Assembly: GCA_015143295.1 (NCBI GenBank)
Contig: JABCRI010001044.1
Coordinates: 1 to 64,000 of the forward strand
DNA length: 64,000 nucleotides
Source of the DNA: Tetracentron sinense
Taxonomy: Eukaryota; Streptophyta; Magnoliopsida; Trochodendrales; Trochodendraceae
Reading direction: 5' to 3'
The stretch's first letter is position 1. Each line of letters starts with the position of its first letter. The notes under the pieces were generated by a model, which saw only the letters and a list, made by a program, of their open reading frames with translations, ran no database searches and was not told where the DNA came from. A program made the position numbers and the translations under genes. This document shows positions 1 through 64,000 of this stretch, in pieces.

Positions 1-1990
1 AAATCAAGGTTACCGGAAGCGCAAGGAGAATAAAATTACGCATCAGGTGAGGACTTGTGGGACGTAACATTTTGAGTGAATTCCAACCATTTGTCGGCAT
101 AAAACGCTTCTTCAGTTAAAAATCCGTAATCTCTCACTATAAATCACAATCTTCTCAAGACCATTGCATGCGTGAAGCAGAAACGTCCAAGAGCCCAGCT
201 CATATGCCTTGCAACGAAGCCGCTATCATTACAGTCGTGAGATTATGTGATAGGACCATTGGAAAATGGGTTCGTTGGATTTCCAATAGTTCTCTCCACA
301 AAATCCTACAAGGCGAGAAATTGGCTATCAAACTGAAACCAAAAATAAAGAAAACTTTAAGCTGAAACTTATTCATAAATAGATCATAAAGCATATAATC
401 AAAATTCTAATTAGATGAGGAATCAAATAGGTATCATGACTTCGAGGAACCCACTTTAGTGCTATTAGGGAAGTCCATGTTCACAACAAGCGTCTCTAAA
501 TCAGGAGAACTTCTTAGCAGGCTTGCTATACCGGGGAGGTTCCGTGTCTTGAGGTAGGTGTCCAGTATTAAACATTTGCGTTTAGATGGTGAAGAAGGCA
601 ATATTTCCAGCTCCCGTGTTGATAAAATCTGAGCACAACAAAGCAAGAAGAAAAAGAACAAGAATTTAGTGAAACAAAATAGACTCCATCCAAAACATGG
701 ATTACAACTTCACATTAGAATCAATGTATTCAACTAAGCAATTCAACCCAGGAAACGTTCAAAGCATTTGTGCTCGACATGATCTCTTATTGAATTGCCA
801 TGTAACTTGTTCCCTTATAACCCAGTCCCAACTCAACTAACTCACTGGGAACGATTTGAGAGACTCAACAAGGAGATATTTTCCATAATTCTCACATAGA
901 AGTTTCTTACATGCACAATGGGGTGCCTGACTTATACCATACTTCCCCTCATTCGAATCATGAATGAACTTGTACGACTAGCCAAGTTAGTCAACAGAAT
1001 TCTTTGATAGTCTTGAGTTTTCAGAGTTTTGAAACACTTTTCAGATGAATAAATCACACCAGGATGGTACACATGCCAAATGCATTAACAAACCAACCAA
1101 GAGAGAAAAACAAAAAGGTAGATAGATATAGATACTTTGGGCAAGTTCTGTTCTTCCAAACCTCCATAAAAAATAAATCAGTTCTGAAATTATGAGACAA
1201 ATGCATAACAAGGCCTACCTGAATACACCAAGTGCCTATCGTAAGATCCTTAACATGATGAAGCTTCTCAAGAAGCTCCCTCAAAATGCTGTCCAACTCT
1301 TCAAAATCAAGCTCAAGATGGCTATACCCATCGTCAGTGACTAGCTCAAAATCGAGGGTCGCGTGGACTAGACACTGCAAATTAATCAAACGACACCTCC
1401 TACCCCAGTACCCAAGAATGGCCAATGACTGGAGATTAGGAGCTGATATTTCTAGCACTGACTCTGAAGTTGTAGAATCGTAGATATCGTAGTCATCCTA
1501 GTGTACCATCAATTTTTTGAGATTTGGGGAAGTAATTTTCAAATGCACTAAGTGGCTGCATTCTTGCAAATCCAAAACTTCAAGCGAAGGACTACCTGAT
1601 AATATGTCTTGCATCAAATTGTCGGTCAAACAAATGTGAACTAAAGATAAAGAAGTTAGTAGTCTCCAAGAAAATGGCCCATAGGGTCTGAATTTGCAGA
1701 ACTTCAAACTCAATTTTTGCAGAGAAGCAATGTTGTATATATGTGAAGGTAATTCGTAAAGATCAGATAACTCGGTGGTGGGGCATAAGTCTAGATCGAT
1801 CTGTTCAATCTTCTTTCTTACCAAAAAAGGGATCCAAGTATCTACAAAAGGACCAAACCAGCCACTGAAATCGTTGAAAGCAATACGAAACTTTCGAATC
1901 GTGGAACCTTCATAGAAAAATAGAATACGGTCGACGAAGTAAAGGAATTTGTCCTCAGGTTTATCATTAGGATCAAAGGGGGTCTACCAT
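1..1990 (-). pseudogene. F-box/LRR/FBD pseudogene, copy A (F-box deleted)
   Basis: Exon 1 runs about 1977-1219 with an AG|GT donor, exon 2 is 628-455 (174 bp, frame intact) and exon 3 runs from 305 to the window edge. The LRR part (ELPSHIYN, GSPSLEVLDL) and the FBD part match the intact copy at 17983-20055. It is broken four ways. The stretch between the start codon (1990-1988) and the DPNDKPED region is deleted, removing the whole F-box and leaving a wrong-frame joint. A TAG replaces TAC after KKLMVH near 1500. Exon 3 lacks one base just after its acceptor, giving a frameshift. The normal TAG at the gene end is gone. With no F-box and no continuous frame it should make no SCF subunit. The 5' leader upstream of the ATG is still recognisable to about 2080. 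Confidence 0.85.
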
Positions 1991-2825
1991 GATTTCATTA
2001 CTTTCTCATCAAACAAGTGCGAAACTAAAGAGAACGACCGAAGGAGATTTTTGGTATGGCATATAGGAAGTCATTCAAAAAAAAAATCTATTGTTGGGGC
2101 CGGGCTATGGTTGACCTTGGTAGGTGAGAGGGCCCGGCCTGGTATGAACTAGGCCCGTCCTCACCTATCCTTAAAAAGATTGAATCAGTCAATTGCTATT
2201 GAACTCTCATCGTGTTCAATCGTACCCACTGTTTCTTTTAACCTCTATTACTTGAGATCTGATGACATCCAATAGCAATTGAGCTCAAGATAGTTTCATT
2301 GCATATTGGCGATTGACTATTGGAGGACAAAAAAAGAAACTGGAAAATGAAAATTTTTTAAAAAATTTCTCTACCAGTAGTCAAGCACAACATATGCGAT
2401 TGAACTCACGAGAGTACAATCGCATTTAGCTGTGATTAGATCTATTATTAGGCTATTGCTTATGGTTAAGATTCACTAATCGGTGGGCTTCAACAATAGG
2501 ATTAGAAAAAATATAAAAAAAATATTCTACTTTGAATAAGAACTTCTAACCCTAAAGGGTTAAAAGGAATACATGTTAACTTGTGGGCTGTGACCCAATC
2601 TCAAAGGAGGGTGAGCTCGAAAAGGTGGGCCCAGAGATTTAACCCAACTGTTTGTGAAGAGAGTTCTTTGTTATCTACATGTAGGGTTGTCAATCCAGCC
2701 CTTTGATGAGGGGCCGACCCGGCCCTTCAAAGCCTACAAAATAGAAGACTTTTTATGGCCCTATGGCCAAGTTGGACATAATTTTGAAAGACCCACTTAT
2801 TTGAGCGGGGTGTACTAATACTAAC

Positions 2826-2828
<3 letters not shown>
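1991..2828. other. Intergenic: copy A leader and old repeats
   Basis: The first 90 bases match the 5' leader of the intact copy at 20056. From about 2090 comes a dispersed repeat (GGCCGGGCTATGG type) also seen near 22190, 35390 and 35800. Between about 2165 and 2600 lie degenerate arms of the foldback MITE family (motif TATGGTTAAGATTCACTAA, short CAATCGC-type ends). No gene is visible. Confidence 0.5.

Positions 2829-2864
<36 letters not shown>
2829..2864. repeat. (TA)n microsatellite
   Basis: About 18 uninterrupted TA units within the GGCC-rich dispersed repeat. Confidence 0.95.
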
Positions 2865-2866
<2 letters not shown>

Positions 2867-3013
2867 CTCAAGGGCCAGCGCCGAACTAGGGTTGGGCTCG
2901 ATAAGACCTAGGCAATAAGTGAATATACCAAATACTCAATTCAAGTTAGTTTCAAGGCTACCTTGAAATCGCAAAGAATAAAATTACTGTATCAAGTAAG
3001 GCTCTTGAGAAGC

Positions 3014-3189
3014 TGATAAACACGTTAGAATAGAAGTCACTTTATTCATTCTTTGTGGGAGTAAATATATAGAGTTACAAAGGAATTCAAATCCCATGAT
3101 TGCAGGGATAAGAATGGAAGGTGACAACCAAGATAACCAATATAGCAACATACAGCTATACACGTTTGTATTTAGAAAACATTCTAATA
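3014..3189 (-). repeat. Copia 3' LTR
   Basis: 176 bp, identical to the other LTR by eye apart from a 6-bp indel. It is preceded in element sense by a purine-rich tract (CTTGAGGGGGAG) at about 3190-3203, the usual plus-strand primer. Confidence 0.92.
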
Positions 3190-3199
3190 CTCCCCCTCA

Positions 3200-5560
3200 A
3201 GTGGGAGCATGAAGGTTATGAATGCCCAACTTGCGAGATAAGAACAAGAATTGCTCTTTGCCTAAAGCTTTGGTGAAGATGTCAGCCCGTTGATGTCGGG
3301 ATGGGACATAAGAGGTGCGAAGGAGGCCCTGTTGAAGACGTTCCCGAATAAGATGACAGTCCAACTCGATATGTTTAGTCCGTTCATGAAAAATAGGGTT
3401 AGCGGCAATGTGAATAGCCGCCTGATTGTCACAATAAAGAGTCATGGGATCAGGATGATGAATACCAAGATCGGCCAAAAGGTAACGCAGCCAGATAAGT
3501 TCACAAGTTGCTACAGCCATGGAGCGATACTCAGATTCTGCGGAGGATCTAGAAACAGTGGCTTTTTTCTTGGTCTTCCATGAAATGGGGCTATCACCTA
3601 CGAAAGTGCAATAGCCAGTGACAGAACGTCGTGTCATCGGACAACTAGCCCAATCTGAATCACAAAATGCCGATAAATGAAGGCTGCTCGAAGATGATAG
3701 CAATAAACCTTGACCGGGGGTGCCTTTGAGATATCGTAGAACACGTAATGCGACATCAAAATGTGGTTGTCGTGGTTGACTCATGAATTGACTTAATATA
3801 TGAATAGAATAAGAAATCTCAGATCGGGTGATAGTCAAATAAATGAGTCGACCCACTAAGCGACAATAAGAAGTGGGATCTTTGAGTAAGGAGCCATCAG
3901 TGGCAGTGAGCTTAAGATTTTGTTCCATGGGAAAATCAGCTGTACGAGTGCCTAGCAGGCCCATGTCTTGCAAGATGTCAAGGGTGTATTTGCGTTGTGA
4001 TAGAAAAAGACCTTGCTTAGAGCGGGCAACTTCAATACCCAAAAAATATTTCAACGCCCCTAAATCTTTGATGTGGAACTTGGTGTGAAGGAAACGCTTG
4101 AGAGTGGAAATAGTATTTTCATCATTGCCGGTGATAATGATGTCGTCAACATAGACGAGAACAAATGTGCGAGAAGGGCCCCGGATATGTGTGAAAAGTG
4201 AATAAGCAGCACGAGATTGCTTAAACCCAGCATCTAACAAGGCAGTAGAGAACTTGGCAAACCAATTCCGAGATGCCTGCTTAAGGCCATAAAGAGACTT
4301 GTTCAATCGACAAACCCGTGTCTCCCCCTGTCTAGAAAATCCAGGTAGGAGTGTCATATAAACTTCCTCCTCAAGATCCCCATGGAGGAAGGCATTATGG
4401 ACATCAAGTTGGTGTAATGACCAACCTTCAATAGCAACAATAGCAAGGAGGCAACGCACCGTGACAAGTTTAGCGACGGGTGCAAAAGTCTCGTGATAAT
4501 CAAGCCCTTCTTGTTGGGTGAAACCCTTGGCAATGAGACAAGCTTTATACTGCTCGATGGAACCATCTGATTTGTACTTGATCTTGTAGACCCACTTACA
4601 ACCTTTGGGTTGTTTGCCATTAGGTAGATTAGTCAAGGTCCATGTGTGGTTCTGTTCTAAAGCAAGGATCTCCTTGGACATGGCCTCTTGCCAGTGAGGA
4701 TTTTGAATAGCCTGTTTAAAACTGTTGGGTTCACATATAGAAGATATGGCTGCAACAAAAGATTGGTGAGAGGGTGATAGTCTAGCATAAGAAATGTAAT
4801 TGCATAAGGGATAACGTGTACCTTTGTGGACCGTAGCAGTAGAAGACGTTGAAGGGGGCTGGTTAGATATGAGGTGAGAGCAATGATAGTCCTTGAGATA
4901 TGATGGAGGATGATGTGTTCGAGTAGAATGACGAGTTGTGGGAAGGATAGGTGCTGAGTTTGATGGAATAGAAGCATCTATGGAGTCATGCTCAATAGGC
5001 ATAGGGGGGGCAACAGTAGTGAGATCAGCGGGTGATGGTGGAACACGGTCAATGATGATTGGTTCGTGGTTAGCTCTAGGGAGAGGAATGGGTGAAGGGG
5101 AAGGGATTGGTAAAGGTAAAACTGTAGGTAATTCAGGTTGATGGTCATGTGCAGTAAAAGGGAAAATTGTTTCATGAAAAATGACGTCCCTACTAGTAAA
5201 TGTTTCATGGCTATCTAAATCATAAAGACGATATGCTTTTTGAGCAAAAGGATAGCCGATGAAAACACAACGACGAGCACGAGTGTCGAACTTATGTTTA
5301 TGATGAATGTTGTGAGCATAGGCGAGACAACCAAAAACTTTCAAAGCGTCATAATTGGGTTTAATGTGAAATAATGCTTCATGTGGTGATTTACCATTCA
5401 AGACTAATGTTGGCAAGCGGTTGATTAAGAATGCAGGCGTTAGAACACAGTCACCCCAAAATTTTAGGGGTAAATGAGCCTGAAAACGCAAGGCTCTAGC
5501 AACCTCGAGCAAATGGCGATGCTTGCGTTCGGCGACTCCATTTTGTTGGGGAGTGGCCAC
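3200..5560 (-). mobile_element. Copia integrase C-terminus, RT and RNase H region
   Basis: Integrase C-terminal part (TPQQNGVAERKHRHLLE), reverse transcriptase with YVDDIIITG, and RNase H ending in ADIFTKAL, in that order. This is the longest continuous part of the element. Confidence 0.92.
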
Positions 5561-5569
5561 ACAAGAATG

Positions 5570-6550
5570 TTGATGAATGATGTCATTTGTGCGAAAGTAA
5601 TTTTGTAAGTCATTCGAAAAGAATTCAGTGCCATTGTCAGTTCGAATGCTTTAAATTGAAGCACAAAATTGATTTTTGACAAAAGCAAAGAAAGCTTTGA
5701 GATGATGATTGGTTTCAGATTTATGTCTCATTAGAAAGATCCAAGTGCAACGTGTAAAATCATCCACCAATGTTAAAAAATAATGGGCACCACATAAAGA
5801 AGCTGTTTGGTAACCACCCCAAATGTCACAATGAATAAGTTCAAATGAAGTATTAGTAGAAATAAAACTAACAGAAAAAGGGAGGCGAGATTGTTTTGCT
5901 CTATGACAAACATCACAATGACAATGTTTTCAATAAAAAGGGTCAAAACTACGAGAGATGATTTTATTTTGCCTGACTTTTGAGGGGTGTCCGAGACGAA
6001 AATGCCAAAGATCAATAGTAGAGTTTCCTTGGATGGAGTTAACAGCAACTTGAGTGTTACGAACTTGTAGGAAGTAGAGTCCACCATGTCTTTTACCCAC
6101 TCCAATCGTCCTCTGCGTTAGTAGGTCCTGAAAAATGCAGTAGTCAGGGAAGAAAGATACTGAACATTGAAGAGAACTAACAAGATTGGGTACAGACAAA
6201 AGGTTATAGCCAAAGGAGGGCACACACAAAACATTATTTAATGAGAGATCTGTGGAAAGAGGAATAGAACCAATGTGAGATATTGGAGCTGTAGTGCCAT
6301 TGGGTAGTTTGACATTGTGAGAAGTATGAGATGTAGTATATGTGGAAAAAAAAGAAATGTTGTTGGTAATGTGATCTGTAGCACCACTATCAATTATCCA
6401 ACAAGTAGAAGGATCAAAAGAAGAGGAACAACATAAAATTTTACCTGTGAGATGGGCCATAGGCTGTGAGGTACCTAAAGTGAGAAGGGACAGGAGTTGT
6501 TGATGTTGCTCAGGTGTGAATGAAGGAGAAACAGCAGCAGCAAGAGGAGC
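5570..6550 (-). mobile_element. Copia protease and integrase region
   Basis: The aspartic protease signature WIIDSGATDHIT opens this part, followed by the pre-integrase stretch (LWHFRLGHPS) and pieces of the integrase core. Degenerate overall. Confidence 0.8.
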
Positions 6551-6589
6551 CGAATCCATAGTAGGAAAATGCTATGAACCTGAATTACT

Positions 6590-7490
6590 TCCTGGGTTGG
6601 TACGGGGCCGTGAGGTTCCTTTGGGGTAACCGATGAGACGATAACATTGGGCACGTGTGTGGCCGATCTTCTTACAATAATCACATTGCATGTTTTTGCG
6701 TTGTGAAACACGCGTCTCAGTTGGACGTTGAGTAGCAAGAGCAGTGATGTCATTTGTGGTAGGAACAATATTCAACTCCCGTTGTCTTTGTTCTTGTAAA
6801 ACAAGAGAATAAGCTTTGGCCACAGATGGTAGAGGATCGAGGAGCAATATTTGGCTGCGTATGGGACCATAAGAGGCATTAAGGCCCATGAAGAACTGCA
6901 TAAGAGTCTCTTTTTGTTGATGTGCAACAAGGGATTTGGATGCCCCACAGGAGCATGAAGCAATAGGCATAAGAGAGCCAAGTTCATCCCAATATTGTTT
7001 GAGTTTGGTAAAGAAAGAAGCAACCGATTGTTGCTCTTGAAGATGAGTGGCAATGAGATTCTTCAGTTGAAAAATACGGGGTGCATTGCTTTGAGAAAAT
7101 CGATCACAAAGATCTGTCCAAACTTCATGGGCAGTATTAGCATAAGAGACACTATCTGAAATGTCTTTCATCATGGCATTGCACAGCCATGATAGCACCA
7201 TGCTGTTACATCTCTCCCATGAGGCAAGAGAGGAAGAAGAGTCCTTAGGTTTAAGGAAGCTACCATCAACAAAGCCAAATTTGTTTTTCGCAGTCAGAGC
7301 GGTGTGCATGGCCCGAGACCATGTAGGGTAGTTATCTCCATTGAGGGGATGAGATACTAGAATAGTTCCAGGGTTATCAGAATGAGGAAGGTAAAAAGGG
7401 TTGTTGAGGGTAGTCTCAATCTCCAAACCTAATGTGGATTTCAATGAAGAAGGTGCTCCATCTTTATCTCCATCACCTGAAGCCATGGTG
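6590..7490 (-). mobile_element. Copia gag region
   Basis: Gag-like protein with the plant copia N-terminal signature (DNPG, LNGDNYPTWSRAM) and a CCHC zinc knuckle (CDYCKKIGHTRAQC) near the end. It is the nucleocapsid part of the fossil. Confidence 0.88.
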
Positions 7491-7668
7491 ATGCAGTCCA
7501 TACAGTGAATGAGATGAAAAAAATAATAACAATATATAATGACCAGAGTAGGGTCAATAGAGAGAGGCACCGTCCAATGGAGGAACGAGATCTCTAGATA
7601 TCCAAAGAACGATCAAACAAGGAGCAATGGAAGCTAGAAGATGGAAGAATGTTTAGGCTCTGATACCA

Positions 7669-7838
7669 TGATAAACACGTTAGAATAGAAGTCACTTTAT
7701 TCATTCTTTGTGGGAGTAAATATATAGAGTTACAAAGGAATTCAAATCCCATGATTGCAGGGATAAGAATGGAAGGTGACAACCAAGATAACCAATATAG
7801 CAACATACAGCTATACACGTTTAGAAAACATTCTAATA
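7669..7838 (-). repeat. Copia 5' LTR and primer binding site
   Basis: 170 bp. Immediately inside it, 7668-7656 on the minus strand reads TGGTATCAGAGCC, the classical site complementary to initiator tRNA-Met in plant copia elements. Confidence 0.93.
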
Positions 7839-8372
7839 GAAGCTTAACATCTTTTGAGTAAATTCCAACAATTCTTCTGGCATAAAATGCTTCCTTCATT
7901 TAAAATCCAACAATCTCTCACTATAAATCATCATCTTCTCTAAGACCATTGCATGCTTAAGCAGAAACTGTATAAGATCCATCTCATCGTGCCCTGCACT
8001 GAAGCCGACTATCTTAACAGTCATGAGATTGTGCAATAGACACTGGAAAAGGGTTTCGTTGATTTCCAGTATTTCTCTCCATCAAAATCTTACAAGGCCA
8101 GAAATTCTATGTCAAACTAAAACCACAAATAAAGAAAACTTTAAGCTGAAACTTTATTCATAAATAGATCATAAAGCATATAAATCAAAATTCTAATTAG
8201 ATGAGGAATCAAATAGGTATCATGTTTTCGAGGAAGCCACTCAACTGCTTCCAGGGAAGTCCATGTTCACAACAAGCATCTCCATATCAGGAGAACTTCT
8301 TAGCACGTTTGCTATTCCAAGGAGGTCCCATTTGTTGAGGCACGTGTCCAGTATTAAACATTTGTAATTAGA

Positions 8373-8580
8373 TGATATGACAGATTTGTAGACATGAGTT
8401 ACATCACCAAGCCCACCATGACGTGGACAACACAAATGTTTTTCGGAGGAGTTGATTTTTTGCGATGTTCTCTATTCTCTTCTTTAAGTGTGGTGGAGTT
8501 GATTTTTTACCACGTTATCTATTCTCTTCTCTAAATGTGCTACCATAACCTCATCCCCGGTTTCTTCATCAACAAATGCA
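8373..8580 (-). repeat. Exon-like module fused to FBD exon 2
   Basis: A segment that also occurs at 28327-28552 and, without the FBD part, at 24290-24480 and 38240-38400. On the minus strand the best-preserved copies read like a short exon (YYSVAFVDEETG), which I do not recognise. It holds an internal duplication of about 50 bp (GAGTTGATTTTTT repeated) shared only with the 28327 copy. It may be a piece of a lost neighbouring gene or of its leader. Confidence 0.45.
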
Positions 8581-8975
8581 ACAAAATAGTATGGCTCCAT
8601 GATCTCATTTCTTTAGTTTCACTTTTATCTTGAATGCTTTTCATATTCTTTCTAAGTTTAATTAAGCATGCAATTCTCGTCAGAAGTTTACCGACATTCT
8701 GATGCAATAGTACATAGGCTTATTGGTCGGACTAGTTCCTTCGATATCGATTTGTGTCCAATTAAGAGGCTGACTCAAGATTGGACTCACTAGCAATGTT
8801 TTAAACACGAAGGCGTGAAGCTAGGCATTAAGAACTCAAGATGCGTTAGGCGTAAGGCTTAGGTCTCACAAGAAAGCCTCATTCTCTCTTATTTTAACAA
8901 ACAAATAAATAAAATAAAATAAAAATGTTTAAAATGTTAATAAAAATTATAGTATGTATATATAAAGAGAGATGA

Positions 8976-9007
<32 letters not shown>

Positions 9008-9646
9008 ACACGTGTGGATGCGTGAAGGCGCGCATGTACACATTAAAAATACTATATAAATTGTTTAACTATACAAAATTAATACAATAAGGGCAAACAA
9101 ATGCTGAAATTTAAATGTACTTTTTGGTTCATATACATATTGAAGATGATAGTCAATCATTAATTTATATGGTGGATTTAGATTTTTGGTAAACATTTAT
9201 TAAAAGTCATGAACTATAATATAGGCCAATGGCTTCAAATTTTTGCAGTGTCTAGTAGGGAAATTAGTAGAATTAGATTCAATGAGTTTTAAAAGCCTAA
9301 ATATATTAAGCATAATAAATTAAGTATTAGTTGAAACCACCATTATCATAATTTGTTATGTCTTGTTTGAGATAAACAAAGTGTTATTTTCTATTAATTG
9401 AAACAAATAAAAAATTATGTTTAAGTTTCAGCTATGTGGTAATAATCCTAACTTGAGTTAATAGATGAGGCGTATGCTACAAACATAAAGCGAGCTTCAA
9501 GGCGTGAAGCGTATTTCTCCTGTAAGCTTCACATTTTGAGGTGAGTATCTTATAAGATTTAAGCCTCATTGGTTAAGCCTCAAGGCGTTGTTCTTAAGCA
9601 TCGCCTAGAAGCGAGCCTCAAGGTGTAAGCCCCACACTTAGCGTGC

Positions 9647-10657
9647 CAAGGGTGGAGCCAGGGAGGGCCATGCCCCCCCCCCCCCCCCCCCCCAATTTTT
9701 TGAAATCTCTTCTTTTACTAGTACTATATAGTGGGGCCCACACATTTTAAAAGTTTTATTTACATAATGGCTCCCCCAAATTTTTAGTCATAATTTTATA
9801 ATGCCCCCTCGCCCCCAGCCAATTTTTTTTTTGTTTTCGAAATCTCTTCATTTTCTAGTTCTATATAGAGGGGCCCACACAATTTTTAAGTTTTATTTAC
9901 ATAGTGGGCCCTCCAAATTTTCAGTCTTAATTTTATAATGGCCCCTCCAAAATTTTAGTCTTATTTTTATAATAGTCCCCCTAAATTCTTAATCTTATTT
10001 TTATAGTGCCCCTAATTGTTGTGAATCTCATCTTTTAGTAAGTAGGTAGAAGTACTGAAATCCTATTACGTAGGGAGATAGGATAACAATCAATTGAAAT
10101 TTAACTCGTGGAGAGTTCAATCGCACCCACACCCACTCTCACAGGTCAACACATGTCCCTTTTAACTCGTAGTAGCTATGGTTAAGATTTATTAACCATT
10201 GGGATTCAACAATATAACCTTAGTTTTTTAAAAGAAATATTAACAAATATTAACACTAAGAGTTAAAATTCTTAACCAGAGCTAAAATATTTAATATTTT
10301 TTTCTAATATATTGTTGAATTCCAAGGGTTAGTAAATCTTAACCACAGTTAATTGAGGTTAAAATGGACAAGTGTACGCTCTATCCAAAAAAAATTATAA
10401 ATATTTTATATGTATAATATAAAAATTTAAAAATATTGTTAATTTTATTTATAAAATGGCTCTATCCAAAATATATATATATATATATATATCTCGGGGG
10501 CTATGCCCCCGAACCCCCACCCCACAATATTTCGTGGCAATTAATTTTTTTAATACATGTACATTGCCCCCCCCACCCCACACTATTTCGTGGCAATTAA
10601 TTATTTTAATACATGTACATTGGCCCCCCCAAAGAAAAATTCATGGCTCCGCCCCTG
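9647..10657. mobile_element. hAT-like element with CARGGGYGGAGCCA ends
   Basis: Left end CAAGGGTGGAGCCA and inverted right end CAGGGGCGGAGCCA agree at 12 of 14 bases. The flanking 8-mers (TAGCGTGC, CACAGTGC) match only partly, so any target duplication is old. The interior repeats a GGGGCCCACACA / ATAGTGGGCC unit and a 21-base C tract at 9673-9693. A foldback MITE sits inside at 10085-10395. No coding sequence. Confidence 0.5.
10085..10395. mobile_element. Foldback MITE (ATGGTTAAGATT family)
   Basis: Left arm motif CTATGGTTAAGATTTATTAAC and right arm GTAAATCTTAACCACAGTT are inverted copies around an AT-rich centre. The ends carry CAATTGAA / TTCAATCGC motifs. It belongs to the family scattered across the window. 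Confidence 0.6.
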
Positions 10658-11160
10658 CACAGTGCTAGCGAACTACTCAAGTTCAATTGTTAACATGATT
10701 TTCAAGCTCCTTTAGTTAACGAGTCAAGATTGAACACACCCCTACTTGGCTCGTTAAAAGCTTAACTCGATTATATATACAATTATACATATTAACCTAC
10801 TAAAATATTTAAAATATACTTATTTCATTTAAATTTTAAATATTAAATTAAGTATATGTATTATATACTAGTAAAAATTAATAATAAATAATGTATTTTA
10901 TATTATAAAAATACCCTTTATATAATTATAATCTTATACTAAAATTATAGTTAACACCGTGATTTCTTTGCCTAGGATAATAAAGTGAATTTTTTACCTA
11001 ATATAAATAGCTATATTCAATAAACCATGCTGAACTACTCAAGCTCGGCTAGTAAACTTGAGCTCGTCTATTTAATAAGCTCGAACTTGATTTTCGAGCT
11101 CGTTTAATAAACGAGCAAGCTTAAACACACCACTACTAGACTCGATATCACCCCTACTCA
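10658..11160. other. AT-rich insertion with CTCGTTTAATAAACGAG motif
   Basis: Part of the extra DNA in hAT copy 1 relative to copy 2. It has short inverted repeats around GAGCTCGTTTAATAAACGAG near 11097 and similar text near 10710. No gene or clear element ends. Confidence 0.35.
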
Positions 11161-11187
11161 CACACCTTTTAAAACACTGCTCGCTGG

Positions 11188-12231
11188 ACTGACAACCATG
11201 AATATCATGTGACAAAACATCCCCCAATGGAGCAGAGAAGGAAGCTTGGATAGAAATAATCACTAACTAGCCTGATTGAAAGACTGGTGGAACCATTAAT
11301 TTAGAAAAGAAAGAAAATGTCCTCTTATCTCTTTTATAAGAGTCAAAGTTAATAAATAATAACTAAAGAAAGATGAGGAAAATGAAATGAAACCTACTTC
11401 AACTTGAGAAAGGTGATGGTTGTAAAGACAGCAAGTTGTTTCAACTCATCCAATTTGGATTATTTCTTGAAGGATTTTCCATGTCTAAGTAAGCATGCAT
11501 TCGCTTCAAAAGATAAGGGAGTTTCAATCGGAACAATGCTGGTGGCCATTGATCAGATGGTTAGGACTGTCCAAATAGCATCAATTTGGTTTGTGGCCAA
11601 TCCAGAGGCTGACCCAAGATTTGGGCCCCAGATTAAGAAGCATGAACAAAGCAGAGCAGAGAAGGAAGCTTGGAGAGTAGGTCTGTTGGAAAAAACTTTC
11701 TCAACGATCTCAACAGTCAGTAAGAAAATCTTTTTGGCAGAATCACAACAAATTGTAATGACAAAATATTGAGTAATATAAATAAACAAGCCCCATAATG
11801 TCTAATATAGCAGAAGCAGAAGCTCAACTTGTACCAATTTCTTTTCTGTGAGTCTAATTTAAATAGATGTAGCACAAAAAAAAAGTGACTTTGTTCGGTA
11901 TGTTAATAATTGTATCCAAGAAAATATCATTCTTAAGGATATATTTCAGTAGATCTATGATCTATCTCATCCTCCCATTTTGTAAATCCATTTATATCCA
12001 GACTTGAGGCGATATAAAATGCAACCAAATGGTTTCCCTTGTGATTCCCAATAGTCTTGATGAAATTAGAGTGGCTGAGAAATGCCAGTTTCACGTAGCC
12101 CTGAAAAATCAAATATTTTATTTAATTTCTATCTTTTACAAGACCTACATAGAAGTGTGGTAAACTAAGAAAAATGTAAAGGGGCAGTGATAATAACCAT
12201 AAGCAATAAGTTAATATACCAAGTACTCAAT
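11188..12231. repeat. Shared array module downstream of gene B
   Basis: A flank repeated downstream of most gene copies (also 17404-17982, 26551-27770, 32659-33740, 41543-42207, 46141-47184). Landmarks are TTGGTTTGTGGCCAATCC, the CAAGCCCCA / TCTAATATAGCAGAAG stretch and GTGATAATAACCATAAGC just before the gene end. Frames are not conserved between copies, so I read it as 3' flank or UTR, not a gene. Confidence 0.6.
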
Positions 12232-14426
12232 TCAAGTTACAATCAAGGTTACCCTGAAATCGCTAGAGAATAAAATTACTAAATCAGGTGAGGCTTTTGG
12301 GAAGCTTAACATTTTTTGAGTGAATTCCAGCAATTGTTCGGGCATTAAACGCTTCCTCCATTTAAGATCTGGTAATCTCTCACTATAAATCACCATCTTC
12401 TCTAAGACCATTGCATGCTTAAGCAGAAACTGTACAAGATCCATCTCACCGTCCCTTCCAATGAAGCCGACTATCTTTACAGTCTTAAGATTGTGCAATA
12501 GACACTGGAAAGAGTGTTTCAACGAGTTCCAATAGTTCTCTCCATCAAGAACCTACAAGGCGAGAAATTCAATTTTTAAACTGAAACCACAAATAAAGAA
12601 AACTTAAAGCGGAAAATTTATTCATAAATAGATCATAAAGCATATAAATCAAAATTCTAATTTGATGAGGAATCAAATAGGTATCATGTTTTCGAGGAAC
12701 CCACTTTAGTGCTGTTAGGGAAGTCCATGTTCACAACAAGCGACTCGAGATCAGGAGAACTTCTTAGAAGGCTTGCTATACCGGGGAGGTCTCGTTTCTT
12801 GAGGTAGGTGTCCAGTATTAAACATTTACGTTTAGATGGTGGAGAAGGCAATATTTCCAGCTCCCGTGTTGACAAAATCTTAGCACAACAAAGCAAGAAG
12901 AAAAAGAGCATGAATTTAGTAAAACAAAAATAGACTCCAAAACATGGATAACAACTTCGCATTAGAATCAATGTATTCAACTAAGCAATTCAACCTGGGA
13001 AACGGCCAAATCACTTGTGCTCGACATGATCTCTTATTGAATTGCCATGTAACTTGTTCCCTTATATCCTAGTCCCAACTCAACCAACTTACTGGGAATG
13101 ATTTGAGAGACTCAACAATGGGAGATATTTTCCATAATTCTCACATAGAAGTTTCTTACATACACAATGTGGTGCCTGACTTATACCATACTTCCCCTAA
13201 TTCGAATCATGAATGAACTCGTAAGACTAGCCAACTGGACAAAATTCTTTAATAGTCAGAGTTTTCAGAGCTTTGAAACACTTTTCAGATGAATAAATCA
13301 TACCAGGATGGTATACATGCCATATGCATAAACAAACAAACCAAGAGAGAAAAAGAAAAGGTAGATAGATAGATACTTTTGGCAAGTTCTGTTCTTCCAA
13401 ACCTCATCAAGAATAAATCAGCCCTGAAATAATGAGACAAATGCATACCTGAATACACCAAGGGCCTATTGTAAGATCTTTAACATGATGAAGCTTCTCA
13501 AAAAACTCCCTCAAAATGTTGTCCAACTCTTCAGAGTCGATATGACGACCGCTAAATCCATCTTCAGTGACTACCTCAAAATCAAGGGTCGCGTGGACTA
13601 GGCACTGCAAATTAATCAAACGACAGCTCCTATGCCAGAACCCAAGAATGGCCAGTGACTGGAGATTAGGAGCTGATATTTCTTGCACTGAATCTGAATT
13701 TGAAGCATCGTCGAAGTATACCATCAATTTTTTGAGACTCAGGGAAGTAATATTCAGATGCGTTAAGTAGTTGCATGCATGCAAATCCAAAACTTCGAGC
13801 GAAGGACTGCCTGATAATATGTCTTGCATCAAATCATCGCTTAAATAATTTTGAACTAAAGATAAAGAAGTGAGTAGTCTCCAAGAAATTGGCTCACGGA
13901 AGGTTCTGAAATGGCAGCATTTCAACCTCAATTTCTTCAGGGAAGAAATGTTGTATATATGTGGAGGTAATTCGTAAAAATCAAATGACTCGATGGTGAA
14001 GCATAAGTCTAGATCGAGCTCTTCAACCTTCTTTCTTACCACAAAACAGATCCATTTATCTACATAAGGGGCAAACCAGTCACTGAAGATGTTGAAATCA
14101 ATACGAAACTTTTGAATCTTGGAACCTTCATAGAAAAATAGAGTATGGTCGATGAAGTGAAGAAAATTGTCCTCAGGTTTATCGTCAGGATCATAGAAAT
14201 CAGGGTTAGAATAATGGAAATCAAGGTTGGGGACCGAAGCCCAGAGGAATTCCCATCTTTTGGATAACACACCCGTCTTTACAGCATCTTTCATCGGCAT
14301 GAAGGAGAGGATTTCAAGGAGGACAAAGTCCGGAAACCCCGATATTCGATCAACCCTCTCTTCCTCATCGCTGCAATTCCCCGGTCGTTTGGGACTGCTA
14401 GGTGATTCATTGGGACTGCTAGGTGT
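12232..14426 (-). CDS. F-box/LRR/FBD gene, copy B (start codon lost)
   Basis: Exon 1 ends at 13449 (CAG|GT), exon 2 is 12878-12705 (174 bp, phase 0) and exon 3 is 12552-12232. The frame is open through F-box (RVDRISGFPDFVLLEILSF, then LSKRWEFLW), an LRR-like middle (ELPPHIYN, GSPSLEVLDL) and FBD (WRKRLMPEQLLEFTQKML). In the intact copy translation starts at MVERD. Here that part is replaced by a second copy of GGGACTGCTAGGTG and the frame runs back to a TAA at 14429-14427 with no ATG. The first ATG (14300) falls inside the F-box, so a product started there would lack the N-terminal half of it. The C-terminus is longer than in copy C because the usual TAG is lost. It is probably a recent pseudogene, though a new upstream exon could rescue it. 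The role would be SCF substrate binding. Confidence 0.7.
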
Positions 14427-14430
14427 TTAG

Positions 14431-14632
14431 CATGCCTTTTAGATACGTGGAGATAATTTGTAAAGATATATTCACTTATTGCTTATGGTTATTATCAACA
14501 ATTACAACCATACAAGTGAATATAGATTCAGCGATTTGGTTTGTGGCCAATCCAGAGGCTGATCCAAGATTTGGACACCCGGATTAAGAAGCATGACCAA
14601 AGGAACAAAGAAGGAAACTTGGCCAGTAGGTC
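14431..14632. other. Rearranged junction upstream of gene B
   Basis: About 14470-14500 is an inverted copy of the array 3' flank (TATTGCTTATGGTTATTATC, elsewhere GATAATAACCATAAGC on the plus strand). 14530-14632 is a direct-orientation piece of the array module (TTGGTTTGTGGCCAATCC). The 5' end of gene B was cut away by this rearrangement. Confidence 0.6.
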
Positions 14633-17403
14633 TGTAGCGACCCCAAATCCTACCTTGACCAAATTAGGACTTTGGGTCACCACATTTCTTAAACCTGCTT
14701 AAATTCCATGACATACAAGGCATGCTAAACACGAGTCTCCAAATATGCGAATAACAGTGTTACCCAGGCACGTGGTACGGGTGCCAAGTGTCTAGGTGTC
14801 TAAGAGTGTTCGGCACGGCAAGCTCTAAAAAATCCCAATACGGCGGCACGGATGTACATATTTTTAAAAATGATTAAATATATATATATATATATATATA
14901 TTATAATTTATAACTCAAAATTTTTAAATAACAATAATAATAAAAAGATGGGGATCACCAGTCCCCAATGTTTTAAAAAAGTATATACATAAGTTATATA
15001 AAATATTCATATAGGGAGTAGAAATAAGCAACAAGAAAGAAGAGAAGAGAGATGTACATATTGATTGTTGTTGGTGTCGTGCTCTCCTAATAAAATTTCG
15101 TCTATGTTTCTAAAAAAACAACACAAATTGACAAAATTTCTTGCAATTGTATTTTTAAAATGGCATAACATATTTGAAGCACCATGCACTAATCATAATG
15201 TTAATGTCACCATGACATGGTATAGGCACGTATCAAGGAGTGTCGTGTCGTGTCATGGAGTGTCGTCTCATGTCCAAGTATCGGCACGGCAAAATTTGGG
15301 AAAACTGAAGTGCCTAGGTAACACTGGCGAATAATAAAATTTTGATATAAACTAAATCATCTTGTACAATGATAAGCCACAAACCATAACCCACCATAAA
15401 CTGAGTAGTCTAAAACCATCAACATGGTAAATCAACTAAGCAACATCGACTAAAAGTCATAAAAGTCTGATACAAACATCTCTTCCTAAAGGAAACAACT
15501 AAAACAATCAGTAGGGATAACTATCAAAATCTCTGGCCTCCCCCTCAGGAAGCTCACCTTCTTCTCCCTCTTCGGTGTAAACCTCCTCAATCCACGGCTC
15601 CTCTCTTAGACCTAAAGACATTGATAGGTCGACTGAGTATGGAATACTTGGCAGATAAACGAACGAACAACAACATAAAGTAGCATGAGCAATATCAATA
15701 TCATAGCTTAGTTTATCTATGCTTAATCATAATAGATTCACGTAACATAGGCATAATCAGAGTGCGGAGCATATAACATGTCATAACATCACCTTGACTC
15801 ATGTACTTGTGTGACTCTTATTCATGAACTTGAACTTAACATATGCATAGACTCATACATGCATGATTCGTAGTGTATTTGTCCCGACAATGCACAATCA
15901 TAGTGTTTTATCCTGACAACACATAATCAGAGTGTTTTGTCCCAGCAACGCATAGTTCATAGTGTTTTGTAACATAGTCGCGGCAACGCATAGAGTGGTA
16001 TGTTCGTAACTGGGGGTCATTTTTTCATAGCATAATTCATAATCTGCTTGTGTCCAATGCTTCGTAACATGTTCGTGTCTAATGCATGCATGCTTGTGAG
16101 ACATGTGAGACTTATGCGACATATCAACTTACCATGCAAGTGAACGTGTGCTTGAGTGTCGTAATTGACATTCGAGTGAGTCATCCCTTAGGTTCTGATC
16201 TCCCACCATGGAAACTCCATCATAACGTCTCATACCGAATGGTTAGAGAATTCTCGGTTTGGAAGACTTCCCTCTAAGATTTGGCCTACTCGAATACCTA
16301 TCACCATATAAAGTAAATAGGGCATAATTTATCATGACAAACAACAATATCCATTAGACTTAGTTTCTTAATAATCAATAACAACATACTAGTATTCATC
16401 ATTCTTAAGCATTTCAACAAACACCTTGAGTGCGTTAATTATGGATACTTTGCCCTTCCCTATTTCTAATATTCCACCACATCAAAACTCATTCATACAA
16501 CCCAAACATAATCCACATCTATACATTCATCTCATCCTCCATAGTATTTCCCATCCTCCATACAATCCATCCATGGTATTAAACAATATTTCCATCTCTA
16601 ATAAACTTAATTCATACTTAGTTGGGAAAAAAATATCAAATCTCTGTTTCTTATCATCTCTATCATACTAATATTCACAAAACATCATTATAGAGTTAAG
16701 TTGGGGAATTTATCGACCTTAGAGATCCTTCCCTTGGATCCAAATTGCTCAAGAAGGCTTTCGGGAAGATCTTCAAGCTAATCTTCTTCTCCCTTGAGCA
16801 ATTCCTTCCTCTTCAAGCCAAAACCCTTGAGCAATTCCTTCCTCTTCAAACCAAAACTCTCTTAAAACCCTAGGTTTTCCCCAAATCTCACCCAAATTAA
16901 GTTAGAAACTCTTTAGAGTCTAAAACCCTCGAATTAGAAGTGTTATTTATAGGATAGAGGTTTAAAACCCTCATTTCTGTAACTTTTTTTAAAACCTGAT
17001 ACGCATGTTGCGATTGATCGTCCACCAAGTGCGATCGATAGTCAACCTTTAGTGCGATCGATAGTCAACCTTCAATGCGATCAATTGTCCACCAAGTGCG
17101 ATTGATTGTAACCCACACAGAAGCTAACCCAACTTTTCAGATTCCTGGTAATCGATCGTTAATACTTATGTGATCGATTGTCCCCAAAACAGAAGGCTGC
17201 CCAGGTTTTTGGTCCAGGGCAATCAATCGTCGGCTCTAGGGCGATTGATCGTAAGATCTGTTTTTCCACTTTTAAATTGCTTAGACACTTTAGACTCTCC
17301 CCACCGCTTAGACACAACAAAGCACGCATAAAGACATGACAAAAGACCATTACAAACCTTATAAATTGAATTAAAGGCATGGAAGAAGGTTCGAGTCTCT
17401 ACA
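14633..17403 (+). mobile_element. Solo LTR, chromovirus-like Ty3-gypsy (LTR 1)
   Basis: It starts TGTAGCGACCCC and ends GTCTCTACA, with a 5-bp target duplication AGGTC at 14628-14632 and 17404-17408. At about 2.2 kb without its nested hAT it fits the very long LTRs of Tekay/Del-type elements. No internal region or second LTR is present, as expected after LTR-LTR recombination. Inside are roughly 30-bp repeats (CATAGTGTTTTGTCC) at 15870-16000, a 34-bp duplication near 16790-16860 and nine GCGATCGAT-type motifs at 17010-17250. Confidence 0.75.
14755..15326. mobile_element. Non-autonomous hAT element in LTR 1
   Basis: 572 bp with ends CAGTGTTACCCAGGCAC and, inverted on the right, CAGTGTTACCTAGGCAC. 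The perfect 8-bp target duplication GCGAATAA lies at 14747-14754 and 15327-15334. The interior has GGCACGG and GTGTCGTGTCGTGTC motifs and an AT run, with no transposase. Classic hAT signature. Confidence 0.88.
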
Positions 17404-17982
17404 AGGTCTGTTGGAAAAGAATTTCTCAACGATCACAACTGTTTGTAAGAAAATCTTCTTAGCAGAAACACAACAAATTCTATGATAAAGACAAAATATT
17501 GAGTAATCTAAAGAAACAAGCCCCACAATGTCTAATATAGCACAAACTGAACTTGTACCAGTTTGTTTTCTGTGAGTGTAATTTACATGGATGTAGCAAA
17601 CAAAAAAAGTGATTCATTTGGTATGTTAATAATTTTATCCAAGAGGACCAAGACAATAGCATTCTTGAGGATAGATTTCAGTAGATCAATCTTGTCCTTC
17701 CATTTGTTAAATCCATTTATATCCAGACTTGAGGCAATATAAAATGCAATCAAATGGTTTCCCTTGTGATTCCTAATAGTCTTGATGGAAATTAGCGTTT
17801 CTGAGAAATGCTAGTTTCAGGTAGCCCTAAAAATTCAAATATTGTTTAATTTCGATTTTCTGCAAGACCTACATAAGTGTGGCAAACTAAGAAAAAAGTA
17901 AAGTGACTGATAATAACCATAAGCAGTAAGTGAATATACCAAGTACTCAATTCAAGTTAAAATCAAGGTTACCTTGGAATCG
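17404..17982. repeat. Shared array module downstream of gene C
   Basis: Continues the module interrupted by LTR 1. It runs from the GGTCTGTTGGAAAAG motif through the TCTAATATAGC and GATAATAACCATAAGC landmarks to the end of gene C. Confidence 0.65.
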
Positions 17983-20055
17983 CTAAGAGAATAAAATTAT
18001 TGTATGAGGTGAGGCTTTTGGGAAGCTTAACATCTTTTGAGTGAATTCCAGCAATTGTTCGGGCATAAAACGCTTCCTCCATTTAAGATCCAGTAATCTC
18101 TCACTATAAATCACCATCTTCTCTAAGACCATTGCATGCTTGAGCAGAAACTGTACAAGATCCATCTCACCGTCCCTTCCAATGAAGCCAACTATCTTTA
18201 CAGTCTTAAGATTGTGCAATAGACACTGGAAAGAGTGTTTCAACGAGTTCCAATAGTTCTCTCCATCAAGAACCTACAAGGCGAGAAATTCAATTTTTAA
18301 ACTGAAACCACAAATAAAGAAAACTTAAAGCGGAAAATTTATTCATAAATAGATCATAAAGCATATAAATCAAAATTCTAATTCGATGAGGAATCAAATA
18401 GGTATCATGTTTTCGAGGAACCCACTTTATTTCTGTTAGGGAAGTCCCTGTTCACAACAAGCGTCTCTAGATCAGGAGAACTTCTTAGCAGGCTTGCTAT
18501 ACCGGGGAGGTCCCATTTCTTGAGGTAGGTGTTCAGTTTTAAAAATTTGCGTTTGGATGGTGGAGAAGGCAATATTTCCAGCTCCCGTGTTGACAAAATC
18601 TTAGCATAACAAAGCAAGAAGAAAAAGAACATGAGTTTAGTGAAACAAAAATAGACTTCAAAACATGGATTACAACTTCGCACTAGATGCAATGTATTCA
18701 ACTAAGCAATTCAACCAGTGGAAATGGCCAAATCACTTGTGCTCAACATGATCTCTTATTGAATTGCCATGTAACTTGTTCCTTTATAACCTAATCCCAA
18801 CTCAACAAACTTCCTGGGAACGATTTGAGAGACTCAACAATGGGAGATATTCTCCATTATTCTAACATAGAAGTTTCATAGGAACACAAAGCGGTGCTTG
18901 ACTTATACCATACTTCCCCTAATTTCGAATCATGAATGAACTCGTAAGACTAGCCAAGTTAGTCGACAGAATTTTTCAATAGTCTGAGTTTTCAGAGCTT
19001 TGAAACACTTTTCAGATGAATAAATCATGGTACACATGTCATATGCATAAACAAACAAACAAACAAACCTGAATACACCAAGTACCTATCGTAAGATCCC
19101 TAACATGATGAAGCTTCTCAAGAAGCTCCCTCAAAATGCTGTCCAACTCTTCAGAATCAAGCTCACGATCGCTATACCCACCATCGGTGACTAGCTCAAA
19201 ATCGAGGGTCGCGTGGACTAGACAATGCAAATTAATCAATCGACACCTCCTACCCCATAACCCAAGAATGGCTAATGACTGGAGATTAGGAGCTGATATT
19301 TCTAGCACTGAATCTGCCTTTGTAGAATCGTAGTCATCGTAGTGTACCATCAATTTTTTGAGAATTGGGGAAGTAATATTCAGATGTGTTAAGTCCCTGC
19401 ATTCTTGTAAATCCAAAACTTCGAGGGAAGGACTGCCTGAAAATATGTCTTGCATCAAATGGTCGCTCAAATAAATGTGAACTAAAGATAAAGAAGTGAG
19501 TAGTCTCCAAGAAAATAGGCCATGGGGTCTGAAATTGCAGTATTTCAAACTCAATTTTTTCAGGGAAGTAATGTTGTATATATGTGGAGGTAATTCGTAA
19601 AGATCGGAATATTCGGTAAAGGATAAGTCTAGATGGAGCTCTTCAACTTTCTTTCTTACCATAAAACGGATCCATGTATCTACATAAGGGGCAAACCAGC
19701 CACTGAACTCGTTGAAATCAACACGAAACTTTCGAATCTTGAAACCTTCATAGAAAAATAGAGTACGGTCGACCAAGTAAAGGAATTTGTCCTCAGGTTT
19801 ATCGTTAGGATCAAAGAAATCAGGGTTAGAATAATGGAAATCAAGGTCGGGGACCGAAGCCCAGAGGAATTCCCATCTTTTGGATAACACACCAGTCTTT
19901 ACAGCATCTTTCATTGGCATGAAGGATAGGATTTCAAGGAGGATATAGTCCGGCAACCCTGAGATTCGATCAACCCTCTCTTCCTCATCGCTGCAATTCC
20001 CCGGCTGTTTGGGACTGCTAGGTGATTCATTGGAATTATTGTCTCTCTCTACCAT
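17983..20055 (-). CDS. F-box/LRR/FBD protein gene, copy C (intact)
   Basis: Three exons: 20055-19069 (329 codons), 18599-18426 (58 codons) and 18273-17983 (96 codons plus TAG), with introns of 469 and 152 bp. All junctions are phase 0 with GT...AG. The product of about 483 aa is normal for plant FBD proteins. The F-box is at about residues 28-68 (VDRISGLPDYILLEILSF, LSKRWEFLW), then LRR-like repeats (DLYELPPHIYNITSLKKL, GSPSLEVLDL, ISAPNLQSLAIL), then HHVRDLTIGTWCIQ and the FBD domain in exon 3 (WRKRFMPEQLLEFTQKML). By family knowledge the F-box binds Skp1 in an SCF ubiquitin ligase and the LRR/FBD part binds the target, which is unknown. The start is the first ATG and is supported by the conserved leader. 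A foldback MITE lies about 130 bp upstream and may form part of the promoter. Confidence 0.9.
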
Positions 20056-20189
20056 GATTTCTTTACTTTCTCATCAAGGATTTTGCTAGCCCCAGTCGCA
20101 AAACAAGCACTCCTCTTCTCTATCAAACAAAAACAAATGCAGAAAGTAAAGAGAACGAAAGAGAAGGAGATTCTTGGGAGATCGAATCA
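20056..20189 (-). promoter_or_regulatory. 5' leader and proximal promoter of gene C
   Basis: On the minus strand this is a CT-rich stretch (CTCCTTCTCTTTCGTTCTC) typical of a plant transcription start and 5' UTR. I see no clear TATA box. Part of it survives in front of pseudogene A. Confidence 0.4.
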
Positions 20190-20690
20190 CAGCTAATCGC
20201 GATTGAACTCCGCAAGAGTTCAATCGCACCCAAAAGTAAACACTTGTCCATTTTAATCCCTATTAATCATGGTTATGATTGACACCCTGCCTCTTGCGTG
20301 AGTGGTAGAGGTGAGTGGTAGGGGTGTGGCCTTTCATGGAGGAGGTCTAGGATCTAATCCCACCCGGGTATAAGTTGTAAGAGCTCCACTGCCCAAGCTA
20401 ATTTTTGACCGTCTGACTCTACTAATGTAGGTAAATGATATCTCTTATATAAAAAAAAAAATCTTGGTTAAGATTCACTAACCTTTAGGATTCAACTTAG
20501 TTTTTAAAAAATTAACCTTAGAGTTAAAATTTCTTAACCTAGGGTCAATTTTTTTAAATTATGAACCTTAAGAGTTATTAATCTTAACCATGGTTAATAA
20601 AAGATAAAATGAATACATGTTGACCCGTTGGTGCGATTGTACTCTCCCCGAGTTCAATCGCGATTGGCTCCGATAGTCCGAAGTGATCTC
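20190..20690. mobile_element. Foldback MITE with a nested SINE, upstream of gene C
   Basis: The outer ends are inverted: AATCGCGATTGAACTC on the left and GAGTTCAATCGCGATTGG on the right. Inner arms GGTTAAGATTCACTAACC and TTAATCTTAACCATGG also pair. A SINE interrupts the left arm at 20281. It lies in the likely promoter region of gene C. Confidence 0.68.
20281..20465 (+). mobile_element. tRNA-derived SINE
   Basis: The head has a pol III-like internal promoter with a B-box-like GGATCTAATCCC. The tail ends in A-rich sequence (TATATAAAAAAAAAA). The flanks GGTTATGATT (20271-20280) and GGTTAAGATT (20466-20475) form a target duplication with one mismatch. About 185 bp, usual for plant SINEs. Confidence 0.65.
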
Positions 20691-21010
20691 AATTTTTGGT
20701 ATGTATCAGTTTTCAGAACCGGATCAGGCTCGAACCGTTAGAGTGGCTGGTTCCCGGTCCGGTTCAACCGTGTCCTTTTATTAATAAAATAATGTTTTTG
20801 TTTTCCTTTTTCCTTTTTCCCTGATTGACTCTATTTGTTTTTAACCCCGATTTTCTGATTGAACCGATCGGATCTGGTCGGTTCTACCGGTTTTTAATAT
20901 CGTCCGATTTTAACGGTTTTCGGAATTGGTGACCTGACAGGTTCTCGGTGTTACCAATTTTACCGATTCAATCGGTCGGTCTAGTCTAGTTTTAATAACA
21001 CTAAGGTATA
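20691..21010. other. CCGGTTC-rich repeat segment
   Basis: Repeated CCGGTTC / GAACCGGATC words (GGTCCGGTTCAACCG, GGTTCTACCGG) with an end TTTTAATAACACTAAGG, resembling a degenerate small DNA transposon. The left end is not resolved. No gene. Confidence 0.4.
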
Positions 21011-22160
21011 TGAAGGATATCGAATCACAGCCAATTGCAATTGAATAGGGGGAGAGTTCAATTGCACCCACAAGCTAACACTTGTCCCTTTTAACCTTAT
21101 TAACTATGGTTAATAACTTAAGATTTACCACCCTTGAGGTTCAACAATATAACCTTGGTTTTTAAAAAAATATATAACTCTAGTTAAGAATTTTTAACTG
21201 TGGGGGAAATTTACCCCGTCTCAGCAGTAATCCAGATGCTTCCAACTAATTGGTTGGAGATGATAGGGTGAAGTCATTCGACCTACAAAGACACTCTAAA
21301 GCTTAAGTTAGAACGAATGAAAAGTAGAAATTCATATTAGTCCCAGAAAGTTGTGTCATCTTCTTATGCTTTGATCCATATATTTATAGACGAATAGTTG
21401 TCCACATGTTATCATCAGTGTTGATTGTGCATGCTTGTTGATCAATTGACAGCTCTTCGTGAAGATCACATGATAGTTATTACGTGTCAAGCATACAACA
21501 TAAGGAGATAATATTTAATCATAAATGCATTTATCAATACTATGTGTCAACAATCTACGAGCTATCATAAATATTGAGTCAGAGAGCATGTGCGTTTTTG
21601 TGGGATAAGGTGATAGCATGTGAAGATAAGTGAGATTTTGTGATAATGATTGCAGAACTTATTGTCTTCTATGTTTGTTTCTACATATGACATATATCTT
21701 GTCTTATTCAAAGTTTTGGTCTTTAGTTAATATAAATTCGAACTTGTTTAGGTTGTTAGCTTCTTAGATAAAAGTCAATTATATACGAGCTATATGACAG
21801 CTGTCATATACGAGTATAGCTCATATGCACGAGCTAAGATAACAGCTGACATATTCAAGCATAGTTGATAAGCACGAGTTAAGAAGACATCTGGCATATT
21901 CGAGCATAGCTAATGTGCACAAGCTAATATGACAGTTGACATATTCGAGCTATATATAGTAGTTGGTGTATACAAGCTACAGATGATAGTTAGCAGGTGA
22001 ACTTTTATCCTCACATTAACCCTTTGGGTTAACATTTATTTTTAAAAACTAAGGTTATATTGTTGAACCCCAAAGGTTGGTGAATCTTAATCACAGTTAA
22101 TAGGAGTTTAAATGGACACGTGTTGGTTGTACAATTGAACTCTCTCCAAAGTCGATCAAA
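21011..22160. mobile_element. Foldback MITE split by a solo LTR
   Basis: The left arm (AATTGCAATTGAATAGGG, CTTAAGATTTACCACCC) and the right arm (GGTGAATCTTAATCACAG, ACAATTGAACTCTC) are inverted repeats of the same MITE family as 20190-20690. An 817-bp solo LTR separates them. Confidence 0.65.
21199..22015. mobile_element. Solo LTR, Ty3-gypsy-like (LTR 4)
   Basis: 817 bp, TGTGGGGGAAAT...TTATCCTCACA, with target duplication TTAAC at 21194-21198 and 22016-22020. The terminal bases resemble those of the Tat-type LTR at 50036. At 21775-21960 about four copies of a ~57-bp unit (CGAGCTATATGACAGCTG type) look like an enhancer repeat. A TATATATAG lies near 21950. Confidence 0.75.
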
Positions 22161-22357
22161 GAAAAACAAAAGAAAATCTATTGTTGGCCTATGGCCTGAC
22201 CTTGGTAAGTGAGGCCATCCTTGCCTATCCTTTAATAGCCCTACTTTATCTCAAATTTTGAATTGGACTAGGATTGAGACATGACAACCTTGACTGAATC
22301 AGTTTATTTTGATTTAAGTAGAACGCACGCATGTGAATATAGGATAAAGAGTTGTAT
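22161..22357. repeat. Dispersed repeat, GGCCTGACCTTGGTAAG type
   Basis: Similar to 2090-2170, 35390-35600 and 35800-36060 (CTGACCTTGG, TTGAATTGGACTAGG, TTTATTTTGAT). Superfamily unknown. Confidence 0.5.
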
Positions 22358-22518
22358 TTTTATTTTTTTTTTTTTGGTATGCTCTAATCATTTATCTAAC
22401 TATATTAGGGGGGTTAGGGGTCAGCAGGGTTAGCACTCATGGTCAGCGTCAACAGCCACACCAAAGACTCGAAACCTAAAGGGAGATACACTACCACTGG
22501 GACAAACCATTGGTGTGT
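22358..22518 (-). mobile_element. tRNA-derived SINE (minus strand)
   Basis: On the minus strand it starts with an A-box-like TTGTCCCAGTGGTAGTG, then a B-box-like GGTTTCGAGTC, and ends in an A-rich tail (T-rich at 22358-22375 on the plus strand). A perfect 19-bp target duplication, ATAGGATAAAGAGTTGTAT, lies at 22339-22357 and 22519-22537. One of the clearest elements in the window. Confidence 0.88.
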
Positions 22519-22537
22519 ATAGGATAAAGAGTTGTAT

Positions 22538-23240
22538 AAAAGGGTAGAAAAATAATATGCTTAGGTAGATTTGTTAGAGGGATAGTTAGAGGGTCATCAA
22601 CTGTAGATCACTAATGAAGACATACCAATAGCACCATAAATCTAAACCTCAAGTTGACACTTAAAATCCTCCATTAAGCCTGTAAATCAACAACAAGAAC
22701 TATAAATAAAAAATTTCAATTATCACTTTTGTAAAACCGTATACTTTAATCTTTAGAACTAAAACCCGTAAAAGTTATCCCAATAATCTGAATTTTAACA
22801 CCGAACATGAAATCACGTAAGTTCTAGTCTAAATATGAAAATTCAATCATCATTTAAAAAAAAAAAACTTTAATCCAACAAATCCAAAACCATTCAAGCA
22901 AGTAATTTAAGGCACTGGACATTTAAAATGATATCCCAGAAGAATTAGATATTTGAGAGTACAATAGATCCCAAAATGAAATCTAATGATAACACAACCA
23001 ATTATGGTTGTTCCGACAGAAAATCCCTTTCACAAAAATTACAAAACCCCCGCTTTCTCACAAACAAATTCAGGAAAAAAAATCCAGCTCTCCTCATGGA
23101 GACTTTGTCACCATTTATCACCCTTAAAGGCCTCTATCTCGAACCAAATAAACTCATGCGTTACCAACAGCCAGGTTGGGAAGCACTTCAAACTCACCTA
23201 GCGAAATTCAACCTTGTGAAAAAAATTGATTATCTCACCC
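22538..23240. other. AT-rich unique stretch
   Basis: It holds a plus-strand open stretch of about 89 codons (22976-23245) with no recognisable domain and no match to the related segment near 36700. I see no supportable gene. Confidence 0.3.
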
Positions 23241-23870
23241 TGTGAACAAATAGTGGAGCGGCATAATTGTGAATTGATATAATGCATTTTGCTTGGTGAG
23301 CTCAAATTTCTACACATCAGTAATACTCATTTAAACAGTTATGAATGTCTGCCCCTCATGTTCTTGGGATCTAGTTTCAAAACGAAAAATTCTCAATGAA
23401 ATGGCAAAAGATTTCCATGATGTCCTGCTAACGACTAAGGATTAGTTTATGACTTGTACCAAAAGAAAAATGTGGAGACCCCTTGCCCTGAATGAGCCAT
23501 CAAAGTGGAGTGGAGCCTGACTTGACCCATATCTTATTTTGGCCTATCATTTTTCGTCTGAACTTTATATGACCGTTTTAATTTATACAATTATTTCCAT
23601 ATAAATAGAGAACAAAACATTCAGTCATTTGTCTTGAGACATCATTTGTCTTAAGCTATCATTACAAGCTAATTATCCTTCACCAGTAGTTCATTAATTG
23701 AAGATATCATTTTTCGAATAAAGCTTTGAGATCACACACTGCAACGAGCTGGCCAATTTTCAGCCTGAACAAACCTTTTTAGGCCATCCAATCGGTTGGA
23801 TACTGATCATGAAGTGTTGGCCCTTGTGATGTTGCTCATTGTCAATATTTGTCTTAATTGAAAAAAATAT
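23241..23870. repeat. Segmental duplication, copy 1 (partner 36910-38050)
   Basis: Matching landmarks in both are GAATGAGCCATCAAAGTGG, GGAGCCTGACTTGACCCA, GGTTGGATACTGATCATGAA and TGTTGGCC. Both copies lead into the same exon-like module (24290 and 38240). Probably the ancestral upstream region of an array unit. Confidence 0.6.
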
Positions 23871-24125
23871 TAATCTTAAGTTGATTAAGTTTAATCACAG
23901 TTAAAGAAGGATCTACAAGCTGCCATTTGTCCCTTTCAATACATAGTAATTGTAGTTAAGATTCACTCACCCCTAAGGTTCATCCATTTAACCTTGGTTT
24001 TTAAAAGAAAAATATTAATTTCAGCTTGAGTAAATTTAACCACAAATAAAGGGAGACAGACGGAACGCGAGCATAAAAAAATTACAAACTTTTGAAGGGG
24101 CCAAACTCCCTCACATAGTCAACAA

Positions 24126-24128
<3 letters not shown>
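23871..24128. mobile_element. Degenerate foldback MITE
   Basis: Arm motifs GTAGTTAAGATTCACTCACC and TTTAACCTTGGTTTTTAAAA of the family, plus a left part TTTAATCACAGTTAA. The ends are not clean. Confidence 0.45.
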
Positions 24129-24170
<42 letters not shown>

Positions 24171-24174
24171 TTTT

Positions 24175-24206
<32 letters not shown>
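24129..24206. repeat. (AT)n followed by a 30-base G tract
   Basis: An AT run (24129-24166), a short T run, then G from 24177 to 24206. The surrounding AGGGGCCAAACTCCC and GGAGGGGCCATGGACC suggest another element like 9647-10657. Confidence 0.9.
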
Positions 24207-24207
<1 letters not shown>

Positions 24208-24289
24208 CACTCTATATAAATTTATAGACATTTATTATTATTTTAAAAAAATCGACCTATTATTATAAGGGTTTTTCAATTTTGGAGGG

Positions 24290-24512
24290 GCCATGGACCT
24301 TCCCCATCCCTGCCACCAAGGCCAACACCATGTGGACAACACAAATGTTGTTTGGTGGAGCTGATTTTTTGCCATGTTCTCTTTTCCCTTCTCTAAGTGT
24401 GCTCTTCTCTCTCTCGCTCCTGCCATAGCCTCTAACCCTGGTTTCTTCATCAGCAAAGGCAACTGAATAATACGGCCACCGCGGTTTAGGCTGGTCTCTG
24501 TGTCACCTCTTT
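24290..24512. repeat. Exon-like array module (copy at 24290)
   Basis: Same segment as 38240-38400 (GTGGACAACAC, GGTTTCTTCATCA, AATACGGCC). It continues after LTR 3 at 26551. See 8373-8580. Confidence 0.5.
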
Positions 24513-24517
24513 GTTCC

Positions 24518-26545
24518 TATCATGCCCCGAAACCCATATACACAATATATCTCATATTTGTATATGTTTCTGAAGCATAAACCAGGGACAAACCCCAATA
24601 ATGAATGCATTTTATCAAAATATAAAACCATTCCAGATGTATGTAACCGAGCTTACTATAAGGTTCTAAATAAGTATATAATGCCACTAAGTTTTCCAAA
24701 AAGATTCCTCTCTACATTCACTCACTCTCAAAAAGCAATAAAAGAGATATTCTTCTATGTTCTCAACTCTTCACGGGCTTCTATAAACCCTCAGATATCT
24801 CCTTAAAAGGTTAAAATAGCAAGGCTGAGCACAAAGCTCAACAAATGAACACATATAACACACGCAACACATGCAATCATACGTCATCATTACACTATTT
24901 CTCGATATGCAATCAATAACCACATAAGTAAATTCATTTTTTCAATTGAATTACTTGATCCACAACTGACGGTCCCCGGCAACACCTCTAAATAACATCC
25001 TATTTTCCCATTGTAGCCCCCTTGGCATCGTCTCACGGCACGATTACAGATCTCACATTGTTCCTATTTTTGGTGACAATCTTTGTAGACCTCAAGGATA
25101 CTAATCGAGTTACACACATATTCCTATTTTTGGTGGCCCTTAGCAGACCTCAAGGAACCTGATGTAATCGTACGTCGTTCATCCCAAGTTTAGTCACCAA
25201 TAGCCTAACAGTTATAATGGTGTAGCATAAATAAAAGCGTTATATCTTCTCTGCTATGACGTCCTATACCACACATAGTAGAGTCGATCCATTAACCAAG
25301 ATAAGCTAGTCATATCCTCCCCGATATAGCTCTATAGCGTCCTATATTACCATAGCAAGAGGGATCTAAATAAGCTGAGTAAGATCTACAATTTAAGCAA
25401 TTTTATTCAAGCATGCACGACAATGATTATTATGAGAATAACATAAATATTAGATGGCGACAAGATAGATTGAAATGGTGATAAGACGTAAATATTTCTT
25501 TAAGAGAAATACTGAAAAGTGTCATTATAATAGAAGGGATCTAACAAGTATGGTTTCTAAGTTTCAAGAGGGGATCCTAAACATGCAGTCTCTATGTTCT
25601 AGTTCAAAAGAATCATTAAATCAAAATCTACACCTTACGATCGATCGCATGTATCCTATGATCGATCGCAATTACAATGATCAATTGCGAATACAGTGAT
25701 GATCGATCGCAAACACTCTAGGAAATTTACCCACATTTTCCTGTTCCTGCGATCGATTGCAATTAACCCACAATCGATCGCAAGTTGCGAATCTGCAGAC
25801 CAGCTTTCTGAATTCAACGTTTCCAACTTCCGTTCCCTTTCCCCCATATTTCATTTCTAAGTATTCACACACACATCATTCACATTAAAACACTCCTATC
25901 ACATTTATTTGAGGATTTATGATGTTGTGCACGTGATTCAATCCTAAGAATCTAGGTTTTCAAAAGAGGAAGAATTCCCAACTTCCACAACTTCATTCTA
26001 AATCAACATAATTCTTAAATGAGTATTTAGTATACCCAATACAATATTAAATGCTATACTATAAGGAATTAAATGAACTAAATGAGTGTTCACTTGCCTT
26101 AACCCTAAAGTTTTAGAGCTTTTACAAGATAGATTACCCTCAAATGAGTTTGCTTCAAAATCTTGAGCATCCCTTGGCAAGAGCTTCGAATCTTGAGCCT
26201 TGAATTCATCTCCAAGTTCCAAACCCTAACCTTCTCTTCCTCTTTCTCTATCCTTCCCAAGCTCTGTCTCTCTAGATTAGGTTTTCAAGAGAAAATGAAA
26301 TATTAGGTTATCTCTACCTATTTATAATAAAACCCTTTCATGAGCTTTTACCCAAATACCCACTTAAGGTGTTTGGTTACAACCCAAAGTTAAACCCTTA
26401 GTGCTATTCTCATTTTAAATTATTCCACCAAAGGTTGTTAATTTCTCATGGCCAAACAACAAACTAGAATATTACTAAATACCCTACTCTAAGAAATTAC
26501 AAAAATACCCTTAACATTTTAATTAGGAATTTCAGAATCGCTGCA
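24518..26545 (+). mobile_element. Solo LTR, chromovirus-like Ty3-gypsy (LTR 3)
   Basis: 2028 bp, TATCATGCCCCGAAACCC...AATCGCTGCA, target duplication GTTCC at 24513-24517 and 26546-26550. The start resembles the TGTCACGCCCCGAAACC of Tekay-type LTRs. Inside are a duplicated CCTATTTTTGGTG / GACCTCAAGGA unit (25060-25165) and six GATCGATCGC-type motifs at 25635-25790. No internal coding region. Confidence 0.72.
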
Positions 26546-26550
26546 GTTCC

Positions 26551-27770
26551 CACTTCTTTAGCTTTCTCTTTCATCTCGAATTCTTTCCATAGTCTTTTCA
26601 ATTTAACTAAGAATGCATTCCCTTCAAAAGACTACTAACTTTCTGATGCAACAATACATAGGCATTTTCATGAGACTTGTTAGGACTGCCTTTGATATCG
26701 ATTTGTTGCCAATCTAGACGCTTGCCCAAGATTTGGACTCGCCGGATTGACAACCATAAGTATCATGTGCCGAAAGATCCCCCCAATGGAGCAGAGAAGG
26801 AAGCTTGGACAATAATAATCACTAATTAGCCTGAGTGAATGACTGGTGGAACCATTGACTAGAAAGAAAGAAAGTGTTATCTACCCCTATTATAAGTTAT
26901 AACAATTAATTTAATAACCAAATAAAGATGAGGAAAAATGACATGTAACCTACTTCAACACCAACATGAGAAACATGGTGGCTGTGATGGTTGTAAAGGC
27001 CGGCGGGCCATTGATCAGACGGTTAGGACTGTCCAAATAGCATTGATTTGGTTTGTGGCCAATCCAGATGCTGACACAAGATTTGGACCTCTGGATTGAG
27101 AAACATGAGCTTTCTTGGTCAAAAGATCACCCCAAACAAGCATAGAAGGAAGCTTGGACAGTAGGACAACTGGAAAAACTTACTTAGCAATCACAATTTG
27201 CTTGTAGAAAAAACCTTCTCTGCAGAAAACCTTCTCTGCAGAAAACAAAACAAAATGTAAGATAAAAGACAAAATTTTGACTAATCTAACTAAATGATCC
27301 CCACAATATCTGATACAGCAGAAGCTCCAACTTGTACCAATTTCTTTTTTGTAGTATGTAATTTACATGGATGTACAAAAAAAAGTGATTTCTACAGTAT
27401 GTTGATACTTTTATCCAAGACAAAAGCATTCTTGAGGATATATTTTAATAGATCTATCTCATCCTTCCATTCTGTAAACCCATTCCAGACTTGAGGCGAT
27501 ATAAAATGCAATCAAAGGTTGCCCTTGTGATTCCCATTAGTCTTGATGGAAATTAGAGTTGCTGCCAGTTTCATGTAATTCTGAAAAATCAAATATTTTA
27601 TTTTATTTTATCTTGTGCAAGACCTACGTAGAAGTGTGGTAAACTAAGAAAAAATGTAAAGTGATTGTGATAATAACCATAAGCAATAAGTGAATATACC
27701 AAGTACCCAATTCAAGTTAATATCAAGGCTACCTTGAAATCACTAAGAGAATAAAATTACAACATAAAAT
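26551..27770. repeat. Shared array modules upstream and downstream of fragment D
   Basis: 26551-27165 carries the GGCCAATCC-type segment twice, including the empty hAT site at about 26735. 27166-27770 is the 3' flank with the TCTGATACAGCAGAAG and GATAATAACCATAAGC landmarks. No gene. Confidence 0.6.
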
Positions 27771-27774
27771 TACT

Positions 27775-28326
27775 GCATTAGGGGTGAGGCTCTTGGGAAT
27801 CTTAACATCTTTTGAGTAAATTACAGCAATTCTTCGGGCATAAAACACTTCCTCCATTTAAGATCTGGTAATCTCTCACTATAAATCACCATCTTCTCTA
27901 AGACCATTACATGCTTAAGCATAAACTGTACAAGATCCATCTCATCGTGCCCTGCAATGAAGCTGACTATCTTATCAGTCTTGAGATTGTGCAATAGACA
28001 CTGGAAAAAGGGTTTCGCTGATTTCCAGTAGTTCTCTCCATCAAAATCCTACAAGGCGAGAAATTTTTTGTCAAACTAAAACCAGAAATAAAGAAAACTT
28101 TAGGCTGAAACTTTATTCATAAATAGATCATAAAGCATATGAATCAAAATTCTAATTAGATGTAGTAATCAAATAAGTATCATGTTTTCGAAGAACCCAC
28201 TCGAGTGCTGCTAAAGAAGTCCATGTTCACAACAAGTGTCTCCAGATCAGGAGAATTATTAGCAGGTTTGCTATTCCAGGGTTGAGACACGTGTCTAGTA
28301 TTAAACATTTGCAATTAGATGTTAAG
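27775..28326 (-). pseudogene. FBD-gene fragment, copy D
   Basis: Exon 3 (about 28051-27775, WKS/FBD part with TACAAGATCCATCTCATCG on the plus strand) and an exon 2 remnant (28326-28185, from KCLILDTCLN) with internal deletion. Exon 1 is missing and exon 2 is fused to the same foreign module as in fragment A-prime. Not a working gene. Confidence 0.72.
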
Positions 28327-28744
28327 ACAGATTTGTAACCATGAGTTACGCCACCAAGCCCACCACGATGTGGACAACATAAATGTTTTTCCGGAGGAGT
28401 TGATTTTTTGCTATGTTCTCTATTCTCTTCTCCAAGTGTCGTGGAGTTGATATTTTTTGCCATGTTCTCTATTCTCTTCTCTAAATGTGCTACCATAACC
28501 TCAACCCCAGTTTCTTCATCAACAAAGGCAACAGAATAGTACGGCTCCATGTTCTCATTTCTTTAGTTTCACTTTTATCTCGAATGTTTTCCATATTCTT
28601 TCCGAGTTTAATTAAGCATGCATTTCTCTTCAAAAGTTTACCGATGATGCAATAGTACATAGGCTTATTCATCGGACTGGTTAGGACTGTCTTTCGATAT
28701 CGATTTGTGGCCAATCAATAGGCTAGCTCAAGATTTGGACTCGG
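28327..28744 (-). repeat. Exon-like module and upstream module of unit D
   Basis: Minus strand reads YYSVAFVDEETG and LEKRIENMAKN. It is in frame with the FBD exon 2 remnant, giving a short open stretch (28550-28227) that I judge to be chance. Partner of 8373-8793. Confidence 0.45.
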
Positions 28745-29007
28745 TGACGCGAAGGCGTGAAGCTAGGCGTTGAGACCTCAAGATGCGTGAGGCATAAGCC
28801 TCAAGGCATTAAGCTTAAGCCTCACAAGATAGCCACATTCCCTCTCATTTTAACAAATAAATAAATATAAGAAAATTTTTAAAAACTTAATAAAAATTAT
28901 ATTATATATAGAGAGAGAGATGTATGCAAATATATATATGTGTGTGTGCGTGTGTGTGTGTGTGTGTGTGTACAGGTATGTATGCGTGTAAGCGCGCGCG
29001 TACACAC

Positions 29008-32000
29008 CACCAATAAGGACAATGAGATTTGTATCCCTATTATTCGCTTTTAGTGATTCCGTGGCTGGAAAGCTAGCAGCAATCTCAACTAGAGCAGTTA
29101 GAACTCTTAGCCAAGCATGCGTCCCAACGGATACCAACAAGTGGAGTTAATACTATATCTCATCATTTCCTGCTGAATCCACGAATAATGGACACCTAGC
29201 TAGCCTTGCGCATGAGCGTTCACCCTCCTATAGTATCTGGCCTTAGAGAAAAGTTGCATGCATGAGGGTTCGCCAAAGGAACTACAGATGAACAAGTCGC
29301 CAACATCTTCACAACTCTGTCGATAGAAGGACTCATTCTTCACTAGCAAGCTCTCAATGATTGATTTGGGGAGGGGGGGAGGGCAGAGAACAACAAATAA
29401 GGGTTTAGCGAAAAAGATGTTTGACAGCCATTTGATATATTTGCCATCCAGACTGTGCGGCCAAGCCAAGGAACAAGCAATTCTAGTGGGGGGCCCTGAG
29501 CATTCAGTCAAATCAGGTAACGGTGTGGGGTTGGCTTTCACATGAAATTCCGGTCCGAATCCCGCCAAAGGAAAGGCTTGTGACTCTCCTTTGCCCACGA
29601 GCTTCACCTATCCAAAGTTGGACAATGGAGCCAGCCTACTTGGATAGGTGTGAGTTGTTAAGTGGCACTAGCAAAAGAAAATCGCGACCAAATTCTCGTG
29701 TCATTATCCATCTAAGGCAGGTCGAAAACAAAGGATTTAAGGGGCTACCTCCCAAAAAAATCTGCACATCAAAGGCAGGTCGACTCACTTCATAGTTTAG
29801 CATAGCAATACACCTTATACAGCTTCATAGTTTAGCATAGCAATATACCTTATACAGTCTTTGATCCAAGTAACAAAAAACGCTGTTTTTTTGAAAAAAA
29901 ACGCATTTAATTTGCGCATTTTTCAACTGCCGAATTGTCCTGCGTTTAATTCGCGAATTTTAAAAAAACGTCTTTTTCTATTTTATTCGCTTTTTTTTTG
30001 TTTTATTCGCGTTTTTTACGAAGAATTCCCGAATTATTCAAAAAAAATTATTTTTTTTATTTTTTTTTATATATTTTAATCAAATTGTTTCGTATATGTT
30101 TATAATTATTAATTTACACCTTATTTTATTTCCGAATTTTTCCCGAATTTTTCTGAATTTTCCGAACTTGATTCCTGCCGAATTATTCCCGAACCCTGAC
30201 TTTGTCACTATGGTCTTGATGCGTAATATTACAATTCTTCTTTCCTTTTATTACAATTCTTCTTTTCTTTTATCCACTATAGCAATAGATATACCAAAAG
30301 AGCAAAAAGTGACTAGGTTCAAGACCTCTTGGGATTATTAACCCAAGTTTTGCGGGTTACCCCTCGTTCTACAGTCGAGCGTGTCTAGTTTTTGGACAAG
30401 GGGCAATTCTCAATGGGATCCTTTTTGCAAACTTTGCAATATAGACCCTTGCTACCTTTTCCTTATCAGTCTGTGTAGTTTCCGTCGGTTCCCTCAAATG
30501 TATCTTTTTTCTTGTGAACTACAATTTTAGATAAGATCTTAACTAGCGATCACCTTATGCATGGAGGTTGGTGTCTGGCTAACAGATGTTAGTGTGCCTT
30601 TTAATAGAGGAGTTTGTGGATCACTTATTGCTTTATTGTCTAGTGGCGAGAGAGGTTTTGTCCTATTTCCTTTCTCATCTTCGCATCCCTTTGATCTTTC
30701 CCAAATCATTTCGATACTTCTTATCTTGTTGACTATCCACATGGTTTAAAATTCTAGTACGTATCGGCCGATACGTATCTTGTTTGGAGCTACTCGGTAC
30801 ACTGGTATGTTGGAAAAAATTCCACCGTATCGACCTCGCGTTTGCATGTGTCAGGCGATAACCATAGTAGATATTTGGGTGGTTTTCCATTTCTTTTATT
30901 TAATTTATGTATCCTAAATACAATTAGGCCGCAACACTTTTTTTGTTTTTGCACATTCTAGTTAGTAGGGGTTAGTATCTACTCCAACTGGCCAAGTGCG
31001 GTTTCATCTCCACGCACCTCTCTTCCACGGGTTGAAACTGGGACCTCCCTCCTAGTGAGGGGATACACAGTTAGATGTGTTATTTTCCATTCAATGATTA
31101 GTGAATTAGAAAGCTTAGCATTAAAAGATGGGTCAAAAGGTGGGTATATCAATTGCTACATTACAACTCATGAGCCATAACTAATGAGAATGAATCTCAA
31201 ACCACTCATATGGGGAATACACTACCGGTGCACAAGAATTGTTAAGCATATTTCTAAAAAGACTTGGAATTCTCTTAGGTTATAACCAAGTTTGGAGAGA
31301 ACAGCCGTCCTTGCGGTTAGTGTCTTGTTAATATTAATATTAACATAGATGAATTCCAATTATAATTACCTGAGTGAATCTCTAAGTCATCTAAAGAAAA
31401 TCTAAGCCTTGTCCTTTTGTTTATCATCAATGGTGGGGTTGACCTCATGCAATATTTCAAATTACCACCACAAGCCTGTCCAGACCCTTCATCTTCCGTA
31501 TCCTGCTGCTTCTTTGCTTGCTTTTCTCGATCAAGCATTCATGTGCTTAGCAAAGAGGTAGTAGCATCTAGGGCTTCTTTAAATCATAAATTCATCCATC
31601 AGTGGTGTTCCATCCAAGTAATAGTGATGTTCCATCTACTGCTCACCTCATTGACTCAGCAGTTAGCGTTTTACCTTCCTATTGATAGATCAATTTCAGA
31701 TGGAATGCCCATACGGCACGAATTTGATGGCAGGCACAATCCTTACTAGTTTGCAGCAGTTGAGTACTATCATGCATGTGTGAACAAACTAACTACCAGT
31801 AAAAGAAGTGGATTAGCCCGTGCCTCTCCCATTACTGGAAAAAAAATGTTGTCTCGAGTGACAAATTTCTTGCCCTATGTTTAAAAATGTGCCCTGCTTG
31901 CTATTCTATTCAACCTTTCCTCCTGCTGAAGAGCTTTATTCAACCTGGCGGGATTCTCTTGATTCGGCTCGACCTCGGGAGAAGAAGCTCCCTCATCCAA

Positions 32001-32045
32001 ATCCAAATCCGATGGGTTTAGGTTCTCAAAGGGATTTGAAGAAGA
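29008..32045. other. Composite insertion of unknown type
   Basis: About 3 kb of mixed composition. 29010-29800 is GC-richer than its surroundings. 29870-30200 is an AT-rich stretch with CGAATTTTTCCCGAATT repeats. 30757-30870 has CGTATCGGCCGATACG. 30938-31080 may be a minus-strand SINE (AGTTTCAACCC box, A-rich tail). 31400-31760 and 31900-32045 read like gene scraps. I found no terminal repeats, target duplication or intact gene. Confidence 0.4.
29170..29380 (+). mobile_element. Possible Ty1-copia relic (RNase H end)
   Basis: A short stretch resembles the end of copia RNase H (TDEQVANIFT, family form ADIFTK). Very decayed, no LTR seen, old. Confidence 0.35.
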
Positions 32046-32658
32046 GGAAAATATTATATAAATTGTTTAACTATCAAGTATCAACAAATTAATATAAGAA
32101 AAGCAAGCAAATGCTGAAATTTAAATTTACTTTTTTGTTCATATACATATATTCTGATAGTCAATCATCAATTTATGTAGTGGATTTAGAATTTTAGTAA
32201 AAATTTATAAAGAAGTCATGAACTATAATGTAGGCCAGTGGCTTCAAAATTTTGCAATGTCTAGTAGGATAAATTAGATTCAATGAGTTTTAAAAGTCTA
32301 AATCTTTTAAACATAATAAATTAAGTGTTAGTTAAAATCATCACCATCATCATTTTTTGTCTTGTTTGAGATAAATAAAGTGTTATTTGTTATTAATTGA
32401 AACAAATAATAAATATAAAGTAAAAAACAACGTTTAAGTTTTAGTTATGTGGTTATAACCCTAATTTTAAATTATGTATGAGGCGTACGATATAGACATA
32501 AAGCGAGCCTCAAGGCATGTTTCTCATGTAAGCTTCACATTTTGAGGTATGTGCCTTATAGGATTTAAGCCTCATGGCTAAGCTTCAAGGCGTTTTCCTT
32601 AAGCCTCGTCTAGAGGCAACCCTCAAGGCGCAAGCCTCACATGCCTTTTAAAATACTG

Positions 32659-33739
32659 AGTTGCCGGATTGACAACCATGAGTATCATGTGCCCAAACAT
32701 CCCCCAATGGAGCAGAGAAGGAAGCTTGTACAGAAATAATCACTAACTAGCCTGATTGAAAGATTGTGGTGGAACCATTAATTTAAAAAGAAAGAAAGTG
32801 TCCTCCACCTCTTTTGTAGCAATCAAAGTTAATAAACAATAATCAAAGAAAGATGAGGAAAGTGAAATGAAACATACTTGAAATGAAACCTACTTCAACA
32901 CCAACATGAGAAAGGTGATGGTTGTAAAGATAGTAAGTTGTTTCAACTCATTCAATTTGGATTATTTCTTGATAGATTTTCCATGTCTAAGTAAGCATGC
33001 ATTCGCTTCAAAAGATACGGGAGTTTTAATCGGAACAACGCAGGTGGCCCATTGATCAGATGGTTCTGTCCAAATAGCATCAATTTGGTTTGTGGCCAAT
33101 CCAAAGGCTGGCCCAAGATTTGGGCCCCCGGATTAAGAAGAATGACCAAAGCAGTGGAGAAGGAAGCTTGGACAGTAGGTCTGCTGGAAAAAATTTCTCA
33201 ACGATCACAACTATTTGTAAGAAAATCTTTTTGGCAGAAACGCAACAAATTGTAATGAAAAAATATTGAGTAATATAAATAAACAAGCCCCACAATGTCT
33301 AATATAGCGAAATCTCAACTTGTACCAATTTCTTTTCGGTGAGTGTAATTTAAATAGATGTAGCACAAAAAAATAGTGACTTCGTTTTGTATGTTAATAA
33401 TTTTATCCAAGAAAATAGCATTCTTGAGGATATATTTCAGTAGATCTATGTCATCGTCTCATTTTGTAAATCCATTTATATCCAGACATGAGGCGATATA
33501 AAATGCAACAAATGGTTTCCCTTGTGATTCCCAATAGTCTTGATGGAAATTAGAGTACCTAAGAAATGCCAGTTTCACGAAGCCCTAAAAAATCAAATGT
33601 TTTATTAAATTAATATCTTTTCCAAGACCTATATAGAAGTGTGGTAAACTAAGAAAAATGTGAAGGGACTGTGATAATAACCATAAGCAATAAGTTAATA
33701 TACCAAGTACTCAATTCAAGTTAAAATCAAGGTTACCTT
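32659..33739. repeat. Shared array modules downstream of remnant G
   Basis: Same order as 11188-12231: GACAACCATGAGTATCATG, TTGGTTTGTGGCCAATCC, the TCTAATATAGC stretch, GATAATAACCATAAGC. Frames differ from the other copies. Confidence 0.6.
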
Positions 33740-33795
33740 GAAATTGCTACGAGAATAAAATTTCTGCATCAAGTGAGGCTTTTGGGAAGCTTGAC
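33740..33795 (-). pseudogene. FBD exon 3 remnant, copy G
   Basis: Only the last few codons and end of an FBD exon remain (ATCAAGTGAGGCTTTTGGGAAGCTTGACATTTTT region on the plus strand, cut at about 33800 by a MITE). Evidence of a further lost gene copy. Confidence 0.6.
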
Positions 33796-34030
33796 ATTTT
33801 TAAATTAAAAAAATATTTTTAATATTAAAAAACTCTAAAAACAGTTTTTTTAATTTAAAAAATAATAATTAAAATAAAAAAAAAACTAAGGATGAGTGAA
33901 TAAACCCTAGGGGTGGGTGAACCTTACCCATGGTTAAGGGGTGTCAAAGGAGACACGTGGTGACCTCTAGGGGTTCCAACTCGAGAGATTCTCTCGAGTT
34001 GAACTCGAGAGAATCCTGTGCCTCATCAAA
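33796..34030. mobile_element. Partial foldback MITE and hairpin
   Basis: One arm of the family (GGGTGGGTGAACC, CCATGGTTAAGGGGTGTC) after an AT-rich core. It ends in AACTCGAGAGA and TCTCTCGAGTT, which can pair as a hairpin at 33978-34012. Confidence 0.5.
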
Positions 34031-34690
34031 AAGCCAACACTTTTAAAGCATGGAATGGTGTTGGATTCTGATTGAAAGCAGGGTAGGTGTTGATTTACTG
34101 CTGAAAGAAGAAAATACATGAGTATGGCTAGCACGGAACCATATCTCCTCTGTGTTGTTCCCTGTGGCATTCACTGTGACCAAGAGTATTTGAGTATTTG
34201 AAGACTCAGATCATTTGGTTTGTACGGATTTAACAGGTATTGATAACTTTACAAGTGATCTCAGGCTTTAAAAACCCTGACCATAGGGGAAAAACAAAGA
34301 AGATATGGTTCCGACTAGCACGACTCTTTGCCCCCAGAGACAACCTTCTAAGATTCAGGTTCTATCCTCTGATGTGTTTGTATTGGTAAGCAATGTTTTT
34401 ATATGGATAATTATCCTCCCGTTGCCTGGATTGAATATCCCTCTCTCTAACAGATGAGATAGGGTGTAGCAACTATCCTCATTGTAGAGAGATTCCGGCT
34501 ATTAGGATTTCCGGGGAGAATTGCTCATTATTGAATAAGAGTAACATCGGTAAGTCCTTACTCTTGAATAGCTGTCTTACTCCGGAATATCAGCCTTGTT
34601 CCTAAGAATAGATACATTTCACATTTTTATTATTCCCTAAAGAGTAACAAAAGGAGATAATATCACATCCAATTGCAGGATTTGATGAGA
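34031..34690. other. Unassigned intergenic sequence
   Basis: Moderate base composition, no open frame above about 65 codons, no element ends and no match elsewhere in the window. I see nothing identifiable. Confidence 0.3.
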
Positions 34691-34694
34691 GAGA

Positions 34695-35310
34695 AAAAAT
34701 GACTCGTAATCTTCTCCAGTCGTAACTGGTTTTTGCTAAAACCGGTTATACTTCTGAGATGGCCACATGTCCCTTTTTACACCCTTTAACTGTGGTTAAG
34801 ATTCACTCACCCCTAAGTTCATTCACCTATATTTGGTTTTTTAGAAAAAAAATATTTAAAAAAATTTAACCCGGGATGTAATGAATTTTAACCACAGTTA
34901 ATAAACTATTTTATTATTTTTTCTAAAAACCAATGATAGGTGAGTGAACCCTAGGGGTGATTGAATCTTAACCACAGTTAAAATGTGTCAAAAGGGACCA
35001 GGGCCGGCCCAAGCCATTTGGAAGCCTAGAGCGAAAATTTAAAATGGGGTTCTTTTTATAAATTTTTTAATATTATTGAAAAAGAATTAACTATAAATGG
35101 GGCCTTTTTAATATCCTAAATGAGCCTTTTATTTTTTTTAATATTCTAAATGGCGCCCTTTTAATATTATTTTTTTATTTTTTTAAGGGGGCCTAAAGCA
35201 AAGGCTTTGATGGCCTAATGGACGAGCCGGCCCTGAAAGGGACATGTGGCCACCTTAGGGTGTAACCGATTTTGGCAAAACCGGTTACACCAGGAGAAGA
35301 TTACGTCCCA
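34695..35310. mobile_element. Foldback MITE with a nested hAT MITE
   Basis: Arms: GTAATCTTCTCC, AAAACCGGTTA, GGCCACATGTCCC, GGTTAAGATTCACTCACCC on the left and their inverse on the right (GGGACATGTGGCC, AAAACCGGTTACACC, GGAGAAGATTAC). The arms exceed 100 bp around an AT-rich core. Confidence 0.75.
34999..35235. mobile_element. hAT MITE, 237 bp
   Basis: Inverted ends CAGGGCCGGC on both sides and a perfect 8-bp target duplication AAAGGGAC at 34991-34998 and 35236-35243. AT-rich interior with TTTTTAATATT repeats, no coding. Confidence 0.9.
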
Positions 35311-36200
35311 ACAAAAATTGAATGTTTCGCCTTCTTCCTCCAATTAACTCTTAACCTAGATTCAACTATTGGAAAAAAATCAGGTTAGAGGTGAGGGCGG
35401 GACCTAGGCACTGCCCTGGCCTAGCCTTTCATAGCCTTGATTGGATTGAACTTTTTGAATTGGACTTGGGTTGAAGCCTGACTTGGATCAGACCATTTTA
35501 TTTTGACGATGGTAAATTTATTTGACTTTACAACGATTAAGCGTTTAAGAGATTTCATATTTAATTATGCAAAAGTTATGTGATGAAGTATAAAACTAGA
35601 TTTTTGATGATTTTATTTGTTGCAAATTACCCCCATCTTTATTGCTGACAATTCTAAAGTACCATCTTTGTATCATGATGCGCTGATACTTGTATAGTAC
35701 ACCCGCCTATCTCATAGGCACACCTCATGCCTATGCCACCCCAATCCATCATGCCGATAATAAAACTATGCCATTACTTGAACCGCGACACTGATCTGGG
35801 CTATGGCATGACCTTGGGAGGTAAGGATCTTCCTTATAAGACCTAGGCTCTGTCCTGGCCTATTCTTTGAGAGCCTACTTGAGCTGAGATTTTCAAAATT
35901 TTAATCAGACTTGGGTTGAGGCCATCCAACCTGGAATTGATCATTTTCTATATTTTGATGACGGAAGATTTGCTTATGGCTTTATGGACGATTAAGCTTT
36001 TAAAAGATTTCTCACTTAATTTTTTATTTTATGTAGTGAATCGTAACATTACGATTTTGATAATTTTATTTCTTGCGAATTACCCCACATTTACGGCTGA
36101 CAATTCCAATCCAAAAACTTAATTTTAAAACCGAGCTAGATTCAACCCGAGTTCAGCCTAGGTTCATGATTTTTAGTTTTGATGAGATTTAGTTAAATTT
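35311..36200. repeat. Duplicated dispersed repeat (two copies)
   Basis: 35390-35600 and 35800-36060 match (GACCTAGG, CTGGCCTA, CTTTGAGAGCCT, GACTTGGGTTGAGGCC, CGATTAAGC), a direct duplication about 410 bp apart. Same family as 22161-22357. Confidence 0.5.
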
Positions 36201-36909
36201 TAGTCACGGTTCCCCTCCAAAACCGATATGCCTATTATTTTGTCTTGAACTATTTCAATTGAATTTCAAAATTTTAGATGAAATGTTGTTGTTTTTTAAA
36301 TAATTTTAAAATTAAAATTTAATAAAACACCAAAATATAATGAAAATTTTTTATTTATTATTTGTTGATTTAGAATTTAATTAATTAAAATAATAATATT
36401 TTTTTATAAATTATAATTTTAATTAATTGTTAATCTATTATTATAATAAAATACCTAATACGTTTGGATACTTAAGACCCTTAAACATTTCTACTAACAT
36501 ATTTAAACTATTAACCTATCTAAATAGTTTACTAATTAGATAAGTGATTTGTACCAATAACTTTAAATGACATGTGTAAATATATTAAATAAAAAAATTT
36601 GAAAACAAATTTGATTTATTTCAGCTAAAATTTTGTTAAATATCAATATAAATAAGAAAATATTTTGGTAGTAAAACATTTAATATTTCATCAAAATTTT
36701 AGATTTCGGTTGGGGGTTCAAAATTTTCAGCAAGTTTAGCTTCCATTTGACACCTTGGGTAGAAAGTTGGGATAAGTTGGGCAATGAGAAAAATTTTCTA
36801 CATGCGGAATTGCCATTGGATTGGTCCCTAACCTGCCTAGTTATATGCTTAATGCATAATATCCCGGGTACTGACATTCTCATGATGATAAGATTAAGTA
36901 CATGTAAAA
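36201..36909. other. Very AT-rich stretch, no gene
   Basis: Long runs of A/T without frames. 36700-36900 has a short open stretch on either strand with no domain. Confidence 0.3.
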
Positions 36910-38239
36910 AAATTGGTTATCTCATATTGTGAACAAACCATAGTTACCAAAGCAAGAAATGAAAATGAGAAGTAAAACGAAAACGAGAAGTAAAACGAAA
37001 GCGAGAAGTAGGAAATAAAACTAAAATAATTCTTAAGAAAGGGAAAGTGAGAACTTGCTTCATTCCAATTATATCAGGATAATCAACCATACCTTAAATT
37101 TTATCTTACATGAAATATTTGTAGAAAAGTAGATGTTTTAGATTTCAATCTAACAATACTTTCTTAGGATCTATATCGTAGGCATGAGACTCGGATCTAT
37201 TCCACCACTTTCTAGATACATAGCCCCCTTTAACTACTAAACATAACATGATGGAAGCGAGTTTCCTGATAAGCGAATTTGAGAAATGAGCTTCCTGTAA
37301 AGCAAGTTTCCCACCTTAGACATAGCTTCGATGCAGCTGTGAGGCAAACAATGAAGGGGCATAATTGCATATTGATGAAATGCATTCGACATGATCAGCT
37401 CAAATTTGCACACATCAAAAACACTATCCGCTCAGCAGTTAAGAATTTCGGTCGGGAGGTCAAGTTTTGAGTCCAGATCCTCTTCAATTGCTATTGAAGT
37501 TAGAGAGTTTAACCGCACTCACGGAGCTATTTTTAACCTTGGCTAAGTAGTTTTAACTCCTAGGGTTAATTTTTTTTTTCTAAAAGCCAAGATTAGATTT
37601 TTGAATTCTAAAGGTTAGTGAATCTTAACTACTTTTAATGGGGACACATGTTGACCTGTGGGTGCAATTGAACTCTAACAAGTTCAATTGTGATTGAATA
37701 TGATCCCAACTCTCAAGTTCCGAAGAGAGAAACTCCTAATGAAATGGCAGAAGTTTTCCATGGTACCCTGGCCCAATGTGGAAGCTTAGGGTGGCACTAA
37801 CAACTAAGGACTAGGTTATGACCCGTACCAAAATAAAAATGTTCCCCGAATGAACCATCAAATAGTGGAGTGGAGCCTGACTTGACCCAATCTTATTTTT
37901 GTCTATCATTTCTCATCCAAACTTTATAGGACCTTTTCTATACGACTGTTTTCATGCAAACTGAGAACAAAACACTCCATCTGGTTGGATACTGATCATG
38001 AAGTGTTGGCCTTAGTGATGTAGCTTATGGTCAATATCTATCTTGATCCAACGGCTTAGAAGTTTCCGTTCGGACTGAAAATTGGTTAGGTGGCACGCAA
38101 GGGACCCACATCAGTATTTTGCGTAGTTTCATACACTCATCTTGTGGTCTTAAAATGCATGACATCAATGTTGCCTGAGCCGTTCTAAGTGTTTGGACCT
38201 AACATAAAATAGATGAACAATTTTATAGTAGGTTACGCC
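36910..38239. repeat. Segmental duplication, copy 2 (partner 23241-23870)
   Basis: Shares CATCAAATAGTGGAGTGG, GGAGCCTGACTTGACCCA and GGTTGGATACTGATCATGAA with copy 1. It is longer because of a short GAAAACGAGAAGTAAAAC repeat at 36956-37012 and a MITE at 37482. Confidence 0.6.
37482..37712. mobile_element. Foldback MITE in the duplication
   Basis: Ends GATCCTCTTCAATTGCTATT and, inverted, GATCATATTCAATCACAATTG. Inner arms TTTTAACTCCTAGGGTTAA and GTTAGTGAATCTTAACTAC. It is absent from copy 1 of the duplication at the matching place. Confidence 0.6.
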
Positions 38240-39102
38240 ACGAGACCAACACCACGTGGACAACACTAATGTTATTCAATGGAGTTGATTTTTTTGTCAT
38301 GTTCTCTCTCGCTCTACCCCTGGTTTCTTCATCAACAAAGGCAGCAGAATAGTACGGCCGCCTGTCGGTTTAGGCTTCTCTCCGTATCACCTCCATGTTC
38401 CCAGTTCTTTAGCCTCTCTTTTATCACGAATTCTTTCCATAGTCTTTCCAAGTTTAGTTAAACATGAATTTCCTTTGAAAGACTACCATGATTCACAACC
38501 ATGAGGATCATGTGTCAGTAATTTCTCTCACCTTTCAATAATAATCACTAACAAGCCTGAATGAATGATTGGCGCAACTATTGGTTTAGAAAAGAAATTA
38601 AAGTGTCATCTCTCTATTATAACAGTCAAGTTAATAACCAAATAAAATGAGGAAAGGAAATGAAACCTACTTCAACACCAACATGAGCAACGTGATGGCT
38701 GTACATTAAAATAGGAAGCTGTTTCAACTCTTCTAATTTGAATTCTTTCTTGGTAGATTTTCCAATTCTAAGTAGGCATGCATTCACTTCAAAATAAAAG
38801 GGAGTTTTGGTCGGAACGCCACTGGCTCATTGATCAAACGGTTAGGATTGTTCAAATAGCATTGATCAGACAATTTATGGCCAATCCAGAGGCTGATCAC
38901 CAAGAGCTGGACCCCAGGATTGAGAAACATGAGGATTAGTGGTTAAAAGATCACCCCAAAGGAGCAGAAAAAGAAGCTTAGCTGGAAAAACTTCTCAGCG
39001 ATCACAACTATAAGAAAATCTTCTTTACAGAAAACACAACAAAATATGTGACAAAGACAAAATCTGAGTAATCTAAAGAAAAGAGCGCCACAATGCCTAG
39101 TA
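38240..39102. repeat. Exon-like module and array module of unit E
   Basis: 38240-38420 is the YYSVAFVDEET-type module without the fused FBD exon. 38500-39102 is the array module (CTAGTATAGC landmark), which resumes at 41543 after LTR 2. Confidence 0.55.
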
Positions 39103-39107
39103 TAGCT

Positions 39108-41537
39108 GTCACACCCCTTCCAGTAGGGTAGACCCCACCGGAATAAGTGGACCCACAAGACGAGGCATTTATAGGAACCTACCAGGTGGATAACATAATT
39201 CTGATAATAAACCTACTACAACATATGCTTTCATTCGTTTCTGAAACATAGAACATGTATCTAGTATCCCAAATGCCCAAATGTCGCGGGTTAAACTACT
39301 ACCATACACATGAAAGCTCTCAAAAATATTAAGATTTTGGACATCCATATACATATAAGTCCAAAATGCAAGAGTCTAATGACAATACTAGGTCTATAAA
39401 TAAAATGAGATCTAGATAGAAGCTGACAAAATGTTGACTCCACGGCACAATATCTACTATCTCGATATCTACTATCTCGGGGAAAAGATTGCTCTCTACC
39501 AAAACTGCTACTAATCTGAAATGGAGGAAAATAACAGGGTGAGATATAACTCAGTGAATGAATATCAACTATAGATACATTATAAACATGATCTAATTCA
39601 TCAAATAAGAACATTTAACCATAATAACACCCTTCTCATTTAGAAAAATTTAGGTAGAGTCTCATAAAAAAATAGAGAATTTCAAAATCTTATACATCAC
39701 CTGTAAGACCTGTTAATAAGAAAATTCATTTAAACATAACATAATATAGTCCACACACTTTTCAAATTTCTCATGTATACTAATTTACAATCATTGATCA
39801 TTTCCCCAATACTACGAGTCTTACAAAATTACTAATTGAAATTTCTTCATCATTTTCCTACATATACATACTGTCTGCTTACCTACTTATTTACTTAGAA
39901 TTCACTTATCATATTTAATAATTCATACATATTCACATTACCTGTTTGACTGCCTGTCTGGATTCCCTTATCCTATCTGCTTATAATTCACTTATCATAT
40001 TTCATAATTCATACATATTCACATTACATGTTTGCTTGCCTGTCGGGATTTCCTTATTTGCTTGTCTGCGTAGAGTTCTCATATCATATTGCATACATAT
40101 CCATACTACTTGATTGCCTACTTAGAATTTCCTTATCATATTTCACATATTCATGCTACCTACTTGCTTGTCTACTTAAAATTCTCTTCTCATTTATCAT
40201 ACATATTCATACTACTTACATGACTGCATACCTAGGCGCTTACCTCATGGAGAGCCCTATTCCCAAAACATAATGTCTCTCATTTGGGTGCTTACCTTAT
40301 AAATAGCCCTATTCTCAGTGCATACTCTTTCTACCTGGGTGCTTACCTTTTAGGTAGCCCTATTCCCAGTGCATAATCTTTCTACCTAAGTGCTTACTTT
40401 TTAGGTAGCTCTATTCCCAGTGCATATTATATCTCTCATCTGGGCGCTTACCTTACAGGTAGCCCTGTTCCCAGTACCTGGTTCTTCTTCCTAGGTGCTT
40501 ACCCATGGGCAACCCGATTCTTAGTACATGGTCTATTCCATCTAGGCGGTTACCTTACAGGTAGCCCTATTCCTAGTGGATAATCTTTCCATTTGTTATC
40601 AAGAGACCTGACCTTTATCAAGATTTCATTTACATAATCCTTAATTCATGGATGTGCTTATATACACGTATTCATACTACTAAGGATTTCATAATCATAT
40701 TCACTAGTTACATACATGTATTCTTCGTATTCCATAAACATACTCACTAGTTCATCATCATAAACATAATCGCTAGTTCATAACTTTTAATTTAAACAAA
40801 ATCACTATAGAAGGTATTCACTCATCGGATCTGAGTCCCCAAGACAAGCCGAGCTGGCACCGGAGCTCCCCAGGTCAAACTCTGGTAGTAAGCCCTCGCC
40901 TAAGGTATACAATAATGCATTAACTACATACTTAACTTTCATGTTAACTCATGACATGTATATGCACTCTCTTGAAATTTCTATAGAATTTTTCGTCACT
41001 TTAATCATTGAAATCCATCAAATAACTCATGAATCTAAAATATAAACTTCATGTGAGAAATTAAATCTTTTCCCTAACTTTCCATAATCACGCAATTTTT
41101 TAAATACATCTCAAACCACATAAATCAAGAAAAATTGGGGTTTACAGAGGTTTTTGGAGTGGGGTTTTGGCCCAAACTAGGGCTGGCCGGTGGTGGTGCT
41201 GTGGCTGACCAGTGGTGAGGTTGCGACTGGCTGACAACAATCGATGGTCGACGGTGGTGCTAGCGTTGGTAATCGGTTCTTGAATCTTTGAGAGAGAAGA
41301 AAGGAAAAAGAAGGAAAGATGAGGATGATTCTTATCCCCTCCCCAAGGCAAAAAGACCATAATGCCCTCCCATTTATTTAAGGCCTTTTTTTATTTTCAA
41401 GGGTATTTTTGGAAAAATAAGGTTTTAGGCCCATTTTCAATAATTAAATTTTACCACAAATTTTAATAAAATCACACCCTTACTTTAAATTTAAAAAAAT
41501 GTCAAAATTACCCATGTTCCCTGGACTCACCATTACA
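39108..41537 (+). mobile_element. Solo LTR, chromovirus-like Ty3-gypsy (LTR 2)
   Basis: 2430 bp, TGTCACACCCCTTCC...CACCATTACA, target duplication ATAGC at 39103-39107 and 41538-41542. The start and length suit Tekay/Del LTRs. Contains two tandem arrays (39895-40200, 40228-40580). No internal region. Confidence 0.82.
40228..40580. repeat. Tandem repeat inside LTR 2
   Basis: About seven copies of a 51-57 bp unit (GGTGCTTACCTTTTAGGTAG, CCCTATTCCCAGTGCAT). Upstream, 39895-40200 has four or five copies of a 70-85 bp unit (CTTATCATATTTCATAATTC). Confidence 0.75.
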
Positions 41538-41542
41538 ATAGC

Positions 41543-42207
41543 AGAAACTCAACCAGTACCAGTTTCTTTTTTGGACATGTAATTTACATGGATGTAGCAC
41601 AATAAAAAGTGGTTTCGTTAGGTATGTTAATAACTTATCCAAGACCATAGCATTCTTGAGGATATATTTCAGTAGATCTATCCTATCTCATCCTCCCATT
41701 CTAGTTGCCCTTGTGATTCCCACTAGTCTTGATGGAAACTAGAGTTGCACAGAAATGCCTATTTCATGTAGCCCTGAAAAATGAAATATGTCGTTTTAGT
41801 TTTACATTTTACAGGACCTGCATAGGGGGATGGGATTTTGTCTGGCCCTAGATAGATGAAAACCATCTAACCCCTACCTAGGTCAATATTTGTGCCTTTT
41901 GACACCCCTTAACTGTGGTTAAGATTCACTATCCCATATGGTTCAACCATGTAACCTTGGTTTTAGAATAAAAAATTAACCACAAGAGTTTAAAACCAGC
42001 GTTAAAAGGGCAATTTAAGGGGCCCTGTGAGTACGCCAATCGGTTTTGTTTTGGCAAGGGATAGACCAAATCCGATCCCCTGCATAGAACTTAGAAGTAT
42101 GATAATAAAGTAAGTAAAATGTAAAGTGATTGTGATCATATCCAGCAGCAAAAAATGAATATGCCAAGTAATCAATTCAAGAAAGTACTAAGGTTACCTC
42201 GATATCG
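41543..42207. repeat. Shared array module downstream of gene E, with a MITE
   Basis: Same 3' flank as the other units (TTCTTGAGGATATATTTCAG, CTAGTCTTGATGGAAA). The MITE at 41826-42078 interrupts it. Confidence 0.6.
41826..42078. mobile_element. MITE with 8-9 bp target duplication
   Basis: 253 bp with ends GGGATGGGATTTTGTC and inverted GGGATCGGATTTGGTC, target duplication CCTGCATAG at 41817-41825 and 42079-42087. Inner arm GTGGTTAAGATTCACTA links it to the foldback family. A 9-bp duplication suggests Mutator-type, 8 bp would suggest hAT. Confidence 0.78.
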
Positions 42208-44784
42208 TTAAGAGAATAAAATTACTGCATGAGGAGAGGCTCTTGGGAAGCTTAACATCTTTTGAGTAAATTCCAGCAATTTTTCGGGCATAAAACGCTT
42301 TCTCCATTTATTACATGCTAATCTCTCGCTATAAATCACCATCTTTTCTAAGACCATTGAATGCTTAAGCAAAAACTGCACTAGATCCATCTCATGGTGG
42401 CTTGCTACAAAGCCAACTATCTTAACAGTCTTGAGATTGTGCAATAGAGATGATTTCCAGTAGTTCTCTCCTTCAAAATCGTACAAGGCACAAAACTACA
42501 AATGAAGAAAACTTCAGACTCAAACTTTATTCATAAATAGATCATAAAACATATAACTCAAAATCCAATTAGATGTAGGCATAAAATAGGAATCATGTTT
42601 TTGAGGAACCCACCTTAGTGCTACTAGGGAAGGTCATGTCCACAACAAGTGTCTCTAGGTCAAAAGAACTTCTTCGCAGATTTGCTATACCAGGAAGGTC
42701 CCATTTGTCGAGGTAGGTGTCCAGTATTAAACTTTTGCGTTTAGATGGTGGAGAAGGCAGAATTTTTAGCTCCGAAGTTGACAAAACCTTAGCACAACAC
42801 AACAAAAATAAAAAGAAGATGAATTTAGAAATAGACTCCAAATGGATTAGAATTTAACACGGATCAAAAAAATATATATATAGAATTTTACATTAGAAGC
42901 AATGTATTCATGAACTCGGGAAATGGCTGAATCACTTTTGCGCAAAGGGATCTCTTATTGAATTGCCATGTAATTTGTGACCTTAAAACCGAGTCCAAAC
43001 TCGACATCTCAACCAAGTTACTAGGAACGATTAGATAGAATCAACAATGAATGGGAGTTCTCTTATTGAATTGCCATGTAACTTGTTACCTTAAAACCGA
43101 GTCAGAACTCGACAACTCAACCAAGTTACTAGGAACGCTTAGATAGACTCAACAATGGAAAATCATATAACATTACCATTTTCCACAATTCACATAAAAG
43201 TTTCTTACACCATTTTCCACAATTCACACATAAAAGTTTCTTACAAACACGATGGGATGTGTCTCACGTATACCATATTTCCCCTAATTCTAAATCGCAA
43301 GTGAACTTGTAGGACTAGCCAAGTTAATTTACATAATTCTTCTCTAGTCTTAGTTTTCAAAGCTTCGAAACACGGGACGTATTCTTCTCCAGTTATAACC
43401 GGTTTTGTCAAAACCGGTTACGCCCCTTTAGTGGCCACATGTCTCTTTTGACACCTCTTAACTATGGTTAAGATTTACTCACCCCTAAGGTTCACCCACC
43501 TGTTCATGGTTTTTAGAAAAAAAAAAAAAATTGTTAACTGTGGTTAAAATTTTCCAACTCCTAGGGTTAATTTTTAAATATATTTTCTAAAAACCAAAGA
43601 GAGGTGGGTGAACCTAAGGGGTTGGTGAATCTTAACCACAGTTAAGTGGTGTAAAAAGGGACATGTGGTGACCACAAGGTTGTAACCGGTTTTGCCCAAA
43701 ACCGGTTACAACTGGAGAAGATCACCAGTCGTAAAGAAAAAGGGTAGTTCGATACTTTGGACAAGTTCTGTTATTATAAGAAACCTCATCATAAATAAAA
43801 AAAAAATCTGAGATAATGAGATAAATGCATAGAAAGGCATACCTGCATGCACCAAGAGCCTATTGTAAGATCCTTAACATGATGAAGCTTCTCAAGAAGC
43901 TCCCTCAAAAAGTCATAGTATCTATCTTCATCCGAAGGGTCATAGACAATATGAAATATGAGGGTTGCGTGAACTAGACACGGCAAATTCGTCAAACGAA
44001 TCCTCCTATACCAGCCCCCAAGCATGGCCAATGACTGGAGATAAGGAGCTGAAATTTTTACCACTGAATCTAAATTCATAAAATCGTACTGATCATCAAC
44101 GTCACCGTCGTGTATTATCAATTTTTTGAGACTTGGGGAAGTAATATTCAGATGCTGAAGGCCGCCAATTAATTCCAAATCCAAAACTTCGAGCGAAGGA
44201 CTACCTGATAATATGTCTTGGATCAAATTGTCGCTCAACTGAATGCAACTCAGAGATAAGGATCTGAGTAGTCTCCATGAAAATAACCCACGGGGTCTGA
44301 TATGGATGAAGCACAACTTCAATTTTGTTAGGTATGCGTTGTTGTATAGATGTTGAGGTAATTCGTAAGGATCATCTAGCGAAACGTGATCGAACAAGAA
44401 TAGATCGAGTTCTTCAACCTTCCTTCTCACCGCAAAACGGATCCATGAGTCTAAATGAGAGGCAAGCCCGTCAGTGCAAGCGAAATCAACAAAAAACTTT
44501 CGAATTTTGGAACCTTCATAGAGAACTAGAGTGCGGTTGACGAAGTTAACATAGCTGTCCGCCTTTACGTATGAATTAATAAAATCAAGGTCTGAGACCG
44601 AAGCCCAGAGGTGTTCCCATCTTTTGGATAACACGCCCGTCTTTACAGCTTCTTGCATGGGCAGCAAGGAGAGGATTTGATGGAGGACAAAGTCCGGTAA
44701 CCCTGATATTCGATCAACGCTGCAAGTCCTTGGCCGTTTGGGCCTAGTAGTTGATTCATGGGAACTATCGGCTATCTCCTCCAT
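42208..44784 (-). CDS. F-box/LRR/FBD protein gene, copy E (intact)
   Basis: Exons 44784-43843 (314 codons), 42787-42614 (58 codons) and 42495-42208 (95 codons plus TAG), all phase 0 with GT...AG. The product is about 467 aa. F-box at residues 23-62 (VDRISGLPDFVLHQILSLL, LSKRWEHLW), LRR-like middle (DPYELPQHLYN, GSPSLEVLDLEL, ISAPYLQSLAML), HHVKDLTIGSWCMQ, then FBD (WRKRFMPEKLLEFTQKML). Exon 3 uses an acceptor (TTTGTAG) about 20 bases upstream of the one used by copies B and C, adding FCALY. It lacks about six residues (PSFQC region) that copy F keeps. Intron 1 (1055 bp) holds a foldback MITE and a 110-bp tandem duplication. By family, an SCF substrate receptor, target unknown. The sequence is clearly more diverged from A-C than those are from each other, so it is an older branch. 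Confidence 0.9.
42945..43165. repeat. Tandem duplication in intron 1 of gene E
   Basis: Two adjacent copies of about 110 bp (TCTCTTATTGAATTGCCATG ... CAACCAAGTTACTAGGAACG). Other gene copies have one. Confidence 0.8.
43378..43728. mobile_element. Foldback MITE in intron 1 of gene E
   Basis: The cleanest family member. Arms of about 140 bp: TTCTTCTCCAGTTATAACCG, AAAACCGGTTACG, GGCCACATGTC, GGTTAAGATTTACTCACCCC on the left and the inverse on the right, ending AACTGGAGAAGATC. The RNA of gene E would carry it as a hairpin before splicing. Confidence 0.82.
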
Positions 44785-45124
44785 GATTTCACTTCTTTCT
44801 CAACAAAGTAATGCTGAAGGTAAAGAGTACACAAAGGCATTAAAAAGAACTGCTTAGACGTACCTTTGGAATCCGGAAGGTACATGAACTGTTTTTTTGC
44901 TTTTTTGGTACATGAACGTTGGAAGTTGGAAGGGAACCACAAGAGTGTTTAAATGCCAGAACTCTTGTGAAGCTGTTAAATTCGTACATGCATCCTCGCC
45001 ATTACACAGTCATGCACACAGGAAAGTTATAGACAATTTGCTTCCCTTTCGTAGGAAGATTGACGATTTGCTTGCCATTAAAAGGTAGACGATTTGCTTC
45101 CCTTTGTAATTCGAAGGTTAGACC
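44785..45124 (-). promoter_or_regulatory. Upstream region of gene E
   Basis: The leader resembles that of gene C just before the ATG (GAGAAAGAAGTGAAATC). Further up, GTTCATGTACC occurs twice and CTTCCTATTAAAGG-like text follows. No clear TATA box. Confidence 0.35.
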
Positions 45125-45290
45125 AAATCCTCCATAACCAGATTTGGCAAATCCGATTATCACCCCGGTCCATGTCCCTTTTGACACTCCTTAATTGTGG
45201 TTCAGAATACTCACCCACCCTTGGTTTTTAGAAGAAAGAAAAAAAATTAAATCTTTTTTTAAAAATTATTTTAATATTAATTGTGTAAAC
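45125..45290. mobile_element. Partial foldback MITE
   Basis: One arm only: GACCAAATCC, CATGTCCCTTTTGACAC, CTTAATTGTGGTTCAG, CCTTGGTTTTTAG. Confidence 0.5.
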
Positions 45291-45367
45291 GTTAGATGTC
45301 CTTGATAACAAACTGATGGAAACTCTTGAGTCTTGAGGCCGTTGTTTCCTTCGTAATTAAGTAAGCC

Positions 45368-45540
45368 TGACTAGCCTAACTATTGAAGTCGACTTAGAGT
45401 TGCATAAGGGCGGCTAAGGCTCATGAGATAAAAATGGGGATTTTTGCAAATCAGCCAACTAGCCTAACTATTGAAGTCGGCTTAGAGTTGCATAAGGGCT
45501 AAGGCTCATGAGATAAATAGGGTTTTTTGCAAATCAGTTG
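45368..45540. repeat. Tandem duplication of about 105 bp
   Basis: Two copies of CTAGCCTAACTATTGAAGTC ... GGCTCATGAGATAAA ... TTTGCAAATCAG. Confidence 0.8.
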
Positions 45541-45699
45541 CTACATTCTAGCTACTTTGCAAATGTTCTGTGTAAATCATGGTTTTGCAACCATTAGACA
45601 AACAACCCCTCGTTAGACTTTCATTTGTTATTGTTAGTAAAATGATTATTATGTCCTCCAGGATAATTCAGAACCTTTCAAAGCCTTTCACTTCCTTAA

Positions 45700-46140
45700 T
45701 CTATGGTTAACAAGTTTTAATTTTATGGTTAATTTGTCCCATTTAACTCCCTTCAAATATGATTAAAATTCACACCCTTAAGAATTAAGCATCTAACCTT
45801 GGTTTTAAAATAAAAATTAGCATGTTTTTTTTTTAATTTTTAACTCCCTTTAATTGTGGTTAAGATTCACACCCTAAGGACTAAAGCATCTAACCTTGAC
45901 TTTTAAAAGAAAAGAATTAACGTGTCCCCTTTTCAACTCCCGTTAACTGTGGTTAAGATTCATTAATCATTAGAATTAAATCATCTAACCTTGGTTTTTA
46001 GAAAAATTAACGTGTCCCTTTTTAACTCCCTTTAACTATGGTTGAGATTCATCACCCTTAGGGTTAAAACATCTGACCTTAGTTTGCTAAAAGAAAAATA
46101 AACGTGCCTTTTAACTCCTTTTAAGGTTCACTAACCCTTA
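45700..46140. repeat. Tandem array built from a MITE arm
   Basis: Four to five units of about 100 bp, each with AACGTGTCCC, TTTAACTCCC, GTGGTTAAGATTCA, the GGGTTAAA/CATCTAACC pair and CTTGGTTTTTA. This is the foldback family arm repeated head to tail. Confidence 0.7.
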
Positions 46141-47184
46141 AGATTGCATTCGCTTCAAAAGATAAGATTGTTTTTGGTTGGAACAACGCCGGTGGACGGC
46201 TGATCAGACTGTTCAAATTGTCCAAATAGCATTGATTTGGTTTGTGGCCAATCCATAGGTGACCCGAGATTTGGCCCCAGACTGAGAAGCAGGAGCATTG
46301 GTGGCCAAAAGTTCACCCCAAAGGAGCCGAGAAGGAAGCTTGGACAGTAGGTCGGATGGAAAAACTTTCTGGTTCAGGATTCCCAATTGATCTATTCTAT
46401 TTTCAAGGTAGACAATCACATGGACCATAAATCATGAGTCATAGGACACATGAACTAGACTACTCTCCAGATCCACCAACTAGAACTATCTGTTTGGCAA
46501 GCATTAATAGGTAGGTCCAGCCCTTTTAATTCATTATTCGGGAAGGATCCGAATCCGCAACCAATAGATCTATGAGCCGGGGCAAAGGTAAGGCCAGAAC
46601 CGCGGTAAGAAAGTTAGTTGGAGCATAATCACAACTGTTTGTAAGAAAATCTTATTTACAAAAAACACAGCAAAATTTATGATAAAGACAAAATCTTAAG
46701 TACTCTAAATAAATGAGCCCCACGATGTCTAATATAGCAGAAAAGCTCAACTTGCACCACTTTCTTTTTTGTGCTATGTAATTTACAAGAATGTAGCACA
46801 AAAAAAAATGTAATTCCTTCTATATGTTGATAATTTTATCCAAGACCATAGCATTCCTGAGGATATATTTCAATAGATCTATCACATCCTCCCATTCTAT
46901 GAATCCATCTATATCCATAGACATGAGGCAATATAAAATGCAATCATTTGATTGGCATTGTGATTCTCAAAAGTCTTGATGGAAACTAGAGTTTCTGAGA
47001 AATGCCAATTTCTTGTAGCCCTGAAGATCAATATTTTATTTAATTTTTATCTTTTGCGGGACTGACATAAAAATGTGGTAAACAAAGAAAAATGTAAAGT
47101 CGTCATGATAATAACAAGAAGCAATAAATTAGTAAACCAAGTACTCATTTCAAGTAATTACCAAGGCTACCTTGAAATCACTAA
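46141..47184. repeat. Shared array module downstream of gene F, with a 250-bp insertion
   Basis: Landmarks as in the other units (TTGGTTTGTGGCCAATCC, TCTAATATAGCAGAA). 46372-46622 has no counterpart elsewhere and is richer in GC. The module ends at the Harbinger insertion. Confidence 0.6.
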
Positions 47185-49777
47185 GGGCTTGTTTGGACGA
47201 TAGGAATTGCAATATCATGGATATTGCAATTGTGTGGAATTATAATATCATTCAATTAGAATGCCTACGCATTGGAATTCTACTATTTGGCCAAGACCAT
47301 GAGAATTACTGAAAATATCATCTGAATTCTAATTCCATTGTTAACATGCTTACAAGACTACATGATAATTCATTTGTTTGTCCAATAGAAATGATATACA
47401 TACATGTCCTCCAAAAAAAAAAAGATAAGATGAATAAATAAATAAAAACTAGACTCAATTACAAAACTAAATTAAACTATGTCTGTAAAAATTCGAAAGC
47501 AGCATCAAGACTAAGTGAAAAGCCTCTTCATTCAATCTCCCACTGTCTAGATGATACTAGAAGTTATGATACACGAAGTTAAGACAACGACACCAGTGGC
47601 AATGCTCGTTCCCATTTACTCCTCTAAACAATATCATCAATCCCACCGGAAACCTGAAATTTGTAACATAATAACTATTAAAGCTAGTTTCTAAGATGAT
47701 AGGTATGAATATCAAATGATGCTCCTATATGCATTTCTAGCAGATACCAGAATTGTATAGTAACTAATATGTTGGAGTACAATGGCATAGAATATTATAG
47801 ATGCTGAAGCTAACCATATAGATGATGTTGCATTTTGGATTGCAGTTTGAGAGACCTTGCTTGGTCTCCATAAAAAAAAAATATTAAACCTGAAATGCAA
47901 CCTCGGCAATTCCCTTACTTCATACTTTTGAATATATTTCTATTCCAGATCGATCTACACAATATATGGGAAATTCAGGTTAGGCAAAACTAGCTTCAAG
48001 TTCTATTCTATATGTAACACTAGTTGACTATAACCTATTCACCTTCCTTTATCTTCTCCATACATGATGCACTATAATGTACACCTGGCCATAACTACTA
48101 AATCACTTTGATGATCTCATTCTCGCCCATCCAGATGATGCCAACCTAAAGCACAGTCTCACATCTTTTATGGCACTTGATTAATTGGTATCCAACATAC
48201 TTTCAGCTTTCTCCTCCACTCATGTGCAGATGTTTTCTTCTATTGGATCAACATAAATAATTGAACTAATACTATATATATCATCACTTTTGTCACCATA
48301 GGTTTCAGAACACAAAAGCTGCCTTGTAATATTAGGGAGAAGGAAGCAAGATCGTTGATTCCTAGCAAGCTTATTATAAGATCATGACTGGTTTTATTCG
48401 ATACCTAGAAGGTTTCCCTTGGTCACTAGGATACAGTTCTAAGCATAGATTTAAACAAACCCTTTTGGTCCTTTAACCAAATCTAGTAGATGAATCTTAC
48501 TCTAGTGTATGTTTTCTATTGTGCAAAATGAGAGAGGGTTGGAAACTCTATAGAGAACTTATGACCCTAATGAAAGGCTAGGAGAATGAAGTTCCATGCA
48601 TGAACAGATAATATGCACTATCTTTATACACACCCCTCTGCAAACTAAGAATTATGGTAATTAGTATATCTAGTATCTACATAAATAATAGCAAGGCATC
48701 TAGTGAAAGAATTTGACAACCACTAAATAACTATCCAATGCACCTATACACATTCTATCTCTTGGTAACCAAGTGACTATGTAATACATTCAGATAAAAG
48801 TAAGGATCCAAAGATTCACCAAAGACAAATCCAAGCTATTGCATTTGCACCCTACCATGTTACAAGACCCCCCTTCTATTTTTTTGGTGTAAAGCCCATA
48901 GTGCAAAGAAGTAGAACCAGTTTCAGTTATCGGACAGTAGTATCTTTTCTTCCACCCATGTACTTGTTACCTACCTATATGTATATCCCATCCTTTTCAA
49001 TCTTCTTTTTTGGGGGTTGAGATGAAGTTCTGGACTACAGAGATGTATCAGCAAGCAAGGAATATAATCTTTTTATAGTCTTCAATATTGCTCCTCTCTC
49101 TATCTAAAATTATCAAATGGGTTACCATTCAAAGCTCTACTAATCCACCCTTTAGCTACCTCTATATGCTTGAGAATGTGGCAGAATGCATTGCAAAGCT
49201 TGTAAGAAAAATCAACATCTTCCCTTCCACATAATTCCCACAGATTACAAATAAGGGGGAAGAAAATAATCAACAAATGACTTACCAAAAAAGTAAATAA
49301 ATAAAGGAAAATAATCAAAATTTAATAATATATAGCATTGCAGAGCACAGTAGGATTTGATGGTGCTTTTACATCATATTGTATTAATCATTCCCCTTTA
49401 TAAAATTTTAACTGTTCATCAGTGAGGCAACTACTGGTCTGAAACTTTCCACAGACAGATCAGCAGATCAGATAGCCTCAATTGGTGTGCCTTTGTGGAT
49501 GGCCAAATAAGGATTAACATTTTCGGGTTCAAACTCAGTTTTCAGTCACAATTTAACAAACATGTAGCTATTGAATAGTATTCATTACTACTGAATTTGT
49601 CCAACAGAGAGGCTAATATCGAAACAAATGCAGGATCACTTTAATTTTCTCAAATCTAACTCCACTCCCAGGAAAACAAAAATTAAAAGAAAAGAGAAAT
49701 TCAGAAAATTCCTAGTCTCATAAACTTCGTCAACTGATCAAGAAAAAATATCAAATGCATGCTCGTACAATCAACAA

Positions 49778-49780
<3 letters not shown>

Positions 49781-49814
<34 letters not shown>
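49781..49814. repeat. (AG)n microsatellite
   Basis: About 17 AG units in the Harbinger interior, followed by AAAGAGATGG. Confidence 0.95.
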
Positions 49815-49821
<7 letters not shown>

Positions 49822-50035
49822 TGGAAGACCTGATGCCATCGTCGATGCCGTCACCGGTGTATGGACAAAGATAAGGTTCGGTTTGAAACAGGATGAAAAG
49901 AAATGAGTTCAAAGAGAAATTACAAAAAAAATATGGAAAGAAATGTTGGGGTCAGGGTTTATGTTCAATTCTATTGAATTGGAATTGGAATCTCTACCTA
50001 AGAGGATAGATATTTCAATTCTAATGAAACATAGG

Positions 50036-50932
50036 TGTGAGGGAAAAAATACCGGACGGACACGCGTCAGCAGCAGCTTCTTCCACGTTTTGGTTTACTG
50101 GCAGAAGGTAGGAGCGGAGGGTGTGGCACCCTGACCTGTACTCCGATGGTAAAGTCAGTAAGGGTAGAAGATGATGAATAGTAAACGCAAGAACAATCAC
50201 TGAAAAATACGCAAGACACTAAAGGCCCTGAACGCGTCTTCTCGGATCTGGGTTTTTGAACAACTGTCCTGTGCACTAAAAATCACGGGGTTTATATAGG
50301 GCAAGGTTGGTATGGCCATCGATGACCATGGATGGCCATAGGTGTCCATACCACGTGTCTTTGCACTCATTGCCAAATATCTTGCATATATCTGCCGCCG
50401 GTTGCATTACACGTGAGAGCCTCCTATAAGTCCAATCGGACGGGATCGGTCGGTACGCAGAAGTGACCAGCATTAAATGCCAAGACAGTGCTTTCGGCAC
50501 GAAACGACACGTTCGGCACGCTTGTCGGAATTATGGATCGCCTCCTGATCACTTCCTCCTACGAGCCGGTCTCGTTGTCGACTTAAGCTCGGTTACGACG
50601 TAGATGCCTTAAAACACAGCACGACATCGTTGTCAGTGAGACAACGGACTCGTTGTTCGCGTAACGACAATTGACGTTGTCAAGAGCACAACGCTCACGT
50701 TGTGCTTCAGACAACGAGCTCGTTGTCGAGACCACAACGGAAACGTTGTTCTTCGTGAGAACAAAGATGTCGCAATGCGCACAACGGGATCGTTGTACGT
50801 CAGACAACGTGTGACCCTTATATTTTAAGCACGTGGCCCCAACTCGTGAACACGTGTCACTTTCGTGAACAAAACGACAAAAACGAGCTCGTCCCACAAC
50901 GCTGAGCTGGTACACGAATTTTATCCGTTACA
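50036..50932 (-). repeat. Tat element 3' LTR
   Basis: 897 bp, TGTAACGG...CCCTCACA in element sense, same as the right LTR in my reading. A polypurine tract (AAAGGGGCAAA) adjoins it at about 50933-50945. Confidence 0.95.
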
Positions 50933-51271
50933 ATTTGCCCCTTTATGATGCTTGGAACGTAGTTCGAAGCGTCATAAACGAACAAAAAGATCATACCTGG
51001 CACCACTCCGGAAGGCGAAACGTTGCGTGCTTTAAACGCTTATTGAGAAGGTCGACCGTTCACGCCAGCTGGCCACGCGTGCGAACCGTCGCGTCTCTTC
51101 AATGCGGACAGGCTGTCATCATCACCGATTTAAATTTCGAGAATGCTTTAATGACCCTGACGGTTATCATACTCGGTGAAAAGACGATCTTGCCACTGCT
51201 CTTAATCCTGTAGATACAGGTGTACGCCTCAGATGAAGGGTAACGGTGTACTTTCGCAAACCAGAGACGTC

Positions 51272-51278
51272 TATAAAA
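51272..51278 (+). promoter_or_regulatory. TATA box of the antisense gene in the Tat element
   Basis: TATAAAA followed about 20-30 bases later by a CT-rich start-site-like run (CCTCTCTCTCTCCCACC), reading opposite to gag-pol. Confidence 0.6.
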
Positions 51279-51536
51279 TCCCATCGAATCCTCTCTCTCT
51301 CCCACCCTGTTTCATCAAGCACTGTTACTCTGTCGAATCTTCTTCTTGCCCGAAAGTTCATCCTCCTCAAGCTCTTCAACGATCTTTCTGAGTTTTTCAG
51401 TTCGGTACGCCCTTCATCCCTATCTCTTATTCTCTCTTACTGTTTTTCCATTTCTCTCTTCTCTGGTTCCCAGTGTGGTTTTGTTCTGCGCATACTCTTC
51501 TGTTCCTGTCCCTCTTTCCGATTTCTCCTTACCACC

Positions 51537-53990
51537 ATGGCTGCCAATGTCCCCGTAGAACCTGCTAGGATAGAGGGAGTTAGAGGCCCTTCTGATGACG
51601 AGGCCAGTTGCACAGGTAGCGCACCTCATGGTGCCTACATTGAAAAATCTTCAGTTCTGCGCCAATTCCAGTTGGCGCATCTGAATCGTTACAGGGAACG
51701 TTTCGACTTCCCTGCCGATGTCAATCTCCATTTCATGCGAGATGATGCCATCATAGACAGGCGCTCTGCCTGTACCGTTGTCTACCTCTCCCAGCTTGAG
51801 GCTGGCCTTCGCTTCCCTCTTCATCCTGTCTTGGATGAAGTTCTGTCCACCTTGCAACTTGCACCGGGGCAAATGCACCCGGGCTTCCACAAATACATGT
51901 CCATGATGATCAAATTCATCAAGGACGGGTACCCCATAGAGGCTAGGCATCTATTCCACTTCTGTCATGCCGTCAGATGCCGAGGCAATGACGACGGTCT
52001 GTATTCCTATTTCTCGTGGAACAAGAAACCCTACTGTCCAGAGCTCGTCTCGGGCATCCTTGACAGAGAAAGGAAATGGAAAGCCACTCCATTCGTCGTC
52101 TCTGGCGGCTGGAAGGCAGAGAATTCCTCGGTCCCCAACGTCTTCCGAGTGGAAGCAGGTATACTACTAGTCATCCGTTGTCCGTTGTGCGCCATTGTCC
52201 TGACTACGTTCTCGTTGTACACTGTATCTTCTCGTCCTGCTAACTTCCTCGTTGTACTCACTTTGTTTTCTCTTGTGTGCAGTGGACCCAAAGAAATTTC
52301 CATACAAGAAGTTGACCTCAGAGGAACAAGAACTTCTTACTGGTATCCGCCGTGCTCGAGGCGGGGAATACATTAGGTGGAAACCACTCGAGCTCGTCAG
52401 GCGGGGCTCCTCCAGTAACCCAGCAACTACTCAACAACAACCACAACAACAGCAACAGGGCGCCTCCCCCTCTGTACCTTCACCGTTCCCTCACCTACCC
52501 GAAGAAGAGGAAGAAGCAATGGCCGACTCAAACCTACCGCCGCTGAGCAGGAAGCCGAGGTCCGCTCGCCCTGCAGTCCAGCCGCCTCCACCTCCATCAT
52601 TGCCGAAGAAGAAGAAGAATCATTCTTCCAAGGGTACAGCGCCTGCTGACCCGAAGAGAAAGATTGCCGCCCCGGCCGAGCACGAGGCCAGGAAGAAGGC
52701 CAAGGCGGACAAACGCCCGGAAAAAGAGGTCGTGGTCATTGCTGCTCCTCCTCTAACAAACCCAGGAGTCGAGGCGACATCGGCAGTGCCCGAGGATAGC
52801 TCAGCGCCTGCCCCTTCTCGAGCTGCTGCTGCCCCAGCCGGTACGAGCTCCGCTGTCGTTGCCTTGGCGGCAACGGAAACTGGCACGACAAGTCTCCCGG
52901 CCAGTATGCTGCCGACCTCCGCTCCGGACTGGTCACCCGACTTCACTCGGTTCGGAGTGCCGACCGTGATTGAATCGGCGAAGAGCTCGAGGACGGCTGC
53001 CCGAGCTCTAACTTATGCGATGAGGCTCCCCAGGGACATCGCTGAGGTTGGCCAACTCCACTTAGCCGACCTGTCCTACGCCGCCTGTCAGTCCGTGGCA
53101 ACAGTAAGCTTCTCCCTCCCTCGTCTTCTACCTCAATTGTTTTGAAGTACTACTTCTTGTTGTGCTAACGCCCAGACAACTCTTTGCAGATGAACGCGCT
53201 CGTGCAAGAGCTCTGCGATCGCAGCCAAGACAAATACACTCAGCTACGAGACGGGATCAACTACTGGAAAGACAGGACGGAGACGCTGGAGAAGACTCTT
53301 GTCGAGGAGAGACTCAAGGCAGACTTCGATCTGTCTCAAGCCAAGGCCGAAACGACTCGTGCTGAAGTAAGGCTAGGCACTGCCACCAAGGTTAGGGAAA
53401 AGGCCGAAGCTGAGGCACGAGCAGCAAAGGAGGCCGAAAGGAAGGCCAAGCAAGAGACTGAGAATGCTATTGTGCGCATCAGTGAGCTTGAGCATGTCTC
53501 CCAAGCTTTGGGTAGACAACTGGAGGAAATTGAGGCAGCCAGGTCGGCGCTGGCGGAGGAGCTCGAGGAGGCCAAGAAAATTCAGGAGGACACCGAGAGG
53601 TCCGTGACCCTGAGACTGCAGCAGTATTATCAGTCTCAGCTGGACACGCTCTTGGATGAAGACCGTGCCGAGACCGAGAAGGAGGTCCTCGACTCGCTTC
53701 GCCAGCAAGGCCGCCTGAAGGAAGACAATGAAGAGGACGTCACCACGTTCTCCGAGCTTCAGAGCAAAGAACTGATCGAGCTCGACAACGAGCCCGAGGT
53801 GCAAGGTGTCGAGCTGCCTCACTTCCTTGAAGGTCCTGCACCCCTCCCTGCCGAGCCGTACTCTGAGTCTGCTGCTCCAGAGCTTCCTCCTGCTGCCGAT
53901 GAAGTTACTCCGGTGGAAGCTAACACTGCTGAAGTTTCTACCCCTGCCCCTGCTACAACGGCGACGGAGGCTGACCTTGAGCTTGCCTGA
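51537..53990 (+). mobile_element. Antisense gene of the Tat element
   Basis: It starts at an ATG in a strong context (ACCACCATGG). The first part carries a motif of the plant putative gypsy-type transposase domain (GLRFPLHPVLDEVL, LAPGQMHPG). The middle is Pro/Gln/Ala-rich with basic patches. The last part is a long coiled coil. Two short introns with canonical ends are likely (about 52159-52282 and 53104-53189), and a poly(A)-like tail region follows near 54130. Antisense genes of this kind are known in Tat elements but their function is not. Base composition is much GC-richer than the host genes. Confidence 0.75.
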
Positions 53991-54309
53991 CCTGCTGTCC
54001 CTCCGATTCCCTGCTCTGCTGTCCCCTTGTCCCTTCTTCTGTTTCCGCTTCTGTCTTTTGTCGATGTAACTTCTCCCTTCTCCCTTTATGGGAGTTCACT
54101 GACTGTAACTGCCCAGAAATGGGCTTCTGATATGAATGAATAGCTCTTCCCTTATTTATTCGTGTTTGCACTTCTTTCACCTCGTAGCGTAGTTCGATGC
54201 ATGCACACAGAACAAGAAAGAAAATACAACGTGAGTAGCTGAACGATTTTTCACAGTCCACTGTACCGATGTTAAGGCGGTACTTCGCTATGTGAACGTT
54301 CGGATACTT

Positions 54310-54895
54310 GCGAGATTATAACTATTGTCTGCCAAATAAGCTATTTCGACCAAAACATTACGAGCAAAACACTATGAGTAAAATGTCATGGTCAAAGCAC
54401 AACGAACAAAACACTACGTACAAGCACTACGATCAAAACACTACGATCAAAGCACTTTTTGAGCAAAGCACTACAAGTAGAGTACTACGGGAAGAGCACT
54501 ACGAGCAAGCAACATGAGCAAACACTACAAGCAATCACTTATGACCAAGCACTACGAGCGTTCACTATGATCATTCACCATGAGCAAAGCACTAAGACCA
54601 ACCACTTATGAACAAGCACTACGATCGTTCACCATGATCGTTCACCATGAGCAAAGCACTAAGATCAACCACTTATGAACAAGCACTACGATCGTTCACC
54701 ATGATCGTTCACCATGAGCAAAGCACTAAGATCAACCACTTATGAACAAGCACTACGATCGTTCACCATGATCATTCACCATGAGCAAAGCACTAAGATC
54801 AACCACTTATGAACAAGCACTACGATCGTTCACCATGATCATTCACCATGAGCAAAGCACTAAGATCAACCACTTATGAACAAGCACTACAGGTA
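54310..54895. repeat. 67-bp tandem array in the Tat element
   Basis: About four and a half near-identical 67-bp units at 54590-54890 (AACAAGCACTACGATCGTTC, ACCATGAGCAAAGCACTAAG). Before them come shorter degenerate units (GAGCAAAACACTACGA) from 54350. Confidence 0.85.
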
Positions 54896-55269
54896 ATCAC
54901 AGATCCAGACACATCATCCGCGTAATTCGTTGTGAATGCAATCTGACAAATAAAGTTCATGAGACGAACGCAACGAGACTCAGTTTCGAAGCACATGCTC
55001 AGAGGATGTCATTAGGATAAGCCACTAGATTTGCTCAGGTGACATCCTTATATAAGCCACTCGTGTTCGTTGTGAGTACGCTGTTCAGTCAATGACTTTA
55101 TTTGAATTACTTGCAAGACATTCACAATGTTACACTGATGCGTTAGATAGAGAACAGTATGAACAATGAGCAGGCACAAAATCACATGTTGAAATACAAT
55201 CACTACGACTATCTAGAATCACTGAAAACTGGCGAGTACAACGATGTATATGAATAGCATTCCACAGAT

Positions 55270-56040
55270 CCTATTGAAAGAATTGCCTCAGATTCATGAT
55301 GTTCCAAGATTTCGAGACGAGGTTACCTTGCAAGTCTTTCAAGTAACAGACTCCAGGACTTCCCAGTCGTTCTACGATATAAGGCCCTTCCCAGTTTGGT
55401 CCCAACTTGCCACTGTTAAGCTCTCTTGTGTTCTGGAACGCTCTTCGGAGGACGAGATCACCGACCTGCAGCACTCTTCGTTGTACTTTCTTGTTGTAGG
55501 CCTTCCTTAATCGTTGCTGATATCTCCTCATTTGAATACTGGCATCTTCCCGCTTCTCTTCTAGCAGATCAAGATGAACAGCCATGAGCTCTGAGTTCTG
55601 GTCTTTCTCTCCGCCCTTCTTCTTGCCGTGCCAAGAGCGCACTGTAGGCAAACTGATCTCTGTAGGAATGACAGCCTCCATGCCGTACGCTAGAGAGAAG
55701 GGAGTTTCACCGGTGGGGCTCCTTGGAGTCGTTCTGTACCCCCACAAAACGTTGTGCAGTTCGGTGGCCCACTTCCCCTTCGAATCTTCCAATCTTCTCT
55801 TCAAGGCATTGAGAATGCTCTTGTTGGCTGCTTCGGCCAATCCATTCCCTTGAGGATAATAAGGGGAAGAGAAGACGTGCTTGATCTTCAGCTCGCTGCA
55901 AAAGTCGGCAATCAGCCGACCTGAGAACTGCTTCCCGTTGTCAGTAACGATAGACTGCGGTATGCCAAATCTACAGACGATGTGTTCCCACAAGAATTTC
56001 TTCACCTCTTGCTCTCTGATACGTGCAAGGGGAACGGCTT
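55270..56040 (-). mobile_element. Tat integrase core and C-terminal region
   Basis: Integrase catalytic motif TDNGKQF, then YYPQGNGLAEAANKS and the C-terminal part (VGDLVLRR, NWEGPYIVERLG). Confidence 0.9.
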
Positions 56041-56049
56041 CAATCTACC

Positions 56050-58610
56050 GCGAGAAGTAGTCAGTTGCCACCAAAAGGAAGATCAGATTCCCTGGAGCCC
56101 TCGGGAAAGGTCCCACGATGTCAAGTCCCCACCGCGCAAATGGCCAAGGTTGGGATATAGTGCTGAGTTCTTGAGCTGGAGCATGAATCAAGCGAGCAAA
56201 CCGCTGGCACTGGCTGCACCTCTTCACGTACTTCTGAGCGTCGGCCTGCATGTAAGGCCAAAAGTAGCCTTGCCCCAGGGCTCGATGGGCAATGGTTCTC
56301 CCGCCCGAATGAATGCCACATATACCTTCATGTAGCTCAGCAAGTATCCTCTCCACGTCTGCAGGATGAACACACTTCAGCAAGGGACCACCAAAAGATT
56401 TCCTGAACAATTCTCCTTGCACCAAGGTATAACGAGATGCCTTAAACTGAATGCGTCTTGACTCCCTCACACTGATAGGGAGAACTCCGTCCTTCAGGTA
56501 AGCCACCAACCCTGTCATCCAGCTCGGGACTGGATTGACAAAGAACACTTCTCGCTGTGCCTGAAGAGCTATTGAAGGATATTCTTGAAACTCCATCAGA
56601 ATAGCCTTGGGCTCGCCAGCCTGCACCATGGAAGCTAGATATGCCAAAGCATCAGCATGCCTGTTCTCATCCCTCCGGGTGTGCCTAATCTCCACAACGG
56701 CGAATGCTTCACACAACGAACGAACGAGAGTAGCATACTGCTTCATCCGATCGTCCTTGCATTCATAAACACCATTCACCTGATTCACCACGAGCTGTGA
56801 ATCACAAAACACTCTCAACGTGGAGATCTGCAGCTCCCGTGCGCTCTCCAACCCAAGGAGTAAGGCTTCGTACTCGGCTTCGTTGTTGGAGGCAGTGAAC
56901 CCAAGACGCGACATTTTCTGCACCTTGATGTTATCCGGGCTTACAAGCACAACGCCCAATCCTGAGCCACTGAAATTGGAAGATCCATCTACGTATAACA
57001 GCCAACCGCTCCACTCCGACGACTCGGCTCCTTCCACAACGGCATCTTCGTTGTCAACTTCAATTGGGAGCTCCCGTAGATCAACAACCGTGTCCTCTGC
57101 CTCCTCTTCCACAGGGAAATCAGAAAGAAAACCCGCCATCGCTTGCCCCTTCTCTGAACTCCTGGCTCGATACTGGATATCGAACTCACTCAGAGCTACC
57201 GCCCACTTTGACATCCTTCCTGCCAGCTCGGGTCGTCCCAGCACGACTTTCAAAGGATACGTTGTGATGACAACGACAGAATGAGCATGGAAGTACGGAC
57301 GAAGCTTCTCTGCAGAAAAGACAAGAGCCAGACACACCTTCTCGAGCTTGCTATAGTTGCTCTCTGCTTTGAGAAAGGTCTTGCTGATGAAGTAGACAGG
57401 CTTCTCCACGCCATCACAGCTCCTCACCAGGACGGAACCAAGGGCTTGCTCTGAAACAGACAAATAAAGATATAAGATTTCACCTGGCTCTGGCACTGAG
57501 AGGATAGGAGCTGACCCTAAATACTCTTTCAAGGCAAGGAAAGCTCGGGAACACTCTGGGGTCCACGCAAAAATGGAGTCCTTCCTCAACAGCTCGAACA
57601 GAGGCTTGCAACGATCGGATGACTTGGAGATAAATCGGTTGAGCGCAGCAATCCGGCCTGTCAGCTTCTGGATCTCCTTCTTCGACTTAGGCTCTGGCAT
57701 GTCCAGTAAAGCACGGATTTGAGCTGGATTAGCCTCAATCCCCCGCTGACTCACAAGATAACCCAAAAATTTCCCCGAGGTGACTCCAAAGGTGCATTTC
57801 TCTGGGTTGATCTTCAGATTGAAAGATCGCAGCACAGAGAAAGGTTCAGCAAGGTCTGCCACGAGAGCACCTCGTACTCGACTCTTCACAACGATATCGT
57901 CGATGTACACTTCAACCGTCTTGCCAAGGAGTGACCCGAACATGAGATTCATCAGACGTTGATAGGTGGCACCTGCATTCTTCAAGCCAAAAGGCATCAC
58001 CCGATAACAGAACAAACCTCGCTCTGTTATGAAGGTGGTCTTCTCTCGATCTGCTTCCGCCAGTAGGATCTGGTTATAGCCCGAATAACCATCCATGAAG
58101 GATAACATCTCGTGGCCGGCAGTGGCATTGATGAGCCTGTCTATCCTTGGCATGGGAAAAAAGTCCTTGGGGCACGCCTTGTTGACCCCAGTAAAGTCAA
58201 TGCAGACTCTCACCTTCCCATTCTTCTTAGGTACCGCCACAACATTGGCTATCCAATCAGGATACTGCACCTCCTGAATGAACCCGAACTGGATCAGCTT
58301 GTCAATCTCCTCATTCACTGCATCATGATAAGCTGGAGCAAGCCTCCGAGGTTTCTGCTTCACTGGAGGGATGGCAGGATCAGCATTGAGGTGGTGGCAG
58401 ATAACTCCCGGATCGATGCCAGTCATGTCTTTGTGAGACCAAGCAAAGACATCAAGATTCTGCCTAAGAAAACACAGCAACTCGAGCTCCTCCTCCGTTG
58501 TCAAGCTCGTCCCGACCTGCAACACCTTTGGCTCTTCTTCCGTTCCCAAATTGACGGCTTTCGTGGGCTCAACGGAAGGGTTGCACAACGATGCCTCCGA
58601 GCTCTCATCC
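56050..58610 (-). mobile_element. Tat RT, RNase H, second RNase H and integrase zinc finger
   Basis: RT motifs VPKKNGKVRVCIDF, FMDGYSGYNQI and YIDDIVVKS, the RT-linked RNase H, a second archaeal-type RNase H (YVDGSSN, NNEAEYEALLLGL) and the integrase HHCC region (GIHSGGRT, CSQCQRF). In the Tat clade the second RNase H is diagnostic. Confidence 0.93.
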
Positions 58611-58639
58611 ACAACGGGAACGACCTGTAACTGCTACGA

Positions 58640-61054
58640 AGGCACAACGGAAGCTGGAAAATCGCACTTCTGCGAAGCCAACTGATCACCTCGGATCTCC
58701 CGAGGCCCGTCCTGCGTTGGATACTTCAACACCTGGTAGTACGAGGACGGGACAGCCTTCATCTCATGGGTCCACCAGCGACCCAAGATGGCATTGTATG
58801 GTGATGGCGCATCCAGAACAGAAAACCTGGTCAGGAGGACAACGGGTCCAGCCACAACGGGCAAGACAACGTCGCCTACAGGCTTCATCGAGCTGCCATC
58901 AAATCCATACAAGGGAGTCTGAGCAGGGATGAGGACGGAAGGATCCAGCTTCATCTGAGTGAAAGCATGAAGGTACAAAATGTCCGCTCCACTCCCCGAA
59001 TCCACGAGCACTCTCTTGATGTCAAAGTCTCCTATTCTCATGGTGAGAACAAGAGCATCATAGTGAGGTTGGATCACTCCTGCCAGATCACGATCAGCGA
59101 AGGTGAGTGCCTGCTCAATGCTCCTGCTAGGCACTTGCACCTGGCACACTGCGGCCTCGTGAGACAGCTTTCTGGCCTTTGCCCTGAAGTTCCTCTCCAC
59201 ATCAGCTTCAGGCGTTTGCACGCGGCAAATGACATTGATCGTGCCCAAAGAAGCTCCTCCACTGGTACTGGGATTGTTGGCGGGTTCTCTTCCACGAGAT
59301 TGGGACATCGGCTCCCTGGTACGCTCCGCCCCGCCGTTGTTAGGAGCGAGATACTCTCCCAAGTACCCCTCCTGAACAAGCCTCTCTAAATATTCCCTCA
59401 GAATACGGCACCGGTTGGTGAGGTGACCACGGCACTTGTGATAATGACAGTACTCATGCACCCGTGGTCCCGATGTGATATCCGGCACCGCCCTCGCCGG
59501 CCACTCAAAGTATGGCTGATCCTCCATTGACTTCATGATGGTCGCCGGACTGACTGTGAAATTGATGCGTGGGGCTCGATCTGTAAAAGATCGCCTCTCA
59601 CTAGGCTGCACGCCTCTCTCGTGCTGTACTTGAGGCTGCACCTGGCGTGGCTGATACGGTTGCCTCGCCTGCTGGTCATTAGGACGTCTCTCCGTCCTGT
59701 TCTGATACTGGTTAAAATTTCTCTCCAGCGGGCGCCGATCCGGCTGATCCTGCTGGGTCACATACACAACTTTCTCTTTCCGCTTCCTTGGTGGCGAGTC
59801 CTCAGATGATGAAGACTCGTGCTGCTGCTTCTTCTCCTTCCTCTTCGATGATCGGTGTGCCCTCTCCACGACATCCACCGCTCTCACCCTGGGCTTTGGC
59901 GCTGACACAACGGATACGTCCTCCTCGTACCTCCCGTACTTGGTGGCACGTACCAACAACTCGTCCATCTTGACAGGATAGTCAAGAGCTAAGGACTTGT
60001 AGAGCTCAGAATGCTTGGGGATAGCATTCTTGAAAGCGGCGATGCAGCTTGCTTCGTCAACCTTGTCAATATCGTGGACTTCATCGGTGAAACGCGAAAT
60101 GAAGTCCTTCAAGGATTCGGCCGGCTTCATCCTCAAAGAGAAGAGAGTATCTGCACCTGCCTTCTTCTTCTTATTGATGATGAAGCGATCAATAAAGGCC
60201 GACCTGAGCTCTGAGAAGTTGCTGATGGAGCCAGGAGGTAGGTTCCGAAACCACTTCGATGCTGCTCCCGACAGGCTGCTAGGGAAAGCCTTACAATAAA
60301 GATCATCATCTGGGTTGCGAACAGCCATCGCATGCTTGAAGTCAAACAAATGCTCCTCCGGATCTGTCTTTCCAGTATACATGGAGAAGGTCGGAGTTAT
60401 GAACTTGGAAGAAGTATAAGACTGGTTGATAGCATTCGTAAAAGGAGAGTTCTCAACGTTCTCCTTTGCTGACTGAGCAAAGTGGTCAGGGACCCCTCCC
60501 TTCATGCTTTTAACGCGAGCACCGATTAAAGCCTCCACCTCCTTGGCTGTTACCCAAGTCTTCTGGGTGTCCGCACCTCCGGTACCCACTCTCAGGTCCT
60601 CTCTACCTGCTCCTTCTCTGAAATCCACACGATCCGAAGGGATGCTCTGCTCTGCCCGAACCGGGGGCTGCCTTACATCCCCCTCAGTAGGAAGAAGCAC
60701 AAACCTGGTCTCACGGTTCTCCGGGGCAGAAGGAGAAGAAGAGAAGTCAAACTGACGTCTCAAGGAAGGCCTCTGCAGTGGCACCTCCTCCACCTCGAGC
60801 CTGCTATGCTCGAACGCCTCCAGCCTCGCTTGCATCAACTGTTGCTGCCTGGTGATTTGATCCAGAACAGACTGCTGCAGTTGCAGCATCGCCAAGACGC
60901 GATCTGAAACAGAGAGTTCAGCAGGGGAAGGTACGGTCCCTTCTGGTTGTCCAGACGGAGGACTGGCTCCAGGAATGTGCACGACAGAAGGTATGAAAGA
61001 AGTGGAATGAGGGGCTTGATCCTCATGCCCGAATACTTCTGACTGATCAGTCAT
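58640..61054 (-). mobile_element. Tat gag and protease
   Basis: Gag with the plant Retrotrans_gag core (FNCK/YCKAFPSSLSGAASKWF region), a basic KRKEKK-type linker, a cysteine/histidine knuckle (CHYHKCRGHLTNRC) and an aspartic protease (VLVDSGSGADILY) at the C-terminal end. Confidence 0.92.
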
Positions 61055-61380
61055 GATCGCAGAGAGCGGAAAAAAAAAGGGGGGGGGGGGTCCGTTTATT
61101 ATTTCCCACAGACGGCGCCAATTTTGTGAGGGAAAAAATACCGGACGGACACGCGTCAGCAGCAGCTTCTTCCACGTTTTGGTTTACTGGCAGAAGGTAG
61201 GAGCGGAGGGTGTGGCACCCTGACCTGTACTCCGATGGTAAAGTCAGTAAGGGTAGAAGATGATGAATAGTAAACGCAAGAACAATCACTGAAAAATACG
61301 CAAGACACTAAAGGCCCTGAACGCGTCTTCTCGGATCTGGGTTTTTGAACAACTGTCCTGTGCACTAAAAATCACGGGGT

Positions 61381-61387
61381 TTATATA
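61381..61387 (-). promoter_or_regulatory. TATA box of the Tat 5' LTR
   Basis: TATATAA on the minus strand within CCCTATATAAACCCCG, placed as expected between U3 and R. The same motif lies at 50292-50298 in the other LTR. Confidence 0.65.
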
Positions 61388-61724
61388 GGGCAAGGTTGGT
61401 ATGGCCATCGATGACCATGGATGGCCATAGGTGTCCATACCACGTGTCTTTGCACTCATTGCCAAATATCTTGCATATATCTGCCGCCGGTTGCATTACA
61501 CGTGAGAGCCTCCTATAAGTCCAATCGGACGGGATCGGTCGGTACGCAGAAGTGACCAGCATTAAATGCCAAGACAGTGCTTTCGGCACGAAACGACACG
61601 TTCGGCACGCTTGTCGGAATTATGGATCGCCTCCTGATCACTTCCTCCTACGAGCCGGTCTCGTTGTCGACTTAAGCTCGGTTACGACGTAGATGCCTTA
61701 AAACACAGCACGACATCGTTGTCA

Positions 61725-61902
61725 GTGAGACAACGGACTCGTTGTTCGCGTAACGACAATTGACGTTGTCAAGAGCACAACGCTCACGTTGTGCTTCAGA
61801 CAACGAGCTCGTTGTCGAGACCACAACGGAAACGTTGTTCTTCGTGAGAACAAAGATGTCGCAATGCGCACAACGGGATCGTTGTACGTCAGACAACGTG
61901 TG
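61725..61902. repeat. Palindrome array in the LTR U3
   Basis: Five 16-18 bp palindromes with fixed arms ACAACG / CGTTGT and variable 4-base centres, for example ACAACGGACTCGTTGT, ACAACGCTCACGTTGT and ACAACGAGCTCGTTGT, with further half-sites. The same array lies at 50636-50813 in the other LTR. Confidence 0.85.
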
Positions 61903-62155
61903 ACCCTTATATTTTAAGCACGTGGCCCCAACTCGTGAACACGTGTCACTTTCGTGAACAAAACGACAAAAACGAGCTCGTCCCACAACGCTGAGCTGGT
62001 ACACGAATTTTATCCGTTACAATAGGAATTAGACTTCTTTTCAGTTCTATGGAGATTGTAATGCCTACGAATTGGGGGTGTCCATACATCGAAATTGGAA
62101 TTCATATCTCCCAATTCTAATTCCGACCCACCAATTCCTATGGTCCAAACAAGCC

Positions 62156-64000
62156 CTAAGAGAATAGAATTACTGCATGAGATGAGGCTCTTGGGAATCT
62201 TAACATCTTTTGAGTAAATTCCAACAATTCTTCGGGCATAAAACGCTTCCTCCATTTAAGATTTGCTAATCTCTTACTATAAATCATCATCTTCTCCAAA
62301 ACCATTGCATGCTTAAGCAGAAACTGTACAAGATCCATCTGACCGTGCCCTGCAACGAAGTCAAATATCTTAATAGTCTTGAGATTGTGCAATAGACACT
62401 GGAAAGAGGGTTCCGATGATTTCCAATAGTTCTCTTCATCAAAATCATACAACGCAAGAAAATCGTTGTCAAACTGAAACCACAAATAAAGAAAAATTTA
62501 GGCTGAAGCTTTATTCATAAAGAGATCATAAAGCATAAAAATAAAAATTGTAATTAGATGTAGGAATCAAATAGGTATCATGCTTTCGAGGAACCCACTT
62601 GAATGCTGCCAGGGGAGGTAATGTTCACAACAAGCGTCTCTAGATCAGGAGAACTTCTTAATAGGCTTGCTATTCCAGGGAGGTCCCATTTGGTAATGTA
62701 GGTGTCCAGTATTAAACATTTGCGTTTAGATGATGGAGAAGGCAAGATTTTCAGCTCCCCTGTTGACAAAATCTTAGCACAACAAAACAAGAAGAAAAAG
62801 ACCATGAATTTAGTGAACCCAAAATAGACTCCAAAACAGTGATTACAACTCCGCACTAAAAGCAATGTATTCAAACCAGGAAACAGCTGGATCACTTGTG
62901 CTCGACAGGATGTCTTATTGATCTGCCATGTAACTCGTTCCTTTATAAACGAGTCAAAACTCAACCAACTTACTGGGAATGATTTGATAGACTCAACAAT
63001 AGGGGTGTATGGCTTATACCATATTCTCTTAATTTTGAATCACAGTGAGCTCGTAAGACTAGGCAAGTTAATCGATCGAATTCTTCTATAGTCTTGAGTT
63101 ATTATCAGAGCTTTGAAACACTTATTAGAAGAATAAATCACAGCAGGATATTATTACAGATGCCATATGCATAAACACACAAATTAAGAGAGAGAGAAAA
63201 GGGTAGATAGATAGACAGATATACCTGAATACACCAAGTTCCTATTGTAAGATCCTTAACATGATGAAGCTTCTCAAGAAGCTCCCTCAAAATGTTGAGG
63301 CACACTTCATAGTCGTCATCACTATCCTCATCGTCCATGACTACCTCATCCTCATCATCCATGACTACCTCATCGTCCATGACTACCTCAAAATCGATGG
63401 TTGCGTGGACTAGACACTGCAAATTCATCAAACGACACCTCCTATACCAGAACCCAAGAATGTCTAAAGACTGGAGATTAGGAGCCGATATTTCTAGCAC
63501 TGGATCGCGATCAAAAGGATTGTGGTCATCGTATTGTACTATCAATTTTTTGAGACTTGGGGAAGTAATATTCAAATGCATAAGACCTCTACATTCTTGC
63601 AAATGCAAAAATTCGAGCAAATGACTGCCTGATAATATGTCATGAATCACATTGTCACTAAAATGAACGTTAGCTAGAGATAAAGACCTTAGTCTCCATG
63701 AAATTGGCCCAATAGGTTTGATATCGCAGTAGTGCAAACTCAATTTTGTTAGAGTAGCATTGGTGTATAGATGTTGAGGTAATTGGAAACGATCAGAATA
63801 TAAAGTAGGAGATAAGTCTAGATCGAGATCTTCAACCTTCTTTCGTACCGCAAAACGGATCCATGAATCTACATGAGAGATAAACCAGTCTTCGTATTCT
63901 GCGAAATCAACACGAAACTTTCGAATCTTGGAACCTTCATGGAGAATTAAAGTACGGTCGACGAAGTTCATAAATTCTTCCTCATTTTCTTTAAGATCGT
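62156..64000 (-). CDS. F-box/LRR/FBD protein gene, copy F (5' end beyond the window)
   Basis: Exon 1 runs from beyond the right edge to 63225, exon 2 is 62772-62599 (58 codons), exon 3 is 62473-62156 (105 codons plus TAG). Junctions are phase 0. Visible parts: LRR-like region (FQLPQHLYT, GSHLLEFLHL, ISAPNLQSLDIL), HHVKDLTIGTWCIQ and the FBD domain (WRKRFMPEELLEFTQKML). The F-box should lie just outside. Exon 3 uses the upstream acceptor (TTTCAG), because the AG used by copies B and C has become AT, and so gains FDNDFLALY. Near 63300-63400 an in-frame repeat encodes EVVMDDE three times. The last G of the TAG stop is the first base of the Harbinger element, so the 3' UTR is transposon. Probably functional if exon 1 is complete, and if a new poly(A) site is used. 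Confidence 0.85.

Follow-up and report, generated by a model that had tools for sequence, protein, structure and literature searches.

A probable PIF/Harbinger-type insertion at the stop codon of a predicted F-box/FBD gene in Tetracentron sinense supplies the G of the retained TAG

Organization of the locus

The window, that is, the whole stretch of 64,000 nucleotides analyzed in this study, lies on an 82.9-kb contig (C274), and a second copy of the locus was found on a 38.8-Mb contig (C17). A gene predicted on the minus strand, referred to here as gene F, runs up to one end of a Harbinger-type element that is itself interrupted by a retrotransposon. The features of the locus are as follows.

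63225..64000, minus strand: predicted exon 1 of gene F (F-box and LRR), continuing to 64178 of C274 past the end of the window
62599..62772, minus strand: predicted exon 2 of gene F
62156..62473, minus strand: predicted exon 3 of gene F, closing with the FBD domain followed by the rebuilt stop
62156..62158, minus strand: gene F stop codon TAG, its TA from the host target site and its G (62156) the opening base of the transposon end
62157..62159, minus strand: target site duplication TTA on the gene side, read from the junction sequence
47182..47184, minus strand: target site duplication TTA on the far side (TAA on the plus strand)
62156-62145, minus strand: element end GGGCTTGTTTGG, read from the junction sequence
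62132..62156, minus strand: 25-bp terminal inverted repeat (TIR) of the gene-side end, 24/25 identical to the other end
47185..47209, plus strand: 25-bp TIR of the far end, with one mismatch against the gene-side end
47185..62156, no strand assigned: Harbinger-type element interrupted by the nested gypsy element, spanning 14,972 bp
50036..62021, minus strand (the direction of gene F): nested Ty3/gypsy retrotransposon, absent from C17
62022-62026 and 50031-50035: 5-bp duplication CCTAT of the gypsy element
46781..47181, minus strand: native gene F 3' flank, now displaced, similar to the flanks of paralogs, with AATAAA 142 nt from the TTA
27741..27749, minus strand: a paralog's unoccupied target, where CTCTTAGTG spans the stop codon, from sequence comparison

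The predicted exons (64178-63225, 62772-62599, and 62473-62156) are separated by phase-0 introns with GT-AG borders and comprise 482 codons including the stop, corresponding to 481 amino acids. Matches to PF00646 (F-box), PF24758 (LRR), and PF08387 (FBD) exceeded the Pfam cut-offs, with the F-box and LRR models in exon 1 and the FBD model in exons 2-3. These results suggest that gene F is an intact FBD-associated F-box/LRR gene. The segment 63120-62854 was considered as coding sequence and was treated as an intron because both gene F copies contain an in-frame stop there; stops were also present in three of the four other places on C274 that match this segment.

Element ends and target site duplication

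Read on the minus strand, exon 3 of gene F finishes with ATT CTA TTC TCT TA and passes directly into GGGCTTGTTTGGACCATAGGAATTG; with the junction marked by a slash, the end of the gene is TTC TCT TA/G GGCTTGTTTGG. The initial annotation had placed the target site across the last sense base and the TA of the stop codon, and the TTA at 62157-62159, repeated at 47182-47184, confirms this position. The stop G does come from the element end, as had also been proposed, since the inverted repeat begins with base 62156. A second exact GGGCTTGTTTGG was found at 47185-47196 on the plus strand, following the TAA at 47182-47184, and the window contains no third. The 12-mer match is by itself weak evidence of an element end, with 11 occurrences in the window at up to two mismatches against 5.2 expected. 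The pairing of the two ends is solid by virtue of the 25-bp inverted repeat and the matching TTA, and a BLAST comparison of the 400-bp ends recovered the inverted repeat with an E value of 7e-08. A TA target duplication of the Tc1/mariner type was rejected, because the bases adjoining the two ends share TTA, and reading the duplication as TA would make the ends unequal.

The same element on C17 is 2,948 bp long and gypsy-free, with identical junctions, and the two copies, aligned over 2,948 bases, show 10 differences. The 3-bp TTA duplication is present at both ends, and GGGCTTGTTTGG, within the 24/25 inverted repeat, has the form G(N)5GTT that is given as the TIR motif of PIF/Harbinger elements in the available part of PMC2213677. 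These two characters are common to the element and to the PIF/Harbinger and Tourist-like miniature elements (MITEs) in the accessible text of PMC2213677, PMC6327408, and PMC2836001, where the TIRs given for OsPIF2 and PePIF1 also resemble that of the element. A target preference extending beyond the duplication is likewise shared with the superfamily, as seen here in an excess of CNC on the one target side examined (see below). At 2.9 kb and without a recognized transposase, the element is bigger than a typical MITE.

No stop-to-stop frame longer than 112 amino acids was found in the C17 copy, two of its three frames of at least 60 amino acids had no Pfam match, and no transposase was recognized within the element by frame scan and Pfam comparison. 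Autonomous members carry a DDE transposase and a Myb-like ORF1, and a non-autonomous copy would be expected to lack them. The Harbinger label therefore derives from the ends, the target duplication, and the target preference, and the element is probably PIF/Harbinger-type and non-autonomous. Elsewhere in the genome, the transposase domain DDE_Tnp_4 had at least 160 matches, with 150 of 948 candidates scored. A GGGCCCGTTTGG end was located near this domain in three of eight transposase loci examined (L052, L053, and L055), preceded by TAA, AAA, and TTA, respectively, and followed by bases unlike those of the element. A transposase source among such genomic loci is plausible. Additionally, facing TIR pairs of the element's family with TAA/TTA on both sides were observed at C16:20071306-20077504, C6:7121448-7123396, and C1:48004115-48011293, and are probably additional whole elements.

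Target preference of the element family

The maize PIF target consensus is CWCTTAGWG. Within the 2.5-kb pre-insertion locus, CTCTTAGTG is the sole exact occurrence of this motif, and one further site differs from it at one base. The motif is not rare, as four copies were found in the window against 1.7 expected, a count reached in 11 of 100 shuffles. A 9-bp target composed of the duplication and three bases on either side is described for plant PIF/Harbinger elements in the available part of PMC2836001.

The 134-bp element end had at least 40 scored matches in the genome, two of which were the focus copies. Two overlapping samples of family ends were compiled, and they lend the target preference independent support from within this genome. 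For sample (a), 30 loci were reduced to 23 by removing two focus copies, four loci with more than three TIR mismatches, and one duplicate. TTA/TAA adjoined 13 of these 23 ends, with C before the duplication in 10 of the 13 (background 19%, binomial 9e-6) and CNC in 7 (background 4%, binomial 3e-7), where the backgrounds were taken from 9,264 TTA/TAA sites within the loci of this sample. For sample (b), the TIR pattern, allowing three mismatches at most, recovered 56 ends, and the reversed control recovered 0. Removal of four focus ends left 52, and removal of four likely duplicates left 48. TTA/TAA adjoined 28 of the 48, with C before the duplication in 19/28 and CNC in 13/28, the pattern largely missing ends that have a G six bases ahead of the TIR, which slightly raises C at that position. 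With the likely duplicates kept, the counts were 32/52 for TTA/TAA, 20 for C, and 14 for CNC. Family ends without an adjoining TTA/TAA (10/23 in sample (a) and 20/48 in sample (b)) speak against the preference, and they are likely decayed or misplaced.

Five of the 13 CNC contexts in sample (b) were CWC and the others were CCC. The family preference thus resembles the maize consensus with a partial fit, in which the A/T of CWC is not clearly seen, and this weakness in the larger sample slightly lowers the odds of the explanation proposed below. CTCTTA, as found at gene F, also occurs at C22:33146024 and C2:7229666, and CTC is among the family's usual contexts. The fit to the stop codon is largely explained by the PIF/Harbinger target preference, CTCTTAGTG being the best target in the gene, and the insertion site is not pure luck.

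An alternative is that the element struck at random among TTA/TAA sites and that purifying selection left only the harmless insertion to be seen. The coding sequence of gene F contains 47 TTA/TAA sites, and the protein would be kept at just one of them, the stop; surviving insertions in a working gene are therefore expected there or outside the coding sequence. Against survivorship as the only cause, no site of the pre-insertion locus other than the stop is an exact 9-bp target, and the element's family prefers CNC before the duplication. We consider this alternative rather unlikely as the whole account, and target preference and survivorship are not exclusive and may both have acted.

Paralogs and integrity of gene F

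Similarity to exon 3 was found at 27 places in the genome, mostly on C17 (32.25-32.43 Mb), C274, and C418. The F-box, LRR, and FBD domains of gene F are common to this cluster of FBD-associated F-box/LRR genes, and the insertion is unique to gene F, in its two copies, among the cluster copies whose ends were read, which are a minority of the 27. In exon 3 of several paralogs, an in-frame stop was observed near LAL*DFDGENYW or LAL*VLDGENYW, where gene F has Tyr (matches starting at 332, 8116, 12570, 18291, and 28075 on the minus strand, and also on C17), and these paralogs could use a more distal splice acceptor.

The comparison of paralog ends, over the genomic stretches retrieved, comprised 13 rows, from which two focus copies, one spurious short match, and two rows falling short of the last codon were removed, leaving eight. 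A host TAG was present in five of the eight (17986 and 27746, and on C17 83782, 113005, and 121644), TAA in one (42211), and no stop at the last codon in two, namely 12265 (one base short) and C17 72085 (TGG). An additional fragment at 33750 ends in TCG TAG. The earlier statement that the G is host sequence in the other copies applies to the five paralogs with TAG among the eight.

If gene F were a decaying or silent copy, preservation of its stop would be meaningless. Some cluster members do lack their end or stop (7839, 12265, and C17 72085), which gives this possibility some ground. However, the 481-amino-acid frame of gene F, with its F-box, LRR, and FBD, is open in both the C274 and C17 copies, which show three nucleotide differences and one amino acid difference, and we regard decay as unlikely.

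Reconstruction of the original stop codon

Joining the two flanks with a single TTA gave ATTCTCTTAGTGATTTCAAGGTAGCCTTG, read as the codons TCT TAG TGA, and the bases of paralog 27746 are identical to this sequence across the site, with close matches in other paralogs. The displaced stop base was thus also a host G. The joined flanks and the paralog ends indicate that gene F almost certainly had TAG as its original stop, with a host G in place of which the G of the element now stands. With a G at this position already present in the pre-insertion target, the predicted protein end is unchanged, as the initial annotation had claimed, TCT TAG being read before and after the insertion. No special event is needed for the rebuilding, because an end beginning with G always gives TAG when placed after T-TA. 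An original stop elsewhere, replaced by a new one created by the element's G, would agree with the G belonging to the element and is very improbable in view of the joined flanks, their match in paralog 27746, and the TAG at this codon in five of the eight paralogs reaching that far.

Genomic copies and nested retrotransposon

C274 and C17 are collinear with 98-99% identity over 62022-82913 and 45745-50035 and with 94% identity over 44196-45754. Below 44196, there was no match above 93% to the C17 stretch compared (32.22-32.26 Mb, against C274 up to 82916), and collinearity ends there. The pair fits two haplotypes of the F-box/FBD cluster, judging from the alignment; alternatively, C274 may represent an unplaced or recent duplicate of the C17 cluster. 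C17 was considered as the empty allele and rejected, as the Harbinger-type element is present there too and both copies are filled. A stretch of approximately 3 kb on C17 (~32.233-32.236 Mb) is missing from C274 at ~75956-75960, where the break shows an overlap of 5 bp, and is perhaps another insertion polymorphism.

The retrotransposon within the element was identified as Ty3/gypsy by Pfam matches of its internal frames to gag, reverse transcriptase (RVT_1), RNase H, and integrase zinc-binding domains, together with its long terminal repeats (LTRs) and 5-bp duplication. The LTRs are 897 bp long and identical to each other. On C274, the insertion point lies 135 bp into the Harbinger-type element. 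Because the C17 element is gypsy-free, the gypsy element inserted after the Harbinger-type element, and its insertion is recent and confined to one of the two genomic copies. The nesting reported in the initial annotation therefore holds for C274, with the C17 copy lacking it. Six copies at 67-bp spacing were also observed within the gypsy element (54453-54957 of the window).

Sequence downstream of the stop codon

Gene F had been thought to take its whole 3' untranslated region (UTR) and poly(A) signal from the transposon and the gypsy element inside it. The sequence downstream of the stop is indeed transposon sequence, made up of both elements on C274 and, on C17, of the 2,948-bp Harbinger-type element alone; transcripts may end in it. 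The sequence does not support the poly(A) signal placed at 62030-62155, since the 135 nt ahead of the gypsy element contain none of the 11 AATAAA-type hexamers searched for. The first of the 11 hexamers on C274 is ATAAAA at 144 nt, inside the gypsy LTR, and on C17 it is AATAGA at 191 nt (456 nt scanned). The first AATAAA past the stop lies at 1,057 nt on C274 and at 1,737 nt on C17. Among six paralog flanks of approximately 400 nt, AATAAA was found at a place similar to that in the displaced native flank in 27746 and 12265 and was absent in four. Plant poly(A) signals are degenerate, so the absence of these hexamers neither proves nor excludes a new poly(A) site in the element.

Proposed explanation

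The explanation that we favor, with high confidence, is a PIF/Harbinger-type insertion at a preferred target that kept the stop and was later joined by a gypsy insertion. It builds on the junctions, the inferred empty site and its paralog match, the open frame in both copies, and the order of insertions. A PIF/Harbinger-type DNA transposon, probably non-autonomous and presumably mobilized by a PIF transposase from elsewhere in the genome, would have entered the preferred target CTCTTAGTG at the Ser-stop end of the F-box/FBD gene. With TTA duplicated and the first base of the element, G, taking the place of the host G, TAG would have been kept and the predicted protein left unchanged. The gene's own 3' flank would have been displaced by 2.9 kb, and the later gypsy insertion, 135 bp into the element in one copy, would have increased this distance to 15 kb. 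The transcript of gene F would then end in transposon sequence, and the insertion may have been near-neutral for the gene.

Known parallels and implications

In Arabidopsis, 2,647 MITEs extend over two or more gene sub-regions; 2,308 of them lie in the last exon (partly coding sequence, partly 3' UTR) and may contribute to stop codons and new poly(A) sites, according to the available part of PMC5454002. Gene F differs from these last-exon MITEs, as presented there, in that its coding sequence gains a single element base, the stop G, without any alteration of the protein. Insertions of MITEs over the last exon and 3' UTR are known, and gene F adds an instance of that kind; a limited literature search on the theme returned no report of a transposon whose first base restores a stop. 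Overall, this is a neat yet essentially ordinary transposon insertion.

Precise excision is usual where it has been analyzed in the PIF/Harbinger superfamily, as stated in the accessible text of PMC2836001. At the stop of gene F, precise excision would likewise leave TAG. The consensus CWC TTA GWG holds a stop codon in one frame per strand, and an end beginning with G rebuilds TAG, which would make such insertions stop-safe. Whether PIF/Harbinger elements are in general stop-safe, perhaps overrepresented at stop codons throughout the genome and repeatedly giving rise to replaced 3' UTRs, is a speculative extension that we hold to be doubtful. If it is true, insertion or precise excision at such stops would leave the protein intact. 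The stop-safe generalization is directly testable in annotated plant genomes, and gene F provides a clean single-locus example in which target preference and the first base of the element end spare the protein and swap everything downstream.
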